Below are positions 1 to 64,000 of a stretch of DNA of 64,000 nt, one piece after another; position 1 is the stretch's first letter; each line of letters begins with the position of its first letter. The stretch lies in NCBI GenBank assembly GCA_024278175.1, contig JAJRTS010000028.1:1-64000 (forward strand), written 5' to 3'. Under the pieces are notes generated by a model. It did no database searches. It had not been told where the DNA came from and was given only the letters and a program-made list of their open reading frames with translations. Source of the stretch: Gemmatimonadales bacterium. Its GTDB lineage: Bacteria > Gemmatimonadota > Glassbacteria > GWA2-58-10. The translations under genes were made by a program, and so were the position numbers.

Positions 1-1
1 G

Positions 2-694
2 AAAAAGATTAAAGAGCGGGAGGCGCGGGAAAAAGAGACTGGGAAGAAGACGCGGGGGAGAAAGCCGAAGCCACCCGATCAAGTTAAGCAAAAGCAGTCG
101 AAGGCAAATATAACTGACCCGGACAGCCGGATTATGAAAACTCGCAAGGGCTATGAGCAAGGATACAATGCACAAGTGGGGGTGACAGAGAAACAGATCA
201 TCATCGCCGAGAACGTGACGCAAGAAGCGAACGACATCAACCAACTGCATCCCATGCTGGAGCGGGCGGAAGGGAATCGCAAGGCAGTGGCCCTGGAGGA
301 AGAGATCGAGGCTTTATTGGCAGATGCTGGTTACTGCAGTGAGAATAACTTATCAAAGAAAGCCTCTGAGGAGCCGGAGTTGTTTATAGCAACGCAGAAA
401 GATTGGAGACAGCGGAAAGCCCTGCAGGAGGAACCACCACCAAGGGGACGAATTCCGAAGGGCTTATCACAGACAGAGCGAATGGAAAGAAAGCTTCGAA
501 CTAAGCGAGGAAGAAAAATCTACAAAAAAAGAAGCCAGACGGTGGAGCCCGTTTTTGGTCAAATCAAAACTGTGCGGGGTATCGACCAGTTTGTACGCAG
601 GGGACTGGATGCGTGCAAAAACGAGTGGTCTCTTATCTGTGCCACGCACAACCTGCTGAAGCTTTGGAGAAGTGGAAAAGCTTGCTGGAATTGA
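2..694 (+). CDS. IS1182-like transposase, 5' end outside the window
   Basis: The reading frame is open from base 2, so the gene begins upstream of the window and only the C-terminal ~230 codons are seen. It is a DDE transposase of the IS1182/IS4-like type. The stretch around residues MKTRKGYEQGYNAQ, the Asp-containing ADAGYCSENNL and the Glu-containing KKRSQTVEPVFGQIK are the usual late-catalytic landmarks of that group. The basic first 40 visible residues (KERERE/KPKPP) match the variable linker seen before the second half of such transposases. The right inverted repeat of the element should lie shortly after the stop, but cannot be identified without the left end. The family call is from motif recognition; the group within IS1182 is not certain. 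Confidence 0.85.
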   Translation, partial: KKIKEREAREKETGKKTRGRKPKPPDQVKQKQSKANITDPDSRIMKTRKGYEQGYNAQVGVTEKQIIIAENVTQEANDINQLHPMLERAEGNRKAVALEEEIEALLADAGYCSENNLSKKASEEPELFIATQKDWRQRKALQEEPPPRGRIPKGLSQTERMERKLRTKRGRKIYKKRSQTVEPVFGQIKTVRGIDQFVRRGLDACKNEWSLICATHNLLKLWRSGKACWN

Positions 695-1198
695 AGATTG
701 ACCAGTAGAGCCAAGTTTCCCGGTTCTTCGGGTTATTGCTCTTGATAAATTTCGGTCACTTTGATAAAATTGATTCGTTGGGTGGAAAAATCTCTCTGAG
801 CTTTCGGGAGTACAAGATCGGCAGTCTGTGCAACAGACTCAGTGGACATCCAATACTCAAATTAACCTGAGAGCAGGAGGGGTGTATCCCTTCAGAACAA
901 GTTAGGCAGCGTGCCCCTTGAGTCTCAGAAGTGATCTCTGCCGTGCATAAATCCTGATCATAGTCTATTGACACCAATAAGGTAACAGGATAAAAACAGT
1001 GCCTGTCGCCGAGGGACCTGATCAAACGGAAAAAGCCTGAAAAAGAGGAAGAGTTTGACCTCGGCAGAGAAGATGAACAAAACAGTTACAATTACTAAAA
1101 AATGCACCTAAATTTCAATAACAAATATCCCACTTATTCCGGCGACATACACAGAGACAAGCTAATGTCATGTTCAGGCCTTTATGGAGGATATTGCC
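695..1198. other. Intergenic stretch after the transposase
   Basis: About 500 bases with no convincing gene. A minus-strand open frame at 756-1025 has no recognisable motif and an unlikely composition. The first bases should contain the right end of the insertion sequence. The last 20 bases carry the ribosome binding site of the next gene (GGAGG at 1187-1191). Confidence 0.5.
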
Positions 1199-2428
1199 AT
1201 GAAAAAGATTATATTACCGGTAACCGTTATAATCGGTTTCCTGGTGGCTGGTTTCCCCACCTGTTCCTGGTGTTTTAACTCCGTGGAACGTGAAGACCTG
1301 AACATCCAGGTGCTTCGTGATTATCTGGCTCTCTCGGACATTGCTGTCGAAGCTCTGATCAGGGAACCGACAAATAACAGCAACTATTCGGAAAGCCTGC
1401 GTGCCTATCCGCAGTATTTCGTGGATTCTTATGCCGTCAGAGCGCTTGCGGTTGCATATGACCTTACAGGTAGAAAAAAGTACCTCGAAGCATGTCAAAT
1501 CTGGTCTGACCGGATGCTTGAGCAGCAGAAAGGGATGAATCCGGAGGGTGCTTACTACATGAATTACCACCGCAAACCCGGCGAGGATTCAGGAGAATGG
1601 TTTGTGGCAGATTGCGGCTCGATAGTGATGGCAATCATTGCAACGGCACTGCGCTGCGACGACCCTTTAACCAGGCGGGAATATCTTGAAAGTGCGGAGT
1701 CGTTCGCCCGCTTGGTGATGACGCGCTACAGCAGTCCATCGGGTGGAATAACAGACGGTATCTGGCATAAGTCGGACAAGGAATGGTGGTGTTCAACCGC
1801 TCTGTTTTCGGCGTTTATGTTCCAGTACTACGGCATTACAGGTAAAAAGGAGTATCTGGACGTGGCGCAGGCGGGCGTGGACTGGTTGCTCGGTTTTGAC
1901 TATGACGGGACAATCCTTTATGATTTCAAGGACGGTGCACCAACCACGATTTTTTACGTTCTCGAGGCTTATTCATCGGCCCTGCCGCACATGCAAAGCA
2001 ACGATCCGCGGAGAGGAGAAGTTATTGGACGTCTCTCTGCGAGCGTTGAATGGATGGCGGACACACAGAATTCAAAAGGGACCTGGGCATACAACCCGGA
2101 CAACTGGGGCGTTAAACTGGGAGGTTTGCCTTGTCATATGCTGATATACCTGCAGTATTGCGCAGCAGACCCCAATTCACAACTGCACCGTTTATCCCGT
2201 ACAGGCAAAATGGTGTTATTGCCTGAGTTGGTCCGGAGTTCCGCCGCTGGAGCGTTGAGTTACTTTTCTTCGATACACCAGAGTGGCAGAAAAGTATTCA
2301 CCCAGCAGGACGCATTCACAATGATGTCTTATGCCGAGAAGCTTTGTCCCGGAGAGCTCTACAGTAAGACAGGTTCCGAATTCCCCTATCGCCGATTTTC
2401 AGAGCAGGAACTCAGCAATATGCAATAA
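1199..2428 (+). CDS. Secreted alpha/alpha-barrel (glycosidase-like) protein
   Basis: A 409-residue exported protein. The ATG at 1199 is preferred over the in-frame ATG at 1184, because GGAGG at 1187-1191 sits 7 nt before it and overlaps the earlier codon. Residues 1-25 form a Lys-rich signal peptide with a hydrophobic core. The rest is helical with repeated hairpin-like units: SYAVRALAVAYDLTGRKKYL and, later, QYYGITGKKEYLDVAQ, each followed by a D/W-rich turn. This is the pattern of six-hairpin (alpha/alpha)6 toroids found in many glycoside hydrolases, lyases and epimerases. No family-specific catalytic residues could be assigned. It lies 60 bases before a beta-helix lipoprotein on the same strand, which suggests joint action on an extracellular polysaccharide. 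The fold is inference; the exact activity is unknown. Confidence 0.7.
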   Translation: MKKIILPVTVIIGFLVAGFPTCSWCFNSVEREDLNIQVLRDYLALSDIAVEALIREPTNNSNYSESLRAYPQYFVDSYAVRALAVAYDLTGRKKYLEACQIWSDRMLEQQKGMNPEGAYYMNYHRKPGEDSGEWFVADCGSIVMAIIATALRCDDPLTRREYLESAESFARLVMTRYSSPSGGITDGIWHKSDKEWWCSTALFSAFMFQYYGITGKKEYLDVAQAGVDWLLGFDYDGTILYDFKDGAPTTIFYVLEAYSSALPHMQSNDPRRGEVIGRLSASVEWMADTQNSKGTWAYNPDNWGVKLGGLPCHMLIYLQYCAADPNSQLHRLSRTGKMVLLPELVRSSAAGALSYFSSIHQSGRKVFTQQDAFTMMSYAEKLCPGELYSKTGSEFPYRRFSEQELSNMQ

Positions 2429-2488
2429 TCCGCTAGTCAGGAGCACCGGCAGAATCTACTGTCACCATTATCGTCGGAGGGTTTTACC

Positions 2489-3796
2489 GTGAATAAAAAA
2501 ATCGCCCCCTGGTCCGCCGCGCTGCTGGTACTGATCAGTATCTCCCTGATTGGCTGTGGATCGCAAAGCCAAACCATTGACGCCGGTGTTCCCAAGACTA
2601 TCACAGTTGCCCAACAGGGCGAGGCCGATGTAACAGGCTCCGATAACACAGCTCTTCAGCGCGCCGCCAATATGCTCTCCCCCGGAGACACGCTGCAGAT
2701 CGGTCCCGGCGAATACCTGATGGACAACGCTCTGGTCATCCCGGTTTCCGGCGTGACAGTCCGGGGAGTACCGGGACGCACCGTGCTGAAGAAAAACCGC
2801 GCGGTTACCAGCCTGATTATCGAGGGCGGCGACTGGGGCGAGGACGTGTTCATTGTCAGCGAGCCGGAAAAGTTCAGAATCGGCATGGGAGTGGCAATCA
2901 AGGACGACCGGAACGCCGGGGGCTACAGCGTGGTCACTGCCACGATCGAGGACATCCGGGGCGATACTGTCTTTACCTCCGAACGCTCGGTCAACGACTT
3001 GAATTACGTGAACGGTAACGCCCGTCTGGAAAGCACTTTCCCTGTGCTGGCCGGCTACGGGCTGAGCGATGTGGTGCTAGAGGGGATCACGGCCGATGGC
3101 AACAAAGACCTGAACCCGTTCGAACTCGACGGCTGCCGGGGCGGGGCGATTTACCTGTTCGACTGCACCAATTCCACGATCCGTAACTGCGTGGCCCGCA
3201 ACTACAACGGTGACGGGATATCGTGGCAGATCACCGACCGGATCACTGTCGAGGCGTGCGAGGCAGTGGGCAACACCGGCCTGGGGCTACATCCCGGCAC
3301 CGGCAGCACCAACTCGGTAATCAGAGACTGTCACTCACACAACAACGGCGTGGTTGGCCTGTTCCTTTGTTACCGGGTCCGGCTCGGGGTCATCACCAAC
3401 AACGTGTTCGAGCACAACGGCCGCTACGGAGTATCGATCGGGCATAAGGATTCGGACAACCTGTTCGAAAACAACATTATCCGCTATAACGGTTTCAGCG
3501 GGGTCTATTTCCGCAAAAACCCGGAGCGAGTGGGCGGACACCGTAACATTTTTCGCAACAACAAAATAAAGAACAACGGAAGCGCAGAGCAGGGCTATGG
3601 GGTTTATGTGGAAGCGGAGAACCAGGGTGAGGTATTCGAGAACAACCTGATTGCCGAGACGCGCGCGGGAAGCGAAGCTACCCAGCGTTACGGGATCTTT
3701 ATCGCTAAAGGAAACAGTTCGGTGACCGCCGAGGGTAACGAGATGAAAGGACACAGCGAGGCGGACTTCCACGACGAGAACCAGCGCAAGCGTTAA
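2489..3796 (+). CDS. Right-handed parallel beta-helix lipoprotein
   Basis: Starts with GTG at 2489, preceded by GGAGG at 2476-2480. The N-terminus has a lysine pair, a hydrophobic core and a lipobox LIGC, so it is probably a lipoprotein. Residues ~40-110 look like a pectate-lyase-type entry coil (ALQRAANMLSPGDTLQIGPGEY). From about residue 190 onward the sequence is a ladder of short N-rich repeats (NSTIRNCVARNYNGDG, NNVFEHNGRYGVSIG, NNIIRYNGFSGVYF), the signature of CASH/NosD-type beta-helices. Such proteins act on or bind extracellular polysaccharides as lyases, epimerases or binding proteins; no catalytic set can be read here. At 435 residues it is of ordinary length. Confidence 0.8.
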   Translation: MNKKIAPWSAALLVLISISLIGCGSQSQTIDAGVPKTITVAQQGEADVTGSDNTALQRAANMLSPGDTLQIGPGEYLMDNALVIPVSGVTVRGVPGRTVLKKNRAVTSLIIEGGDWGEDVFIVSEPEKFRIGMGVAIKDDRNAGGYSVVTATIEDIRGDTVFTSERSVNDLNYVNGNARLESTFPVLAGYGLSDVVLEGITADGNKDLNPFELDGCRGGAIYLFDCTNSTIRNCVARNYNGDGISWQITDRITVEACEAVGNTGLGLHPGTGSTNSVIRDCHSHNNGVVGLFLCYRVRLGVITNNVFEHNGRYGVSIGHKDSDNLFENNIIRYNGFSGVYFRKNPERVGGHRNIFRNNKIKNNGSAEQGYGVYVEAENQGEVFENNLIAETRAGSEATQRYGIFIAKGNSSVTAEGNEMKGHSEADFHDENQRKR

Positions 3797-3865
3797 TCGC
3801 AAAGAATTCCTCGCAGCTTTGACGCGGGGTAGTTCATTCCCGGACCGGTTGTGAGAATTATTTTT

Positions 3866-3876
3866 TCAAAGGTCTC
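3866..3876 (-). repeat. Solo copy of the MITE terminal repeat
   Basis: TCAAAGGTCTC followed by ATT is identical to the right end of the element at 5531-5771, and like it is preceded by a T-run. No partner end is visible between here and the stop codon at 3796. It is either a leftover of an excised or decayed copy, or chance similarity of an 11-mer. Confidence 0.35.
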
Positions 3877-3990
3877 ATTTATATAAGGCCTGTTTTATGC
3901 CCGTGCTTGAATCCCCACAAAATTTGTGTTAGCGTTTCCGGCAGGTAGCGAGTCACGGCCACAGACCAAAAGTACGAAAAGGAATATAAG

Positions 3991-5175
3991 ATGAATAATG
4001 TCACCATCGTTGTCCCGTCATACTGGGGACGCCATGAGGACGAGTCCAAAAGCACGGAGAAAAGCGTTTTCGACCACCCGACCGATCTCTGCGAGGAGGG
4101 CACTCTTGCCAGGCTACTGGACAGTCTTGATATCCTCGACAGGTTTCAGGGCAGGATTGTAATTATCGCTGTTGCCAATGAACTCGAAATCGCCGCTGAA
4201 GTAGAGGAAAAGATCGATAGGATTATCCGCCCCTACCGCAGCCGTTACGAGATAACCTGTATCGGCCAAAATACCCTGGAAAAGATAAAGGCCGGCCTTG
4301 CAAGCCGGGGCGTGTCAGCTGAAGCTCTCCAGATGTTGCGGCTGGATAACTATGCGTCTGTGCGGAACATCTGTTCACTGGCCGGCATACTCCACGGCAG
4401 CTCCTGTACCGTGTTTATCGATGATGACGAAGTTTTTACGGACAGCGGTTTTCTGGACAAGGTCACCCGGAACATGGGACGCTCTCTTGGCGGCGACACT
4501 GTCCAGGCTCTGGCTGGATACTATCTTCAGCCAGACACCTACCTGCTGGACGAAACCGGAGTACCTGACTGGCGCAGACCTTTCTGGAACAATGCCGCGG
4601 CCATGAACGAAGCCTTCTCCCTGATAATAGGGCGGGGAGAGCGCCTGAAACAGACGCCTTTTGTGTTCGGCGGTAACATGGCGCTGGCTCTGGAGGCTTT
4701 GAAAAAAGTTCCTTTCGATCCGAGGATAACACGGGGCGAAGATATGGATTTCCTGTTTAACCTGCGGATCAACGGGATAAAATTCTATCTGGACCGCGAG
4801 CTGTCGATAAAACATCTGCCACCTTCTTCCTCACAGCCGGCCTGGAAAAAACTCCGGGAAGATGCGTTGCGATTCCTCTACGAACGAAAAAAGCTCGAAG
4901 ATCACCGCGAGCTTTCCCGCCGGGAGTTGCAGCCGTATCCGGGTTTGTTCCTCGGGGATGACCTTGAGCAGAGGATACTGGAGACCGCCAGTCTGCTTAA
5001 GGATGACTACGAGTCGAAGGGCAAAATGGAGGAGGTTCGCAGGTGCCGGGAGATTATAAGCATGGCAAGTAACAACCCTTTTGCAGGTTTTGACACCAGG
5101 GCGTGGATGCAGGAGATTACTGCTCACTGGCGGGAGATCACTTTCAAGGCCGATGGGCTTGGTGTCTTGAAGTGA
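3991..5175 (+). CDS. GT-A fold glycosyltransferase, family 2-like
   Basis: A soluble 394-residue protein beginning with the beta-strand MNNVTIVVPSYWGR that opens GT-A glycosyltransferases. The metal/nucleotide-sugar motif is IDDDEVF at residues 143-149 (D144-D146). A second acidic motif, RGEDMDFLF (E250/D251), is placed like the ED catalytic pair of family 2 enzymes. The C-terminal ~100 residues are charged and helical. No membrane segment is seen, so it should work in the cytoplasm on a lipid- or protein-linked acceptor, or make a small glycoside. Neighbours do not indicate the substrate: the upstream genes are secreted carbohydrate proteins and the downstream gene is 690 bases away. Acceptor and donor are unknown. 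Confidence 0.75.
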   Translation: MNNVTIVVPSYWGRHEDESKSTEKSVFDHPTDLCEEGTLARLLDSLDILDRFQGRIVIIAVANELEIAAEVEEKIDRIIRPYRSRYEITCIGQNTLEKIKAGLASRGVSAEALQMLRLDNYASVRNICSLAGILHGSSCTVFIDDDEVFTDSGFLDKVTRNMGRSLGGDTVQALAGYYLQPDTYLLDETGVPDWRRPFWNNAAAMNEAFSLIIGRGERLKQTPFVFGGNMALALEALKKVPFDPRITRGEDMDFLFNLRINGIKFYLDRELSIKHLPPSSSQPAWKKLREDALRFLYERKKLEDHRELSRRELQPYPGLFLGDDLEQRILETASLLKDDYESKGKMEEVRRCREIISMASNNPFAGFDTRAWMQEITAHWREITFKADGLGVLK

Positions 5176-5347
5176 ACACTCACCGAAATGCAAAGCCCGT
5201 GAAAAGACAGGTGACCTGCCCCGGCGAAAACGGGTCCTGTTGATAGCAGAGCAATCGGGCCGCCACCGCCTGAATCAGATCTGATATTTCCTCCGGCGTC
5301 TCTGCGCAGAAAAGTTTGGAAATAGCTTCCTCGGCCCCGCCGATTTT

Positions 5348-5361
5348 TTTAAACGTTTAAA
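5348..5361. promoter_or_regulatory. 14-bp perfect palindrome, possible repressor operator
   Basis: TTTAAACGTTTAAA is perfectly self-complementary with a central CG, the shape of LacI-family operators. It lies about 500 bases upstream of the sugar-porter gene. No LacI-type regulator is present in the window, and AT-rich palindromes of this length can occur by chance. Confidence 0.2.
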
Positions 5362-5530
5362 CAATTAAGTATCACTTGGCTCTGCCAGGGGTTTACAAAA
5401 CATATCTTCCAACTGAATATCCGACAGTAAGTTGTGGAATTATTGGCAACATTTCACTCATTTAAGCTATAAAAATCCGGATATATGGCTTGATCTTGCG
5501 AAGTGGGCTAGATAGGTTCTTTTACATTAA

Positions 5531-5771
5531 GAGACCTTTGATTTAATCAAAGAATTGTGAGGGGGAGAGACAAAACCTTTTAAAAAAGGTTCTTTTCTCT
5601 CCCCCTCACACTCCCCCTCTTTTTTTCCAAAACTTTCTATCAGGGGGAATATCTTTAATCAGGCCATGCAGTTACAATTAACAACCCCTGAATTTTCTTC
5701 TGATACACAAAAATGAGTGATACGAAAAACTTCCTCATAACAATTCAGTCGTCCAATTTTTCAAAGGTCTC
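5531..5771. mobile_element. MITE-like element with 11-bp terminal inverted repeats
   Basis: A 241-bp non-coding element begins GAGACCTTTGA and ends with the exact inverse TCAAAGGTCTC. It is flanked on both sides by the direct repeat ATTAA (5526-5530 and 5772-5776), as expected of a target-site duplication. Inside are a CTTTGATT-T-AATCAAAG palindrome (5536-5552) and a long imperfect hairpin (5557-5609, arms GTGAGGGGGAGAGA...TCTCTCCCCCTCAC). It has no open frame. It has the form of a miniature inverted-repeat element mobilised in trans, but the responsible transposase was not identified. Confidence 0.55.
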
Positions 5772-5866
5772 ATTAAGCATGTGGCTTAGTACCGGTTGCC
5801 AACATTTCTTTTAATCGCAGCTAAACCGAGAGGCTGCTTGCCTGTTTACGGCAAAAAGGATGGTAG

Positions 5867-7228
5867 ATGATAATGGATAATGCCAGGATCGATGAACAGA
5901 ATATCAACTGGAAATACGTCGGCACTGTGTCTTTCATCGCGGCGATAGGAGGCCTTCTTTTCGGTTTCGACACGGGAGTGGTTTCGGGAACGATCGGCGG
6001 GCTTGTGGAAGAATTTGCGCTGAACGCCTGGCAGGAAGGTTTCGCCGTAAGCAACTTGATTATTGCCTGTATTTTAGGTTCCGTTATCACCGGTCCTCTC
6101 ACCGACCGCTATGGCCGAAAAAAAATGCTTATCGGCGCAGGTTTCCTTTTTACTGTTTCGGCGGTACTTTCCGGCCTGCCCCAGAATTACTGGCAGCTTA
6201 TCGTTGCCCGCAGCATCGGCGGTTTCGGTGTGGGAATCGCTTCGGTTCTTTCACCAATCTACATCGCCGAACTCTCACCGGCACGCGTGAGAGGCGCGCT
6301 TGTTGCGGTCAACCAGCTTGCTATCGTGGTCGGAATTCTGCTGACTTACATCAGCAACTGGATCCTGGTCGACATCGGCGTTAACTCCTGGCGGTGGATG
6401 TTTGAAGTGGAGGCTGTCCCTGCCCTGTTTTTTACACTGGCTTTGTTTTTTATTCCCGAGAGTCCCCGCTGGCTGGCAAAAAATAAACAGGATAGCCTGG
6501 CGCTGAGTGTTTTCCGGAAAATTGGCGGAGAAGATTATGCAGTCAAGGAAATGGAACTGGTGAGAGCCGCGCTCGATAAGGAAGAGGGCGGTATGCAGGA
6601 ATTGCTGAATCCCAAGGTGAGGCTTGTTTTGATTGTCGGATTTGCCCTTGCGATATTCTCGAATTTCACGGGCATCAACGTAATTATTTATTACGGGACC
6701 GAGATATTCTCGATGGCCGGATTTGTCGAAAAAGCTTCCTCTTTCAAAGCCCAGATGATTATCGGCCTGACTAACCTGATTTTCACTTTCGTGGGAATGG
6801 CGCTCATTGACAGGGCGGGAAGAAAAATTCTGCATATCGTTGCCTACGCCATTATGACTGTCTCCATGCTGGCCCTGGGGCTGATGTTCGGGATGAAGGA
6901 CGTTAACCCTGTATTGATGGTTATCCCCGTGATGACCTATGTCGCGTCTTTCTCAACCGGTGTCGGTGTCGTGATCTGGGTCTATCTCTCTGAAATGTTT
7001 CCCAATAAGATCCGCGGCGCCGCCATGGGCATTGCCACCATGCTGGTCTGGACGGCTAATTTTGCGGTCACGCAGTTCTTCCCGATTCTGCGCGATTTAA
7101 TGGGTGGTAACGTTTTCTTTATTTTTACCGCTGCCTCCTTTGTGGCGTTTATTGTTACGATGATTTTGATGAAGGAAACAAAAGGGTTGCAGCTTGAGGA
7201 GGTAGAGCGGGCTTTTGAGACAACGTGA
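5867..7228 (+). CDS. Sugar:proton symporter, MFS sugar porter family
   Basis: A 453-residue, 12-segment membrane protein with the hallmarks of the MFS sugar porter family (XylE/GalP/AraE relatives): LLFGFDTGVVSG in the first helix, DRYGRKK in the 2-3 loop, PESPRWL after helix 6, DRAGRK in the 8-9 loop and ETKGLQLEEVE at the end. It should import a monosaccharide with protons. ATG at 5867 is chosen because AAAGGATGG ends a few bases before it; a second ATG lies at 5873. It is convergent with the sulfatase operon and may supply its sugar, which is inferred from position only. Confidence 0.92.
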   Translation: MIMDNARIDEQNINWKYVGTVSFIAAIGGLLFGFDTGVVSGTIGGLVEEFALNAWQEGFAVSNLIIACILGSVITGPLTDRYGRKKMLIGAGFLFTVSAVLSGLPQNYWQLIVARSIGGFGVGIASVLSPIYIAELSPARVRGALVAVNQLAIVVGILLTYISNWILVDIGVNSWRWMFEVEAVPALFFTLALFFIPESPRWLAKNKQDSLALSVFRKIGGEDYAVKEMELVRAALDKEEGGMQELLNPKVRLVLIVGFALAIFSNFTGINVIIYYGTEIFSMAGFVEKASSFKAQMIIGLTNLIFTFVGMALIDRAGRKILHIVAYAIMTVSMLALGLMFGMKDVNPVLMVIPVMTYVASFSTGVGVVIWVYLSEMFPNKIRGAAMGIATMLVWTANFAVTQFFPILRDLMGGNVFFIFTAASFVAFIVTMILMKETKGLQLEEVERAFETT

Positions 7229-7483
7229 CCCAGACGTCAAAGTGAAAAATTCAGCGGACAGTCGCCCCGGGAAACTGGCCAAGACCGTTAATGTAGTGTT
7301 TTACAGATTATACTCCGGTTGGCCTTCACACAAAACCAGGCCCGGTTAGATCAGATGATTGTCCGGCAAACGCATCTTTCCATGACCTGCGGTTTATTCT
7401 TTTAGGATCAACCAGAGCATAAGTTTGTAAAGCTTCAGGGGAACCTCTGACAATTATCTTTTCGGCTGCACCCGGTACGCAAC

Positions 7484-7497
7484 CGCCCGGCCGGGCG
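7484..7497. terminator. GC-rich palindrome after the sulfatase gene
   Basis: CGCCCGGCCGGGCG is a perfect 14-bp palindrome, 7 bases beyond the stop of the minus-strand sulfatase. It lacks a following U-run, so it is at best a weak stop or RNA-stabilising hairpin. Confidence 0.3.
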
Positions 7498-7504
7498 AAC
7501 AGGA

Positions 7505-8821
7505 TTACAAAAGCCGGATCAGTTCGGGATTATCGCCTGTATCGACCATCCATTGCTTCAGCTTTTCCTTCAAATCCCGCTTGACCGTCGCCAGCTCCGG
7601 CGAACCGGCCAGATTAGTAAATTCCCAGGGATCGTTTTCAAGGTCGTAAAGCTCCTCGGCCGGTACCGGGTCTTCATTGTAGATATCGGCCAGCGGCTGA
7701 GGCAGCTCCCCGGCCTGTCTGAGCCTGACTATCTCCTGCCAGCTTGCGCCATTGGCGATATCTCCGACCGGCAGAAAGGGAAAATTGGTAAAGGTCCGGA
7801 TATACTTGTACCTGTGGGTGCGGGCGCACCTCATCACGAACTCGTCGGCGTGTGCGTTGCGCTCGGCGAAAACGACATCCCTGACCGAATCGGTCCTGCC
7901 TGCGAGCAAGGGCAGCAGATTCTGTCCCTGCATATCCTCCGGGACCGGCAGGTTCAACCCGGAAAGGATGGTCGGCGCCAGGTCCACGAAACTGACCAGC
8001 GCCTCCGTAGCCATTCCGGCCCTGGTCAGTCCGGGCCAGGAAACGATCAGCGGCACGAGCAGGCCCGGGTCGTAAAGGGTGGCTTTCGCCCTGGGGAACG
8101 GCAGCCCGTTGTCACCGGCGAAAATCACGATCGTACGGTCCCTGATCCCCTCGTTTTCCAGCTTTTTCAGGAACGCGCCCAGGTGGTTGTCCATCCAGGT
8201 GATATCGCTCAGGTAGCCGGCGAGGTCTTCCCGGACAGCCTCGGTATCCGGCAGATACGGCGGCACCCTGATCCCCTCGGTGCCGTAAATATTCTCATGT
8301 TTCCAGGTGCGGTGGGGTTCCACGTATCCGAGCTGGTAGAAAAACGGCTGATTCGCCCGCAGGTCGTCAAACGACTCTTCGATTTGTTTGGCTTTGCCCA
8401 GGTGCCATTTCTCCCAGACGCAGCAGCGGTATCCCAGTTGCTCCAGGGCGTCGGTAAAGATAAATTCAGCACCTCCCAGCGGGGAGTGCAACACTTCCGT
8501 GCCGGTCGTATGCGGTGTTTTTCCCGTATAGAGGGCCGAGCGGTTGGGACTGCACTGGGGAGAAGCGCAAACAGCGTTGGTAAAGCGGACTCCCTCGCCG
8601 GCAAGCGCATCCAGCATGGGAGTGCGCACAACAGGGTCACCATAGCACCCGGCGTGATCACGTCCCTGGTCATCCGAAATAGCCAGGACGATATTCGGCA
8701 GGTCAGCGGAGTTTCTGTTGCCGCAATTGAGCAGACCGCCGGCCAGGCCAAGCCCGATGGCGGAGCCCAGGGTACTGATAAAGTGTCGCCTGCTGGGATT
8801 CGGATCTGGCTCATTCATCAA
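7505..8821 (-). CDS. Cys-type formylglycine sulfatase, Tat-exported
   Basis: A 438-residue type I sulfatase. The signature C-x-P-x-R is CSPNR at residues 90-94, so Cys90 would be converted to formylglycine. The metal-binding start is SDDQGRDHAGCYG near residue 50, and FAGDNGLPF supplies later metal ligands. The N-terminus SRRHFISTLGSAIGLGLAGG is a twin-arginine export signal. It hydrolyses a sulfate ester on a sugar, probably outside the cytoplasm. Small size and sequence style resemble heparan-type or exo-sulfatases, but the substrate is not readable. It is last in the operon of ThuA protein, isomerase and oxidoreductase. No anaerobic maturase or FGE gene is in the window, so maturation must be encoded elsewhere. 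Confidence 0.9.
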   Translation of the reverse strand: MMNEPDPNPSRRHFISTLGSAIGLGLAGGLLNCGNRNSADLPNIVLAISDDQGRDHAGCYGDPVVRTPMLDALAGEGVRFTNAVCASPQCSPNRSALYTGKTPHTTGTEVLHSPLGGAEFIFTDALEQLGYRCCVWEKWHLGKAKQIEESFDDLRANQPFFYQLGYVEPHRTWKHENIYGTEGIRVPPYLPDTEAVREDLAGYLSDITWMDNHLGAFLKKLENEGIRDRTIVIFAGDNGLPFPRAKATLYDPGLLVPLIVSWPGLTRAGMATEALVSFVDLAPTILSGLNLPVPEDMQGQNLLPLLAGRTDSVRDVVFAERNAHADEFVMRCARTHRYKYIRTFTNFPFLPVGDIANGASWQEIVRLRQAGELPQPLADIYNEDPVPAEELYDLENDPWEFTNLAGSPELATVKRDLKEKLKQWMVDTGDNPELIRLL

Positions 8822-8861
8822 CTTTCCCCCCTCCCAAAAGAAATCCCTGAAAATTGACTAT

Positions 8862-8888
8862 CCCCGCGGCAAGCCACGAGGTTTTTTT
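8862..8888 (+). repeat. Intercistronic hairpin followed by T7
   Basis: CCCCGCGGC-AA-GCCACGAGG forms a 9-bp stem with two mismatches, then TTTTTTT on the plus strand. Both flanking genes are on the minus strand, so it would terminate antisense transcription or act as an RNA processing or stability element inside the operon. It may also be a dispersed palindromic repeat. Confidence 0.3.
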
Positions 8889-8934
8889 GTCGATCAAACC
8901 GTTATCGACAAGGTTGACCTTATTATCCCGGTTC

Positions 8935-10437
8935 TCATTCCAGCTTTCCCGCGCTCCAGAGGATCGCTCTGCTGACAAGCTCGCGGTAGGCGGGGTTCAG
9001 TTGAGCCAGACGGCCGTGGCCGAGCTGGATGACCGCCACCCGCGATTTGTTGTAGGGGCTGATCCAGGCCAACGGGCCGTCACTGGTGGGCTCATCGGTC
9101 TCCAGGATAACTTTTACATCCGGTGAGATCCACATCCCCTTATACGTTTCATCCCGGAAGTGCATCGGCCCGATCCCGGCGGTTACCGGATGGCGCTGCA
9201 CCGGACGGATAAAAAGCTCGACATCGTGCTTGTAAGTGGAGGCGGGCTGTTCACCTTCCTGCTCCAGGATATACCTGCCGCCGACCACCTCGCGCCACCA
9301 CCAGGGCCAGGAGTTGTAGTCGGCGAGTGCGTGGTGCAGCACCACCAGGCCTTTACCGCTTTCCACGAACGCGCGCAGGTTACTCCTGCCGGCAGGGCCG
9401 AGTTCCCGGGACAGATCGTAGAGCACCAGCACATCGTATTTTTCCCTGATGTCGGCGGCGAACGCGTCGGTGTTCGAGGTGGCATGGTCCCAATCCAGCC
9501 ATTTGCCATCGAACAGGGTGTAGAACCCGGTATCGTATTCATGGCCGCCGGTTACGACCAGCACCTTTGGGGCATCCGGTTTTTTACCGTAGATATCAAA
9601 GACCGCCGGCAGAGTTACCTTACCGGTGGCCGCCCACTGGCAGCCCCGCAGAAAAGTGGCGACAAACCCCGGCTCGCTCATTGCCGCCAGATTATGACCC
9701 AGGGCGGTGTAAAACGTCCGGCCCTCGCCGTAACCGACAGTCCAGAGGATCGGCTCATCACGGCCGGTACCCCTGGTGGCGGGATCACTGTAGGCGGTGG
9801 CGATCACGTGGGTTTCGGGTTCCATCCGGGGCTGGTGGTAAAGCTCGTCGGTGGCGCTAAAGCTTGCGGCCATTCCGGCGGCAATCGGGTGCTCCCGGTC
9901 GGTAAACTTCACCACGAAGGAATGCCTGTCGCCATGGGCCGTTTTCGGCGGCCCCTCCACCCAAACTCCGCCGACTATGCTAGCCCACTGTGGCCAGGGC
10001 TTCTCGAAAATCCCCGTGCGCACGTGATGGTCGGCCAGCACTTCCATTTCGCTGAAAGCGTAGTTGGCGCCGTGGATCGCCACCAGCCCCTTGCCTCCCC
10101 TGACGAATTCCTCCACCGCCCTCTCGGCGGTTTCTCCCCAGCGGGGCCCGCAGTAATCGACCACCAGCAGGTCGTAAGGGGCAAGCGTGCGGGCGGTAAG
10201 CCCGGCCGGCTCCTCGGTTACACGCACGTCGAAACGGCCGGTTGCCAACAGGCGCTCTTTCAGAAACGGAGAGCTTTGGCGCCAGTTATGATTGTTGCGG
10301 CCGGTGAGGATCAGCACCCGGATGGCGTCCCTGGTAAAAAACCTGTCCAGGCTGGTTTCGGCCCTGGAGCAGACTGTCAGAAACAATAACCCCGCCGAGA
10401 TAAACAGCAGCATTCCGGCTGAAATTTGTTTTTTCAT
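8935..10437 (-). CDS. Secreted protein with two ThuA-like domains
   Basis: A 500-residue protein with a signal peptide (MKKQISAGMLLFISAG...) and two tandem ThuA (trehalose-utilisation-like, glutaminase-like fold) domains. The first spans about residues 38-265 (VLILTGRNNHNW, GKGLVAIHGA, HPIAAGM, YGEGRTFYTALGH) and the second about 280-497 (VLVVTGGHEYDT, GKGLVVLHHALADY, HPVTAG, HGRLAQLNPAYRELV). ThuA proteins occur with Gfo/Idh oxidoreductases and TIM-barrel isomerases in oxidative sugar catabolism; their reaction is not well established. It overlaps the upstream isomerase by 4 bases, so translation is probably coupled. The duplicated arrangement is less common than a single domain. Confidence 0.85.
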   Translation of the reverse strand: MKKQISAGMLLFISAGLLFLTVCSRAETSLDRFFTRDAIRVLILTGRNNHNWRQSSPFLKERLLATGRFDVRVTEEPAGLTARTLAPYDLLVVDYCGPRWGETAERAVEEFVRGGKGLVAIHGANYAFSEMEVLADHHVRTGIFEKPWPQWASIVGGVWVEGPPKTAHGDRHSFVVKFTDREHPIAAGMAASFSATDELYHQPRMEPETHVIATAYSDPATRGTGRDEPILWTVGYGEGRTFYTALGHNLAAMSEPGFVATFLRGCQWAATGKVTLPAVFDIYGKKPDAPKVLVVTGGHEYDTGFYTLFDGKWLDWDHATSNTDAFAADIREKYDVLVLYDLSRELGPAGRSNLRAFVESGKGLVVLHHALADYNSWPWWWREVVGGRYILEQEGEQPASTYKHDVELFIRPVQRHPVTAGIGPMHFRDETYKGMWISPDVKVILETDEPTSDGPLAWISPYNKSRVAVIQLGHGRLAQLNPAYRELVSRAILWSAGKLE

Positions 10438-11279
10438 TGTTCCTCCACTCCCGCCTTTTCGATGATACCCCGCAGGTGACTCAGGCTTCGCCGCGCCTGT
10501 TCAGGCGTCCCGCATTCGACCGAGAGAACGCCGGAAAAACCTGCTTCCACCAGGATGCCTACCACCTTGGCCCAGTCGATCACACCGTCGCCGCAGGCGC
10601 AACCCACAGGGGTCCCGGTCACCTTGCCTCTCTCGTCCCCGGAGCGTTGCGGTGCGATATCCTTGGCGTGCACGTGGACCAGCAAATGCGCGGTTTCCCT
10701 GAGACCTTCGTAGGGGTCCTCGCCACCGAGCCAGGCGTTTCCCAGGTCGTAATTCACTCGCAGACAGGGCGAGTCGACCAGCGTGGCAATCCGCAGCAGG
10801 CCCTCGGTGGTGCAGGAAATACTCTGATGCGGCTCGATACCGATATAGACACCGTAGCGCCCGGCGGTGCGCAATGCCATCGTCAAGGTGTATTTCATTA
10901 TTTCGAAGCACTGTTCATCGCTCATCCAGGACGGCCTGATTCCCTCGTCGGTGTTGACCACCGGCGCACCGACAGCGGCGGCGAACCGAATCGCCCTGGT
11001 GAGATAGGAAACGGAGACCTCGGGACGCATCAGCGGGCAATGGGCACTGAGCCCGGAAGCTTTCACCCCGTAGCGGTCGAGGATCTCTTTCATCTCCAGC
11101 GGGTCTTCTTCCATGGACCATGAATGAAAGTACCCCGCCTCGCTCAACAGCTCACGCCCGGTATGCACCATCGGCTCCACGTACTTGTAACCGAGGCGCG
11201 CCGCCCGCCCGACACCGGCGGCGAACGGTTTGTCTTCGCAGCGGATGAACTCCATGTTGATGCCGGGAGAGATAATCAT
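10434..11279 (-). CDS. Sugar phosphate isomerase/epimerase (xylose-isomerase-like TIM barrel)
   Basis: A cytoplasmic TIM barrel of the AP endonuclease 2/IolE-IolI group. Metal-binding positions are visible: the Glu of GIEPHQS, the Asp of NYDLGNAW, the His pair of HVHAKD and the Glu of SVECG near the end. Such enzymes isomerise, epimerise or dehydrate keto-sugars and inositols. The start at 11279 is favoured: its ATG overlaps the TGA of the oxidoreductase gene (ATGA), and AGAGGA lies 9 bases before it. In-frame ATGs at 11288 and 11300 are alternatives. It should act on the ketosugar made by the oxidoreductase upstream. Confidence 0.85.
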   Translation of the reverse strand: MIISPGINMEFIRCEDKPFAAGVGRAARLGYKYVEPMVHTGRELLSEAGYFHSWSMEEDPLEMKEILDRYGVKASGLSAHCPLMRPEVSVSYLTRAIRFAAAVGAPVVNTDEGIRPSWMSDEQCFEIMKYTLTMALRTAGRYGVYIGIEPHQSISCTTEGLLRIATLVDSPCLRVNYDLGNAWLGGEDPYEGLRETAHLLVHVHAKDIAPQRSGDERGKVTGTPVGCACGDGVIDWAKVVGILVEAGFSGVLSVECGTPEQARRSLSHLRGIIEKAGVEEQ

Positions 11280-12493
11280 ACGTTCCATTCCTCTTGCCAT
11301 TGGACACGGCGTTTTTCTTTGTAGGCGATATTGCCGATATGGCAGGCCATCGATGAATAGTGACCTTCCACCGCATCCGCGCTGGGTTTACTGCGCGAGC
11401 GCATGCATTCAAGCCATTCGGCCAGGTGCTGCTTTGCCGAACCGTAGGGCACTTTGACGGTCATCTCCCTGGCTGGCTTGTCGTCGCCGGAGGTGAGAAA
11501 GGTATAGCTCGAACGGAAGATGGACAACCGTCCGCCGGTTCCCATAAAGACGATATCCGCCACTTCCGGGCTGGCCATATCGGTAATGGTGGCCTCGAAA
11601 GTAACATTCACTTTGGGATAGTCCAGGACAAGGTTGATGTTATCGGGTGTATCGCGGCCGTCATCGTACTGGTATATGCCGCCAAGAGCAACCGCGGAAG
11701 CGGGCTTGCTCAGCCCCAGAAACCAATGGACCACGTCCACCATGTGCACGAACAGGCCGCCGGTCATCCCGCCGCTGGAAAAATCCCAGTAAGCGAAGCG
11801 GTTGAAATAGCGTTTCGCATCCCAGGGAATTTTGGGCAACCAGGCCAGGCAGGCCTCCCAGTCAAGACCGCTCGGCTTACGCTCCAACCCGGGCGGGACA
11901 GGGAATGTGTAGCCGCCGTTACCGTTCCAGATTGTCCGCACCATGTTTACTTCTCCGATCAGACCGCTGTCGAAAAATTTGGCTTTCGCGTCCTTGAAGT
12001 GCGGGATGCTCCTCTGCTGCATGCCCACCTGGACGATCCGGCCGGTATCTCTGGCCGCACGGACGACATCGAGGCCCTGCGCCGGCAGCGAAGTCATCGG
12101 CTTTTCCACGTAGACGTCCTTGCCCGCCCGGCAGGCATCGACAGTTATCCCGGCGTGCACGTGGTCGAAAGTGCCGACGACCACTCCATCGATATCTTTC
12201 CGTTCCAGCAGCTTACGGTAATCGGGGTACTTGTCCACAGGCCCGGTGATTTTTTCGGCTTCGTTCATCCGCTCATCCCAGACATCACTGAGGGCGACCC
12301 ACTCGATCCTGCCGATGCCGTTAAGATTACGCATCAGGCTTCTCGAACGGTTGCCGCTGCCGATCACTCCCAGGCGGATCCGGTCATTGGCGCCGAGCAC
12401 GCGTTTCGAAGAAGCCGCCGTGGCTACAGTCGCGGCTGCCAGTGTGCCGGCAAGGAAGGAACGTCGTGAGATTTTTCGCTTCACGTCAGGCAT
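11276..12493 (-). CDS. Gfo/Idh/MocA oxidoreductase with Tat signal
   Basis: 405 residues. The N-terminus KRKISRRSFLAGTLAAATVATAA is a twin-arginine signal, so the enzyme is likely periplasmic, and its nucleotide would be a tightly bound NAD(P). The Rossmann start is RLGVIGSGNRSRSLM, and EKP in DVYVEKPMTS is the family's conserved substrate/cofactor motif. The C-terminal half is the usual alpha/beta sheet domain. It is the first gene of the four-gene minus-strand operon and should oxidise a sugar at one carbon before isomerase and ThuA steps. Divergent from the AraC regulator across 153 bases. Confidence 0.88.
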   Translation of the reverse strand: MPDVKRKISRRSFLAGTLAAATVATAASSKRVLGANDRIRLGVIGSGNRSRSLMRNLNGIGRIEWVALSDVWDERMNEAEKITGPVDKYPDYRKLLERKDIDGVVVGTFDHVHAGITVDACRAGKDVYVEKPMTSLPAQGLDVVRAARDTGRIVQVGMQQRSIPHFKDAKAKFFDSGLIGEVNMVRTIWNGNGGYTFPVPPGLERKPSGLDWEACLAWLPKIPWDAKRYFNRFAYWDFSSGGMTGGLFVHMVDVVHWFLGLSKPASAVALGGIYQYDDGRDTPDNINLVLDYPKVNVTFEATITDMASPEVADIVFMGTGGRLSIFRSSYTFLTSGDDKPAREMTVKVPYGSAKQHLAEWLECMRSRSKPSADAVEGHYSSMACHIGNIAYKEKRRVQWQEEWNV

Positions 12494-12616
12494 AACAAAA
12501 CCTCCTCAAGGTTTACGACCGTGATTCATAAAGCAAGAAGCGGAGTGCAGCTTTTAGATTTAATAAAACTGGATAAAAGAACATTGCCCCAAAAGACACA
12601 GTAACCGATAATATAT

Positions 12617-12640
12617 TATAGTATATTACTATAAAGGAGG
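12617..12640 (+). promoter_or_regulatory. Inverted repeat and ribosome binding site of the AraC gene
   Basis: TATAGTA-TAT-TACTATA (12617-12633) is a perfect 7+3+7 inverted repeat that ends 2 bases before the Shine-Dalgarno GGAGG (12636-12640), six bases ahead of the ATG. Its position suggests an autoregulatory operator or a start-site hairpin between the two divergent transcription units. Confidence 0.35.
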
Positions 12641-12646
12641 CGGGAA

Positions 12647-13540
12647 ATGGATAAATCGGTCATATTACATGCCTTAAAAAAGCAAGCTTTTGAAGACCCC
12701 GCGGTTAATCCGATTCGCATCCAGGACGACCTTGTTGTCCATCAGCTCCCGGGGGGGGAACATTCGATCCATGCGGACTATGGTTTACGCATCTTTTCCA
12801 CCCTGCAAAACAACGAGTCTGCTCCGCGCAAGTACATTTATCCGCGATACTTCCAGTTTTACGGATTCTCCCATCTGATCAATGGCCGGGGTTGGTATTG
12901 GACGCCAGAGAAAAAAATGACGCTTTTCAATAAAGGGCAGGCGGTACTCTCTACTCCGGAATTTGTACAGGATTACGCCGGATACAAAACAAGCTATGTT
13001 CAGGACGCCATCAGCTTCTGCGGGCCTGTCGCAGATCATCTTTTCAGAGCAGGGATCATCAAGGACGGTATCGTTGAAATCGGGAACACACGCCGCCTTT
13101 TACCCATCATCGAACAGATTAAGGACCCCTCGCTCAACTCTCAAATCAAAGCTAACTTAATGCTTCAGAACCTGTTGGTCGAGATATTCTTCGAACGCCT
13201 GGAAGCTGTTCCGAAGGAAAACCATCCGCAAATAAGCAGATTATTGACGATGATCAGATCAAAATCGGAGAAATGGTGGGCCGGCCCGGAGATGGCGGCA
13301 TTCTGCAATATGAGTCTGAGCCAGTTTCGGCGGGTATTTCACAAAAAAACCGGCTATTCTCCGAAACAGTATATTGATATGATCAAAATCCAGCAGTCGA
13401 CGGAACTGCTGTGCATTGCCGGGCTCTCGGTTGCGGATGTGGCGGTAAGGCTGGGTTATTCCGACCCCTTCCATTTCAGCCGCCGCTTCAAGCAGATTAC
13501 CGGGATTTCGCCGTTGAATTACCGGCGACAATTCGGCTGA
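12647..13540 (+). CDS. AraC-family transcriptional regulator
   Basis: 297 residues. The last ~100 form the double helix-turn-helix of AraC/XylS proteins (MAAFCNMSLSQFRRVFHKKTG... and VAVRLGYSDPFHFSRRFKQITG, then GISPLNYRR). The N-terminal ~180 residues look like a cupin-type ligand domain (FSHLINGRGWYWTPE) with a dimerising helix. It is divergent from the oxidoreductase-isomerase-ThuA-sulfatase operon and is the likely sugar-responsive activator of it. Strong RBS AAAGGAGG. Confidence 0.9.
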   Translation: MDKSVILHALKKQAFEDPAVNPIRIQDDLVVHQLPGGEHSIHADYGLRIFSTLQNNESAPRKYIYPRYFQFYGFSHLINGRGWYWTPEKKMTLFNKGQAVLSTPEFVQDYAGYKTSYVQDAISFCGPVADHLFRAGIIKDGIVEIGNTRRLLPIIEQIKDPSLNSQIKANLMLQNLLVEIFFERLEAVPKENHPQISRLLTMIRSKSEKWWAGPEMAAFCNMSLSQFRRVFHKKTGYSPKQYIDMIKIQQSTELLCIAGLSVADVAVRLGYSDPFHFSRRFKQITGISPLNYRRQFG

Positions 13541-13677
13541 GTAGTCCCGGGGGTCTCAAAGCGCAGAAAACGCAAGGGATGGATAACCGATCCAACAAAC
13601 CAATCCCTCAAAACTCGCATGGGCGGGGGGATATCAGGCACATTCCTCCAGTGCATGTTTGTACTCATTAACAGGGA

Positions 13678-13701
13678 GCCGTTGAAAAAATCCTCAACGC
13701 C
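13678..13701 (-). repeat. CAACGCC hairpin repeat, copy A
   Basis: Read on the minus strand it is GGCGTTGAGGATTTTTTCAA then CGGC, very close to the two copies at 37571 and 37908. The stem is CGTTGA/TCAACG. Confidence 0.45.
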
Positions 13702-13919
13702 TCCAAGTAAAATATTTTGGCTGGCCGGTCGCCCAAGGGCAAGGTACGGGTTTTTACCGGTTCTGCTAATTGTTTTATTTCAAGCAGTTAGATTGCTCCT
13801 ACCCGTTTTTGGCCGGCATGACGAGCAACGGCCCTCGACAACCTTTATTCACATTCCACGTATTTTTCAACAATTTTTCAGAGGGGGGTGTGAGTTTTTC
13901 CGGGGGCGCCCTTTAAATG

Positions 13920-13947
13920 TTGACAATTTGGTCCAGCATGCTATTAT
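13920..13947 (+). promoter_or_regulatory. Sigma-70-type promoter of the hybrid kinase operon
   Basis: TTGACA (13920-13925), a 16-base spacer and TATTAT (13942-13947) end 36 bases before the kinase start codon. A GGGGAGAA ribosome binding site follows. Confidence 0.6.
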
Positions 13948-13983
13948 TCTTCAAAGGATAGTCAGATAAATTGGGGAGAAAAA

Positions 13984-16900
13984 ATGAAAATAGAAAAGAA
14001 GCTGGGGATTATTGCCTGTGGGCTGACCCTGATAATAATCTCAATGTTTCTCCTGACCTGGATTTCCACTGCCCGGCAGAAAGATGACTCCCTGGTTGTC
14101 AACCTGGCTGGCAGGCAGCGAATGCTGATTCAGAAAATGACAGCGGAGATTTTGGATTACCATATTATAAGAGAGAAAACCGACAGCGAGTTCACGAAGT
14201 CCGCCGAAAACATTCGAAACACCATGAAAATTTTCGATCTGACTCTTTCTGCTCTGAAAGATTCCGGTCCCGCTCCTCTTTCCCAGGATTTAAAAACCAC
14301 GGAATACAGGGAGTGCCCCCAGGCCAAAGAGCCGGTTTATACCCAGTTGGGAAAGGTGGCTGATTTATGGAAAATCTATTCAGGCCGCATCGAGGCTTTT
14401 CTTAACAGCAGGGAGCAGGCCGATGCGCGACTGGCTTGGCTAGTGGGTAATAGCCAACCGATTCTTCGGGCGATGAACAAAGTTGTCTTTATGATGCAGG
14501 AGCAGTCTGAAAAGAAAGTCAGCCTTTTGCTGCGCGCTCAACTGGCGGGAATTTTCTTTGGTATCTGTTTCGTAATACTTACGATTTTCATAACTCTGGA
14601 GCTTGCCGGAGCTAATAAAAAATTGCGGATTGAGGTTCTGGAGCGCAAGCAGGCCGAGGATGAGCTGCGCCGGAGCGAAGCTAGATACCGTGAACTTGTT
14701 GAAAACGCCAACAGCATAATCCTGCGAATGGACCCCAAAGGCAACGTTACTTTTTTCAACGAGTTCGCTCAGAAGTTTTTCGGATTTACCGAGGAAGAGA
14801 TTCTTGGCAATAGTGTGATCGGCACCATCGTTCCGCCGAAGGATTCGATGGGGCGGGATCTTGAAAAAATGATTGAAGAGATCGGGAAACACCCGGAAAA
14901 ATTCAGCAACAATAAAAACGAAAACATACGCCGCAGCGGCGAACGCGTCTGGGTTGCCTGGACTAATAAGCCGATATTTAATCAGGCGGGACAAATAATT
15001 GAAATTTTGTGTGTCGGAAACGATATCACCGGGCACAAGCAGGTTGAGGATGAACTGCGAAAATCGGAAGAAGAATACCGGCTGCTGGTGGAAAATATAA
15101 ACGATGCACTTTATATAACCGATGAAAAAGGTTTGTTCATTTATATGAGCCCGGTGATTGAGAAAATATCAGGTTATCATCCATCGGAGCTCATCGGCCG
15201 CCCATTCAGCGACTTTCTTCATCCTGAAGACCTGCCCCGGATTTTTGAAAACTTTCAGCGGGTCCTTTCCGGTAAAAATGGACAGGGCGAGTACCGTATC
15301 TTGTGTAAATCCGGCAAGTACTTGTGGGTAAAAACCAATAGCCAGCCGTTTGTTAAAGGAAACCAGGTTGTGGGCCTGCGCGGTGTGCTCAATGATGTCA
15401 GTGAGCGCAAGCTGGCGCAGGAAGCCCTGCAGGAAGCTTATGGCGAACTGGAAAACCGGGTCAGGGAACGAACGGCGGAGCTTGCCGAAACCAACAGGAA
15501 ACTGCGCAAGGAAATTTCAGAGCGCAAGCAGGCCGAGGAAACCCTACAGGAGAGTGAGGAGCAGTTAAGAACGGTTCTGGAATCCTCGGTTGAAGGGATA
15601 ATCACAATCAACGAGCAGGGAATCGTGGAGTCGTTCAATCCGGCCGCCGAGCGGATGTTCGGATACTCCGCCAGTGAGATCCTCGGCAAGAATATCAGTA
15701 TGCTTGTACCCGAACCTCATCACAGTGAGCACGACGGTTACCTGAAGAATTATCTTGAGACAAACAAAAAGAAGATCATCGGCACCCGTTGTGAAGTTGA
15801 CGCACAGCACAAGGATGGGACGATTTTTCCGATTGAACTCTCCGTAAGCGAGGCGTTTCTGGTCGGTCGGAGGCTGTTCACCGGTATCGTTCACGATATT
15901 ATCGAGCGGAGGAAGACCGAGGAGATGCTACGGCGGTTGTCTACAGCGGTGGAGCAGACCGCCGAATCGGTGGTTATTACGGATCTCGGGGGCAATATCG
16001 AGTACGTGAATCCTTCTTTCGGTGTAATTACCGGATACATGGCCTGGGAAGTCCTGGGCAGGAATATGAACATTCTGAAAAGCAACAGGCACGGCAGTGA
16101 TTATTATCACGATCTGTGGAAAACACTGGGCGATGGCGAGGTCTGGAAGGGACAGTTTATCAACAAGAAAAAAAACGGCGACATCTATCACCAGAAAGCG
16201 GTGATCTCGCCGGTGCGCAATGCCGGAGGGCAAATCGTCAATTATGTTGCCGTCTTACGTGATATTACCCAGGAGGTTCTTCTGGAGGAGCAGCTACGAC
16301 ATTCCCAGAAAATGGAATCCATCGGCCAACTCGCCGGAGGAGTGGCCCATGATTTCAATAATGCGCTCGCCTCGATCATGGGTTACGCCGAGATGATCGC
16401 TGAGATGGAGGACCTGCCCGTAAAGGCAAGAAAGGGTATCACGGTAATCGAGAAGGCCTCTTTGCGGGCTTCCGGGATTACCCGTCAATTGCTGGCATTC
16501 AGCCGCAAACAGGAACCCAACCTGCAGGTGATGAACCTCAATGAAGCCGTGGACCAGACGACAACTTTCCTGAGGAAAACAATCGGGCTGAATATCACCA
16601 TTGAAAACAAGCTCAGCCACAACCTGGGAATGGTCAGGGCCGATGAGGGGCAGATCCAGCAAGTGCTGATGAACCTTTGCCTCAATGCCCGTGACGCCAT
16701 CGAGAAAAAAGGCTCCATCCTGATCGAGACCTCGAACCTGGAGGTTGACAAAGATTTCGCCCGGGCACAACTGGAAGCGCAACCCGGCCCGTATGTGACT
16801 GTATCGGTTACGGACAACGGACAAGGAATGGACAAGGAGACTCTGCAGCGCATTTTCGATCCATTTTTCACCACCAAGGAAATCGGTAAGGGAACCGGGC

Positions 16901-17448
16901 TCGGCCTGTCCATTGTGTACGGCATCGTAAAAAGTCACTGCGGGTTCATTAACGTCTCCAGCAAGCCCGGCAGAGGAACCACGTTCAAGGTATATTTACC
17001 CAGAACAACCGCGAGACAAGACCGGAAGCGGAAAAACGGAAAACCCGTGCGCCGGGGGAATGAAACCATCCTTGTTGTCGATGATGACAAGCTGGTGCTT
17101 GAGTTGGCTTCCGACCTGCTGGAGAATTACGGCTATCGCTGTATCACCGCCGGCAATGGCGGGCAGGCTGTGGAACTATACCGCCGCGAATACGAAAAAA
17201 TCGACCTGGTTCTGCTGGATTTCGCCATGCCGGAAACCAACGGTGTGGAGATATTCGAACAGATGCGCAAAATCAATCCAGGCATAGTGGCGATAATCAC
17301 CAGTGGATTCCAGCAGGAGTTCAATAAAAGGGAGCTTCTCAAAACCGGTTTCAGCGCGTTTATCACCAAGCCTTTTCAAACCAGACAACTTGCCGGAGCA
17401 GTAAGAAATGCGCTGGATCAAACAGCCGCAGAAAGAGAGTCCGGTTAA
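13984..17448 (+). CDS. Multi-PAS hybrid sensor histidine kinase with PilJ-type sensor
   Basis: 1154 residues. Two membrane segments (about 7-28 and 178-202) enclose a periplasmic domain opening [14 protein letters not shown], the signature of type IV pili methyl-accepting (PilJ/NarX-like) sensors. Then come four PAS domains (about 230-350, 360-480, 525-640, 645-770), with a coiled coil at 480-520 between the second and third. The phosphoacceptor is His789 in VAHDFNN. The ATPase follows ([16 protein letters not shown]), and a C-terminal receiver with LLDFAMP has phospho-Asp about 1079. The stop overlaps the start of the HD-GYP regulator (TAATG), so the two are co-translated and form a phosphorelay, probably controlling cyclic-di-GMP. 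The signal is unknown. Confidence 0.9.
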
Positions 17449-18554
17449 TGGCGGTGGAAAACAACAAGAGTTTTCGAATGCTGGTTATCGATGATGATGA
17501 ACTGATCAGGGACTTTGTCGCAACTTCTTTTGAAGAAAACGGCTGGGTGGTCGATGAGGCGGAAAACGGCCTGCAGGGGATTGAACTGGTCAAAACGAAC
17601 CCTGATCGCTACAATGTCGTCTTACTGGACAACCATATGCCCGGCCCCAAAGGACTCGATGTCCTGCCGGAACTTATCAAGTACGGTGATGAACTGGCCG
17701 TGTTGATGATGACCGGCTATGCCGGGGTGGATTCCGCTGTTGAAGCGATGCACCGGGGCGCCTGCGATTATTTGCAAAAGCCGCTGAGAAAAAAAGTGCT
17801 CGAAGCTCGGGTCGACATGGCCCTGAAACAGCGCATAATCCGCAAGGAGCACAGGCAGTACGTCGAGGACATCGAGAAAAAAATTAAAGAGCGCTCCTCT
17901 GAACTCGAAGAAGCCCGGAAAGCTACTATCCTGGGGCTTACCAAGCTGGCGGAATACCGGGACGAGGACACGGGATACCACCTGGAGAGGATGTCCCATT
18001 ACGTGTTTTTCCTGGCGCGCTCCCTGAGAGAAAACGGGCTTTATCGCCAGATCCTTACCGCCAGTTATCTGGACCGGCTCTTCGAGTCCGCACCGTTGCA
18101 TGACATCGGAAAAATCGGCATAGCGGACTCAATCCTGAAAAAGCCGGGTAAGCTGACGGCGGAAGAGTTTTGCATAATGAAAACGCATAGCGCCCTGGGG
18201 GCGAAAGCCATCGAGGATATCCAGGTCAACATCAAGGGGCAGACATTTCTCAGTGTCGGGGTTGAACTTGCCCGCAGCCATCACGAGAATTATGACGGGT
18301 CAGGCTATCCTCAGGGGCTGGAAAAAGAAAACATCCCCCTGTGCGCAAGGATTCTCGCCCTGGCCGATTTCTATGACGCCCTTACGTGTAAGCGCGTTTA
18401 CCGCCCGTTCGCATATCCTCACGAAAAGGTAAAAGAGATGATCATCGGGTTGCGGCAGACCAAGTTCGACCCGGTGGTCGTCGACAGTTTTCTGGAAAAC
18501 GAAAAAATGTTTGTCGCTTTGCACAAAAAATATTGCGACCAAGGGGGACGATAA
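17448..18554 (+). CDS. Response regulator with HD-GYP phosphodiesterase domain
   Basis: 368 residues: receiver at 1-125 (acidic pocket VIDDDE, phospho-Asp61 in LLDNHMPG, KP in LQKPL), a helical linker at 130-165, and an HD-GYP domain at 165-355. The domain shows HDIGKIGIADSILKKPGKLT and HHENYDGSGYP, the complete metal-binding and GYP motifs. This predicts an active cyclic-di-GMP phosphodiesterase switched by phosphorylation. It overlaps the hybrid kinase by one base and is surely its partner. It sits directly upstream of the nonulosonate (surface glycan) cluster, but the 365-base gap argues for a separate transcription unit. Confidence 0.93.
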   Translation: MAVENNKSFRMLVIDDDELIRDFVATSFEENGWVVDEAENGLQGIELVKTNPDRYNVVLLDNHMPGPKGLDVLPELIKYGDELAVLMMTGYAGVDSAVEAMHRGACDYLQKPLRKKVLEARVDMALKQRIIRKEHRQYVEDIEKKIKERSSELEEARKATILGLTKLAEYRDEDTGYHLERMSHYVFFLARSLRENGLYRQILTASYLDRLFESAPLHDIGKIGIADSILKKPGKLTAEEFCIMKTHSALGAKAIEDIQVNIKGQTFLSVGVELARSHHENYDGSGYPQGLEKENIPLCARILALADFYDALTCKRVYRPFAYPHEKVKEMIIGLRQTKFDPVVVDSFLENEKMFVALHKKYCDQGGR

Positions 18555-18919
18555 ATGAACTCGTCCTGTCACTGCGCTGGTTTTCCCCGGAGCACACCCC
18601 CCAGGTAGCCCTTGCCAAATGTTGTGGACACTGTTTTGGGCAACCGGCGCTTGCATTTCCCAAGGTCAAAGACCCTGAAAATAATTGCCCCTCACCATGG
18701 GAACGGATACTTTATCATCGGGACGATGGGAATCTTAGAATCCGAACCGCAGTCTGCCCCGCCGGCTGTAGTTGCGCAGCTTGACGCGAATGGCTAAACA
18801 CCTTAATCCTATTGCATTTACTTACCGGTTCGTTCGTTGTATATTGCAGCATGGAAAGATAATTCGTATTATTTTATCCCGGATTATGAATAATATACTG
18901 GGAGCATCAAAAGGGCTTG
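18555..18919. other. Leader region of the nonulosonate cluster
   Basis: About 365 bases between the HD-GYP gene and the legB remnant. Open frames here are short and without motifs. The last ~110 bases are AT-rich and probably hold the cluster promoter. AAAAGGG at 18909-18915 is the ribosome binding site of the legB start at 18920. Confidence 0.45.
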
Positions 18920-19238
18920 ATGAATCTGCAAGGGAAAAAAGTGCTTGTTACCGGGGCGGATGGCTTTATCGGCAGCCACCTTGCCGATGATATGGTGCGC
19001 CGGGGCGCTGAGGTCCGCGCGTTTGTGTTGTACAATTCCTTCAACTCCAGGGGCTGGCTGGATAGCACAGAAGCGGATGTCGTGGAGGCGATGGAAGAAG
19101 TTGTCGCCGGAGATGTCAGGGATTATCACTCGGTCAGGCAGGCGAGTGAGGGCGTGGATGTCGTGTTCCATCTGGCTGCGTTGACAGCGATCCCCCTACT
19201 CGTACCATGCTCCAGGTTCCTACGTGGATACAAATTTC
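18920..19238 (+). pseudogene. legB: legB-type nucleotide-sugar 4,6-dehydratase, 5' fragment
   Basis: The first ~106 codons of an extended SDR dehydratase: VLVTGADGFIGSHLADDMV (NAD site), AFVLYNSFNSRGWLD, GDVRDYHSVRQ and VVFHLAALTAIP. All follow LegB (Campylobacter Cj1319-type GDP-GlcNAc 4,6-dehydratase). A run of five C at 19192-19196 breaks the frame. If one C is removed, the sequence continues YSYHAPGSYVDTNF, exactly as expected of LegB, to about 19238, where similarity ends abruptly. The catalytic TSTSEVYG and YxxxK region is absent. The missing 3' end reappears at about 23475-23632. As it stands it cannot encode an active enzyme. Confidence 0.85.
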
Positions 19239-19391
19239 CATTCGCAAGGATATCGTCGTTCTCTTTGAATGCGGTAACGAAATTATGATAACAAATCCAA
19301 CGACAGAGTTTGGGGGAGGAGGCGAAGTAAAATTCTACATTTCTTAATAGTGTTTTCCACAACCTGATTGAACAAAAACGATGGTGGGCGA
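19239..19391 (+). other. Left junction of the AT-rich island
   Basis: Immediately after the legB homology ends, base composition drops. A third frame reads through 19210-19347 as an open tail including DIVVLFECGNEIMITNPTTE and ending in TAA. It has no start codon and looks like the 3' end of a foreign gene carried in with the island. No family is recognised. The ribosome binding region of the next gene (GGTGGGCGA) follows. Confidence 0.4.
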
Positions 19392-20087
19392 ATGGTAGTC
19401 AAAAATGAATTCGTGAATCCACAAGCATCTTATAATATTTTTAGCGCTTTGATACAAAGTGATTATCCATATAAACTTACAGGTGCTTTTAAAGATAAAA
19501 AAACAAAAGAGCTATTCTGCACGCAATTTGAAATAATAAAAAGCGAATTCAGCAATTACAATGTCAAGGGTGACTATTATCGCACAGATGGAAGAGGCTA
19601 TATAAACCTGGCCTTCCTGCCTCATTATCTCATCTTATGCTTTAGATTTGCTAACAGCATGATAAGGAACAAGATAGACAGGGAACTTTGCGAGGCTGTT
19701 TATTATTCCCAAAGAATTCGCACCGGAACCGATCTATTTTACACTACTCAAGTAGGAAAATACCTATTTCCTGTACACCCAACTGGTAGCGTTTTAAATT
19801 CCCATGCTCAAATAGGGGATGGATTCCGTTTTTACCAAGGAGTTACCATAGGCCATAGCCCAGCCGAAGATGGAAGCTACCGCTGGCCGGTTCTTGGCAA
19901 GGGCGTTACAATGTATCCAGGGAGTTCAATATTTGGGAAATGTAACATAGGTGACAACGTCCTGCTTTCAACAGGAACGCGAATACTGAATCAGGATATT
20001 CCCTCAAATTCGATTGTCTTCGGGCATAGCCCTGATATTACAATAAAACCTCACAAGAATAATAATCTTTTCTGGCTGGAACTTTAA
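19392..20087 (+). CDS. Hexapeptide acetyltransferase, serine O-acetyltransferase-like
   Basis: 231 residues from the ATG at 19392 (GGTGGG 7 bases upstream; an in-frame TTG at 19368 is less likely). The C-terminal ~110 residues follow CysE-type left-handed beta-helix acyltransferases: VHPTGSVLNSHAQIGDGFRFYQGVTIGH, GVTMYPGSSIFGKCNIGDNV, with His residues placed like the catalytic pair. The N-terminal half is helical, as in serine acetyltransferases, but poorly matched. In a glycan island it is more likely to acetylate a sugar or lipid-linked intermediate than serine. First gene of the AT-richer block that splits legB. Confidence 0.75.
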   Translation: MVVKNEFVNPQASYNIFSALIQSDYPYKLTGAFKDKKTKELFCTQFEIIKSEFSNYNVKGDYYRTDGRGYINLAFLPHYLILCFRFANSMIRNKIDRELCEAVYYSQRIRTGTDLFYTTQVGKYLFPVHPTGSVLNSHAQIGDGFRFYQGVTIGHSPAEDGSYRWPVLGKGVTMYPGSSIFGKCNIGDNVLLSTGTRILNQDIPSNSIVFGHSPDITIKPHKNNNLFWLEL

Positions 20088-20100
20088 CTGGGTTTTTATC

Positions 20101-21579
20101 GTGAATAAAGAAATCAGACAAATCAAAAGAAAGATAGCATTGGTTTATCCACCTCATAAGGTGGAAAGTCTTATGTTTTCTCTGGCATATTTGTCCGGAT
20201 ATCTTAAGTCTTTAAGGTCTTCTTGGGACATAAACATAATCGACTGCCCGGCAAACAATTATAATTATGATGACCTGCAGTCGTTATTGACAGAATATGA
20301 ACCTGATATTGTTGGAGTTTCGATCCCTTTTTCTAATATGCTTAGCAGCGCTCTGGAATGCATGCAGATGGCAAAGACAGTTTTGCCAAATGCATGGATA
20401 ATTGCAGGCGGCACTCATGCAACCTTGTGCCCGGAAGATATCAGCTCGGCTTGTGACATTGTGGTTCGGGGTGCTGGAGAAAAAACGATGGAACAAATTA
20501 TCAGAAGCTTTCCCCAAAAAGAAACCGCTCACTCCTTGAAAAATATAGCTTTCGTTGAAGGACCTGATCTTCGAGTTAATGATACAGACCATACATTTAG
20601 ACTTGATAAGATGCCCTCACCGGATTGGAGTGGTGTCACTCCCTCAAAACATTTGGAACCAGTTATTTACGGCTCTGCAAGCAATGGCATAGGTATATTG
20701 GGAAGTAGAGGTTGCCCTTATAATTGTACTTACTGCAGCAATGGCTTACTATCTGATCGTAAGGTTATTTATCGGGATGTTGATGATCTGATTAAAGAGA
20801 TTAAGTGGCTAATCGAACAATATGGTATCAGAAGTTTTAAGTTCAGAGACGAAGTATTTAATCTGAACCCCAATAGAGTCATTGAGTTCTGCAATATAAT
20901 CAAGAAGGATAATATTAATATCGAGTGGTCTTTCCAAACAAGGGGAGATTTAGTAAAAGATAAGAAGCTTTTTGCATTGATGGTAGAGGCGGGAGCAAAA
21001 GCCGTTAGCCTTGGAATTTAATCAGGCAACGAATCGATACTAAGATTCAATAAAAACATTAGTAAAAATAAAATTTCCAATGCAGTCCAATTCCTGAAAG
21101 AAGCAGGTCTACTTGTTTATGCCGGATTCATTATTGGATTCCCTCAAGATACAATTGAAACAGTATGGGAAACGATATTATATCCTGACGAGCTGGATAT
21201 TGACTCCCCGGGTTTTCAGATTATGGTTCCCTATCCAAAAACTCAAGTAAGATATCTGGCCGAAAAAGACGGCGGCATTATCACCAAAGATTTTGACAAT
21301 TACACAACATACGGTGTTGTTTACGTGCCCCCTGGTTTAAAAGAGTACGACTTATTAGCGATTAGAAAGTTCGCTTTCCAATATTTTCATACCAGGACGA
21401 AAAAGAGAGTTAAAAACTGGATTAACAGATTTGTTACTCGACCCGACTATGAACAGATAGCAAAAAAATATTGGTCGCTTTTTGAAAACAAAGACACTCT
21501 AAACTTTGATTACCTAAGACAGCTAAAAATAAAAACACGATCTGAAAGTGATGCTAAAATAGAAAGGTTGCCGATATGA
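20101..21579 (+). pseudogene. B12-binding radical SAM protein with one in-frame stop
   Basis: One reading frame of 493 codons interrupted only by TAA at 21019-21021. Residues 1-180 form a cobalamin-binding Rossmann domain (DIVGVSIPFSNMLSS, WIIAGGTHATLCPED). Cys205, Cys209 and Cys212 in CPYNCTYC bind the 4Fe-4S cluster. The frame goes GAKAVSLGI-stop-SGNESILRF. Family members have Glu here (GIESG), so a GAA to TAA change is the simplest cause. The remaining 186 codons (YAGFIIGFPQDTIETVWETI and onward) are intact, so decay is recent, or the stop is a sequencing error or read through. Start is GTG at 20101. Such proteins do methylations or other radical steps on sugars or natural products; the target is unknown. 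Confidence 0.85.
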
Positions 21580-21595
21580 GAAAAGGATACTAGCA

Positions 21596-22435
21596 ATGGA
21601 TTTTGGGACTTTTCGCATGAGACTCTCGCGAAAAAACAAGAGATTAAAATATCACATGCTAAATTGCCAATACTCTGTAATGACACGGCTGGCAAGTGAT
21701 TATTATGATCAACTCACAGAAGAGCGGCTTCGCGACACGCGTAAAAGTGATATCATATTCATTTTTGGCTCCGGGTATTCTCTGAACGACATATCCACCT
21801 ATGAATGGGAATATATTAAAACTCATAATACTATGGGTTTCAACTATTTTTTTCATCAGAATTTTGTAAACGTCGATTACCATTTAATCAAAGAAGGCTC
21901 TCGTAATGATCTGAGCAAAAAGATCGCCAGAAGGGATAATGAATATTATGCAGATCACATTAATAATAATCCGCGCTATGACAGAACTGTCTTCATAATC
22001 CAAAAGGGACTGAACGGTAACAGATTGTTAGGACAAAAATTACTCAAGAAAAATTCCAGAATATTCCGATATAATACAACTTCCAGAAACATTTATCAGC
22101 CACCTTCTTCCAGTTTTGATGAAGGCCTGGTGCATGGTCCCAGTTCCCTAATTGACTGCGTCAATTTTGCCGCTATCATGAACTGGGAAAAAATCGTATT
22201 GGCTGGTGTTGACTTGTATGACAGAAGATATTTTTGGCTATCAGAGGATGAGACCCGTGATACGGATATAAACCGCTACAAGAGTTACAATAACCCACAC
22301 CAGACCTCGGAAAGAACAATAAGTTGTCTGGGGAAATGGAAAGATCTCTTTAATCAAAAAGGGATAGAATTATATGTCTACAATCCTCGATCTCTGCTCG
22401 CATCGGTATTGCCTGTTTTCAAGATAAATGTTTGA
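21596..22435 (+). CDS. Putative sialyltransferase-like (GT42/Maf/DUF115-type) protein
   Basis: 279 residues, soluble. It has the outline of the GT42 sialyltransferase and Maf/DUF115 fold: a nucleotide-binding start IIFIFGSGYSLNDIS, a middle MGFNYFFHQNFVNVDYHL, and a C-terminal GPSSLIDCVNFAAIMNWEKIVLAGVDLYDRRYFW, which matches the conserved SGV...A..LGYK.I.L.G.D.Y block of Cst-II-like enzymes. Beside LegI- and LegF-type genes it is a sensible candidate for the transferase that attaches the nonulosonate. The family call rests on motif order only. It sits 16 bases after the radical SAM frame, inside the AT-richer block. Confidence 0.55.
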   Translation: MDFGTFRMRLSRKNKRLKYHMLNCQYSVMTRLASDYYDQLTEERLRDTRKSDIIFIFGSGYSLNDISTYEWEYIKTHNTMGFNYFFHQNFVNVDYHLIKEGSRNDLSKKIARRDNEYYADHINNNPRYDRTVFIIQKGLNGNRLLGQKLLKKNSRIFRYNTTSRNIYQPPSSSFDEGLVHGPSSLIDCVNFAAIMNWEKIVLAGVDLYDRRYFWLSEDETRDTDINRYKSYNNPHQTSERTISCLGKWKDLFNQKGIELYVYNPRSLLASVLPVFKINV

Positions 22436-22488
22436 ATGATGAACAGACAACTATTAGCCACTTCAACAACTGACTTTTGGTGGGCGTT

Positions 22489-23466
22489 ATGAAAAAGGTA
22501 CTAGTAACAGGATGTGCGGGTTATATCGGATCAAACTTAGTTCGAAAACTCCTGTTTGAAACTTCATATTATGTGAAAGGCTTCGACTGTCTGAACTATG
22601 GAATCGAGCCGATACTTAGCTTATTGGAACATCCATCCTTTGAACTGAAAATCGGTGATATCAGAGACTCTGATATGGTTGATGAGGCTCTTGATGATGT
22701 CTGGGCTGTTATACATCTGGCGTCAGTGGTCGGCGACCCCGCTTGTGCCGCCCAACCGGAATTGGCAAAAAGCGTAAACCTTAACGCCACCAAACATCTT
22801 TATAACGAAGCTCTCAAAAAAGGAGTCGCACGCTTCATATTTGCTTCTACATGCTCCAATTATGGAAAATCCCAGAATCCTGACGAGTATATGAATGAAT
22901 CATCGCCCCTGAATCCCGTTTCCATATATGCAAAGACAAAAGTAGACGTAGAAAACTATCTCTTAGGTCAGCCTTCAACTAACAGTTGTGTGCCGACATG
23001 TCTGCGCTTTGCAACATGTTACGGGATTTCCCCAAGAAATAGATTCGACTTGACAGTGAATGAGTTCACTCGAGACATTGTACTGGATAAGGAAGTGATA
23101 ATTTTCGGCAAGCAGTTCTGGAGACCATATTGCCACGTTAACGATCTTGCTAACGCTATGATGGCTGTGCTTCAAAGCAGTAATGGCAGTACTGCATTTG
23201 AGATCTTTAATGTTGGGGATACAGATGAAAATTATACTAAACAGATGTTGGTAGACCGGATTGTGGAACAGGTAGGTAAGGGTAAAATAAAATATGTGGA
23301 TAAAAAAGAAGACCCGAGGGACTATCGAGTCAATTTCGATAAGATCAGCAAAAAACTCGGTTTCCAAATCAGCAAGAAGCTATCCGATGGGATAGAGGAG
23401 ATTCAATATTGGGTTGGTAATGGTTTTATTCCTGACCCTTATCACCAGAGATTTAAAAACACTTGA
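22489..23466 (+). CDS. NAD-dependent epimerase/dehydratase (extended SDR)
   Basis: 325 residues from ATG 22489 (the in-frame TTG at 22477 has no better ribosome site). KKVLVTGCAGYIGSNLVRKL is the NAD-binding start, HLASVVGDPA is the typical strand 4 region, and STCSNYG plus YAKTK are the catalytic Ser and Tyr-x-x-x-Lys. The dehydratase-specific Asp-Glu pair (TDEVYG) is absent, so a C4 epimerase or ketoreductase is likelier than a 4,6-dehydratase. Hence it does not obviously replace the broken legB around it. Last complete gene of the AT-richer island. Confidence 0.85.
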   Translation: MKKVLVTGCAGYIGSNLVRKLLFETSYYVKGFDCLNYGIEPILSLLEHPSFELKIGDIRDSDMVDEALDDVWAVIHLASVVGDPACAAQPELAKSVNLNATKHLYNEALKKGVARFIFASTCSNYGKSQNPDEYMNESSPLNPVSIYAKTKVDVENYLLGQPSTNSCVPTCLRFATCYGISPRNRFDLTVNEFTRDIVLDKEVIIFGKQFWRPYCHVNDLANAMMAVLQSSNGSTAFEIFNVGDTDENYTKQMLVDRIVEQVGKGKIKYVDKKEDPRDYRVNFDKISKKLGFQISKKLSDGIEEIQYWVGNGFIPDPYHQRFKNT

Positions 23467-23632
23467 TAACCGACAAGTGGCAACGAATGTCTTAGATTTA
23501 TTGATAAGCGGCTACCAATCAAATCCCTTGAGACGGAAATTAGCAGAGCGTGGGGGATTGCAGCGCACTGTTGACTGGTTTTCCCGTGATCAGAATCTGA
23601 AACTATATAAAAGCGGTGAGTACAATATCTGA
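23467..23632 (+). pseudogene. legB: legB-type dehydratase, 3' fragment
   Basis: After the epimerase stop another frame ends GGLQRTVDWFSRDQNLKLYK then SGEYNI and TGA, ahead of the LegC gene by 7 bases. LegB proteins end in just this way (a GL..T..WF helix, then LYK.D.YN), so this is the tail of the same gene whose start lies at 18920. Reliable homology begins near 23475-23500. About 170-180 codons of the middle are missing, so the island replaced, rather than merely interrupted, the catalytic centre. Confidence 0.75.
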
Positions 23633-23639
23633 CCTGCGG

Positions 23640-24794
23640 ATGAACCCGAATGATTTCACAGCGGCCCTGGGCGCTGTGCTCGGCCCGGCGGATCGGCTGA
23701 AAGCGCTGCATGAGCCGGTGCTGGGCCAACTGGAGAAAGAATACCTGCTTCAATGTATCGATAGCGGCTATGTATCATCGGTGGGCGCTTTCGTTGACCG
23801 GTTCGAGCAGGAGCTCTCTTCCCTTACCGGCTCCCCGCATGTGGTGGCGACGGTAAACGGCACCGCCGCACTGCATCTGGCGCTGCTTCTCGCCGGTGTC
23901 CGCGGCGGCGACGAGGTACTGATACCTTCGATGAGTTTTGTCGCCACCGCCAATGCCGTGGTCTATTGTGGCGCCACTCCCCATTTCTGCGATATCGATG
24001 AACAAACCCTGGGCCTGGACCACAACAAGCTGGCGGATTATCTGACCGAAATCAGCGATACGGATCAGGGCGGTTGTATCAACAAAAACACCGGCGCAAG
24101 GCTGGCGGCGGTTGTACCGATGCACACTTTCGGCTCTCCGGTGGAAATGGACGGCCTGCTGGAAGTGGCCGGCAGTTACTCGATACCGGTTGTGGAGGAT
24201 ACGGCCGAGGCGCTTGGATCGTCTTACCGGGGCAGGCACTGCGGGACACTTGGACAGCTCGGCATCCTCAGCTTCAACGGCAACAAGATCGTCACCACCG
24301 GCGGCGGCGGCGCGCTAGTGACCTCGGATGAAAAGCTGGCCAGCGAGGCGAGGCACCTGAGCACAACCGCGAAAATACCACACCGCTGGGAGATGGCGCA
24401 CGACCGGGTCGGTTTCAACTATCGCATGCCGAATATCAACGCCGCGTTAGGCCTGGCGCAACTGGAGAGGCTGGCTGGCTTTCTCGAGGCCAAAAAACGC
24501 CTGGCAGCCAGGTACGCACAGGGTTTCAAAAGCCTGGAGGGAATCAATATATTTACTCCGCCAGAGGGTTCCGACTCAAACTACTGGCTGAACGCCGCCT
24601 TGCTCGATACACCTGACTCTGTCCTGCTTGGGGAACTGGTCGAGGCGGCCGGCGACAGCGGTTACATGTGCCGGCCCGCGTGGACGCCCCTGCACCGGTT
24701 GCCGATGTACCGGGACTGCCAGTCGATGGAGCTGGACGTAACGGTGAGCATGTCGGAAAGAATTATCAATTTGCCCAGCAGTGCGAGCTTATGA
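23640..24794 (+). CDS. legC: LegC-type PLP-dependent aminotransferase
   Basis: About 385 residues from ATG 23640; an in-frame GTG at 23616 is an alternative. Neither has a clear ribosome site, suggesting coupling to the old legB stop at 23632. A DegT/DnrJ/EryC1 enzyme. LHEPVLGQLEKEYLLQCIDS then GYVSSVG at the N-terminus is characteristic of LegC, which aminates the C4 ketone of the sugar made by LegB. FNGNKIVTTGGGGALVT carries the PLP lysine. VNGTAALHLALL and VVEDTAEALGS are cofactor-pocket motifs. The stop overlaps the next start (ATGA). Confidence 0.9.
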   Translation: MNPNDFTAALGAVLGPADRLKALHEPVLGQLEKEYLLQCIDSGYVSSVGAFVDRFEQELSSLTGSPHVVATVNGTAALHLALLLAGVRGGDEVLIPSMSFVATANAVVYCGATPHFCDIDEQTLGLDHNKLADYLTEISDTDQGGCINKNTGARLAAVVPMHTFGSPVEMDGLLEVAGSYSIPVVEDTAEALGSSYRGRHCGTLGQLGILSFNGNKIVTTGGGGALVTSDEKLASEARHLSTTAKIPHRWEMAHDRVGFNYRMPNINAALGLAQLERLAGFLEAKKRLAARYAQGFKSLEGINIFTPPEGSDSNYWLNAALLDTPDSVLLGELVEAAGDSGYMCRPAWTPLHRLPMYRDCQSMELDVTVSMSERIINLPSSASL

Positions 24795-25960
24795 GCGAAA
24801 AACGCAAAATCTGTGTAGTCACCGGCTCCAGGGCGGATTACGGATTATTGTACTGGCTGATTTGGGAAATAGACAATGATCCGCAGCTCCGGTTGCAGCT
24901 TATTGCAACCGGCGCGCACCTTGCCCCGGAGTTCGACCTGACTTACCGGATAATTGAGCGGGACGGATTTGCGATTGACGAGAAAGTTGATATCCAGCTT
25001 GGCGACGACACTCCTGTCGGGATCAGCAGAAGCCTCGCCAGGGCGGTAAGCGGCATCGGCCAGGCTCTTGAAAACCTTCGCCCGGACGTACTGGTCTTGC
25101 TGGGCGACAGATACGAGATATTGGCCGCGGCCACGGCTGCTCTGGTGGCCAGGGTTCCGGTGGCGCATATCCATGGAGGCGAAAGCACGGAAGGCCTGAT
25201 CGACGAGGCCATCAGACATTCGGTCACAAAAATGTCCCATCTTCATTTCGTCACCGCAAAGGCCTATCGCGAACGAGTGATCCAGTTGGGCGAAAGCCCG
25301 GAAAGAGTATTCAATCTTGGGGCACCGGGGCTGGACAACCTCAAGCGCCTGTCCCTGCCCACCCGGAAGGCACTGGAAGAAAAACTTTCACTTGATCTCT
25401 CGCCTCCTGTTTTTCTGGTTACTTATCACCCTGTAACCCTGAGCGAGGATGATCCGGCACAGGCCATGGGACAAGTATTCTCCGCTTTGGACAAATTTCA
25501 GGAAGCAAAAATTATTTTCACGGGCGTGAATGCGGACACACGCAGCAGGCCGATCGCGGAGCTGATCAAGGCTTTCGTTGCCGATAACCGCGAGAGAAGC
25601 AGATATGTGGTCAATCTGGGTCAGAAGCTATACCTGTCGGCACTGAAACATGCGACTCTTGTACTGGGCAATTCATCGAGCGGAATTATTGAAGCTCCAT
25701 CGTTCAAAATACCGACTATCAATCTGGGGGACCGGCAGCGGGGACGCCTCAGGGCTGATTCGGTTATTGACTGCGCCGAGGATTCCGGCAGTATCGAAAA
25801 TGCTGTCCGGCAAGCGATGTCGGAAAATTTTCGTAAAAAGCTGGCAAAAACCAGATCTCCTTACGGTCAGGGAGATAGTAGCTTAAAGATAAAAAATAAG
25901 CTGAAAACCGCGGACCTGGATGGAATCCTCATGAAACGATTTCACACGGTGGCGAGCTGA
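24791..25960 (+). CDS. legG: UDP-GlcNAc 2-epimerase (hydrolysing), NeuC/LegG type
   Basis: 389 residues from ATG 24791, which overlaps the legC stop as ATGA. The longer upstream frame (to 24668) only reads over legC. ICVVTGSRADYGLLYWLI, VLLGDRYEILAAA, HIHGGESTEGLIDEAIRH and LGNSSSGIIEAPSF are the known substrate motifs of NeuC-like epimerases. The enzyme removes the nucleotide and inverts C2 of the diamino sugar, giving the 6-deoxymannosamine precursor for LegI. In operon order it follows the aminotransferase, as expected for legionaminic acid synthesis. Confidence 0.93.
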   Translation: MSEKRKICVVTGSRADYGLLYWLIWEIDNDPQLRLQLIATGAHLAPEFDLTYRIIERDGFAIDEKVDIQLGDDTPVGISRSLARAVSGIGQALENLRPDVLVLLGDRYEILAAATAALVARVPVAHIHGGESTEGLIDEAIRHSVTKMSHLHFVTAKAYRERVIQLGESPERVFNLGAPGLDNLKRLSLPTRKALEEKLSLDLSPPVFLVTYHPVTLSEDDPAQAMGQVFSALDKFQEAKIIFTGVNADTRSRPIAELIKAFVADNRERSRYVVNLGQKLYLSALKHATLVLGNSSSGIIEAPSFKIPTINLGDRQRGRLRADSVIDCAEDSGSIENAVRQAMSENFRKKLAKTRSPYGQGDSSLKIKNKLKTADLDGILMKRFHTVAS

Positions 25961-25961
25961 A

Positions 25962-26852
25962 ATGAGAGTTGCATTCATCGGGTGTGTCGAATTCAGCTTC
26001 AGGGCCCTGGAGCACATCATCGGGCATACCGGGGCTGAAGTGTGCGGTATCGTGACCCGCAGGGAGTCTAAAATTAACGCTGATTTTGTAAGCCTGGAGC
26101 CATTGGCCGCTCAGGCGGGTATTCCATGCTTTATTCCCAGTGGGAACCAGCAGGTAGAAATGGCGCAATGGATTGAGGGACTTCGTCCCGATGTAATTTT
26201 CTGTTTCGGGTGGTCCTACCTGCTCAAGCAGGAAATTCTGCGAATACCGCGGCTCGGCGCGATAGGTTACCACCCGGCGGCACTGCCTTATAATCGTGGC
26301 CGGCATCCGATAATCTGGGCGCTGGCTCTTGGACTCGAAAGAACGGCTTCCACGTTTTTCTTCATGGACGAGGGCGCTGACAGCGGCGACATCCTCAACC
26401 AGAAGTTCCTCGCTATTGAGCCGGAGGATGACGCCCGCTCGCTTTACGACAGGCTGACTGAAACAGCGCTGAAACAAGTAGAGAAATTTGTTCCCCAACT
26501 CATGGATGGAAGCTTCCAGCGCACGGTTCAACAGCACGAGTTGGCGAATTACTGGCGTAAAAGGTCGGAACGTGACGGAATCATTGACTGGCGGATGTCA
26601 GCATCGTGTATCAACAACCTGGTCCGGGCGCTCACTCGCCCATATCCGGGAGCGGAGTTTACATGGGAAGATAAACACGTCAAGATCTGGAAGAGCGAGC
26701 TGGCGGAGTTCCGGCACGCTTTTTCCAATATTGAACCCGGTAAGGTCTTAGAGGCAGCAGATGGAACCTTGACGGTAAAATGCGGTGAGGGTGCGCTGAG
26801 AATACTTGAGCACGATCTGGACCAACTTCCTGAACCGGGAGACTATCTATGA
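25962..26852 (+). CDS. Sugar N-formyltransferase (Fmt-like)
   Basis: 296 residues related to the formyl-THF transferases of tRNA and amino sugars. The catalytic His104 lies in YHPAALPYNRGRHPI and the Asp in DEGADSGDIL (about residue 140). The Asn two residues before the His in the common N-x-H motif is Gly102 here, which may be a subfamily trait. The C-terminal domain (IDWRMSASCINNLVRAL) is the OB-like part typical of sugar formyltransferases. One base separates it from legG, and its stop overlaps a deacetylase start. Together these suggest an N-formyl group on the nonulosonate or its precursor. Confidence 0.85.
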   Translation: MRVAFIGCVEFSFRALEHIIGHTGAEVCGIVTRRESKINADFVSLEPLAAQAGIPCFIPSGNQQVEMAQWIEGLRPDVIFCFGWSYLLKQEILRIPRLGAIGYHPAALPYNRGRHPIIWALALGLERTASTFFFMDEGADSGDILNQKFLAIEPEDDARSLYDRLTETALKQVEKFVPQLMDGSFQRTVQQHELANYWRKRSERDGIIDWRMSASCINNLVRALTRPYPGAEFTWEDKHVKIWKSELAEFRHAFSNIEPGKVLEAADGTLTVKCGEGALRILEHDLDQLPEPGDYL

Positions 26853-27514
26853 AAGTAGCGGTAGTGGCGGCTCACCCCGATGACGAAACGTTAGGATGCG
26901 GCGGCTCGATACTAAAGCACATTGACAATGGGGACGAAGTCCACTGGATTATCGCCACGTCCATGACACCGGAGACCGGTTATACAACCGGGCAAATCGA
27001 CGAGAGAGATAAAGAAATAACCGCTGTGGAAGAAGCTTTTGGCTTTTCAGGCACTCATCGTCTCGCCTTTCCCGCTTCGGCCCTGGACGTTGTTCCGCTG
27101 GCGAACGTTGTTGCTAAAATGAAATCGGTTTTCCAGCACCTGGAGCCGGAGTTGGTATTTACCGTGTTCGGCAACGATTCCCACTCGGACCATCGGGTGG
27201 TTTTCAACGCAGTCTGCGCGGCGTCCAAATGGTTCAGGATTGCTTCGATCAAGTCTCTGCTGGCATATGAGACCATTTCGGAAACGGAAATGGCGTTTAC
27301 CCCCGCCGCCACCTCTTTTACGCCCAATGTTTTTATCGATATCGGAAAATACCTGGACAGAAAACTGGAAATATTTAGTATATACCGATCTGAAACAGGG
27401 GAATTTCCCTTTCCGCGCAGTGATAAAGCGATCCGGTCCTTAAACGAATTCCGGGGTTCCACGGCCGGTTACAAGGCAGCCGAGGCTTTTATGCTGATCC
27501 GAGAGCGGCGATGA
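26849..27514 (+). CDS. PIG-L/LmbE-type N-deacetylase
   Basis: 221 residues. VAAHPDDETLGCGGS is the zinc motif of PIG-L deacetylases, and NDSHSDHRVV supplies the third ligand region. Members remove N-acetyl from GlcNAc derivatives. It overlaps the formyltransferase before it and the synthase after it (ATGA at both ends), so all three are co-translated. It probably frees an amine for formylation on a legionaminic-type sugar. Whether it acts before or after the NeuB-type condensation is unknown. Confidence 0.9.
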   Translation: MKVAVVAAHPDDETLGCGGSILKHIDNGDEVHWIIATSMTPETGYTTGQIDERDKEITAVEEAFGFSGTHRLAFPASALDVVPLANVVAKMKSVFQHLEPELVFTVFGNDSHSDHRVVFNAVCAASKWFRIASIKSLLAYETISETEMAFTPAATSFTPNVFIDIGKYLDRKLEIFSIYRSETGEFPFPRSDKAIRSLNEFRGSTAGYKAAEAFMLIRERR

Positions 27515-28587
27515 CTCAGAAGCGGATAATAATTATCGCCGAGGCCGGCGTAAACCATAACGGTTCACTGGAAACGGCTCTGCGGCTGGTGGAGGTTGCG
27601 GCCGGGGGCGGGGCGGACGTTGTTAAATTCCAGACATTCAATGCTTCCTCCCTGGCGTCTGCTGCTGCGAACCTGGCCGAATATCAAAAAGCCAACAAGG
27701 TTATTGCAGACAACCAACTTGAGATGTTGAAGCGCCTGGAACTGAGCCGTGAGTCCCACTACAGGATCCGGCAGTGCTGCCGCACTCACAAAATCGAGTT
27801 CATGTCAACGCCTTTCGACCTGGAAAGCGCATCGTTTCTGGCTCGCGAACTTGACCTGCCCCGGATTAAAATCTCTTCCGGGGAAATTACCAACGCACCC
27901 CTGTTGCTGGGGATCGCAGGCACGGGCAAACCGGTAATCCTTTCAACCGGGATGAGCGATCTGGCCGAGGTTGAAACAGCTCTCGGCGTTCTGGCGTTCG
28001 GTTATGCCGGGGGCACCGGCCAGCCTGATATGAATCGTTTCAGCGAGGCATATAAATCGGTTGAAGGAAAAAACGCATTACTGGAAAAGGTGATATTACT
28101 GCACTGTACTTCGATTTATCCAGCTCCTTGCGAGCAGATCAATCTGAGGGCAATCGCTACACTGCAAAAGACTTTCGGCTTGCCTGTCGGCCTGTCGGAC
28201 CACTCCCGCGGCACAGCCGTGTCGGTTGCCGCCGCGGCGCTTGGAGCCTGTGTGATCGAGAAGCATTTCACCCTGGATAACTCCATGCCGGGGCCGGACC
28301 ACAAAGCTTCGCTGGAACCGGAAGAACTGAAACAGTTGGTCGATCAGGTAAGAGGCGTGGAAGCCGCCATGGGATCGGGTACGAAAGTTGCCGGTAATGG
28401 AGAGCTGAACAACAGAACGGTAATTAGAAAAAGCCTGGTTGCGGCTTGCCGGATCGCGCGTGGGGAAAAATTTACCCCGGAAAATCTTACTGTCAAACGA
28501 CCCGGCAGCGGAATTTCTCCCCTGGAATACTGGAACTGGCTCGGTAGAAAAGCGGATAAAAACTACGAACCGGATGAATTGCTATGA
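27511..28587 (+). CDS. legI: Nonulosonic acid synthase, NeuB/LegI type
   Basis: 358 residues: an N-terminal TIM barrel (IIIAEAGVNHNGSLETAL, DVVKFQTFNAS, KISSGEITNAPLL, GLSDHSRGTA, EKHFTLDNSMPGPDH) and a C-terminal SAF antifreeze-like domain from about residue 295. It condenses phosphoenolpyruvate with the N-acetylated 6-carbon sugar to form the 9-carbon acid. Motifs do not by themselves separate sialic from legionaminic acid. The LegC, LegG and PtmE-like neighbours favour legionaminic acid. Translationally coupled on both sides. Confidence 0.93.
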   Translation: MTQKRIIIIAEAGVNHNGSLETALRLVEVAAGGGADVVKFQTFNASSLASAAANLAEYQKANKVIADNQLEMLKRLELSRESHYRIRQCCRTHKIEFMSTPFDLESASFLARELDLPRIKISSGEITNAPLLLGIAGTGKPVILSTGMSDLAEVETALGVLAFGYAGGTGQPDMNRFSEAYKSVEGKNALLEKVILLHCTSIYPAPCEQINLRAIATLQKTFGLPVGLSDHSRGTAVSVAAAALGACVIEKHFTLDNSMPGPDHKASLEPEELKQLVDQVRGVEAAMGSGTKVAGNGELNNRTVIRKSLVAACRIARGEKFTPENLTVKRPGSGISPLEYWNWLGRKADKNYEPDELL

Positions 28588-29243
28588 GTAATGCTCCCCC
28601 TGAATTGATCGTGATCGGTGCCGGAGGCCACGCCAAAGTTCTGATCGATACCCTGCGGCTGATGTCTCTCAATGTGACGGGGCTTACCGACAACGATTCC
28701 CGGCAACTTGGCTATGACCATGTTCTGGGCGTACCAGTGCTCGGTGGTGACAGCGAGCTCTCGGGCCTGGCGCCGGATATGGTACTGTTGGTCAACGGGA
28801 TCGGTGGAATCCGCGCCGATAAATTGCGAAAATCGGTTTTTGAGCATTTCAAAGCCAAGGGGTTTCGATTCATAAACGTGATTCACCCCTCGGCGGTAGT
28901 CAGCGTGGAATGCTCTCTAGGCGAGGGTGTACAGATTATGGCCGGTGCGCTCATCCAACCGGGATGCAAGGTGGGCGATGATACAATTATAAATACCGGG
29001 GCAGCGCTGGACCATGACTGCATACTGGGTTGTCATGTTCATCTCGCTCCGGGAGCGACTCTGAGTGGTTTTGTAAGTGTCGATGATTGCGCTCATATAG
29101 GTACAGGCGCAAACGTTATCCAGCAGGTTAAAATCGGTGCGGGTAGCACTGTCGCCGCCGGGGCAACCGTTATTAATGACGTCCCGGCTGGAGTTACCGT
29201 GGCCGGCGTGCCCGCCGGAGTAATCGGACAGGGAGATATTTAA
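28584..29243 (+). CDS. NeuD/PglD-like sugar acetyltransferase
   Basis: 219 residues. A small Rossmann-type N-terminal domain (LIVIGAGGHAKVLIDTL) precedes a left-handed beta-helix of hexapeptide repeats (GVQIMAGALIQPGCKVGDDT then IINTGAALDHDCILG), with the active His in DHDC. PglD-type members N-acetylate the C4 amine of UDP-4-amino sugars. Here it fits the LegH step after LegC, or O-acetylation as in NeuD. It overlaps legI by 4 bases and lies 2 bases from the guanylyltransferase. Confidence 0.88.
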   Translation: MSNAPPELIVIGAGGHAKVLIDTLRLMSLNVTGLTDNDSRQLGYDHVLGVPVLGGDSELSGLAPDMVLLVNGIGGIRADKLRKSVFEHFKAKGFRFINVIHPSAVVSVECSLGEGVQIMAGALIQPGCKVGDDTIINTGAALDHDCILGCHVHLAPGATLSGFVSVDDCAHIGTGANVIQQVKIGAGSTVAAGATVINDVPAGVTVAGVPAGVIGQGDI

Positions 29244-29245
29244 TA

Positions 29246-30298
29246 ATGACCGGGTGGAAACAAGTGTTGGTCCAACCCTCAACACCAGTTCTGGAAGTCA
29301 TGCAGGTGCTTGATTCCAGCAAGTTACAGATTGTGCTGGTTGTGGACGAGCAACGCAAACTGCTTGGCTCTGTTACCGACGGCGACATCCGGCGAGGAAT
29401 TCTGGCCGGTGTGTCGGTTGAAGCGCCGGTGGAGCGGATCATGAACAGAGCTCCGCGAGCTTGCTCAGTGAATGACAGCCGGGAAACCGTGCTTGCGTCG
29501 ATGAAAGCAACCAAATTGCATCAGATTCCGCTGGTGGACGAGGATATGAGAGTCCAGGGCCTGGAAGTGATCGACGAGTTGATCCAAAACGGTGGGCGGG
29601 ATAACTGGGTGGTGCTGATGGCAGGCGGCTACGGCTCTCGACTCAGGCCGCATACGGATAATTGCCCAAAACCGTTGCTGGAAGTTGGCCAATCACCCCT
29701 GCTGGAAATAATTATCAAGGAACTGCGGAAGTACGGTCTAAGAAAATTTTTTATCGCGCTACATTATAAAAAAGAAATGATCAGGGACTATTTTGGTGAT
29801 GGGAAAAAGTGGAACGTCCGGATCGAATACATTCAAGAGGAAGAAAAACTGGGCACTGCCGGCGCTCTGGGCCTGCTGCCGGAAAAACCCACCGCGCCGC
29901 TGCTGGTGATGAACAGCGACCTGCTGACAAACGTCAATTACTCGCTCCTGTTCGATTACCATCGGGAACACGGAGCCGCTGCCTCGATGTGTGTCCGCGA
30001 GTACGTGATGCAGGTGCCGTTCGGCGTGGCCAAACTGGATAAACACAGACTGGTCTCGATCGAGGAAAAACCGAAGCAGCATTTTTTTGTCAACGCCGGG
30101 ATTTACCTGCTGGAGCCCTCGGCGCTGGATTTGATTGCGCCAAATCAGCGGCTGGATATGAACGAACTGCTCGAAGAACTTTTGCGGCGTAAACAGCAGG
30201 TCAACGTGTTCCCTATTCGTGAGTACTGGCTCGATGTAGGCCGGGAGACTGACCTGGAAAAAGCCAACAAAGAATATCCGGAATACTTTGTCGAATAA
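29246..30298 (+). CDS. ptmE: PtmE-like sugar-1-phosphate guanylyltransferase with CBS pair
   Basis: 350 residues: two CBS motifs at about 8-60 and 67-120 (VVDEQRKLLGSVTDGDIRRG, LHQIPLVDEDMRVQG), then a nucleotidyltransferase domain with the signature LMAGGYGSRLRPHTDNCPKPLL split across residues ~123-144. The same CBS-plus-transferase layout is found in Campylobacter PtmE, which makes GDP-glucosamine for the GDP-linked legionaminic pathway. This gene is the main reason to prefer legionaminic acid over sialic acid. The companion genes PtmF, PtmA and PgmL are not in the window. Confidence 0.85.
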   Translation: MTGWKQVLVQPSTPVLEVMQVLDSSKLQIVLVVDEQRKLLGSVTDGDIRRGILAGVSVEAPVERIMNRAPRACSVNDSRETVLASMKATKLHQIPLVDEDMRVQGLEVIDELIQNGGRDNWVVLMAGGYGSRLRPHTDNCPKPLLEVGQSPLLEIIIKELRKYGLRKFFIALHYKKEMIRDYFGDGKKWNVRIEYIQEEEKLGTAGALGLLPEKPTAPLLVMNSDLLTNVNYSLLFDYHREHGAAASMCVREYVMQVPFGVAKLDKHRLVSIEEKPKQHFFVNAGIYLLEPSALDLIAPNQRLDMNELLEELLRRKQQVNVFPIREYWLDVGRETDLEKANKEYPEYFVE

Positions 30299-30379
30299 TA
30301 ACTTGCCGTCTCTGACGGGAATCTAAATTAGCTAAACGGCACATTTTTGTATTTTAAACAATTTGAGAGGGTTTAATCC

Positions 30380-31309
30380 ATGGAAAACCAGTTCGAAGCC
30401 AAACTCTATGAATTTTTAAAACTGTTCTGGCTCCGCCCCGAAAACGGAATGATGTGCGCATTCAAGAGCCGCGCTTTCGAGGATATCGAATTCGAGGGAC
30501 CCTCGCTGGATATCAGTTGCGCGGATGGTTTATTTCTGTTTATCCACCTGGGCGGCAGTTTCGGCATGGATTTCGATATTTTCTCCGCAACTAAAGCAAG
30601 TGAGTTCAGCCACGACAAGTTCGTGGACATATTCGACCATTATCAGCCAGGTTATGCGCCATCGATCATCCAGAATCCAGCGGTTACTATTGACTATGGA
30701 ACAGACTGGAAACAGGGGCTGCTGGACAAGGCCGCCAGCCTGAAATTGTACGACAACCTGGTATTGCACGACAACAACAAAGTACCGCTGCCGTTACCTG
30801 ATGAGCACTTCAAAACAGTGTACAGCAATTCAATATACTGGGTAAAAAACGTCGGTCCGCTGATGAAAGACGTTTACCGCACAATGCAAAGTGGCGGCAG
30901 AGCGATTATGGAAGTCAAGACACCATATTTACTGGAAACTCTGGATCAATTGGAGCCTGTCCTTTCCGCCGAGGCGGTTGGCATCTTGAACCGTCAAAGG
31001 CGGGAAACGATGCCCGGCACCATGACTTTGGACAACTGGAATGAAATCTTTAAGAGCGCCGGGTTTGAAATCGAAGATGTCCGAAATGTCTACCCGAATA
31101 AACTTTTGATCGATATTTGGAACGTTGGTCTTCGGCCAGTGGCTCACCTGCTGGTCAGGATGGCCGATGCAATCCCGGCTGAAGAAAGAAACGCGATCAA
31201 AGCCGAATGGGTGGATATCTTTTTCAAGCTGCTCAGGCCCCTGCTCAATCTGAAGCAGACTTATACTCTGGACAAAGCGCCGTATCTTTGCTTCATCCTC
31301 CGCAAATAG
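30380..31309 (+). CDS. SAM-dependent methyltransferase, type 11-like
   Basis: 309 residues with a Rossmann-type methyltransferase core. The SAM motif is modified (PSLDISCADGLF); LPLPDEHFKTVYSNSIYWV and MKDVYRTMQSGGRAIMEVKT are the usual motif II/III region of class I enzymes that act on sugars or lipids. A helical C-terminal extension of about 80 residues follows. It starts 81 bases after the guanylyltransferase with GAGAGG in front, and is probably still in the operon. It may O- or N-methylate the nonulosonate. Confidence 0.75.
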   Translation: MENQFEAKLYEFLKLFWLRPENGMMCAFKSRAFEDIEFEGPSLDISCADGLFLFIHLGGSFGMDFDIFSATKASEFSHDKFVDIFDHYQPGYAPSIIQNPAVTIDYGTDWKQGLLDKAASLKLYDNLVLHDNNKVPLPLPDEHFKTVYSNSIYWVKNVGPLMKDVYRTMQSGGRAIMEVKTPYLLETLDQLEPVLSAEAVGILNRQRRETMPGTMTLDNWNEIFKSAGFEIEDVRNVYPNKLLIDIWNVGLRPVAHLLVRMADAIPAEERNAIKAEWVDIFFKLLRPLLNLKQTYTLDKAPYLCFILRK

Positions 31310-31330
31310 AACTGGAGCATAACCGGCACT

Positions 31331-32026
31331 GTGTACAAAAACAAAAAAATCCTGGCCGTAATTCCCGCACGCGGCGGATCAAAAGGTATTCCACGAAAAA
31401 ATCTGCGGATTGTGGGCGGCAAACCGCTGATTGCCTGGACGATTGAAGCGGCGAAAGAAGCCAACTATATCGACCGCCTGGTGCTTTCATCTGAAGACGC
31501 CGAGATCATTGAGGTTGCGCGCTGCTGGGGACTGGAAGCGCCGTTTGTCAGGCCGAAAGAACTGGCCGGTGATGATATCCCTGCCTATCTGGCGGTTTTA
31601 GATGCTGTCGAAAGGCTCCCCGGCTACGATTACGTAGTGATGCTTCAGCCAGCAGTACCCCTGCGGGCACCGGAAGATATTGATGGCTGCATTGGCTTTT
31701 GCATAGATTCAAAAGCCGACTCCTGTGTCACTCTTACGGAAACCGATAAGCCGCCCTACTGGATGTATCGTCTGGGTGATAACAACAGGCTGCATCCCAT
31801 TTTAAAGCAATCGTTAAACACATCGATTCAACGGCAAGATCTTCCACCTACCTACGTACTCAATGGAGCCGTTTGTATTGCAAAAACCGAGTGGTTTATT
31901 GAGCAAAGAAAATTCAAAAGCCAATCGACTATCGGATACCTCATGCCACGGGAACGCTCTGCTGATATTGACACCGAACTCGATATGGCAATTTGCGAGT
32001 TCTTAGCCCAAAGGTCCGGCAGTTAA
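31331..32026 (+). CDS. legF: CMP-nonulosonic acid cytidylyltransferase, NeuA/LegF type
   Basis: 231 residues beginning with GTG at 31331. LAVIPARGGSKGIPRKNLR is the CTP-binding motif, LQPAVPLRAPEDID and DIDTELDMAICE are further NeuA-family blocks. It activates the finished 9-carbon acid as the CMP sugar used by transferases. 21 bases after the methyltransferase and 16 before the sulfotransferase. Confidence 0.92.
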   Translation: MYKNKKILAVIPARGGSKGIPRKNLRIVGGKPLIAWTIEAAKEANYIDRLVLSSEDAEIIEVARCWGLEAPFVRPKELAGDDIPAYLAVLDAVERLPGYDYVVMLQPAVPLRAPEDIDGCIGFCIDSKADSCVTLTETDKPPYWMYRLGDNNRLHPILKQSLNTSIQRQDLPPTYVLNGAVCIAKTEWFIEQRKFKSQSTIGYLMPRERSADIDTELDMAICEFLAQRSGS

Positions 32027-32042
32027 ACTTCAGGAAAGAAGA

Positions 32043-33083
32043 ATGTCTGAGACAAACGTGCAAATAACTAGTTTGGGAACATTTGACGGTATCGAACCGG
32101 TTCTGCTTTCAGGAGTATACCGCTCAGGGACAACATTATTATCAAGAATTCTCAATAACCATCCCAAGTATTTCATCACATACGATTCGGTTAAATATCT
32201 AAGATTTTGTCTTGATCGTTTTAACCCGATCAAGCAACCAGGAAAATACGAAGCCCTGGTCAGGGAGACCGGACTCAGACTGGGCAAACGCTGGTCGATG
32301 AAACTGGACACCCATAAAATCATTGACAGCCTTCACGGGCAAAGCGTAACACACGCACTTGTTTACCACACTATTATGTCGGACCTGAGAGACAAACAAA
32401 AACCAACTGCCACCCATTGGGGCGAAAAAACCAATCTTGTATGGAGCAGTATTCCTCATTTTCTGAGCATGTTCCCCAAGGGCAAAGTGGTTCATATCGA
32501 TCGAGATCCGCGTGATGTAACTGCATCCTATAAAAAAATGACTGTGGAATCAGGCTATTCTTATCTTGACGCTCCTTTCAACTGCTTGCATGCAATGACA
32601 AGCCTGCGGGAATACGTTGATAGTTTTGGCAGCGATAGAATACTTCTTGTCAAACTGGAAGATCTCGTAACCGATCCTGCCGCGGAAGCGCAAAAGATTT
32701 GTAGTTTCCTTGATATCGAATTCCTGAAGCAAATGACAGATGCGGAGCAATTTGTGGATAAAGCAGGCGATCGCTGGCAGAGCAACACTGCTTTTGGTGC
32801 AAGTGGGAATGGAATATCAAATGATACGCAACGCTGGCAACACAACCTCAGTGCCGCTGAAGTGGTGTTCATTGAACTGATTGCTTTTCCAGTGTTGGCG
32901 GAATACGGCTACGAGCCTTCCGGTATTATGCCTGATAAGTCACAGTGGCGAGAAATTCATAATTTTATTTCAGACCCGATAGTACATGGCAGATTCAAGC
33001 ACTGGTTGGAATCCCGCGAAGGAGTAGAGGCATACCCCAGTGACCCGGTATCGAGAGAGTTGCAAATAGTGCAGGGAAGTTAA
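32043..33083 (+). CDS. PAPS-dependent sulfotransferase
   Basis: 346 residues. The 5'-phosphosulfate loop is SGVYRSGTTLLSRILNNHP near residue 21, and the 3'-phosphate motif is IDRDPRDVTASYKKM near residue 150. This is a type 1/3-like (Sulfotransfer) fold without membrane segments, so it sulfates a cytoplasmic glycan, lipid-linked or nucleotide-linked acceptor. Placement right after the CMP-synthetase gene suggests that the surface sugar is sulfated. The acceptor itself is not known. Confidence 0.85.
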   Translation: MSETNVQITSLGTFDGIEPVLLSGVYRSGTTLLSRILNNHPKYFITYDSVKYLRFCLDRFNPIKQPGKYEALVRETGLRLGKRWSMKLDTHKIIDSLHGQSVTHALVYHTIMSDLRDKQKPTATHWGEKTNLVWSSIPHFLSMFPKGKVVHIDRDPRDVTASYKKMTVESGYSYLDAPFNCLHAMTSLREYVDSFGSDRILLVKLEDLVTDPAAEAQKICSFLDIEFLKQMTDAEQFVDKAGDRWQSNTAFGASGNGISNDTQRWQHNLSAAEVVFIELIAFPVLAEYGYEPSGIMPDKSQWREIHNFISDPIVHGRFKHWLESREGVEAYPSDPVSRELQIVQGS

Positions 33084-33109
33084 CTGCTGCTTATTCAGCC
33101 AGGGAACAC

Positions 33110-34429
33110 ATGACAATGCCAAAGAAGCCAATTGTTTATATAGTGCACAATGTTGATGCGCAAGGGCCCATGCGTGAAACGATCGAGGCGACTTGGGAAA
33201 GAATATACCTTGGAGACGGGATCTGGCTGCCGGTAGAACCCAGCGCTGATAACTTGCGCAAATTTCAGCGGGGAGAGTTGGATCTGGATTTATCCCCTGA
33301 AAAAATGCAACATTTGATGAGAAAATACTCCCCGGAAAATCTTCACTACCTCACCTCGTGGGAAGAAATTGATCGGTCCATCCTGAACACTACTTCGCCG
33401 GAGTTCAGGCAGAAGTATTGTGATAAACAAGGCGGGGATTATACGTATAGCTGGCTGATCTATGACCATTATGGTTTTACTACCAATCAACGATTTCACG
33501 ACGTGGGAATACATGCGATCTGGGACCATTATCATGACCTGTTTCTTGCCGATAACCCTGGACCGGACGAGGTTTACTGGCACTACCACCACGTTACAGC
33601 CAGCGGCGATGCGTTGGAGTGGAGCACCAACTGGGGGACCAACAGCATTCACGAAGAGATTCTGGCCAGAAGAGTTATTGAGCGCGAATGGTTCCCGTCA
33701 GTTTTTCGCGCTGGCGCTCATATCGAACGCAATGATCTTTCTCACTGGCTGGAGATGTTTATACCGTTTGATTATTCCTGCCGATCGGCCAGCGATGAAC
33801 CCGACAGTATGTATGTTGGTCATTTTCGCGACTGGCGCCACTCTCCGACCAATTGGGGCTATTATCATCCTGACTGGTATGATTACCGTCGCCCCGGTGA
33901 CATGAAGCGCTATGTGATCCGCTGTCTCGATATCAAAACGTGGGAAAAAACACTGACCGATGACGATGTGGAACAGGCGTTCCAGCAGGCCCGGACCGAG
34001 GGGCAAAGCCTGCTGGTCTATTACAACCACGATTATCGCGACATGGAAAACGAGGTAAAACATGCCTACGATGTTATCAAACGGGTTGAGGCAAATTATC
34101 CTGATGTTGACTGGCGTTTCTGCACAGCTCTGGATGCCATCAAAAAATATTTGGGCAAAGACGATAAAGCCCCGCAATTCAGTTGGGAACTCAAAGGTCA
34201 GCGGTTGATAATCACCTCCGATGTGGAACTGTTCGGCCCGGAGCCTTTTCTTGCGATCAAAGAAAATGGCAGATTCTTCAGAGATTGCACGACTCGTGAA
34301 GGAGAAAAGGAATGGGCCTACACGTTCCGCAGACCAACTGAAGTGGAAGCATTCGGTATTGCCGGAAACAGCCCGATGGGTAACACAGGGGTTGTAGTTC
34401 ACGAAGGTTGGCTGGACTTGATAGATTAA
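33110..34429 (+). CDS. Unrecognised His/Trp/Asp-rich protein, possibly NodB-like
   Basis: 439 residues without signal peptide or membrane segment; CAGGGA precedes the ATG. It opens with a beta strand and acidic turn (IVYIVHNVDAQGP) and contains HYHHVTASGDALEWSTNWG, VFRAGAHIERNDLSHWLE, and later LLVYYNHDYRDMENEV. The spacing of Asp, His and the RAGAH motif resembles polysaccharide-deacetylase/NodB-like barrels, but the match is loose. The last ~90 residues look like a beta domain. It is the last gene of the nonulosonate cluster, so it should act on the glycan, its lipid carrier or its protein acceptor. Function not assigned. Confidence 0.5.
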   Translation: MTMPKKPIVYIVHNVDAQGPMRETIEATWERIYLGDGIWLPVEPSADNLRKFQRGELDLDLSPEKMQHLMRKYSPENLHYLTSWEEIDRSILNTTSPEFRQKYCDKQGGDYTYSWLIYDHYGFTTNQRFHDVGIHAIWDHYHDLFLADNPGPDEVYWHYHHVTASGDALEWSTNWGTNSIHEEILARRVIEREWFPSVFRAGAHIERNDLSHWLEMFIPFDYSCRSASDEPDSMYVGHFRDWRHSPTNWGYYHPDWYDYRRPGDMKRYVIRCLDIKTWEKTLTDDDVEQAFQQARTEGQSLLVYYNHDYRDMENEVKHAYDVIKRVEANYPDVDWRFCTALDAIKKYLGKDDKAPQFSWELKGQRLIITSDVELFGPEPFLAIKENGRFFRDCTTREGEKEWAYTFRRPTEVEAFGIAGNSPMGNTGVVVHEGWLDLID

Positions 34430-34866
34430 CTTGTCTCTAATCTTCGGAGCAGTCGGACATATCCTATGAACCTATTCTCGTTGAATAATCTCTGGAGAAG
34501 CTTTTACTTTTGTTCAGAGTAACCTTTTGCAGCATCGATACAGTCTTTTAGGCGAAACGGATATCTAATCTGTTAGAATTCAGTGCGTTGTTTACACATT
34601 TGAGCGATAAAAGTGAATGAACAGCTCAATTGCAACAAATCATATCACGCCCCGGCGGCTTACCGAACTTCATCAACTGATCAAAAACAGAAATGATTGG
34701 CTTCTGCTGTGTAGCCGGATATCCATTAACCAGGTGCAGCACTTTTCAACCGCCGCTTCCACATAAACCCATTGCCGCTCAAATAAAACGTACCAGGCGC
34801 TTGCAGCACATGGAACGCATGTTATTTAAGCACCTGCCACCGCTTTTGCCGCCACGAAAGCTGATC
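34430..34866. other. Intergenic region closing the nonulosonate cluster
   Basis: 440 bases between converging genes. A 49-codon frame at 34617-34766 (begins MNSSIATNHITPRRLTELHQ) has no ribosome site or family and is not called. No repeat or strong terminator was recognised. Confidence 0.4.
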
Positions 34867-36777
34867 TCAGTTTGACCCGTCGAAAGTATTCCCCGCCTGC
34901 CGGACCTTGCTCTCGAACGTAGCGCCCACCGCTCGAATCCTGTTTTCCCGCTCGGTTTGCAGAGGCTCAGCCAGCAACTTGAACGTGTTGTTTTCCATGC
35001 GCACGTCCATGTCGACGGCCATATCGCTGTTGATGAACAGGTCGTTGCTCTCGAACTGGTTGTCGTGGATGTAAACCGAATACTTGCCTGGTTCCGCCGG
35101 GCCTTCGTTCATGTGGATAAACATAAGTCCCGTGGCCCACTGGCCACTGTCGCCGTAATCTCCGTGACGGGTATTCTTGTAGTAAGTAATTCCGACAAAG
35201 TGGTTGTTGTAGACCTCGTTCATCCCGTTGGGGTCGTAGCAGGCCACGTTGAGCGGCGTGGGCGGCACGTACTGCCATTTCATGTAGATAGTGTACTGGC
35301 CCGGCTGCACGCCGGCGGGGAAATCGGCGAACAGGGAGGTGGAGTCGTTGCCGGTGATTTTTACAGGCGGATATTCGGCAGAGAACTTGACCCAGTAGAA
35401 ACGCCAGCGGTCAATCTCCCAGCCGGCATCGTTGTCCACCAGTCTGTCGACGGTAAGCCGGTCGGCCTCGGCGCGAACATAGACGCCGTTGTCCACCTTG
35501 TTCAGCGGGCTGCCCATGCCGTCGGAGTCCGTGGGCAGAGGCTGGGTAATCCTGACGAAATTATTGTATACCTTGCTGTTCCTGGTGTTGCGGCCCTCGA
35601 ACTTAACCCCGTGAAGCTCTATCAGGCGATGACGGAAGGGGCGTGTTCTGGCGGGATAGTCACTGAGGTGCATGTGGCCGCGGATGTCGATATAGTTATC
35701 GTGAAACATGGTGCCCTCGCCGGTGATGTGCACGGCGCGGCCGGTGGATGTAACCTTGTTGTGATGGACGTCCGCGCCGGAACCGGGAGCCAGGGCGTAG
35801 CCGTTGACATACTGCTGGTGATGCTGGATGTCGTTGTGGTGCACCTGCACGTTACGCATAACCCGGCGGTTCTTCTCGCGGACCATGATCCCCCAGTGGC
35901 AGCCCTCGGTAAGAATGTTGTCGTGGATATTCACGTCCCCGCTGTAGACGTAGAAGCGCATCAGCATGTTGCCGGGGTAATGGCGGCTTTCAAGCTCGGT
36001 TACACGGCTGTAGATGTTGTTATGATGGATCTGCACCTTAGAGGCATGAGTAAAGTTGAACGGGTAGGCACACTTGAGGTGCACGTCGGTGCTGATGGCG
36101 CAGACCTCGGTGGCCTGTGGACGGTCCAGGCTGGCCACCGCCGCGCTGTAGAGGTTCGACCTTGCGCCCTGCACAATGCGGCCGTTGACCAGCTTGCAGC
36201 CCTCGCCGTAGCCGAACCTGACCCCGTACACCTGCTCGGCCGTATCGTTGCCGAACACTACCTCGTGGCCGTCGAGATCGAGCGTAATGCTGTCGGCCCT
36301 GATCTCGAAAGCGGTACCCGCGGCGGTTATGTCCTCTGTCAGCACATAGTGCGTACCGGGCTTGTCCAGGATGTAGGGCGGTCCGGCGGCATCGCTTGGC
36401 AGATAAACCGCCCCGGGCGTTTTGTGCGGGGTGAGAGACAAAAGACCACTCTCGGTGCGCTGCCCGGTTTCCGGGTCCAGATTGACCATGCGATAATAAT
36501 ATTTCTTGCCCGTACTCAGACCGGTGAGGCAGTGATACTGGGCCCAGCGCGGCTTTGAGGCCTGCCTGGTACGCTGCCCCAGTTCCCTGCCGGTCCCGTA
36601 TTCCACAAAACTGAATGCCGACATACTGATCTCGGCCAGTTGCCAGTAAATAACCGCCGAGGTTTCCGAGACATGCACCCACTGGCGCTCGAAATTGGCG
36701 CTCCAGGCCTTGCTCGCGCAGAGAGCGAATACGGAAACGATACTCAGGGTGAAAAACAGCCGCAGTGTTTTGACCAC
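34867..36777 (-). CDS. Secreted fibronectin-like plus parallel beta-helix protein
   Basis: 636 residues from a GTG at 36777, with GGTGAG ahead of it. Signal peptide 1-26 ends at SKAWSA. Residues ~28-115 look like a fibronectin type III domain (SETSAVIYWQLAE...LSTGKKYYYRMV). From about 135 a beta-helix runs to the end, with coils such as IQIHHNNIYSR-like HHN and HDN repeats (VQIHHNNIYS, VNIHDNILTEG, VQVHHNDIQHH). One break near 470-540 carries a small beta insertion (GQYTIYMKWQYVPP). This family binds or cleaves polysaccharides outside the cell. It is convergent with the nonulosonate cluster. Confidence 0.8.
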   Translation of the reverse strand: MVKTLRLFFTLSIVSVFALCASKAWSANFERQWVHVSETSAVIYWQLAEISMSAFSFVEYGTGRELGQRTRQASKPRWAQYHCLTGLSTGKKYYYRMVNLDPETGQRTESGLLSLTPHKTPGAVYLPSDAAGPPYILDKPGTHYVLTEDITAAGTAFEIRADSITLDLDGHEVVFGNDTAEQVYGVRFGYGEGCKLVNGRIVQGARSNLYSAAVASLDRPQATEVCAISTDVHLKCAYPFNFTHASKVQIHHNNIYSRVTELESRHYPGNMLMRFYVYSGDVNIHDNILTEGCHWGIMVREKNRRVMRNVQVHHNDIQHHQQYVNGYALAPGSGADVHHNKVTSTGRAVHITGEGTMFHDNYIDIRGHMHLSDYPARTRPFRHRLIELHGVKFEGRNTRNSKVYNNFVRITQPLPTDSDGMGSPLNKVDNGVYVRAEADRLTVDRLVDNDAGWEIDRWRFYWVKFSAEYPPVKITGNDSTSLFADFPAGVQPGQYTIYMKWQYVPPTPLNVACYDPNGMNEVYNNHFVGITYYKNTRHGDYGDSGQWATGLMFIHMNEGPAEPGKYSVYIHDNQFESNDLFINSDMAVDMDVRMENNTFKLLAEPLQTERENRIRAVGATFESKVRQAGNTFDGSN

Positions 36778-36818
36778 TTTACTCTCACCTTTCTCAGGAA
36801 AACATGATCAGTTGTGGT

Positions 36819-37133
36819 TCAGTACGCTTGTCTCGAATTTTTTGCCGCGTTTTTTTTGCCGCCCTGCGCAACAGTCCGGCTCAGCGCGACCACAGCCTGG
36901 CAATCGCCCGCAAAGAAGAGCGCGGCGGCCACGGGTTGCGGGGGCCGGTTGTAGTCTGTTTCGCGCCAAATGCGGGTTAGTCTCACTTTGCTCCGCCCGC
37001 CGGAACTGTCGCGGTAGCGCGCGATATTTTTGCCCGGCGACAGGGTGGGCGGCCCGTGGGTGGAGAGTTGCAAACCGGTCTCCAGACAGGAAAATTTCAC
37101 TCCGGCCATCCGCAACTCACAACCTCTTTTTGG
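36819..37133 (-). pseudogene. Decayed C-terminal module of the transglutaminase-like family
   Basis: The minus-strand frame contains PTLSPGKNIARYRDSSGGRS, then KVRLTRIWRETDYNRPPQP. This matches the conserved module LPALSRGRNIIRYRD...HKVRITHIWRE...NNPPSAP found near residues 480-530 of the 51274-53151 product, and its counterpart in the 53383-55209 product. No start codon, signal peptide or catalytic domain is attached, and the frame loses similarity on both sides. It is best read as a leftover of a third family member deleted from this place. Confidence 0.65.
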
Positions 37134-37570
37134 GAAACATCGTGCAGGCTGGCAGTCCCAAAACCACTGCCGGAGGAACTCCTTGCCGTACTTCCACCTG
37201 GCTACCAGCGCGATTTATACTATCTCGTGTCTACAAATATAGTACCTAAAACTCGTCCAGACACAAGTCGTTGCTGGTATGCACTTTAGGAAATTGCACA
37301 AAATTACGCGGCGCACTTTTGTGGAAAAATATTTATCGATGATGAATTATTGACCGGTTAAAAAATGTCCACTTGCGGCCAAGGTAAGCACCGGCAAAAG
37401 TGTAACCCGGGTTGGCTCAACTTGATTTTTTTCTTAACGTGGGGGTTGGCATGTTTGGCCGGTGTTTCACCTCTACCGTCACTCTCGCTGCTCTTTAATA
37501 AAGGTCAACCAGCAGCCCGGGCAAGTGGAATCGTGCTGACGGCCGGTGGACGCGGCAACATTTTTTTAAA

Positions 37571-37595
37571 GGCGTTGGGAGTTTATTTCAACGCC
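37571..37595 (+). repeat. CAACGCC hairpin repeat, copy B
   Basis: GGCGTTG, an 11-base loop starting GGAGTTTATTT, then CAACGCC: a perfect 7-bp stem. Nearly identical in arm and loop to copies A and C. Confidence 0.5.
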
Positions 37596-37907
37596 TCTCC
37601 GGTACCAACCCGTTTGAGACAAACCGTAGTGGGAAGCCATGAAAAGTCCTTCATACAAGCAGCCGGCCGGACTGAAAGAACACAGTCCTGCCGGCTTCTT
37701 GGCATTTCAGCTCACCGGGATCTGTTCGTCTGCGTGTTGAAATATTCGAAAGTACGGGCGCATGGTCGTCAAGGGCCATTCCCCGCTGTTGCCGGTTGAA
37801 AGTCGGGGGAGCAATGTGACTGCTTGGTATGACACAAATAGCAGTATTTGCAAAAGGAACGGCTTGTTTTACCCTTGACAACCAATCGAGCAAAATTTTT
37901 CATCCCA

Positions 37908-37935
37908 GGGCGCTGAGAGTTTTATTTCAACGCCC
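37908..37935 (+). repeat. CAACGCC hairpin repeat, copy C
   Basis: GGGCGCTGAGAGTTTTATTT followed by CAACGCCC. It lies 2 bases past the stop codon of the symporter gene, where it could serve as a transcript end. Loop sequence matches copy B. Confidence 0.5.
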
Positions 37936-37937
37936 CT

Positions 37938-39566
37938 CTAGAAAAACCGGATGTAGAGCGCGGCCACGATGGCGATCAGCAGTATGCTCCAAAATTTGAA
38001 CCGCAGGAACCAGGGCACGTTTTCAACCTCGGCCAGGGCTTCCGTTGAAAAGCTGCGGTCCACAACGGCGCTGGCCGGTATCCGGCCGGATTTATTACGG
38101 AACAGGTAAATAATCAGGCAGCAGAACAGGAAGTCCAGCCCTGCGCGGTTGAGGAACGCGAACCGCGGCACCCACTCCATCGCCTCGGCTATTGTGAACA
38201 GGATCGCCCAGGCGGGCCCGGTAATCATCGTAATCACGCAACCCTTCGCGGTGGCTTTCCTGTAGAAAAATCCCGTGAGGAACACCGCTGTCACCGACGG
38301 CCAGGCAATGGACCAGAACTTCTGGATGTAGGTAAAAATAGCGGTCAGGTCACGAAGGTAATAGCCGAACACGGTGGACACCACCAGCACGGCAAACGTG
38401 GTGATCTGTCCCACGCGCACAAGCTGCTTGCTGTCGGCGTCGGGCCTCAAGTGACGTTTGTAAATGTCGAACGTGAAAATCGACGAGCTCGAGGTCAGCA
38501 GCGAGGCGATAGTAGACATCACCGCGCCCATCAGCCCGGCCATCACCAGGCCGGAAATGCCGGGAGGCAGCAGGTTCTTGACCAGGGTCGGAAACGCCAG
38601 GTCCGCCTTGCTCAAGGCAAACTCATGGCTCAGGAGTCCCACTCCCGGCTCATAAAGACGGAATGCGATAATCCCGGGCAGGACCACCAGCACCGGCACC
38701 AGCAACTTCAGGTAGCCGGCGAACACCACCCCCATCTGCCCGTGCCAGACACTCTTGGCCGCCAGGGTACGCTGGGTGATAAACTGGTTGCAACCCCAGT
38801 AGAAAATGTTGGCCAGCCACATCCCGCCGAAAAACACGCCGACCCAGGGCAGTTCGGGATCGTTCCAGCTCCTGACCATGTGGAACTTCTCCGGGCTCTC
38901 GTCCATCAGCGCCTTGAGCCCGCCGAGCACCGTGCCGCTGTATTCCGGCGAGACCGCGCCCACCTTGATCAGGCCGATCACGGTCACCGCGATCCCGCCG
39001 ATAATCAGCACGGTTACCTGAACGATATCCGTGTAGGCCACCGACTTGAGGCCACCGTAGATAGTGTAGCCGCCGGCCACCACGCACAGGATCACCAGAC
39101 CCCAGGCCAGCGGCAGCCCGAATATGGACTCCATCGCCAGCGAACCGGTGTAAAGCACCACGGCCAACTCGATAAAGATATAACCCACCATGCTGATTAC
39201 CGCGAATATCATCCGCACCTTGTAATCGAACCTGGTTTCCAGGAACTCCGGCATGGTTGTGATTTTTGTTTTCAGGTAATAGGGCAGGAAAAACTTGCCG
39301 TAGATAATCAGCGCTATCGCCGCCAGCCACTCGTAGCTGGCTATTGCCAGGCCGATCGTGTACCCCTGGCCGCTCATGCCCACAAAATGATGGGTGGAGA
39401 TGTTGGCCGCGATCAGCGAGCCGCCGATCACCCACCAGGTCAGGTTGCGCCCGGCGAGGAAATAGTCGTCGGATTCCTTGTTCTTGCGCGAGACAAAGAT
39501 TCCGATTGTGAACACCAGGGCCAGATAGCCCAGGAAAATCACGAGGTCCAGATTGAGATGCTCCAT
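37938..39566 (-). CDS. Sodium:solute symporter (SSS family)
   Basis: 542 residues from ATG 39566, which has AAAGGGA six bases ahead; an earlier ATG at 39596 is less well placed. About 13-14 hydrophobic segments. Conserved SSS features are FLAGRNLTWWVIGGSLIAANIS in helix 1 (split by the sodium site), TKITTMPEFLETRFDYKVRM, and GAVMSTIASLLTSSSSIFTFDIY with the Ser-Ser sodium ligands of helix 8. Close in type to SGLT-like sugar or sialic acid/carboxylate carriers. The neighbouring secreted glycan proteins suggest a sugar substrate, not proven. Confidence 0.9.
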   Translation of the reverse strand: MEHLNLDLVIFLGYLALVFTIGIFVSRKNKESDDYFLAGRNLTWWVIGGSLIAANISTHHFVGMSGQGYTIGLAIASYEWLAAIALIIYGKFFLPYYLKTKITTMPEFLETRFDYKVRMIFAVISMVGYIFIELAVVLYTGSLAMESIFGLPLAWGLVILCVVAGGYTIYGGLKSVAYTDIVQVTVLIIGGIAVTVIGLIKVGAVSPEYSGTVLGGLKALMDESPEKFHMVRSWNDPELPWVGVFFGGMWLANIFYWGCNQFITQRTLAAKSVWHGQMGVVFAGYLKLLVPVLVVLPGIIAFRLYEPGVGLLSHEFALSKADLAFPTLVKNLLPPGISGLVMAGLMGAVMSTIASLLTSSSSIFTFDIYKRHLRPDADSKQLVRVGQITTFAVLVVSTVFGYYLRDLTAIFTYIQKFWSIAWPSVTAVFLTGFFYRKATAKGCVITMITGPAWAILFTIAEAMEWVPRFAFLNRAGLDFLFCCLIIYLFRNKSGRIPASAVVDRSFSTEALAEVENVPWFLRFKFWSILLIAIVAALYIRFF

Positions 39567-39868
39567 GCAGTTTCCCTTTCCGCCGTCAGGCGACATTACG
39601 GACTGTCATTGACCAGGGCCGATTCAGTTGTTATCCACACTAGTTGCCAGGCGGACCCGGCTGCGGCGTGCAGGGTTAAATTCCCGGCCAGAGATAGAGT
39701 AATCCAGAAGCGGTTTTTATTCAAGAGTCTGCCGGTTTTTTGCTCTGAGATATCCCGGGGCATGCCGTTTAACAACGAAAGGCAACCCTTGAAAAATTAA
39801 CTGGCAATTATCCGGTTGGCTACTCATTTTTAATTTGACAATCAAAACCACCACACGGAGAATGGTAA
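39567..39868. other. Divergent promoter region
   Basis: About 300 bases between the symporter (minus) and the acetyltransferase (plus). A TTGACA at 39836 has no convincing partner. GGAG at 39857-39860 serves the GTG start at 39869. No operator-like palindrome was recognised. Confidence 0.4.
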
Positions 39869-40981
39869 GTGGCAGACAAACTGAAGCAGGTTCCCCAGGG
39901 CCGGGTAGTGTCGATTGATGCGCTGCGGGGATTCGACATGTTCTGGATTATCGGCGGGGCAGGAGTGTTCAGGGCGATTATCGAGTTCGCAAACATTCCC
40001 TGGCTCTCGCCGCTGGCCACCCAGTTAGAACACACCCATTGGAACGGTTTCACCTTCTACGACCTGATTTTCCCACTCTTCCTGTTCATTGCCGGCGCCA
40101 GCATGCCGTTCGCCATCAGCCGCAGGCTCCAGCGGGGCGATGACCGCGGGCAACTGTACGTTCATATCTTCAAGCGCTTCCTCACCCTGCTCTTTCTGGG
40201 CTTCATCTATAACAACCTGCTCGATTTCAATTTCGAGCACTTTCGTTATACCGGCGTGCTGCACAGGATCGCGTTCTGCTACCTGCTGGCCGCCCTGATC
40301 GTGATGAACAGCGGCCCCCGCGCCCAGGCCGTCTGGACCGGCGCGATCCTGCTGGCCTACTGGGCTGTGATGGCACTGGTGCCCGTGCCGGGGTTCGGCG
40401 CGGGTGTGCTGACCCCCGAGGGCAACCTGGCCGGTTATCTCGACCGGCTGCTGCTGCCCGGCTCGTTCTGCTGCTACAAGTTCGGCGACAACGAGGGAAT
40501 CCTGACCACAATCCCGGCCGTAGCCACAACCCTGATGGGCGTGCTCTCCGGCCACTGGCTGAGAACCGAACGCGGCGGCAAGGCAAAAGCTTTCGGCCTG
40601 ATGGCCGCCGGGGTGACTTCGCTGGTTCTCTCGCTGGTCTGGAACCTGGCGTTCCCGATCAACAAGCTGCTCTGGACCAGCAGCTACGTACTTTGCACCG
40701 GAGGCTGGAGTCTGCTGCTGCTGGCCGCGTTTTACTGGATTATCGACGTCAGGGGCTACAGCCGGTGGGCCTTGTTTTTCGTGGTAATCGGGCTTAACCC
40801 GATCACGATCTACGTGCTCCAGTCGCAGTTCGATTTCGGGATCATCTCGGATATTTTCACCCGCGGCTTTATCGGCCACCTGGGCTCGTTCGGCCCGGTG
40901 GTGAACAGTATCGGCTACCTGGGGTTCAGTTGGCTGTTGCTGTATTTCCTCTTCAGGAAAAAAATCTTCCTCAAGGTCTAG
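39869..40981 (+). CDS. HGSNAT-like membrane acyltransferase (DUF5009/DUF1624 type)
   Basis: 370 residues, GTG start with GGAG nine bases upstream; about 10 membrane segments. RVVSIDALRGFDMFWIIGG is the family's first helix. HTHWNGFTFYDLIFPLFLFIAG contains the His and Asp-Leu region conserved in heparan-alpha-glucosaminide N-acetyltransferase relatives. Bacterial members are common in polysaccharide loci and are thought to move acetyl groups across the membrane onto glucosamine-type sugars. It diverges from a sugar symporter; no substrate can be fixed from sequence. Confidence 0.85.
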   Translation: MADKLKQVPQGRVVSIDALRGFDMFWIIGGAGVFRAIIEFANIPWLSPLATQLEHTHWNGFTFYDLIFPLFLFIAGASMPFAISRRLQRGDDRGQLYVHIFKRFLTLLFLGFIYNNLLDFNFEHFRYTGVLHRIAFCYLLAALIVMNSGPRAQAVWTGAILLAYWAVMALVPVPGFGAGVLTPEGNLAGYLDRLLLPGSFCCYKFGDNEGILTTIPAVATTLMGVLSGHWLRTERGGKAKAFGLMAAGVTSLVLSLVWNLAFPINKLLWTSSYVLCTGGWSLLLLAAFYWIIDVRGYSRWALFFVVIGLNPITIYVLQSQFDFGIISDIFTRGFIGHLGSFGPVVNSIGYLGFSWLLLYFLFRKKIFLKV

Positions 40982-40998
40982 GGTTTTTTGTACTACCT

Positions 40999-41032
40999 GA
41001 GACCTTTGATTTACTCAAAGAATTGTGAGGGG
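40999..41032 (+). repeat. 34-bp copy of the MITE left end
   Basis: Identical to 5531-5564 at 33 of 34 positions (one A to C change in the central palindrome). After the GAGGGG the two sequences diverge, and no matching right end is seen before the hydrolase gene. Confidence 0.6.
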
Positions 41033-41082
41033 CTTTCCCTCGTGTTCGCCCGTCAAAGCTGTGCGCCTGCTGTATCCTTTGT

Positions 41083-41102
41083 GGGCGAGGCATGCCTCGC
41101 CC
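41083..41102. repeat. 20-bp perfect palindrome
   Basis: GGGCGAGGCATGCCTCGCCC is perfectly self-complementary and is flanked by CCTACG on the right, the form of dispersed REP-like palindromes in many environmental genomes. Confidence 0.5.
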
Positions 41103-41171
41103 CTACGAGAACGAACGGCCCATCGAAAGACAATCGAGCGGACAATTGTTTCGCGAACCACTCTACCTGTA

Positions 41172-41206
41172 AAACGGCCCGTCCTCAGGGTGAGGGCGGG
41201 CCGTTT
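41172..41206. terminator. Bidirectional hairpin between converging genes
   Basis: AAACGGCCCG-T-CCTCA / TGAGG-G-CGGGCCGTTT forms a 15-pair stem with one internal mismatch and a GGG loop. The flanking AAA/TTT gives a T-run in both directions. It sits between the converging acetyltransferase and hydrolase genes and can stop both. Confidence 0.7.
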
Positions 41207-41232
41207 GTATATATCCAAGCTCAGCTGGCCGA

Positions 41233-43254
41233 TCACCACCCGGCCGGTACGTTCAGTGCCTGGGCCACTGTCTGCATCACGCGAAATTTCTGCTCCGCGC
41301 CCAGCAGCTTGTAGACGTTCCTGGTATAATCAAACGCCCCGTCCGGGCGGCTCAGGAAAACCAGTTCGACTTTGGGGGCCAGCAGCGCCAGCGCCTGCGG
41401 GATATCCGTGTAACGCAGCACGTCCAGCAGCACCGGGCCGTCACGGTGACTCACCGGCGGATCGGCGATAATCACCCGCGTAACACGCGGGTCGAGCAGG
41501 GCCGCGTAGGCGGCCAGGATCCCGGCGTCGCCGCGGCCCACCAGTGTAAGCTGCTTACCGTCGAAAGAGGGCAGCGAGCAGACATAGTCAACCGAACAGA
41601 GGATGTCCTGAATGCGCATCTCGCCCAGCGAGCGCCCCAGCACCATCGCCAGCCGGTTGTATTTTTTCTTGAGATTCGAGTTCCAGCTTTCCCTGCCCGT
41701 ACCGCGCGGATAGACCATGTGGCGCGACGCGGCGTAACCGGGGAACGGATAGGCTCTCATGAAATTCCATATTCCCTCCGCCTCGGTTTCGCCCTCGCTG
41801 GCCACGTAGAGCACCGCACCAATTTTGCCCGTCTCGCTTTTCGGGACATAGGAAATCACCCCCACCTGTAAACCGGGTTCGGTTTCCAGCGCCACTGCGC
41901 CGTGAGTGCCCTTGACAACCACTCTGGCGCTGTGGCTGGCGGGCAGGTTCCTGAAAACCATACTGCGCAGGTTCCCGAGTATCCTCGCCCGCTCCAGTCG
42001 CCATTCGATCGGGTTGTCGAACTCCCGCAGCCGCGCCGTGGGGATCAATAACTCCTGGATGCGGTCGTTGATATTTGGCGGGTGCCTGGCGAACATCCCG
42101 CCCAGCGCGCCCAGCTCCTGCGGGGGCACTTTCTTGAACGGTTGCTCGTGGACTTCGCTCTCGATCCCCTTGAGCCAGCGGTCGCTCCACTGGACAGCCT
42201 TCTCGCGCTGGGCCTGGGTGTAGGCGTGGGGGCCGGGGACGGTGAATATGCCCACTTTCTCCGCCAGACCCTGCTGAGCGTATATTTCTCTGGCTCGCTC
42301 GAAAACCCGCGTAAAACCGGCGACCGGGTAATAGAGATCCTCGGTGGAGTTGTGCAGTAGCAGCGGCCTGGGCGAAATGAGCGCGGCCAGGGTGGGCCAG
42401 TCATGGCGAAAGATGTTGATAAAGTAGGCGCAGTCGCAGTGATGGCGCTGAAGGTTGCGGGTCACGTGCTCCAGCACGTCGGCCGTGCCCGCCACCGGTT
42501 GCACAACGGTAAAGCGCGGGTCGGCGGTACCGGCCATCCAGCTCAGGTGTCCGCCGCCGGAAACCCCGTTGATCGTGATCCGCTCGCCGTCCACGTCCGG
42601 GCGGCTCAGCAGGTAATCGAGTCCGCGCATGGCGTTCCAGACCTCGATCCCCATCGGCGTGTAGCCCCGGCTGTACCAGTCCCACCTGCCCCATCTGTTC
42701 GTGCCGCCATGCCCCCCGAACACTTCGGCCACCTGGATCGGATCGATCACCAGGGTGATGTAACCGTTACGCACCCAGGGAATGGCGTAGTTCTGGCGCA
42801 GGGCCTTGGCCCCGTACTCGTCCGATGAGTGCCCCGGCCCCCAGACCACCGCCGGGAACGGACCCGTGCCGGTTGTGGGACGGTAGAGATTGGCGGTAAC
42901 GTAGAATCCCGGCAGGCTCTGGTAGTGGAGCACGTCGATCTCGTAGCCCTTGCGCTTGACAGTCCGCACGAGGGTAAGCTGCAAGTCCCCGCGCGGAGGC
43001 AACGGGTCCAGGCCCAGCATGAACATGAACTCGCGGTGAAGCGCCTCCCGCTCGTGCTCCAGTTTTTCTGGTGTGTCGATCCTGGCGGCGGCCTCGGTGC
43101 GAAGAATCTCGGCCTCACCGGCCAGGTAGGCGTTCATCAGAAGCGTGTCGAGCGAAACAGTCTCGGCGTCGAACTCCTGCGCCGCCAGCGGCCGGGCACC
43201 AGACACCAGCAACGGCAGCACTAACATTAGTATATACTTCAGTTTAAAAGACAT
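41233..43254 (-). CDS. Secreted double alpha/beta hydrolase, acetylxylan-esterase-like
   Basis: 673 residues with signal peptide (1-25, cleaved near AAQEF). The first half is a complete esterase: nucleophile Ser232 in NGVSGGGHLS, Asp306 in HNSTEDLYYP, His343 in PGPHAYTQ, with a PAVVWGPGHSSDEYG oxyanion region. The second half repeats the fold, but its elbow reads GRGDAG with no Ser, so it is probably structural or carbohydrate-binding. Related to AXE1/prolyl-oligopeptidase-type carbohydrate esterases that deacetylate plant or microbial polysaccharides. 53 bases separate it from the upstream beta-helix gene, so they are likely co-transcribed. Confidence 0.82.
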   Translation of the reverse strand: MSFKLKYILMLVLPLLVSGARPLAAQEFDAETVSLDTLLMNAYLAGEAEILRTEAAARIDTPEKLEHEREALHREFMFMLGLDPLPPRGDLQLTLVRTVKRKGYEIDVLHYQSLPGFYVTANLYRPTTGTGPFPAVVWGPGHSSDEYGAKALRQNYAIPWVRNGYITLVIDPIQVAEVFGGHGGTNRWGRWDWYSRGYTPMGIEVWNAMRGLDYLLSRPDVDGERITINGVSGGGHLSWMAGTADPRFTVVQPVAGTADVLEHVTRNLQRHHCDCAYFINIFRHDWPTLAALISPRPLLLHNSTEDLYYPVAGFTRVFERAREIYAQQGLAEKVGIFTVPGPHAYTQAQREKAVQWSDRWLKGIESEVHEQPFKKVPPQELGALGGMFARHPPNINDRIQELLIPTARLREFDNPIEWRLERARILGNLRSMVFRNLPASHSARVVVKGTHGAVALETEPGLQVGVISYVPKSETGKIGAVLYVASEGETEAEGIWNFMRAYPFPGYAASRHMVYPRGTGRESWNSNLKKKYNRLAMVLGRSLGEMRIQDILCSVDYVCSLPSFDGKQLTLVGRGDAGILAAYAALLDPRVTRVIIADPPVSHRDGPVLLDVLRYTDIPQALALLAPKVELVFLSRPDGAFDYTRNVYKLLGAEQKFRVMQTVAQALNVPAGW

Positions 43255-43307
43255 CCCTGCTCCTTCCGGCTATAAATGCGCTCCGCCCACGGCGGTTGGG
43301 TATGGGT

Positions 43308-45506
43308 TTATTTTGACAACACCAGTTTGACCGTGCTGTTGGCCTCCAGAGTGATCTTTTCCTTGCGGCCGCCAGCGCGCACGGTGTAGCGGGCCGTGCG
43401 GCCCCGTTTGCCATCGGCGAACGAGAACGAGAGCAACTCCACGCTCACCCGGCCTTTAACGCATGTAATAGCACTGAATACCTCTTCGCCGTTGCGGGCG
43501 GTAACCGTCACCTCGCGCCCGGCCAACGGCTCGCCGCCAGTACCCGACACCTTCACGATCAAGGTACTGTACACATTGTAGCTATGCTGCTGCTCCGTAG
43601 CAACGGTCCCGAAACCGGAACCGGTAAAAATATTGGAGCGGAACTCGATATCGCTGGCTACAGCTGTATTCAAAGGCGTGAAGCCCAACCTGAAAGGCTC
43701 GTAATCGGCCGGCGCGTTGTCGGCCCTGATAAACTCGTTCCCGGCCAGCACGGCGCCCTTTGCCCCCCCGTACGGAGTACCGATCCAGGCCGCGGGTACG
43801 TTGGAAGTGACCCGGTTACCCTCGAAGTAGCCGCCGATACTGCCCCCGCCGATATAAAAAGCCGAGGCCTCGGCCTTGGAGCCGGGGTCACGATGGTTGA
43901 CCACTATCTCGTTGCCGAAAAAGTAGTTATCGCCACCGCTGCAACTATAGAAAACCGCCCAGGCCATCGGGATATAGTCGGGGTACTCCGGATAATCCCT
44001 GCCGGTGATATACATCCGGTTGTTGTAAATCCGGTTGCCCCAGCACCCCCCCGGGTCGCCGGGCTTTGCGTTGTAGTCGGCGATCCGGATAGCGGTGGTG
44101 CTGTACTCTTCGTGGCCGTACTCGCAGGAGGGCGGAGCGGCCTCGATATGGAACTCGTTGTCGAACACGTCGATATTCTTGTGCCGGAAAATTTCGAGCC
44201 CGGAGCCGATCTCCGGCTCGAAGCGGTTGGCGAACACCCATGAGCCGTCGCCGCGCGCCATCACGCAATAGTGATTGGTGATAGTCTGCCTGTTGACAAA
44301 CAGGTTGTGATGGATCGAACTTTTGGGGCCGAAGAATGTCAGGTTGCCCTGGCCGCCGAAAAACTCGGAGTAGGACACTTCCGAGGGCTGCAGGCCGCGC
44401 AGCATCACGGCGTGTTCACTCTTATGACGATTGATGATAAACGGGGTGTCGATATCAAAGCGGCAGTCGGTGATCGTTCCGGATGGAATATCCACAGCGT
44501 TGGTGTTAATTCCGCTGGAGATAACCCGCACGTTGTCCAGAATTACCTTAACGCTGTCGGCCGTGGACTGTACGCCCCAGGAGAATACTCCCCGCGCGCC
44601 GCTGCGGATAGTGCCGTTGCGGATAGTGACCGTGCCGCCACCACGGACGACAGGTATTCCAGCCGCGGGCCGGGTGGGTGAATCGGCGGCGGCGTAGTCA
44701 CGGAAGGCCGCGTGCTCGCCCTGGTAGAGATGGTCGTTGTGCACCTGCGGCAGGATACTGCCCACGATCCCCACGCCCACATCGAGCGCCGGGCGGATGT
44801 CGATCTGGTCCACCAGGCAATCGGTGTCCGCCCGCACCCGCACACGGTACTTTCCGGCTGGCAGGCCCTGAAGGTGGGCGGTGACAAACCCGCCGCCCAG
44901 CCGGGGCTTGCGCCGCTCCACAGGGCAGCTTACCAGGGTGGTGTCACCGTAGTCGGTGACAACCCGCACGCTGTTGCCCTGCTCGTCTTCGACAAACACG
45001 CTGACCTCCATCTTCCAGGTCAACACGCCGCACATGGCAAAATAGGAACGCTCCGCCTCGGGCAGATAAACCCAGCCGGAGACTATCTCATCGCCTGCGG
45101 CCAGGCGCATGATTTTCTCGCCGATAAAAACGTGCACCTCGCGGGTGGACTCGATTTTAGCGCCCGGCGCACGGGAGACGTCCCAGCCCTCAAGGCCGTT
45201 CTCGAACCCGTAGTTGGGCACGTGACCGTAGCCGCCGTCGGCATAGCTGAGCGTATAACCGTTGAGGTCCAGGGTCACATCACATCCCAGAAAAATTCCG
45301 CTGGCCGGGCTGGACACATCGCCGGTAAGCATGTAGGTCACCCCGGACCGGTCGTAGCAGCCCGGGCCATCCACCGCCACCACGCCATCTGGCAACTGAT
45401 GGTGGCCGCCCTGGCGGAACTCGGCCGGCAGCATCCCCGCGCAGCAGAGCGTAAGCAACAGCGCAAGCCGCAACTGCCTGGGGCTGAAGCGATTATACTG
45501 TAACAT
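43308..45506 (-). CDS. Secreted parallel beta-helix protein
   Basis: About 732 residues from ATG 45506 (AGGCGG eight bases before); the longer frame starts at 45530. Signal peptide with LRLALLLTLCCAGMLPAEF. After a pectin-lyase-like opening (YMLTGDVSSPASGIFLGCDV then TLDLNGYTLSYADGGYG) there is a beta-sandwich insert (about 105-230) that looks like a carbohydrate-binding module. Then come long beta-helix coils (GGTVTIRNGTIRSGARGVFS, IYNNRMYITGRDYPEY, YFFGNEIVVNHRD). The last 80 residues form a separate beta domain (GTGGEPLAGREVTVTARNGE). Role: binding or cleaving extracellular glycan. Confidence 0.8.
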   Translation of the reverse strand: MLQYNRFSPRQLRLALLLTLCCAGMLPAEFRQGGHHQLPDGVVAVDGPGCYDRSGVTYMLTGDVSSPASGIFLGCDVTLDLNGYTLSYADGGYGHVPNYGFENGLEGWDVSRAPGAKIESTREVHVFIGEKIMRLAAGDEIVSGWVYLPEAERSYFAMCGVLTWKMEVSVFVEDEQGNSVRVVTDYGDTTLVSCPVERRKPRLGGGFVTAHLQGLPAGKYRVRVRADTDCLVDQIDIRPALDVGVGIVGSILPQVHNDHLYQGEHAAFRDYAAADSPTRPAAGIPVVRGGGTVTIRNGTIRSGARGVFSWGVQSTADSVKVILDNVRVISSGINTNAVDIPSGTITDCRFDIDTPFIINRHKSEHAVMLRGLQPSEVSYSEFFGGQGNLTFFGPKSSIHHNLFVNRQTITNHYCVMARGDGSWVFANRFEPEIGSGLEIFRHKNIDVFDNEFHIEAAPPSCEYGHEEYSTTAIRIADYNAKPGDPGGCWGNRIYNNRMYITGRDYPEYPDYIPMAWAVFYSCSGGDNYFFGNEIVVNHRDPGSKAEASAFYIGGGSIGGYFEGNRVTSNVPAAWIGTPYGGAKGAVLAGNEFIRADNAPADYEPFRLGFTPLNTAVASDIEFRSNIFTGSGFGTVATEQQHSYNVYSTLIVKVSGTGGEPLAGREVTVTARNGEEVFSAITCVKGRVSVELLSFSFADGKRGRTARYTVRAGGRKEKITLEANSTVKLVLSK

Positions 45507-45569
45507 CGGTTTCCGCCTTTCTATAAGCATGTATTTTCGGGTACACCGTCAAACCGATCGTGAAAACAT

Positions 45570-47366
45570 TTACTCGCCAGCCCGCTCACCCGCGGTCTGT
45601 GCTTTCAGGGCCAGCGCACGTTGCCTGGCGGTCCAGTTCAAGTACAGCATTATCACGCCGATCACCAAAACCGTCACCCCGCCCAGCAGCACTTTGCCGC
45701 GTTCGCCCAGCGGTTGCGGGATAAAGGTCAGCAAGCTGATCGACAGGCCGGTCATGCACGCCATCCTGCCGATAAAAGAGAGCATCGGCAGCTTGTCGAG
45801 CGCCGTATCCTTCAGCTCCAGCTTCGCTTCCACCGGGGTTTCCAGCTTGCGGAAGAAGTCGCGGATTTCGCGCATCTTTTCAGGCGTATCGGAAACGAGA
45901 AACGCGCTGGCGAAATAGATGGCATAGGCCAGCAGGAAGCTCGATAGCATGAACACGGAGTAGGACAGATCGAGAAGCGTGAACGCAAAAATATTGAACG
46001 ACAGCGCTCCCAGAAACGTGATCATCGCCGCCCGGCTGCCCTTGCGCGGGAAAAACAGGCCCATCAGCAGCGGGACCACTATCGGGGTGACGAAAATCCG
46101 GTCCATCACGATCATGAAGCTGAATGCCCCGCCCCGCGAACTCATCGCCAGGGCCAGGCCGATTGCGATCACTCCCAGCCCCAGGGTGGACAGGCGGCTG
46201 ACCATGAGCATATGCTTATCGCCGGCGCCGGGCCTGATCACCTTGGCGTAGATGTCGTTGGCGAAAATGCCCGAGATAAAATTGAGCGTGGAGTCGATCG
46301 AGCTCATGCTGGCGGCGAAAATGGCCGCGAACATCACCCCGATCAGCCCGTGGGGCAGCACGGACAGGCAGGCGCTCACGTACGCGCCCTCGGCCGGGGC
46401 CTTGAGCGTGGTCCAAACCACCGAGAGGTCGGGGTAGAGATGGCGCACGGCCAGCGGGGGCAGCGCCCAGACCGAGATCCCGAACAGGAACAGCACGGTG
46501 CAGAGCAGGGCCACCTTACGCGCCTGCTTCTCATCGGGAACGCTGAAATAACGCTGCACTATCGGGTTTGTGTTGTAGCTGTGGATATTGCTCACCAGCC
46601 ACATCATCACGAACGCGATCGTGATCGGCTCGCTGATAATCCCCTTGCCCTCGGGAATGACGAAATCGGGGGGGGTGGTGAAAATCTGGTCCAGGGGCAC
46701 GGTGCCGCCGAGCTTGATCAGGATCAGCGGTACAATCAGCACGGCCAGCGGGATGATGATCAGAAAGGAGAGCACGTCGCAGGTGGCCACCGCGATCAGA
46801 CCGCCGAAATAGCAGTAGGTCAGGATCACCCCGCCGGCGACCAGGATCGTGATCTGCACGGCCCCCAGATAGACGTCCCAGGGCAGGCCGAGTTGCTGAA
46901 GGTTGATTCCCTCCAGACCGGTGGCCGCGGTAAAAAAGATACTGGTTGCCAGCAGCACGGTGCTGCAGTAGAACAGGTTCATCGGCAGGAAGAACCACGA
47001 CATCATCTGCTGCGAGGCCATGTTGAACCGGCTCGAGACATACTCGAAGAGCGAGGTCACCCTGGCCCGCCGCCAGCGCTTGGCAAACACCAGATAGCCG
47101 ACGAAAGTACCCATCAACCCGGTACAGAGGGCCAGGATACCCACCGGCCCGGTCTCGTAGACAACCCCGGCGCCGCCGGTAAACATCCAGGCGCTGAACC
47201 CGGCCATGAACGCACTGATCCCGCCGATCCACCAGGACAGCTTGCTGCCGCCCCTGAAAAAATCTTCCATGTCCTTGTTAAAATGGGAGAAATACTTACC
47301 GATCCAGATCAGCGCCACCAGATACGCCACAATCACCAGGTAATCGTACGGCGATATATATTTCAA
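45570..47366 (-). CDS. Sodium:solute symporter (SSS family), second copy
   Basis: 598 residues starting with TTG at 47366, with GAGGAGG seven bases upstream; no ATG nearby fits as well. About 13-14 hydrophobic segments. FFRGGSKLSWWIGGISAFMA then GFSAWMFTGG is the first discontinuous sodium-site helix, and AAIFAASMSSIDSTLNFISG carries the helix 8 Ser ligands. A soluble linker near 500-530 interrupts the C-terminal helices. It differs clearly from the 37938-39566 symporter, so it probably carries another substrate. Lies between two secreted glycan genes. Confidence 0.9.
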   Translation of the reverse strand: MKYISPYDYLVIVAYLVALIWIGKYFSHFNKDMEDFFRGGSKLSWWIGGISAFMAGFSAWMFTGGAGVVYETGPVGILALCTGLMGTFVGYLVFAKRWRRARVTSLFEYVSSRFNMASQQMMSWFFLPMNLFYCSTVLLATSIFFTAATGLEGINLQQLGLPWDVYLGAVQITILVAGGVILTYCYFGGLIAVATCDVLSFLIIIPLAVLIVPLILIKLGGTVPLDQIFTTPPDFVIPEGKGIISEPITIAFVMMWLVSNIHSYNTNPIVQRYFSVPDEKQARKVALLCTVLFLFGISVWALPPLAVRHLYPDLSVVWTTLKAPAEGAYVSACLSVLPHGLIGVMFAAIFAASMSSIDSTLNFISGIFANDIYAKVIRPGAGDKHMLMVSRLSTLGLGVIAIGLALAMSSRGGAFSFMIVMDRIFVTPIVVPLLMGLFFPRKGSRAAMITFLGALSFNIFAFTLLDLSYSVFMLSSFLLAYAIYFASAFLVSDTPEKMREIRDFFRKLETPVEAKLELKDTALDKLPMLSFIGRMACMTGLSISLLTFIPQPLGERGKVLLGGVTVLVIGVIMLYLNWTARQRALALKAQTAGERAGE

Positions 47367-47460
47367 CCAGACCTCCTCGCTGCAACCCGTGCTTAAAGTA
47401 CTTTTTCACCATGAACGAATAGTAATCTCGATAAACAGTTTAGTTAATAATAGCAGTTCA

Positions 47461-49368
47461 CTACTTGTGTGGCGACGCAATATATGGCTCGATATCGAGC
47501 CAGTGCTCGCGCATGATGGCCGCCTTTTTGCGTAACTGGCCGATCAGGTCCGGGCCGAGCAGGAAAGTATCCTCATAACGCGGGTCGGCGGCGCGGGCCA
47601 CCAGTTCCAGCCCACCACCTTCCAGCAGCTCTATCAGCTCGTTGGTGTTGTCGAACTCGTCGCGCATGATCTCGTTCCACTCCAGGTAGCCCTTTTCGCC
47701 ATCCCAGGTAGCGGTTTTGGGCATTACGCGTTTCTCGCCCGCAAGTTTATCCGCGTTGGCGTTGCGGATAAGCTGGGCGTGATAGAAATTATGGATCGAG
47801 CGGACCTCGCTGGCCCACATCTTCAGAGAAAGCGCGAGGTTATTAAGCCATTCGCCCTCCGGCGCTCCCTGGAGGTTTTCCAGCTTACGCGCCGCCCCGC
47901 CGGCGAGGCTCAGCACCCGATTCAGGCCGCTGGAATTCCAGAGAGCCGTGCCGCGCATCTGCCCGCCGTGAAAATCGATATAGTCCATCCGGGCTTCGTT
48001 CTCGCTGGGATTGAATACGTAGGGCAGAAAATAGGCTTCTTCCTCCGGCGTGAGCAGCTCGGGCTTGATCACCAGCGGACGGGTCAGGTGCCTCATCGAC
48101 ACGCCGCAGTAAAAATTGCTGTAGCCGCCATACCCGGGAGTAATCAGGTTTTTCGTGGTGAACGCCTGGTGCAGGTCGAAAAGGGCCGAGAAAACCTGCT
48201 CGGCGTTTTGCTCTCCGCCCCAGCCGGCCGCCACTTTCTTGAGCAGGTCCAGGCGCTGGGAGAGGTTGGTGGTCGGCTCGGCGATGCAGATTTCCACCAG
48301 GTCCAGCAGTTTGGCCACGGTTTCCGGCGAGTCCTCGTGCCTGGAGTACATGGCCGAGGTACCGATACTCAGGATGCCTGTGCCGGGACGGTGGTAGCGC
48401 TCCATGCTGCCGATAACAGCCAGCGGGTCGATCAGGCCCATGAACGGATACGCCGGGTTGATCATGGTGCCCACACCAATCATTGCCGGGTCGCGCCTGC
48501 TGAGATAGGAGTTTTCCGGCAGCATCAGCTCCACCACCTCCGACTCGTTCTGCCAGAAATTGACGTTGCTCCAGCGGAAATCGATCTCGCCGCCGCCCCG
48601 GCGCGCCCCCTCCTGAACCGTCAGGATCAGGTCGCGGCTGCGCTGCCCGGCGTTGCGGTGCTTGCAGTGACGGGGGCCGTTGGGGCCGGGGTACTGCGCC
48701 GCGGCCCAGCACAGCCCGGAACCGGCGTCGTTGGTCCCGGAGGAGAACACCTTGATCTCCGGGGCGCCGCGCAGCAACTCGGCCATGCTCCACTTGATCA
48801 TCTCCCTGGTTTCCTCGAGATCGGTGCACCAGGTGAAAGCTTCCTTTTTTGTGCGGCGGGGATGGTCCACCCGCGGGCCGCGAAGGTGCGGATATTCCAC
48901 GAAAAAAGATTCCGGCAGCATCTCGGTGTTCTTGGCGGCAAAAATCGCTTCCAGACCCAACTCATTGATAACTTCTCGTTTTGACTGCAACAACTTACGG
49001 TTGGCCGCCACCCAGTCGGCCGGGATGTGGGGCGCGATCTGGGGGGGAGGGTAATACATCCACGGCGCACTGACGTAGCAGGCGTACTCATGCCAGGGGC
49101 TGCCGCCCTCCGGAATCTGGAACCACGCTTTGTCGGCAAGCCCGCTGATTGAGATTTGCACATTGCCGTACTTCTTCATCCTCGCGGCCAGCCCGGCGTA
49201 GGTACGGAACGTTTCAATATCCCGGCAGGCACGCACCTTGAACATGAAAGTCTTCCCGGCCGCAAGCGATGGCGTGGCCAGAGAAACCGAGAGCAATATC
49301 GCCGAGAGCAGCCCCGCCAGAACCGAGCCGCGCAGCACTGCATGCTTACCGAGATAGAACGTTTTCAT
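47461..49368 (-). CDS. Secreted TIM-barrel-like protein, glycosidase-like, unassigned
   Basis: 635 residues with a signal peptide ending near SLAAG. The first two-thirds look like a (beta/alpha)8 glycosidase: MKKYGNVQISISGLADKAWF, FTWCTDLEETREMIKWSMAE followed by LLRGAPEIKVFSSGTNDAGS, and GEIDFRWSNVNFWQNESEVV. The NDAGSGLCW stretch has a candidate acidic active site. The C-terminal third is helical (IHNFYHAQLIRNANADKLAG), resembling the helical domains of alpha-glucuronidase-like enzymes. The order of motifs recalls GH67/GH115-type proteins, but no family can be named. Between a symporter and a beta-helix gene. Confidence 0.6.
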   Translation of the reverse strand: MKTFYLGKHAVLRGSVLAGLLSAILLSVSLATPSLAAGKTFMFKVRACRDIETFRTYAGLAARMKKYGNVQISISGLADKAWFQIPEGGSPWHEYACYVSAPWMYYPPPQIAPHIPADWVAANRKLLQSKREVINELGLEAIFAAKNTEMLPESFFVEYPHLRGPRVDHPRRTKKEAFTWCTDLEETREMIKWSMAELLRGAPEIKVFSSGTNDAGSGLCWAAAQYPGPNGPRHCKHRNAGQRSRDLILTVQEGARRGGGEIDFRWSNVNFWQNESEVVELMLPENSYLSRRDPAMIGVGTMINPAYPFMGLIDPLAVIGSMERYHRPGTGILSIGTSAMYSRHEDSPETVAKLLDLVEICIAEPTTNLSQRLDLLKKVAAGWGGEQNAEQVFSALFDLHQAFTTKNLITPGYGGYSNFYCGVSMRHLTRPLVIKPELLTPEEEAYFLPYVFNPSENEARMDYIDFHGGQMRGTALWNSSGLNRVLSLAGGAARKLENLQGAPEGEWLNNLALSLKMWASEVRSIHNFYHAQLIRNANADKLAGEKRVMPKTATWDGEKGYLEWNEIMRDEFDNTNELIELLEGGGLELVARAADPRYEDTFLLGPDLIGQLRKKAAIMREHWLDIEPYIASPHK

Positions 49369-49441
49369 CCGTGGTACTCCTCATTGTAACCGTGTGCGAT
49401 CAACCAACAGCTTGATGTTTCCATTTAAGTCACAGTTCATT

Positions 49442-51223
49442 TCAACGGGCCGTGCTCTCGTCTTCTCCCCTGGGCCGCGGGCCGTAGTGAGGCACGGGCT
49501 TGCCGATTTCATAGGCTCCGATATCAGGCCCCGCGCCCGTAAAATCGTCATTGACATTGGGCAGCAGCATGGCCGCGTCCTCCGCCGGCGACCCTCCGGC
49601 AATGCGCAGGTCAACCGGCTCACGCGCCGGGAAGGTTGGATCGGGGAAATCCACCCCGGCGGCGAACACTCCCATGTCCACCTTGACGTTGCCCTGGCCG
49701 CCGGTAAGCTTGTTGAGCTGCTCCACGCTCTCGAAACGCCGGTCTCCGATCAGGCCGCCGAACGCAGTCCCGAAGGCGCCGACCGCGTTATATTCCAATT
49801 TGCATGTTTCGTTAAAACCGGCCAGGCTCACCGCCAGGCCGTCGCCGCTGGAATAGCGGCCGTTCTTGCCGCCCCCCGATCCACCGATACAGAGATTGTT
49901 GCGCCAGAGCGTGCGGAAATACTCGCCCTGGCCATGATGTGCGAACAGTCCGTTCCCGGCCTTGACCACCGTGTTGTGCAGGAAGATGTTGCCGTAGCTG
50001 AGCCTTTCCAGCTTGAACGGGGCCATTGACAGGTTGTACATCACGTTACGGATAAAGTAGGTCGGTCCACCCAGGCCGGGCTGGGAGCTGAGGCCCATCC
50101 CGCAGTTGGTGATCCGGTTGCGCATGATCCGGATGTTGCCCATGCTGAAATCCGCCTCGATCCCGTCGTCGGGGCCCACGGAGATGTCGTTGTTGTAGAT
50201 GTCGATACAGATCTGATCGTAAACCCAGAGGTCTTCCATCGTGGAGATGCAGTCGCGGTAGCCGGAGACGCGGTTGAAGGCGATCACGTTACCGGGACCG
50301 GTGAGCTCAATCCCCTCGCCCACGTTGGCCGCTCCGCCCCAGATGCTGCCGGAGCCGTTGCTCTCGGCCACCCAGGGCATCACGTAGCTCACCGTGTTGT
50401 CGGCGATATAGCAATTTTTAGCCCCGGGCTGTGCCTGGGCGATAATGCCGAACTTGGAGTAGATTTTGCAGTAGCGCACGGCCACGTCCTCGGCCCAGCG
50501 CAGGCGCACCGGGCCGTAGACAGTCACCCCGTCGAGGATCACGTGCTTGCGGTGCTCCAGCGAGACCTCGTCGAACGTGCTGCCGATCACCGGGTGGGCG
50601 TTGTCTGCGCGCAGCACTATCGGACGGCCCGGTTCGCCGTCGACAGGCATCTCGAATTTATCGTAGTAGCCGGGACTGAGCAGCAGGACGTCGCCCGGCT
50701 CGGCGCGCATGGCGGCCCGGCGCAGAGTGCGGGGATTGACCTCGATCACCCGCGCATCGACCGCCGCTCCGGGCACCGGCCGGGTGCGGGCCGTTACGGT
50801 TTCCACCGCCTTGCCGCCATCGGGATCGGAAAGCGAGAGGCGGATTTCGTACACCGTGTCCGGGCGCAGGTCGAAAATGCTGCCGGAGTGCTTGTTCATC
50901 CAGTAGTAGGTGGGGCGCGTCCGCGTGCCGGTGCTGCCCGCGGGCACGCGCACCAGCGGCATCGCCTGCTTCCACTGGCTCTCTCCCACCGTGCGGTAGG
51001 AGACTTCCACCCTGCCGTCCTGGTCGTCATCGCCATCGATCAGCCACTCAACCGCCAGACAGGTGAGCGTGGGGTACGGGGTGCTGATTGCACCGGGAGT
51101 GGTGGCGTTTTCAGCCCATCCCACAGCAGGAAAAACCAGCGCCAGTATCGCAACAGCAAACGCCAAAAATATCCCTCGCGGCAAACCGGTAAAAAAACCG
51201 GTAAAAAAAATTGTGAACATCAT
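49442..51223 (-). CDS. Secreted fibronectin-like plus parallel beta-helix protein
   Basis: 593 residues; AGGAG precedes the ATG. Unusually long hydrophobic N-terminus (MMFTIFFTGFFTGLPRGIFL and following), cleaved near GWAEN. Residues 40-150 form an Ig/fibronectin-like domain (RVEVSYRTVGESQWKQAM...DLRPDTVYEIRLSLSD). From about 165 a beta-helix follows (MRAEPGDVLLLSPGYYDKFE, VILDGVTVYGPVRLR, IDIYNNDISVGPDDGIEADF, NIFLHNTVVKAGNG). It ends with DDFTGAGPDIGAYE, a motif found at the end of many such secreted proteins. Polysaccharide lyase- or epimerase-like; no catalytic residues assigned. Confidence 0.8.
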   Translation of the reverse strand: MMFTIFFTGFFTGLPRGIFLAFAVAILALVFPAVGWAENATTPGAISTPYPTLTCLAVEWLIDGDDDQDGRVEVSYRTVGESQWKQAMPLVRVPAGSTGTRTRPTYYWMNKHSGSIFDLRPDTVYEIRLSLSDPDGGKAVETVTARTRPVPGAAVDARVIEVNPRTLRRAAMRAEPGDVLLLSPGYYDKFEMPVDGEPGRPIVLRADNAHPVIGSTFDEVSLEHRKHVILDGVTVYGPVRLRWAEDVAVRYCKIYSKFGIIAQAQPGAKNCYIADNTVSYVMPWVAESNGSGSIWGGAANVGEGIELTGPGNVIAFNRVSGYRDCISTMEDLWVYDQICIDIYNNDISVGPDDGIEADFSMGNIRIMRNRITNCGMGLSSQPGLGGPTYFIRNVMYNLSMAPFKLERLSYGNIFLHNTVVKAGNGLFAHHGQGEYFRTLWRNNLCIGGSGGGKNGRYSSGDGLAVSLAGFNETCKLEYNAVGAFGTAFGGLIGDRRFESVEQLNKLTGGQGNVKVDMGVFAAGVDFPDPTFPAREPVDLRIAGGSPAEDAAMLLPNVNDDFTGAGPDIGAYEIGKPVPHYGPRPRGEDESTAR

Positions 51224-51273
51224 TTTCTCCTGTGATCCTCGCTGATAGTGCGTAACATATTCGCAATATCTGT

Positions 51274-53151
51274 CTATTCGGGCGTACTGAAACTATAGAC
51301 AGCACTCCACCGGCCCCAGGCGCCCCGGCTGTCCCGGGCCTTCACTTTCCAGTAATAGGTGGTGTCGCGGTTGAGCCAGCCCGCGGGCAGTTTCCACCGG
51401 GCCTTGCCTGAATCGGTGACTTTCATCATCGCCGTGGCCACCGGCCAGCGGCACTGCGGGTCGAAACTGATCGAGATCCAGTGATTGGCTATCTTGTCGC
51501 CCTTGTCCCGGTCTCTGGCCTTGCGCCAGCGGAAAAGCGGGGCCAGGTCCCTGCTCTTGCCGCCAGCGGGCGGGTAGAGCGCGCCGCCGGGGGCCGAGGG
51601 CGGGTTGTTGTCGCTGCGCTCGCGCCAGATGTGGGTGATCCGCACCTTGTGCTCTCCGGGGGTCTCATCGCGGTAACGGATGATGTTGCGACCCCGCGAG
51701 AGCGCGGGCAGGGAATTGGGAGCGACCTGGATGTCGGTGACAAGCTCCACGGACTCGATACCGGTCTGGGTGGGCGGATCGTTGCCGCGGTCGGCGCTAA
51801 AGAGGAACTCCAGGATATAGTCGTGACGTCCCCGCTCGCCCGTGGGATAGAGGGTCTCATCGAGATCGACCTCGAGGTCAATGACTCCGGTCTCGCCCTC
51901 GGGCGCGCTCCAGATATTTTTGCTGATCGGACCGGTTGGGCTGTAAACCAATGCCCGCAGCCTGTCCCACTTGTTCGCGCCGCCGCGATAAACCCTGGCC
52001 TTGAGCCGTCCGCCGATAATTGTATAGGGCGAATGGACCTTCCACCGGGTGCGGGTCAGCACATCGTAGTCATCGTTCTGCCTGAACTTGACGTGCACCG
52101 GCGGAGACTGGCCGTCGTCGACCTCGTAGGCGGGCGGAAAATTCCGGTTCAGGTAGAGCGGGAAATCCTCGGAGCGAAGGTCCGGGGTCCAGACAATCCG
52201 GCCGTCGCCGTAGCGGATCGGCAGGACCTCCTTACCGCCAGTGCGTTCGAACCGGGCTTTTTTCGCCTTGTGGTTGTAGTATTTATCGCCACCCTTCCAG
52301 TTGCGGATAATTTTCTCGTCCGGGCGCAGAGTGAGCGCCATCGTGCGCGGCAGGTGGGTCCAATCGTTGTAGTCGTGCTGTACGTAGCAGAAATAGCCGT
52401 CGTGGAAATAGCGGAAACCACGTTGCCTGATCCCGTCCTGGGATACGTAGGCGTTGCCGCCCTCAACGTCGTCGTAGAGCAGGTAGATCGCCTTGTTGCG
52501 CCCGCTCCAGGCCGAGAGGTTGGCCTTTTCCTCCAACCCTTCGGTCACTTTCTGGTCGGCCCAGAGCTGCTCGACAGAGGCGATAGTGCGGTTGTCGTCC
52601 ATCAGGTAGCTCAGACCGATATCGCTGTCGAGCATGTGCCAGGCGTTGTTGTAGAACGCCTCGCTGACAGTGTGGTGCCAGACCTCCCACACCCGCGCCC
52701 CGACCCCCACGGCCTCGCACATGGAAACAAACGCGGTGGCGTGGAAGGAGCAGTTGCCGTAACCGTAAACGTTCATCGAGATTACCGGGTTGTGGTTCTC
52801 ACGGTCGCCGGGAGGACTGAGGTGCTGGATATTCGTGCGGATGAACCCGAAAATGGCCAGCGCCTTTTCCTCGTCGGTGACGCAGCCGCGGGTGATCTCG
52901 GCGGCCATGGCCGGGATGTCGAACCAGTCATAGCGGCCGTCCACCGTGATCCGCGGATTGACCAGCGGCTTGCGGCCCAGGTTCTCGATAATGATCGTCT
53001 CGTTGACCGGGTCCCGCGTCCCGCCGACCTCGATCTCGTAGGCGTAGTCGCCCACCGCGGCCACCTGGCTGTACCGCTTCCCGAGGGCCTCTGATGCCGG
53101 GAGCAGCAGAGCAACCGAGAGCAACGCCGTAACAACTGTATCTTTCAGCAT
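51274..53151 (-). CDS. Secreted transglutaminase-like protein, paralog 1
   Basis: About 625 residues from ATG 53151 (an in-frame ATG lies at 53163). Signal peptide, then a beta region (YEIEVGGTRDPVNETIIIEN). A transglutaminase-like core has Cys in GYGNCSFHA, a His pair in WHHTVSEAF and Asp in DSDIGLSYL, the Cys-His-Asp order of the fold. C-terminal beta domains include NSLPALSRGRNIIRYRD and a fibronectin-like end (PLFRWRKARDRDKGD...TTYYWKVKARDSRGAWGRWS). Bacterial relatives act as peptidases or structural proteins; here it may handle a cell-wall or glycoprotein substrate. Strongly similar to the next gene, a tandem duplicate. Confidence 0.75.
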   Translation of the reverse strand: MLKDTVVTALLSVALLLPASEALGKRYSQVAAVGDYAYEIEVGGTRDPVNETIIIENLGRKPLVNPRITVDGRYDWFDIPAMAAEITRGCVTDEEKALAIFGFIRTNIQHLSPPGDRENHNPVISMNVYGYGNCSFHATAFVSMCEAVGVGARVWEVWHHTVSEAFYNNAWHMLDSDIGLSYLMDDNRTIASVEQLWADQKVTEGLEEKANLSAWSGRNKAIYLLYDDVEGGNAYVSQDGIRQRGFRYFHDGYFCYVQHDYNDWTHLPRTMALTLRPDEKIIRNWKGGDKYYNHKAKKARFERTGGKEVLPIRYGDGRIVWTPDLRSEDFPLYLNRNFPPAYEVDDGQSPPVHVKFRQNDDYDVLTRTRWKVHSPYTIIGGRLKARVYRGGANKWDRLRALVYSPTGPISKNIWSAPEGETGVIDLEVDLDETLYPTGERGRHDYILEFLFSADRGNDPPTQTGIESVELVTDIQVAPNSLPALSRGRNIIRYRDETPGEHKVRITHIWRERSDNNPPSAPGGALYPPAGGKSRDLAPLFRWRKARDRDKGDKIANHWISISFDPQCRWPVATAMMKVTDSGKARWKLPAGWLNRDTTYYWKVKARDSRGAWGRWSAVYSFSTPE

Positions 53152-53338
53152 AAACCATCCCATTTCGTTAGTCGTGAACAGACTTTGCCCCGTGGCTGCG
53201 GAAGGGGCGGGTCAAAAAAGGTGGCATTCACCGGTTGAGTGCGACGATGACCGTGCGGGCGCGGCCTCTCCGATGGCATACAATTAAGCGGCGAACGAAA
53301 TATGATTTCTCGTAGATCCCGGCAAAACGCATTGTGCG

Positions 53339-53368
53339 GCGGCGGCGACAACTTTGCCTCGCCGCCGC
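53339..53368 (-). terminator. Hairpin after transglutaminase-like paralog 2
   Basis: GCGGCGGCGA and TCGCCGCCGC pair perfectly (10 bp, 10-base loop), 14 bases beyond the stop of the minus-strand gene. On that strand a short T-run (GCGTTTTGCC) follows further on, so termination is plausible but weak. Confidence 0.45.
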
Positions 53369-53382
53369 TCTTTGGCGGTGAG

Positions 53383-55209
53383 TCAGCGCTTCCTGAAACT
53401 GAAAATATCGCTCCAGGCGCTGCTGCGGCCGGTTGCGTCCTCGGCCCTGACCCGCCAGTAGTAAGTAACGCCGCTGTTGAGCCAGCCCTCCGGCGCGGTG
53501 AACGAGGTTCCCTCGCGCACATCGCGGTCGAACGTAGAAGCCAGCGGCCAGGCGCAGTCCTCGCGGGTGGAAAGCTGGAAGCGGTAGCAGACTATCCTGT
53601 CACCGTCGGCGTCCGTGGACGCGCTCCATTTAAACACCGGCGCCGGGCCGTTTTTCACCGAGCCTTTGGCCGGAGCCGAGGGCGCGTGCTGATCGTTTGT
53701 CTCGCGCCATTTCCAGCTCAGACGAACCTTGCCCGCGGTATCAGCCCTGTATTCGACCTTGTTTTTGCCCAGCGAAAGCGCGGGCAGACTGCGCGGGTTG
53801 ACCTGCAGGTCGGCCACGATCCTGACCTTGTCCACTCCCGACTGGCCGCCATAGACCAGCGGATACCCGGCAGGGATATCGGCGTGTTCCTTGTTGGCCG
53901 AGAAATGATACTCGGCTTTGAACGCATAGGTGGCCCGGGGACCGTCGCGCAGCAGCTTATCATCCAGCACGGCCCGGCTATCGCCCATCCCATAGGCCCA
54001 GGAATAATAATTCCAAAGCCCGGTGCGGGTGTGAAACTCGGAATCGAGATCAGCGGAAAGGGAGACCTGGTCCAGCGCCGTGGTGCCACCCTTGTAGTAG
54101 CGTGTGTCGATATAGCCGCCGACAATCACGTAGGGGCTGGCCATGGGGATGATCAAGCTGGAGAAACGGTCGTACCTGGGGTCCTGGAGCCTGTCAACGT
54201 GGACCGCCGGGCGGATGCCGTCCTCGCAACTGAACTTGGCGTTTTCCCGCTCGATCATGCCCTCGTAGGTTCGTTTGCTGAAATCCGGCTCGAAAGTCAA
54301 CTGGCCGTTGGCGTAACTCGGCGGCTCGTGGGAGCTCGCCTGGTCGTAGTACTTGCGCAGGACTGGTTTCCACCAGCGGACGAGTTTCTCCTCGGGGCGA
54401 AGAGTGATCTCCATGGTGTGCCGTTCGTACATCCATTTATCGTAGTAGGTCTCCACGTAGTTGTCCTCGGCGGTAGCGTAGAGTACGCCAAGCCCCTCGC
54501 CGGCGGGCCAGGCGTCCGGGGTGTAGATCCGCTTGCGGTCGTGCCCGGCGGGCGAGAAGTACCAGCGATATGGCTTGTAGGCGCGGGACACCCATTCAGG
54601 GTGGTCCTCCAGCTCGGCGATCGAGGCGATGCCCAGGTTGTCGTCCCTGAGATACCAGATCCCGATATCGGCGTCCATGTGATGCCAGGCCCCGTCCCAG
54701 AAAGCCTCGGCCACGGTGTGATGCCAGATCTCATAGACCCGGGCCTGCACATCGGCGGCCCGGCAGAGCGCCACAAACTGGCTGGCCGCCATCGAGCAGA
54801 TGTGATAGCCGTAGCTGTTGAAATGGCGGACCGGGCTCATGGCGGTGACGTCCTTGGGGTAACTCCACCAGTAGGTTTCCTTTTCGACAAAATCAAATAT
54901 CGCCATCGCCTTCTCTTTTTCGCTCACGCAGCCGGCGGTTATCCCGGCCACTATCGATTCCAGCGTGTACCAGTCGTAGCGGCCGTCAACCGTGATGCGG
55001 GGGTTTGCCACCTCGACCTCGCCGATATTTTCGACAGTGATCTCGACATTCTCCGGCTGGGCCGTGCCACCCACCTCAATCTCGAAACTGGCGCCGGCTT
55101 GCTCAACAACGATAGAAAATTCTTTCAATTCCCCGTCGACGGACTGCTCCGCCAATGCGGGCAGCAGGGTAAGGCAGAACAGCACGGCGGTGGTCGGCAT
55201 AATTCTCAT
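53383..55209 (-). CDS. Secreted transglutaminase-like protein, paralog 2
   Basis: 608 residues, signal peptide ending near ALAEQ; GGGGAG precedes the start. Colinear with paralog 1: SFEIEVGGTAQPENVEITVE, ITVDGRYDWYTLES, Cys138 in GYHICSMAA, His163-164 in WHHTVAEAFWDGAW, Asp179/Asp181 in DADIGIWYL, then PRSLPALSLGKNKVEYRAD and a fibronectin-like end (YYWRVRAEDATGRSSAWSDI). The triad is intact. The sigma-54-like promoter and palindrome upstream point to control by the adjacent NtrC-type activator. Confidence 0.77.
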   Translation of the reverse strand: MRIMPTTAVLFCLTLLPALAEQSVDGELKEFSIVVEQAGASFEIEVGGTAQPENVEITVENIGEVEVANPRITVDGRYDWYTLESIVAGITAGCVSEKEKAMAIFDFVEKETYWWSYPKDVTAMSPVRHFNSYGYHICSMAASQFVALCRAADVQARVYEIWHHTVAEAFWDGAWHHMDADIGIWYLRDDNLGIASIAELEDHPEWVSRAYKPYRWYFSPAGHDRKRIYTPDAWPAGEGLGVLYATAEDNYVETYYDKWMYERHTMEITLRPEEKLVRWWKPVLRKYYDQASSHEPPSYANGQLTFEPDFSKRTYEGMIERENAKFSCEDGIRPAVHVDRLQDPRYDRFSSLIIPMASPYVIVGGYIDTRYYKGGTTALDQVSLSADLDSEFHTRTGLWNYYSWAYGMGDSRAVLDDKLLRDGPRATYAFKAEYHFSANKEHADIPAGYPLVYGGQSGVDKVRIVADLQVNPRSLPALSLGKNKVEYRADTAGKVRLSWKWRETNDQHAPSAPAKGSVKNGPAPVFKWSASTDADGDRIVCYRFQLSTREDCAWPLASTFDRDVREGTSFTAPEGWLNSGVTYYWRVRAEDATGRSSAWSDIFSFRKR

Positions 55210-55324
55210 GACACCATTTTCTCCCCTTTAGTGGATACCGGAAGCGGCCTGACAGGTGAGGCGGCAGCGATGGCGGGAACCGGCGAATCAGCGCGAGGCT
55301 GCCATCGTCATCAATTAGGTATAT

Positions 55325-55340
55325 AACAAAAATGGTGCCA
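55325..55340 (-). promoter_or_regulatory. Sigma-54-like promoter of the transglutaminase-like gene
   Basis: On the minus strand TGGCACCATTTTTGTT matches the sigma-54 consensus TGGCAC-N5-TTGC(A/T) except T for C in the -12 element. It lies about 115 bases before the start at 55209 and faces it. Confidence 0.45.
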
Positions 55341-55385
55341 GCTGATCAGGAACAGCCAACCATCACAATTGCAGACAGATAGAGA

Positions 55386-55402
55386 ATCAGGCACTGCCTG
55401 AT
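55386..55402. promoter_or_regulatory. 8+1+8 palindrome, candidate activator site
   Basis: ATCAGGCA-C-TGCCTGAT is a perfect inverted repeat. Relative to the -24 element at 55340 it lies about 45-60 bases upstream, where enhancer-binding proteins of the NtrC family commonly bind. A related half-site (GATCAGGAACA) lies at 55345-55355. Confidence 0.45.
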
Positions 55403-55488
55403 CGAATAATCGTCGGGTATTATTTTGCCAGTGGTCATTTTTTGATCGGCGATAAATTGACCGGCTGGACTTCGCACGGATGAAAGAC

Positions 55489-56946
55489 TCAGCCCTTGAC
55501 CAGAAGCTTGCTTCTGAGCGTACTGCGGGTAATACCCAGATACGAGGCCGCACGGGTTTTGTTGCCTGCGAACTTTGCCACCACTTTTGCCACGATCCTG
55601 GCCTGGGCCTGATCGAGAGTGACGCCCTCGTCCGGAAGGCTGATCACTACCCCGTCGTTGTTGATGTCAGGGTCATGGCTGACAGCAGCATGGCCTGACG
55701 GTTGCTTGAGCAGGAATTCCAGGTGCTGAGGTTCGACTTCCGGAGCCTCGTTGATCAGTACGACCCGCTCGATACTGTTCTGCAACTCGCGGATATTACC
55801 CGGCCAGGGATAATCGAGCAGAATCTGCATGGCCTCGGGGCTGATCGACCTGACCGGCCTGCGCATTTTGTCGGCGTAGCGCAGGAGGAACATCTTTGCC
55901 AGCGGCTCGATATCCTCTCTGCGCTCGGTGAGAGCGGGAATGAAAATCCGGCCGGTGTTGAGCCGGTAATACAGGTCGCGGCGGAATGCTCCCCGGTCGA
56001 CCATCTCCTCGAGGTTCTTGTTCGATGCACAGATAACTCTCGCCTTGAGCATTTTCTTTTTCAGCCCTCCGACCCGGAAATACTCCCTGTCCTGCAGCAC
56101 TCGCAGCAGCTTGGGTTGAAGTTCCAGGGGCATGTCGCCGATCTCATCGAGGAAGATCGTGCCATCGCCGGCCAGGGCGAACTTACCCATCTGCCCCGAG
56201 CTTCTGGCCCCGCTGAACGCCCCGCCCTCGTAACCGAACAGTTCGCTTTCGAACAGGTTGGCGGTAATGGCCGAGCAGTTGATTGGCACAAACGGGGAAG
56301 TGATCTCCTGGTTGTGGAAGTGGATCATTCTGGCGATCACTTCCTTACCCGTGCCTGTTTCTCCTTCGATCAGCACGGGCATGTCCCTGTCCTCGGCCAG
56401 GCGCGCGGCCAGCTCCATCACTTTTTTCATCTCGCTGGAAAAGACGCCGACCTGGCCGATACCGCTCACCTCGGCGAACGCATCGCGAAGGCTCTGCAGT
56501 TGGGACTTGGTTTCCTCGGTGGCCTCGGCCAGCTTTTCCTCGAAATGGCAGGTCAGCTCGTAGTTTTCCTTGATCAGCAACTGGTGTTCGACAATCCTGC
56601 CCAGCGCCGCACTGAGTTCCTCGAGGTCCACCGGCTTGTTCAGGTAGTCGTAGGCTCCCTCCCGCAGGGCGGTGATGGCCGTGTCCATGTCCCCGTAAGC
56701 GGTTATCAACACAACGTCGGTGGTACGCGCCCCGGGCAGTTTTTTCAACTCCCGGAGCAGTTCTATTCCGCTGATACCCGGCATGATCAGGTCGCTGATA
56801 ACAAACGGGAACGGTTCTTTTTTGAACAGCTCCAGCGCCTTGTCGCCGGAATCGCATTGGGTTACCTGATGGCCCAGTTGACTTTCCATGAAGCTGGCGA
56901 TCACCTCGCGGCCATGGGCTTCATCATCGACAAACAGTATTCGCAT
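55489..56946 (-). CDS. NtrC-family sigma-54-dependent response regulator
   Basis: 485 residues: receiver 1-125 (phospho-Asp52 in ISDLIMPG), a coiled linker, AAA+ domain about 165-400 with Walker A GETGTGKE, Walker B TIFLDEIGD and arginine finger region, and a Fis-type HTH at 450-485 (AGNKTRAASYLGITRSTLRS). The sigma-54 contact motif GAFTGA is GAFSGA (residues 242-247), a conservative change. GAGGGG ribosome site. It follows the propeller kinase by 14 bases, is surely co-transcribed, and is its likely partner. Probable targets are the secreted glycan genes next door. Confidence 0.93.
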   Translation of the reverse strand: MRILFVDDEAHGREVIASFMESQLGHQVTQCDSGDKALELFKKEPFPFVISDLIMPGISGIELLRELKKLPGARTTDVVLITAYGDMDTAITALREGAYDYLNKPVDLEELSAALGRIVEHQLLIKENYELTCHFEEKLAEATEETKSQLQSLRDAFAEVSGIGQVGVFSSEMKKVMELAARLAEDRDMPVLIEGETGTGKEVIARMIHFHNQEITSPFVPINCSAITANLFESELFGYEGGAFSGARSSGQMGKFALAGDGTIFLDEIGDMPLELQPKLLRVLQDREYFRVGGLKKKMLKARVICASNKNLEEMVDRGAFRRDLYYRLNTGRIFIPALTERREDIEPLAKMFLLRYADKMRRPVRSISPEAMQILLDYPWPGNIRELQNSIERVVLINEAPEVEPQHLEFLLKQPSGHAAVSHDPDINNDGVVISLPDEGVTLDQAQARIVAKVVAKFAGNKTRAASYLGITRSTLRSKLLVKG

Positions 56947-56960
56947 CTTTACCCCTCGTA

Positions 56961-59900
56961 TCAGCCGGATTTATCGCCCAGTGGAAGATTAACAATGAAA
57001 CAGGCCCCGCCTCCGGGATTATTTTCCACCCTGACCCGGCCGCCGAACCCCTCGGCGAATCGTTTCACTATCGCCAGGCCGAGCCCCATGCCGTCCAGTG
57101 TTTTTTTCGTAGTGTAGAACGGATCGAACAGCTTGTCCATTTCCTCGCCGCCCAGGCCCGGTCCGTTGTCAGCTACCCTGATAAAGGCCTGACCATCCTG
57201 CCTGCCTACAGAGACAGTGATCTTCTTGCGTGAACCGCCCTTCACGTCGAGCGCGTGCATGGCGTTGACCACCAGGTTGAGCACGATCTGCTCCAGGTTG
57301 ATCTTGCTGCCCACAACGGACAGTTTGTCCGCGCTCTGCTTCACGGTAAGCTTCACGCCGTGAGCATCGAGCTGGTTGCCCACCAGCGAGATAGCCTTTC
57401 GCACCGAATCCGCCACCTCAACCCGTTCGGCGCCGGACCGTCCGGGAGTTACCCAGTAAGTCCGCATGTGCTTGATAATCCCGGTGATCCTGTTGACGCT
57501 TCCTGAGATGGACTTGAGCCACGAACTGAATTCCCCGGGCAGGATTCCCTTATTGTTCCGGTCCCACATCATCACGCTGTCGGCGGTCACCTTGATATCG
57601 TTGAGCGGCTGGTTGATCTCGTGAGTGATCCCGGCGGCGATTACACCGATCGAGGCCATCCGAGACGCCTTGTCGGCGATTTGCAGCGCTTCGTACTGCT
57701 TCTTTTCGGCCTGAAGGCGCGCCTGAAACTCGCCGTGAAGTTCCCATGCGCTGGCAATCATATTTACCGCCGTGCCAAGCAGCGCCAGCTCCTCGGGCGG
57801 CCATTCGTATTTTTCCCTGCGGCAGAAACAGGCGATCCCCCTGATACCGGCCGGTCCGGAAACCGGCAGGATACTGAAAGCCTCGACAGCCTTCCCCCGC
57901 AACGATTCGACAATTTCCGGGCCGGTCATCGCCGCCTCGGCAACACAGTAGAAACCGTCACTTTCCAGGCGCCGCCTGATTTCGTCATGACCGGGCCGGC
58001 AGATTGTGCATACGCCCCTGTCGATACCGGAGTTTTCGCCTTTTTGCGACTCAATACTGTCGAAAAACCTGAACGGGGCTTCCTCCAGGTTGGTCAGGCA
58101 CACCTTGGCCAGGTTAAGCCTGTCGGCAATAGTATCCGCCACCTCCTGCAGAGCGCGGGGAAGATTAACCGTGGAGTTGAGCATCGAGGCGATCCTGGCC
58201 AGCAGGCTTTCGTGGACCAGCGCGGTTTCCAGTTTCCGCTGCTCATCTTCCAGGCTCTCCTGGGTAACGATCAGCTCCTTGAGGTTCTTCTGGAGCCGGA
58301 CATTGGCTGTTTGCAGGTCTTTGGTCCTGGCTACCACCAGCCTCTCGAGCAGAATATGCCTGTAGAGCGCCAGGCCGATCAGGAACAGGATGATGGTTGT
58401 ACCGACACTCATGATCCACTGGAAGCCCGCCTCCCTGTACCAGGGCAGCAGTACGGTAAACCCGAAACGGGCGGGATCGGGGTCGATATTGAAATTGACA
58501 TCCATCGCCCGGACCTCGAAAGAATGCTCTCCGTAGGGCAGGTTGCTGAAAACAGCCATGTTTCCCGGCTTGAACACCGACCACCCTCCCCCGTCCAGAC
58601 GGTAGGAGAAAAGCAGGCGTCCGGCGGTAGTATGGTTCCATTTGTCGAGTCCGGAGTACACCAGCCGAACCTCACCTCCGGGCGGTGTTTCCCGCAGGTT
58701 CCGGGATTCGAAAATCAGTGTTTGCGGCGGGTCGATATCGGCCGAGGGCGAGTAGAGACTGATCCCGTCAATCGTTCCGGCCCAGACCGTACCCTTGCTG
58801 TCCTGGAAGATAGAGAAAACGCCTTCGTTGGATAACCCGTCCTTGCGGGTGTTGGTAACCCACATCCCGTCACGGTAACGATGGACCCCCGTTCCCGAGG
58901 CAACCCACACCGAACCGTCGCCGGCCTTGTATATCGAACGCACACTGGCCATACCCGTCCTGATGCTCGACCATTTCCCCTCGTGGTACTGCATAATCTG
59001 CTCCCTGCCGCCGATCCAGATCTTGCCCGGCTCCACTTCGCAGATGGCGAAAAAACCGTTGCCCCGGAACCGGGGATCGACTTCCAGCAGCCGGAACTCG
59101 CCCTGCCCGTTCAGCCGCGCACCCTTGTCAAACTGGCCGGCGATCCACAGTTCACCATCGCTGGCTTTGAGCAGGTAACGGGGATTTCCGAAAGTCAGGT
59201 TTTGCGACTGGTCGAGCAGCACCTCGAAATTTTCCCCGTCGAACAACTCGAGCTTGAAACCCGAGGGCTCCTGATCGAGACGAGTCTCCAACAGAATCCT
59301 GCCATCGCCGTAGGGCGCTACCGTGCCGATATTGGTGTGACCCTCCAGAGATGGCTGCTGCGGGTTGCGGTAGGCCTGCCTGATAAAACGCTCGGCCGCC
59401 GGATCGAAAGTGAGCAGGTAATTCTGATAAGGCATTATCCCGATTGCCAGCCGGCCATCTGGCAACGCGCAAAGCGACTGAGTGGCGAACGGCTGGCAGG
59501 AGAGTCCATCCGGCATCGGATATTCTTTCCAGACGCCGCCGGAGAACCTGCCGATCCTGTCTTTGCAGGCAAACCACATCCCGCCGGAGGAGTCCTCCAG
59601 GATAGAGTGGACCCAGCCGTTATGGCTGAACTGCTCAAAGGGTTTCCAGAGGTTGGGCGTGTAACGCGCCAGTCCGTGGGAAGTCGACAGCCAGAACACT
59701 CCATCGTCGTCCACGGCAACGTCTCTTATTTCCGCCGCCAGCATTCCTCTTTTATCGGGTCTGGATTCTCTGCCATCTTTTACCTTGACAAGCTGGTTGT
59801 TTTCTTTCCAGATCCAGTAGCTGTCATCCAGCCCGGCCCAGGCCGCTTTGAGCTCTCCGGAGCATTGCGGAACAATACTCCAGCGGCCATTCCTGTAGCG

Positions 59901-60680
59901 GACTGCCTGTCTGTCGGAGTCGCCGCCGCTGATGAGTCCCAGCACAAGCACCTCACCGCCCGCGCCTTCTATCGGCCGGCTGAAATCAGTCAGCCCCAGC
60001 CGGCCCAGATCGAAACTCTGCCAGTGCAGCCCTGCCGGCTGGTCTTTACCGTAGTACCTGGCCACGCCTTTGGAACCGGTAATCCAGATCCCACCATCTC
60101 GCGAGGGAATCATGTCGATAAAACCACCAATCCCGCCATTGAGAGAATCGATAACCGTTTCCCTGAATTCCCGGGTGGCGTCGAACCGCACAAGACGGTC
60201 GGGCAGCAGGTAGTAGGCCTCGTTTTTCCCTCCCGGAACGAAGGGGGTCAGCTTTCTCACGATATCGTCAGGAAGGTAAGGGTTCTCAATGTCATCGAGA
60301 AAGAATTTAACCCAGCGGCCATGCTGAAACAGTTGGATCCCGGAAGAGTGCTGCGACCACAACTGGCCCGATTTACTTTCGTAGATTTTCAGGTCTATGC
60401 CGGGGCTGGTTATCGTGTTACCGAACCGGCCGCCCTCGCCGGGCCAGCCGTCCAGCCAGCTATGATCCTTGATCCCGCCGTGGGAAACCCACACCTTGCC
60501 GCCCGGGCCCAGTGTGATATAACTCGACCACGCCTCGGCCAGCCCATCAACGGGGGTGAAAAACCTCCAGTTTATCTGGCGCACTGCGGCCCCGGCAGGC
60601 AGGGCGCTTGTCAGCCATAGCAAGATCGGCAAAGCAAGGGCGGCAAACCGCGACCCACGAATCGAAAACTTAACTTTCAT
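56961..60680 (-). CDS. Propeller-sensor histidine kinase (Reg_prop/Y_Y_Y)
   Basis: 1239 residues. Signal peptide, then about 650 residues of two-component-regulator propeller repeats (EIRDVAVDDDGVFWLSTSHG then LARYTPN, SIFQDSKGTVWAGTIDGISL). A Y_Y_Y beta domain follows at about 690-775 (LFSYRLDGGGWSVFKPGNMA then VFSNLPYGEHSFEVRAMD), one membrane helix (~783-803), a coiled coil, a GAF-like domain with several Cys (about 850-1010), and the kinase: His1020 in ITHEINQPLND, DNGPGLGGEEMD and GMGLGLAIVKRF. Unlike HTCS proteins of Bacteroidota there is no receiver or AraC domain fused; output goes through the NtrC-type gene after it. It should sense an extracellular oligosaccharide. Confidence 0.92.
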   Translation of the reverse strand: MKVKFSIRGSRFAALALPILLWLTSALPAGAAVRQINWRFFTPVDGLAEAWSSYITLGPGGKVWVSHGGIKDHSWLDGWPGEGGRFGNTITSPGIDLKIYESKSGQLWSQHSSGIQLFQHGRWVKFFLDDIENPYLPDDIVRKLTPFVPGGKNEAYYLLPDRLVRFDATREFRETVIDSLNGGIGGFIDMIPSRDGGIWITGSKGVARYYGKDQPAGLHWQSFDLGRLGLTDFSRPIEGAGGEVLVLGLISGGDSDRQAVRYRNGRWSIVPQCSGELKAAWAGLDDSYWIWKENNQLVKVKDGRESRPDKRGMLAAEIRDVAVDDDGVFWLSTSHGLARYTPNLWKPFEQFSHNGWVHSILEDSSGGMWFACKDRIGRFSGGVWKEYPMPDGLSCQPFATQSLCALPDGRLAIGIMPYQNYLLTFDPAAERFIRQAYRNPQQPSLEGHTNIGTVAPYGDGRILLETRLDQEPSGFKLELFDGENFEVLLDQSQNLTFGNPRYLLKASDGELWIAGQFDKGARLNGQGEFRLLEVDPRFRGNGFFAICEVEPGKIWIGGREQIMQYHEGKWSSIRTGMASVRSIYKAGDGSVWVASGTGVHRYRDGMWVTNTRKDGLSNEGVFSIFQDSKGTVWAGTIDGISLYSPSADIDPPQTLIFESRNLRETPPGGEVRLVYSGLDKWNHTTAGRLLFSYRLDGGGWSVFKPGNMAVFSNLPYGEHSFEVRAMDVNFNIDPDPARFGFTVLLPWYREAGFQWIMSVGTTIILFLIGLALYRHILLERLVVARTKDLQTANVRLQKNLKELIVTQESLEDEQRKLETALVHESLLARIASMLNSTVNLPRALQEVADTIADRLNLAKVCLTNLEEAPFRFFDSIESQKGENSGIDRGVCTICRPGHDEIRRRLESDGFYCVAEAAMTGPEIVESLRGKAVEAFSILPVSGPAGIRGIACFCRREKYEWPPEELALLGTAVNMIASAWELHGEFQARLQAEKKQYEALQIADKASRMASIGVIAAGITHEINQPLNDIKVTADSVMMWDRNNKGILPGEFSSWLKSISGSVNRITGIIKHMRTYWVTPGRSGAERVEVADSVRKAISLVGNQLDAHGVKLTVKQSADKLSVVGSKINLEQIVLNLVVNAMHALDVKGGSRKKITVSVGRQDGQAFIRVADNGPGLGGEEMDKLFDPFYTTKKTLDGMGLGLAIVKRFAEGFGGRVRVENNPGGGACFIVNLPLGDKSG

Positions 60681-61023
60681 CGGTTCCCTGGACGAAAAAA
60701 TTCACTTTGGATAACGCAAACAAACCGGTTTTCCGCCAGTGGGGCGACAGGCGACGAACTTAAGTTGACTTTCTAAAAAACATCCGCCTGAAACGCTTGA
60801 AAAGAAAATGAAGGCAGGCAGAAAACCGAGTTGAAACGGACAATAATTATCCGGTAAATTGTTGACCACCGGTAAGATATTAGCCAGCCACCGGACCGGG
60901 CAGGGGCACAATCACAAAACGTATATATTTCTACTATAAAGGCTTACAATCTCTCAGTCAACTAGAAACTGGCTACTGTAAAATAATGGATTCACAATAA
61001 TCGGGCTGAGCCGCGGGAGTTGA
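60681..61023. other. Intergenic region upstream of the propeller kinase
   Basis: About 340 AT-rich bases between two minus-strand genes, with several short TATA-like stretches (60921-60940). No gene, repeat or clear promoter pair could be fixed. It should contain the promoter of the kinase-activator operon. Confidence 0.4.
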
Positions 61024-62316
61024 TCAGCCAAACGGGACAAACACCAGCGCCCAGATGATTCCCAGGGTGAGTTGAATGACGAAATGAGCGAGCCCGTATT
61101 TGAAGTACTGGCCCATTCCCCAGACAAGCGGCTCGCCGTCAGGGCCGAGCAGACCTGCGGACTTGAATTTATCCATCAGCACAAACCCCGCCGTGGCTGA
61201 CCAGACAAACAGGCTCGAACCGGCGCAGATACTGGCGGCGAAAGCCACAGCCACCTGGTCGTGGCATCCGGCCAGGGCGCTGCCCGGAGCGGTTACGCTC
61301 TGCACCACCGGCAGCATTGCCGCGGCGGTGGGACCCGCCGAAAAGATGCCGGTCAGCACGGCGGTCAGCGTCATCAAGGCCAGCAGCAGGATTTCCGGTG
61401 AAGCGGCCCAGCGCTGAAGGCCGACAGTTATTTGCTCCAGCAAACCTGATTCCGCCGCCAGCGAGGCAATATACAGAAACGCTCCGATAGCGAACACCGG
61501 TGTCAGGTTGTAGGCGCCGTAGACAGTGACACCTCGCAGGTAATAGGTCACAACCACGCCGGCGGCCAGACCCGTGATCGCGGGCATCGATGGCGGCATG
61601 GCCCAGGCTGGGAAAACCATCCAGGCAACAAACATCAACCCAAAAATCACCGCCAGGCAGGCGAACAGGGGCCAGTCCTGCTCCTGCTGGCCGTACTGCT
61701 CCATTAACCGGATCACTTCCCGCTTGCGGCGCACACCGCCCCCGGCCCCCCTGCGCCACCTGGTTCTGATCCGATAGCTCAGAATGTGGAACACTATCAG
61801 CGCGATCATCGTTACAGTGAACAGCGGCCAGGCGTTGACGAGGTAGGAGTTGAACGTGGTGATCTGCGAACCCATGATCAGAATGGCCGGAAAATCTCCG
61901 ATCGGTGTGGCCGCCCCACCCAGGTTGGACGCCGCCAGCATCAGCGCGAACAGGCCGGCCACGTAGGTATGATCGAGCTTCATCGCGCGCATCAGCAGAA
62001 ACACGACCGGCAGGATCACGATCACCGCGGTCAGGTTATTGAGCACACTCGAAATTACGAACAACAGCAGTCCGAACGTCCAGAGTACCGGCAACCGCCG
62101 TCCGCGTGAAAGCTTCAGCAGACGAACCGCCAGCAGTTCCATGATGCCGGTGCGCACGATCAGCTTGGTGAAAATATCGAGGGAAACAAAGATGATCAGG
62201 ATGCCCCAGGGGATACCGGAGAGCGCGGCAGGCAGGCTTACCACCCCGGTCAGCCCCAGTATCGCCCCGACACCGGAAGCTACCAGCACGAGCGTAAATG
62301 TGTTATGCGGTCTCAT
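61024..62316 (-). CDS. Ion transporter superfamily permease (SLC13/ArsB/NhaD-like)
   Basis: 430 residues with 10-12 membrane segments. The two pseudo-repeats show the expected re-entrant motifs: VISSVLNNLTAVIVILPVVF and NLGGAATPIGDFPAILIMG in the first half, GIFSAGPTAAAMLPVV and CAGSSLFVWSATAGFVL in the second. This is the layout of the ion-transporter superfamily (divalent anion/sodium symporters, arsenite or sodium/proton carriers). The substrate cannot be read; a carboxylate released from sugar catabolism is a reasonable guess. A single-gene unit, divergent from the propeller protein. Confidence 0.85.
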   Translation of the reverse strand: MRPHNTFTLVLVASGVGAILGLTGVVSLPAALSGIPWGILIIFVSLDIFTKLIVRTGIMELLAVRLLKLSRGRRLPVLWTFGLLLFVISSVLNNLTAVIVILPVVFLLMRAMKLDHTYVAGLFALMLAASNLGGAATPIGDFPAILIMGSQITTFNSYLVNAWPLFTVTMIALIVFHILSYRIRTRWRRGAGGGVRRKREVIRLMEQYGQQEQDWPLFACLAVIFGLMFVAWMVFPAWAMPPSMPAITGLAAGVVVTYYLRGVTVYGAYNLTPVFAIGAFLYIASLAAESGLLEQITVGLQRWAASPEILLLALMTLTAVLTGIFSAGPTAAAMLPVVQSVTAPGSALAGCHDQVAVAFAASICAGSSLFVWSATAGFVLMDKFKSAGLLGPDGEPLVWGMGQYFKYGLAHFVIQLTLGIIWALVFVPFG

Positions 62317-62708
62317 CGCTGCTGCCCCTTAAGCAAACCCGTAACCGATACTCATTCCATAAAACGGTTGGCAAGTAGCACTTCAACACTTCCGGTTCAA
62401 CCGGCCTCCAGATGCCGGGCACGCGCATACGCAGGCTCTGTTCGGGAGTTCCGCCGCGCTTTTGGACGGGCCCCCGGTTTTCGGGTTACGGCTCATGGAA
62501 AATAACAACTCATCTACTCTTTGCAATTGTTTTAACCGAATCTATCCACGGCTTCCATCGCCGCCAGCGTATTTTCAACGGCAACCAGGCACTTATTCCT
62601 GCCAAAAATCGTTTCCCTTGTCATCCGAACTTATTTTTGCTAACGTTGCCCGATGCATGAATCGCCTCTGTTGTTGGCTGAATCTATTATATACTCCCGG
62701 GCCACACC
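62317..62708. other. Divergent intergenic region
   Basis: About 390 bases between divergent genes. Open frames here are short and overlap in several phases. AT-rich TATTATATAC at 62686-62695 may be the -10 region of the plus-strand gene. No repeat recognised. Confidence 0.4.
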
Positions 62709-63968
62709 ATGAAAACCCTCACCCTGTCAATCCTCCTGCTTGCCGCCCTGTGCGGCGTTAACTGCGGACGATCCACTCAGCCGCCGGTGAAAACTCTTCC
62801 CGTGGCCAAAATCAGGCAACTGACCTCGGGGCCGCTCCACCATTTCGCCAGCGCCTACTACCACATCCGCTCCTTTGACCAGAGCGGACGCTACCTGCTC
62901 TGCCTGCGCACCGATATCGCGGACAGGGACCCCGAGGTGGGCGATAGCGCCTCGCTGTGCGTAATCGACATCCGGAGCGGTGACGTGCGCGAAATAGCCA
63001 GGACCCGCGCCTGGAATTTCCAGCAGGGGGCCATGCAGCAGTGGCTGGGCAGCGCTCCGGACTCGATGGTTATTTTCAACGATTACCGCAACGGGAAGTT
63101 CGCGGCGGTGATAATCAACGCCTTCACCGGCCGGGTGCAACGGGTAATCGACACCCCGGTGAGCGCGGTGACCCACGATGGCCGCGCCGCGGTGAGCATC
63201 AATTTCGCCCGGCTGCACCGGACGAGGCCGGGCTACGGTTACGCCGGGCCGGGTCAGGCGGCGCGCCTGGACGAGGCTCACCCGGCTGACGACGGGATCT
63301 ATTGGGTCGATCTGGAAACCGGCGCTGCCCGGCTCATCGTCTCGCTGGATGAGGTGTTCGCGCTCAACCCTCCCCCGGGCCGCCCGGACAGCCGGCCGTT
63401 CTGGTTCAACCACACCCTGATTAACCGCGACGACAGCAGGGTATTCTTCCTGGGACGGTGGGCAAAGGAGGGCGGCGGCTGGTACACGGCCTCCTACACC
63501 GTGGGACTCGATGGCGACAGCCTGCGCTGCGTACTGGGCTACGACTGGGGCGGATCGCATTTCGACTGGCTGAGCGCCGGGCGGCTGATGGTCACCTGTT
63601 TCTACCGGGGAGAGCGTCCGCTGACACACCTGCTGTTTAACGACACCGACAGCCTGAGCGAACGCGACTACCGGGTGCTGGGCCGGGGCATGCTCACCAA
63701 CGACGGCCACGGACGGTTCAGCGACGATGGCCGCTGGATGGTGACCGACACCTACCCGCTGCGCGGCAGCCGCAGTCTGATACTGATGCGCATGAGCGAC
63801 GACGCCCTGCTGCGGCTCGGTACGTTCGACGACCATTCCGCTCTTTACCGCGGACCCTGGCGCTGCGACCTTCACCCCGCGTTCGACAAGAGCGGACGCA
63901 CTCTCGTGTTCGACTCCACCCACGACGACACGCGCCAGGTGTACCTGGCCGAACTGAAATTCAACTGA
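62709..63968 (+). CDS. Exported beta-propeller protein, possible lyase-type
   Basis: 419 residues. The N-terminus MKTLTLSILLLAALCGVNCG is an export signal with Cys15 and Cys19, but neither has a standard lipobox, so lipid attachment is uncertain. The rest is a run of beta-propeller blades: FDQSGRYLLCLRTD, SLCVIDIRSGDVREIA, INAFTGRVQRVIDTPVSAVT, FSDDGRWMVTDTYP, DLHPAFDKSGRTLVFDSTHD then DTRQVYLAEL. His residues at the blade starts (HFDWLS, DLHPAF, WFNHTLI) recall oligogalacturonate-lyase-like propellers, a loose comparison. Probably acts on an oligosaccharide at the cell surface. Confidence 0.7.
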   Translation: MKTLTLSILLLAALCGVNCGRSTQPPVKTLPVAKIRQLTSGPLHHFASAYYHIRSFDQSGRYLLCLRTDIADRDPEVGDSASLCVIDIRSGDVREIARTRAWNFQQGAMQQWLGSAPDSMVIFNDYRNGKFAAVIINAFTGRVQRVIDTPVSAVTHDGRAAVSINFARLHRTRPGYGYAGPGQAARLDEAHPADDGIYWVDLETGAARLIVSLDEVFALNPPPGRPDSRPFWFNHTLINRDDSRVFFLGRWAKEGGGWYTASYTVGLDGDSLRCVLGYDWGGSHFDWLSAGRLMVTCFYRGERPLTHLLFNDTDSLSERDYRVLGRGMLTNDGHGRFSDDGRWMVTDTYPLRGSRSLILMRMSDDALLRLGTFDDHSALYRGPWRCDLHPAFDKSGRTLVFDSTHDDTRQVYLAELKFN

Positions 63969-64000
63969 CGGGAACCCGTTACGATGCTCAGGAAATCACT

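Follow-up and report, generated by a model that had tools for sequence, protein, structure and literature searches.

In the biosynthesis of nonulosonic acids, the C2 nitrogen of the hexose precursor becomes N5 of the nine-carbon sugar and the C4 nitrogen becomes N7. PseJ of the pseudaminic acid pathway formylates the 4-amine directly, and characterised PIG-L enzymes remove the C2 N-acetyl group of GlcNAc residues. To our knowledge, no enzyme from a formyltransferase/PIG-L pair of the type described here has been assayed. The closest described product is 5-N-formyl-legionaminic acid, reported on HRPV-1 VP4 and on S-layer glycoproteins of the haloarchaeon Halorubrum sp. PV6, as relayed in PMC6137143. 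This 2018 paper (PMC6137143) nominated HrrPV6_1050 as a possible formyltransferase and makes no mention of a deacetylase or of HrrPV6_1052.

We analyzed a 64,000-nucleotide stretch of DNA from a Gemmatimonadales bacterium (hereafter the window) and found a bacterial counterpart of this system. A gene for a predicted sugar N-formyltransferase (FT; 25962-26852, + strand, 296 aa), with an ArnA-like transformylase domain and a C-terminal domain, is followed by a gene for a PIG-L/LmbE N-deacetylase (PIG-L; 26849-27514, + strand, 221 aa) with AAHPDDE and HSDHR motifs. The first-pass annotation had described the two as fused, which was incorrect, as they are separate, overlapping and coupled genes. 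It had rightly noted the 4-base overlap and the position between legG and legI. The overlap is formed by an ATGA start/stop at 26849-26852; legG ends at 25960 and legI starts at 27511.

The pair is embedded in a tightly packed set of legionaminic acid genes, all on the + strand. A single base separates FT from legG (24668-25960), which encodes a hydrolysing UDP-GlcNAc 2-epimerase of the NeuC family (463 bits against a curated cut-off of 235.9). On the other side, PIG-L overlaps legI (27511-28587), encoding a NeuB-family nonulosonate synthase (460 bits against 399.65), by 4 bases, and legI overlaps legH (28584-29243), encoding a NeuD/PglD/PerB-type 4-amino-sugar N-acetyltransferase (NeuD family, 226.5 bits against 160.8), by another 4 bases. 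The LegC-family aminotransferase gene legC (23616-24794; 510 bits against 420) lies upstream. Domain and family searches identified a legX/ptmE-like gene with CBS and nucleotidyltransferase domains (29246-30298) and a legF-like CMP-nonulosonate cytidylyltransferase gene of the PseF/NeuA family (31331-32026) downstream. Homologues of LegC, LegG, LegH, LegI and LegF are therefore present together in the window. A sulfotransferase gene was also observed directly 3' of the legF-like gene (32043-33083), which raises the possibility of sulfation of the sugar or glycan.

The FT protein contains the Pfam domains Formyl_trans_N (1.9e-21) and Formyl_trans_C (5.4e-21). The ArnA transformylase, which acts on UDP-Ara4N, was found to be its nearest relative by sequence (135 bits) and the top structural match (TM 0.86-0.90) of its AlphaFold2 model (pLDDT 95.5). 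The two share the fold, 28-29% identity, the two-domain layout, His104 and Asp140. However, FT has Gly in place of Asn102, lacks the fused oxidative decarboxylase domain of ArnA and is linked to PIG-L and leg genes. The active site reads G-Y-H where N-x-H is expected, with His104 and Asp140 invariant in relatives. By motif, Gly102 was found in 82 of 85 homologues; reading of the remaining three showed it there as well, in the form G-F-H or G-A-H. An entire formyltransferase family carries Gly at residue 102 instead of the catalytic Asn. Because of this replacement throughout its family, FT, which has the domains and the ArnA-like fold of the sugar N-formyltransferases and lacks the complete N-x-H...D catalytic set, is by its sequence a diverged relative rather than a canonical member of that class. 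PseJ (PDB 6ci2) resembles FT in transferring formyl in a nonulosonic acid pathway, as is predicted for FT, but its similarity is weak (48.8 bits) and it is shorter (192-217 residues). We found no relative of FT among the viral contigs searched; matches in phage records (27-34% identity) were taken as methionyl-tRNA-type formyltransferases and not as relatives.

The PIG-L protein has a clear Pfam domain match (5.2e-23), and residues H9, D11, D12, E13, D114 and H115 are invariant across 25 relatives. Both the HPDD(E) and the DH metal/catalytic motifs of the PIG-L/LmbE class are present, as in BshB, MshB, diacetylchitobiose deacetylase and TT1542. Its predicted activity is likened to the de-N-acetylation of GlcNAc residues known for this class. 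Unlike in those known enzymes, the partner gene encodes an acyl-transferring enzyme. Assignment as BshB was rejected (score of 65 against a cut-off of 182.5), and the score was also far under the mycothiol (MshB) cut-off.

Automatic annotation often labels such FTs as methionyl-tRNA formyltransferases, which raises the possibility that the two genes lie side by side by accident and serve separate purposes, such as thiol or lipid metabolism for PIG-L and methionyl-tRNA formylation for FT. We consider this extremely improbable. Another gene of the genome is fmt-like and has the canonical N-L-H motif, for which reason we also rejected FT as fmt; PIG-L scored far under the BshB cut-off; and leg loci of different phyla share the pair.

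This conservation emerged from a scan anchored on FT alone, which returned 80 loci. Among them, 22 bacterial loci (L024-L045) carry an FT with 41-56% identity to that of the window and form one clade with it (support 98). The clade spans at least nine phyla (Pseudomonadota, Thermodesulfobacteriota, Bacteroidota, Verrucomicrobiota, Elusimicrobiota, Chloroflexota, Latescibacterota, Actinomycetota and a Magasanikbacteria genome), with many members being metagenome assemblies, for which single taxonomic placements may be wrong. Cultured carriers include Salidesulfovibrio brasiliensis and Bowmanella yangjiangensis. L025, where the contig stops no more than about 80 bases from FT, did not enter the pair count. 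PIG-L was found in the locus of all 21 remaining members, and the overlap was 4 bases in 17 of these 21. The other four show a 1-base overlap, a spacing of 14 bases, an intervening methyltransferase gene, and a distance of about 3 kb, respectively. Leg genes lie beside the pair in 20 of the 21 loci. The exception, L033, has the pair detached from leg genes and a LegI homologue on another contig of the same genome. LegG adjoins FT in most related loci. Of 399 evenly sampled genomes of Pseudomonadota, five had FT, two of them at loci already in the FT-anchored scan, and LegG and PIG-L flanked FT in all five. The association of the pair with legI/neuB loci, which the first-pass annotation had suggested surveying, was thus borne out within the window FT clade. 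Since FT and PIG-L recur together across bacterial leg loci carrying a related FT, the pair is not a chance arrangement. The FT and PIG-L trees agree, with bacterial-leg, haloarchaeal and exopolysaccharide lineages in both. FT is rare in the phylum to which the window belongs: of 395 genomes, 2 have it, and the FT of the second shows just 36% identity. This points to horizontal gain.

We then compared the window with the PV6 pathway. We searched 171 genomes of PV6's family using a degenerate code of the PV6 S-layer glycopeptide. A single genome, G537, matched (1 of 171), with the full 24-residue glycopeptide in an open frame. Its leg locus reads legC-legB-legF-legG-FT-neuD, followed by PIG-L and legI on the opposite strand. 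The first six genes, which correspond to HrrPV6_1046-1051, are each one base longer than the PCR sizes given in the paper (1139, 1025, 722, 1163, 953 and 629); the seventh gene, legI, has 1059 bases in G537 and 1053 in PMC6137143. From the glycopeptide and the gene lengths, we infer that G537 is identical with PV6. The only slot skipped in the numbering of the paper, HrrPV6_1052, is occupied by PIG-L in G537.

Like the window, PV6 combines homologues of FT (35% identity to that of the window) and PIG-L (35%) in a single leg locus. This locus differs in being archaeal and in placing PIG-L together with legI on the opposite strand. Its sugar bears one formyl and one acetyl group. The reported m/z step of the PV6 glycan from 1546.65 to 1697.70 (doubly charged; PMC6137143) corresponds to a residue of 302.10 Da, compared with calculated values of 302.111 for one formyl plus one acetyl and 316.127 for the diacetyl form. 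The first-pass prediction of an N-formylated nonulosonic acid is thus supported by both the conserved pair and the PV6 sugar. Haloarchaeal leg loci form their own clades in the FT and PIG-L trees. In one haloarchaeal FT locus (L060), no PIG-L was found within its 20 kb. A second, canonical N-L-H formyltransferase gene was observed adjoining a Halorussus nonulosonate locus (L004, 15069-15791).

Taken together, the gene content suggests that the pair is, with good likelihood, an acyl-swap module that acts on the precursor amino sugar at its C2 nitrogen, the later N5 of the nonulosonic acid. LegH would acetylate the C4 nitrogen, the future N7. PIG-L would hydrolyse the C2 N-acetyl inherited from GlcNAc, and FT would formylate the freed amine, presumably with N10-formyl-tetrahydrofolate as the donor. 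A 5-formamido-7-acetamido legionaminic-type sugar would thereby enter the final glycan. The catalytic activities of FT and PIG-L, as well as position N5, are inferred. The formyl group is most likely placed on N5 because a separate LegH serves the other nitrogen. The window LegH is nearest to the 4-N-acetyltransferases PerB, PglB and VioB and keeps the DHDC His.

The characterised formyltransferases ArnA, WbkC and VioF all use 4-amino sugars, and a pseudaminate formyltransferase, PseJ, is in the PDB. This family background would fit FT formylating the LegC-made 4-amine (the future N7) and PIG-L independently freeing N5, giving a 7-N-formyl sugar with N5 free or otherwise acylated. We regard this arrangement as improbable: the window retains a 4-amino-sugar N-acetyltransferase, and roughly half of the related loci have a NeuD-type gene, with many of these loci truncated at contig ends. 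In addition, the PV6 sugar, whose locus has both FT and PIG-L, was reported as 5-N-formyl, and its mass indicates one formyl and one acetyl. The C2 specificity of PIG-L enzymes, the type of LegH and the PV6 structure together favour the 5-formamido-7-acetamido form.

The swap would most likely act on a six-carbon intermediate, around LegG and ahead of LegI. The order of the genes does not by itself fix the timing, and in Campylobacter the acetamidino derivatives of legionaminic acid are formed late. The swap could instead take place once LegI has acted, either on legionaminic acid in free or CMP-activated form or on the assembled glycan, an alternative that concerns the stage only. We consider this later timing rather unlikely, as the FT and PIG-L genes lie beside LegG and LegI, PIG-L enzymes prefer hexosaminides, and related pairs occur in exopolysaccharide loci that have no genes for nine-carbon sugars.

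Those exopolysaccharide loci, from Roseobacters, Rhizobiales and Sphingomonas, carry distant FTs (31-38% identity) without nonulosonate genes nearby. The concern that the pair might occur mostly outside nonulosonate loci, which would have spoken against the first-pass reading, does not apply to the window FT clade, but such distant pairs do exist. In Roseobacters, Paracoccus and Sphingomonas, the distant FT is often followed by PIG-L, and in some of these PIG-L lies after a sugar transferase gene and before an aminotransferase gene. In Sinorhizobium and Mesorhizobium, distant FTs are usually without a nearby PIG-L. Because pairs are also found in exopolysaccharide loci and the haloarchaeal leg clades are separate, amino sugars in general are probably subject to the acyl swap, and one branch of it would be specific to legionaminate.

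The partner of PIG-L was found to vary. The leg loci of Sinorhizobium mexicanum (L019) and Ensifer adhaerens NER9 (L020) contain PIG-L (45-46% identity) with no FT nearby, and these PIG-Ls nest inside the bacterial leg PIG-L clade. A GNAT gene (6760-7710) lies between legH and legG in L019, and a PylC-like ATP-grasp gene (10601-11587) follows legI in L020. The two loci suggest that PIG-L may free N5 and that different enzymes may re-acylate it, making the GNAT and the PylC-like ATP-grasp candidate alternative N5 acylation enzymes. In the pse cluster of a Synechococcus NIES-970 plasmid (L018, 8306-9687), an FT gene was observed to overlap PIG-L by 4 bases just upstream of neuB. This FT belongs to another formyltransferase family (PDB 1zgh) and was left out of our counts; the locus is a possible parallel case of FT/PIG-L pairing.

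The upstream part of the window operon shows signs of disruption. A legB remnant (18899-19238, + strand) encodes approximately the first 115 residues, with residues 1-101 in one frame and 101-115 in the next (frameshift near 19195); the rest is absent. From the remnant to an extended SDR gene (GalE/RmlB-like; 22477-23466, + strand) runs a low-GC block (36-44%). A B12-type radical SAM gene inside this block (20101-21579) is apparently split by a frameshift. No LegB above the TIGR04180 cut-off, and thus no intact LegB 4,6-dehydratase, was found in the genome of the window organism; a PseB-like inverting dehydratase is encoded on another contig of this genome. It is therefore conceivable that the locus is decaying and the pathway silent in this strain, a situation compatible with an acyl swap elsewhere. 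We treat decay as a genuine possibility but lean against it, since the other pathway genes keep open frames, overlaps and intact motifs, and a related SDR is found in the LegB slot of three loci.

The SDR of the window occupies the slot that LegB holds in other loci, and its relatives do so in at least three further FT/PIG-L loci, L029, L036 and L043. No LegB above the cut-off was found in the genomes of L029 and L036, the two tested. The SDR motif reads STCSNYG compared with STSE[VT]YG in LegB, with the Glu of STSE absent. If the SDR replaces LegB, the N5-formylated product could keep the C9 hydroxyl or have another stereochemistry and would be a nonulosonic acid not yet described, a proposal that we offer tentatively and think unlikely to be correct. 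Because legB is broken and an SDR holds its slot, the window strain may make a sugar that departs from legionaminic acid at positions other than N5, or its pathway may be silent.

The first-pass annotation knew of no described pathway with this pair. This stands for the deacetylase half and the pairing, as we found no paper describing a deacetylase and formyltransferase pair for legionaminic acid in open full texts, the scope of our search. It does not extend to the sugar, as N-formyl-legionaminic acid is already known from PV6. The new part thus appears to be the deacetylase half and the conserved pair, and the product sugar was already known from one haloarchaeon.

The acyl swap would supply a missing step for a sugar known since 2012, namely how formyl reaches N5 although the precursor nitrogen arrives acetylated. 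What had looked like an isolated oddity of one archaeon would become a module shared by bacteria and haloarchaea, and the gene pair would provide a signature for predicting formylated nonulosonic acids. A general rule is suggested: PIG-L would expose N5, and the new acyl group would be determined by an interchangeable partner enzyme, be it a formyltransferase, a GNAT or an ATP-grasp. Formylated nonulosonic sugars cap surface glycans and are linked to virus attachment in PV6.
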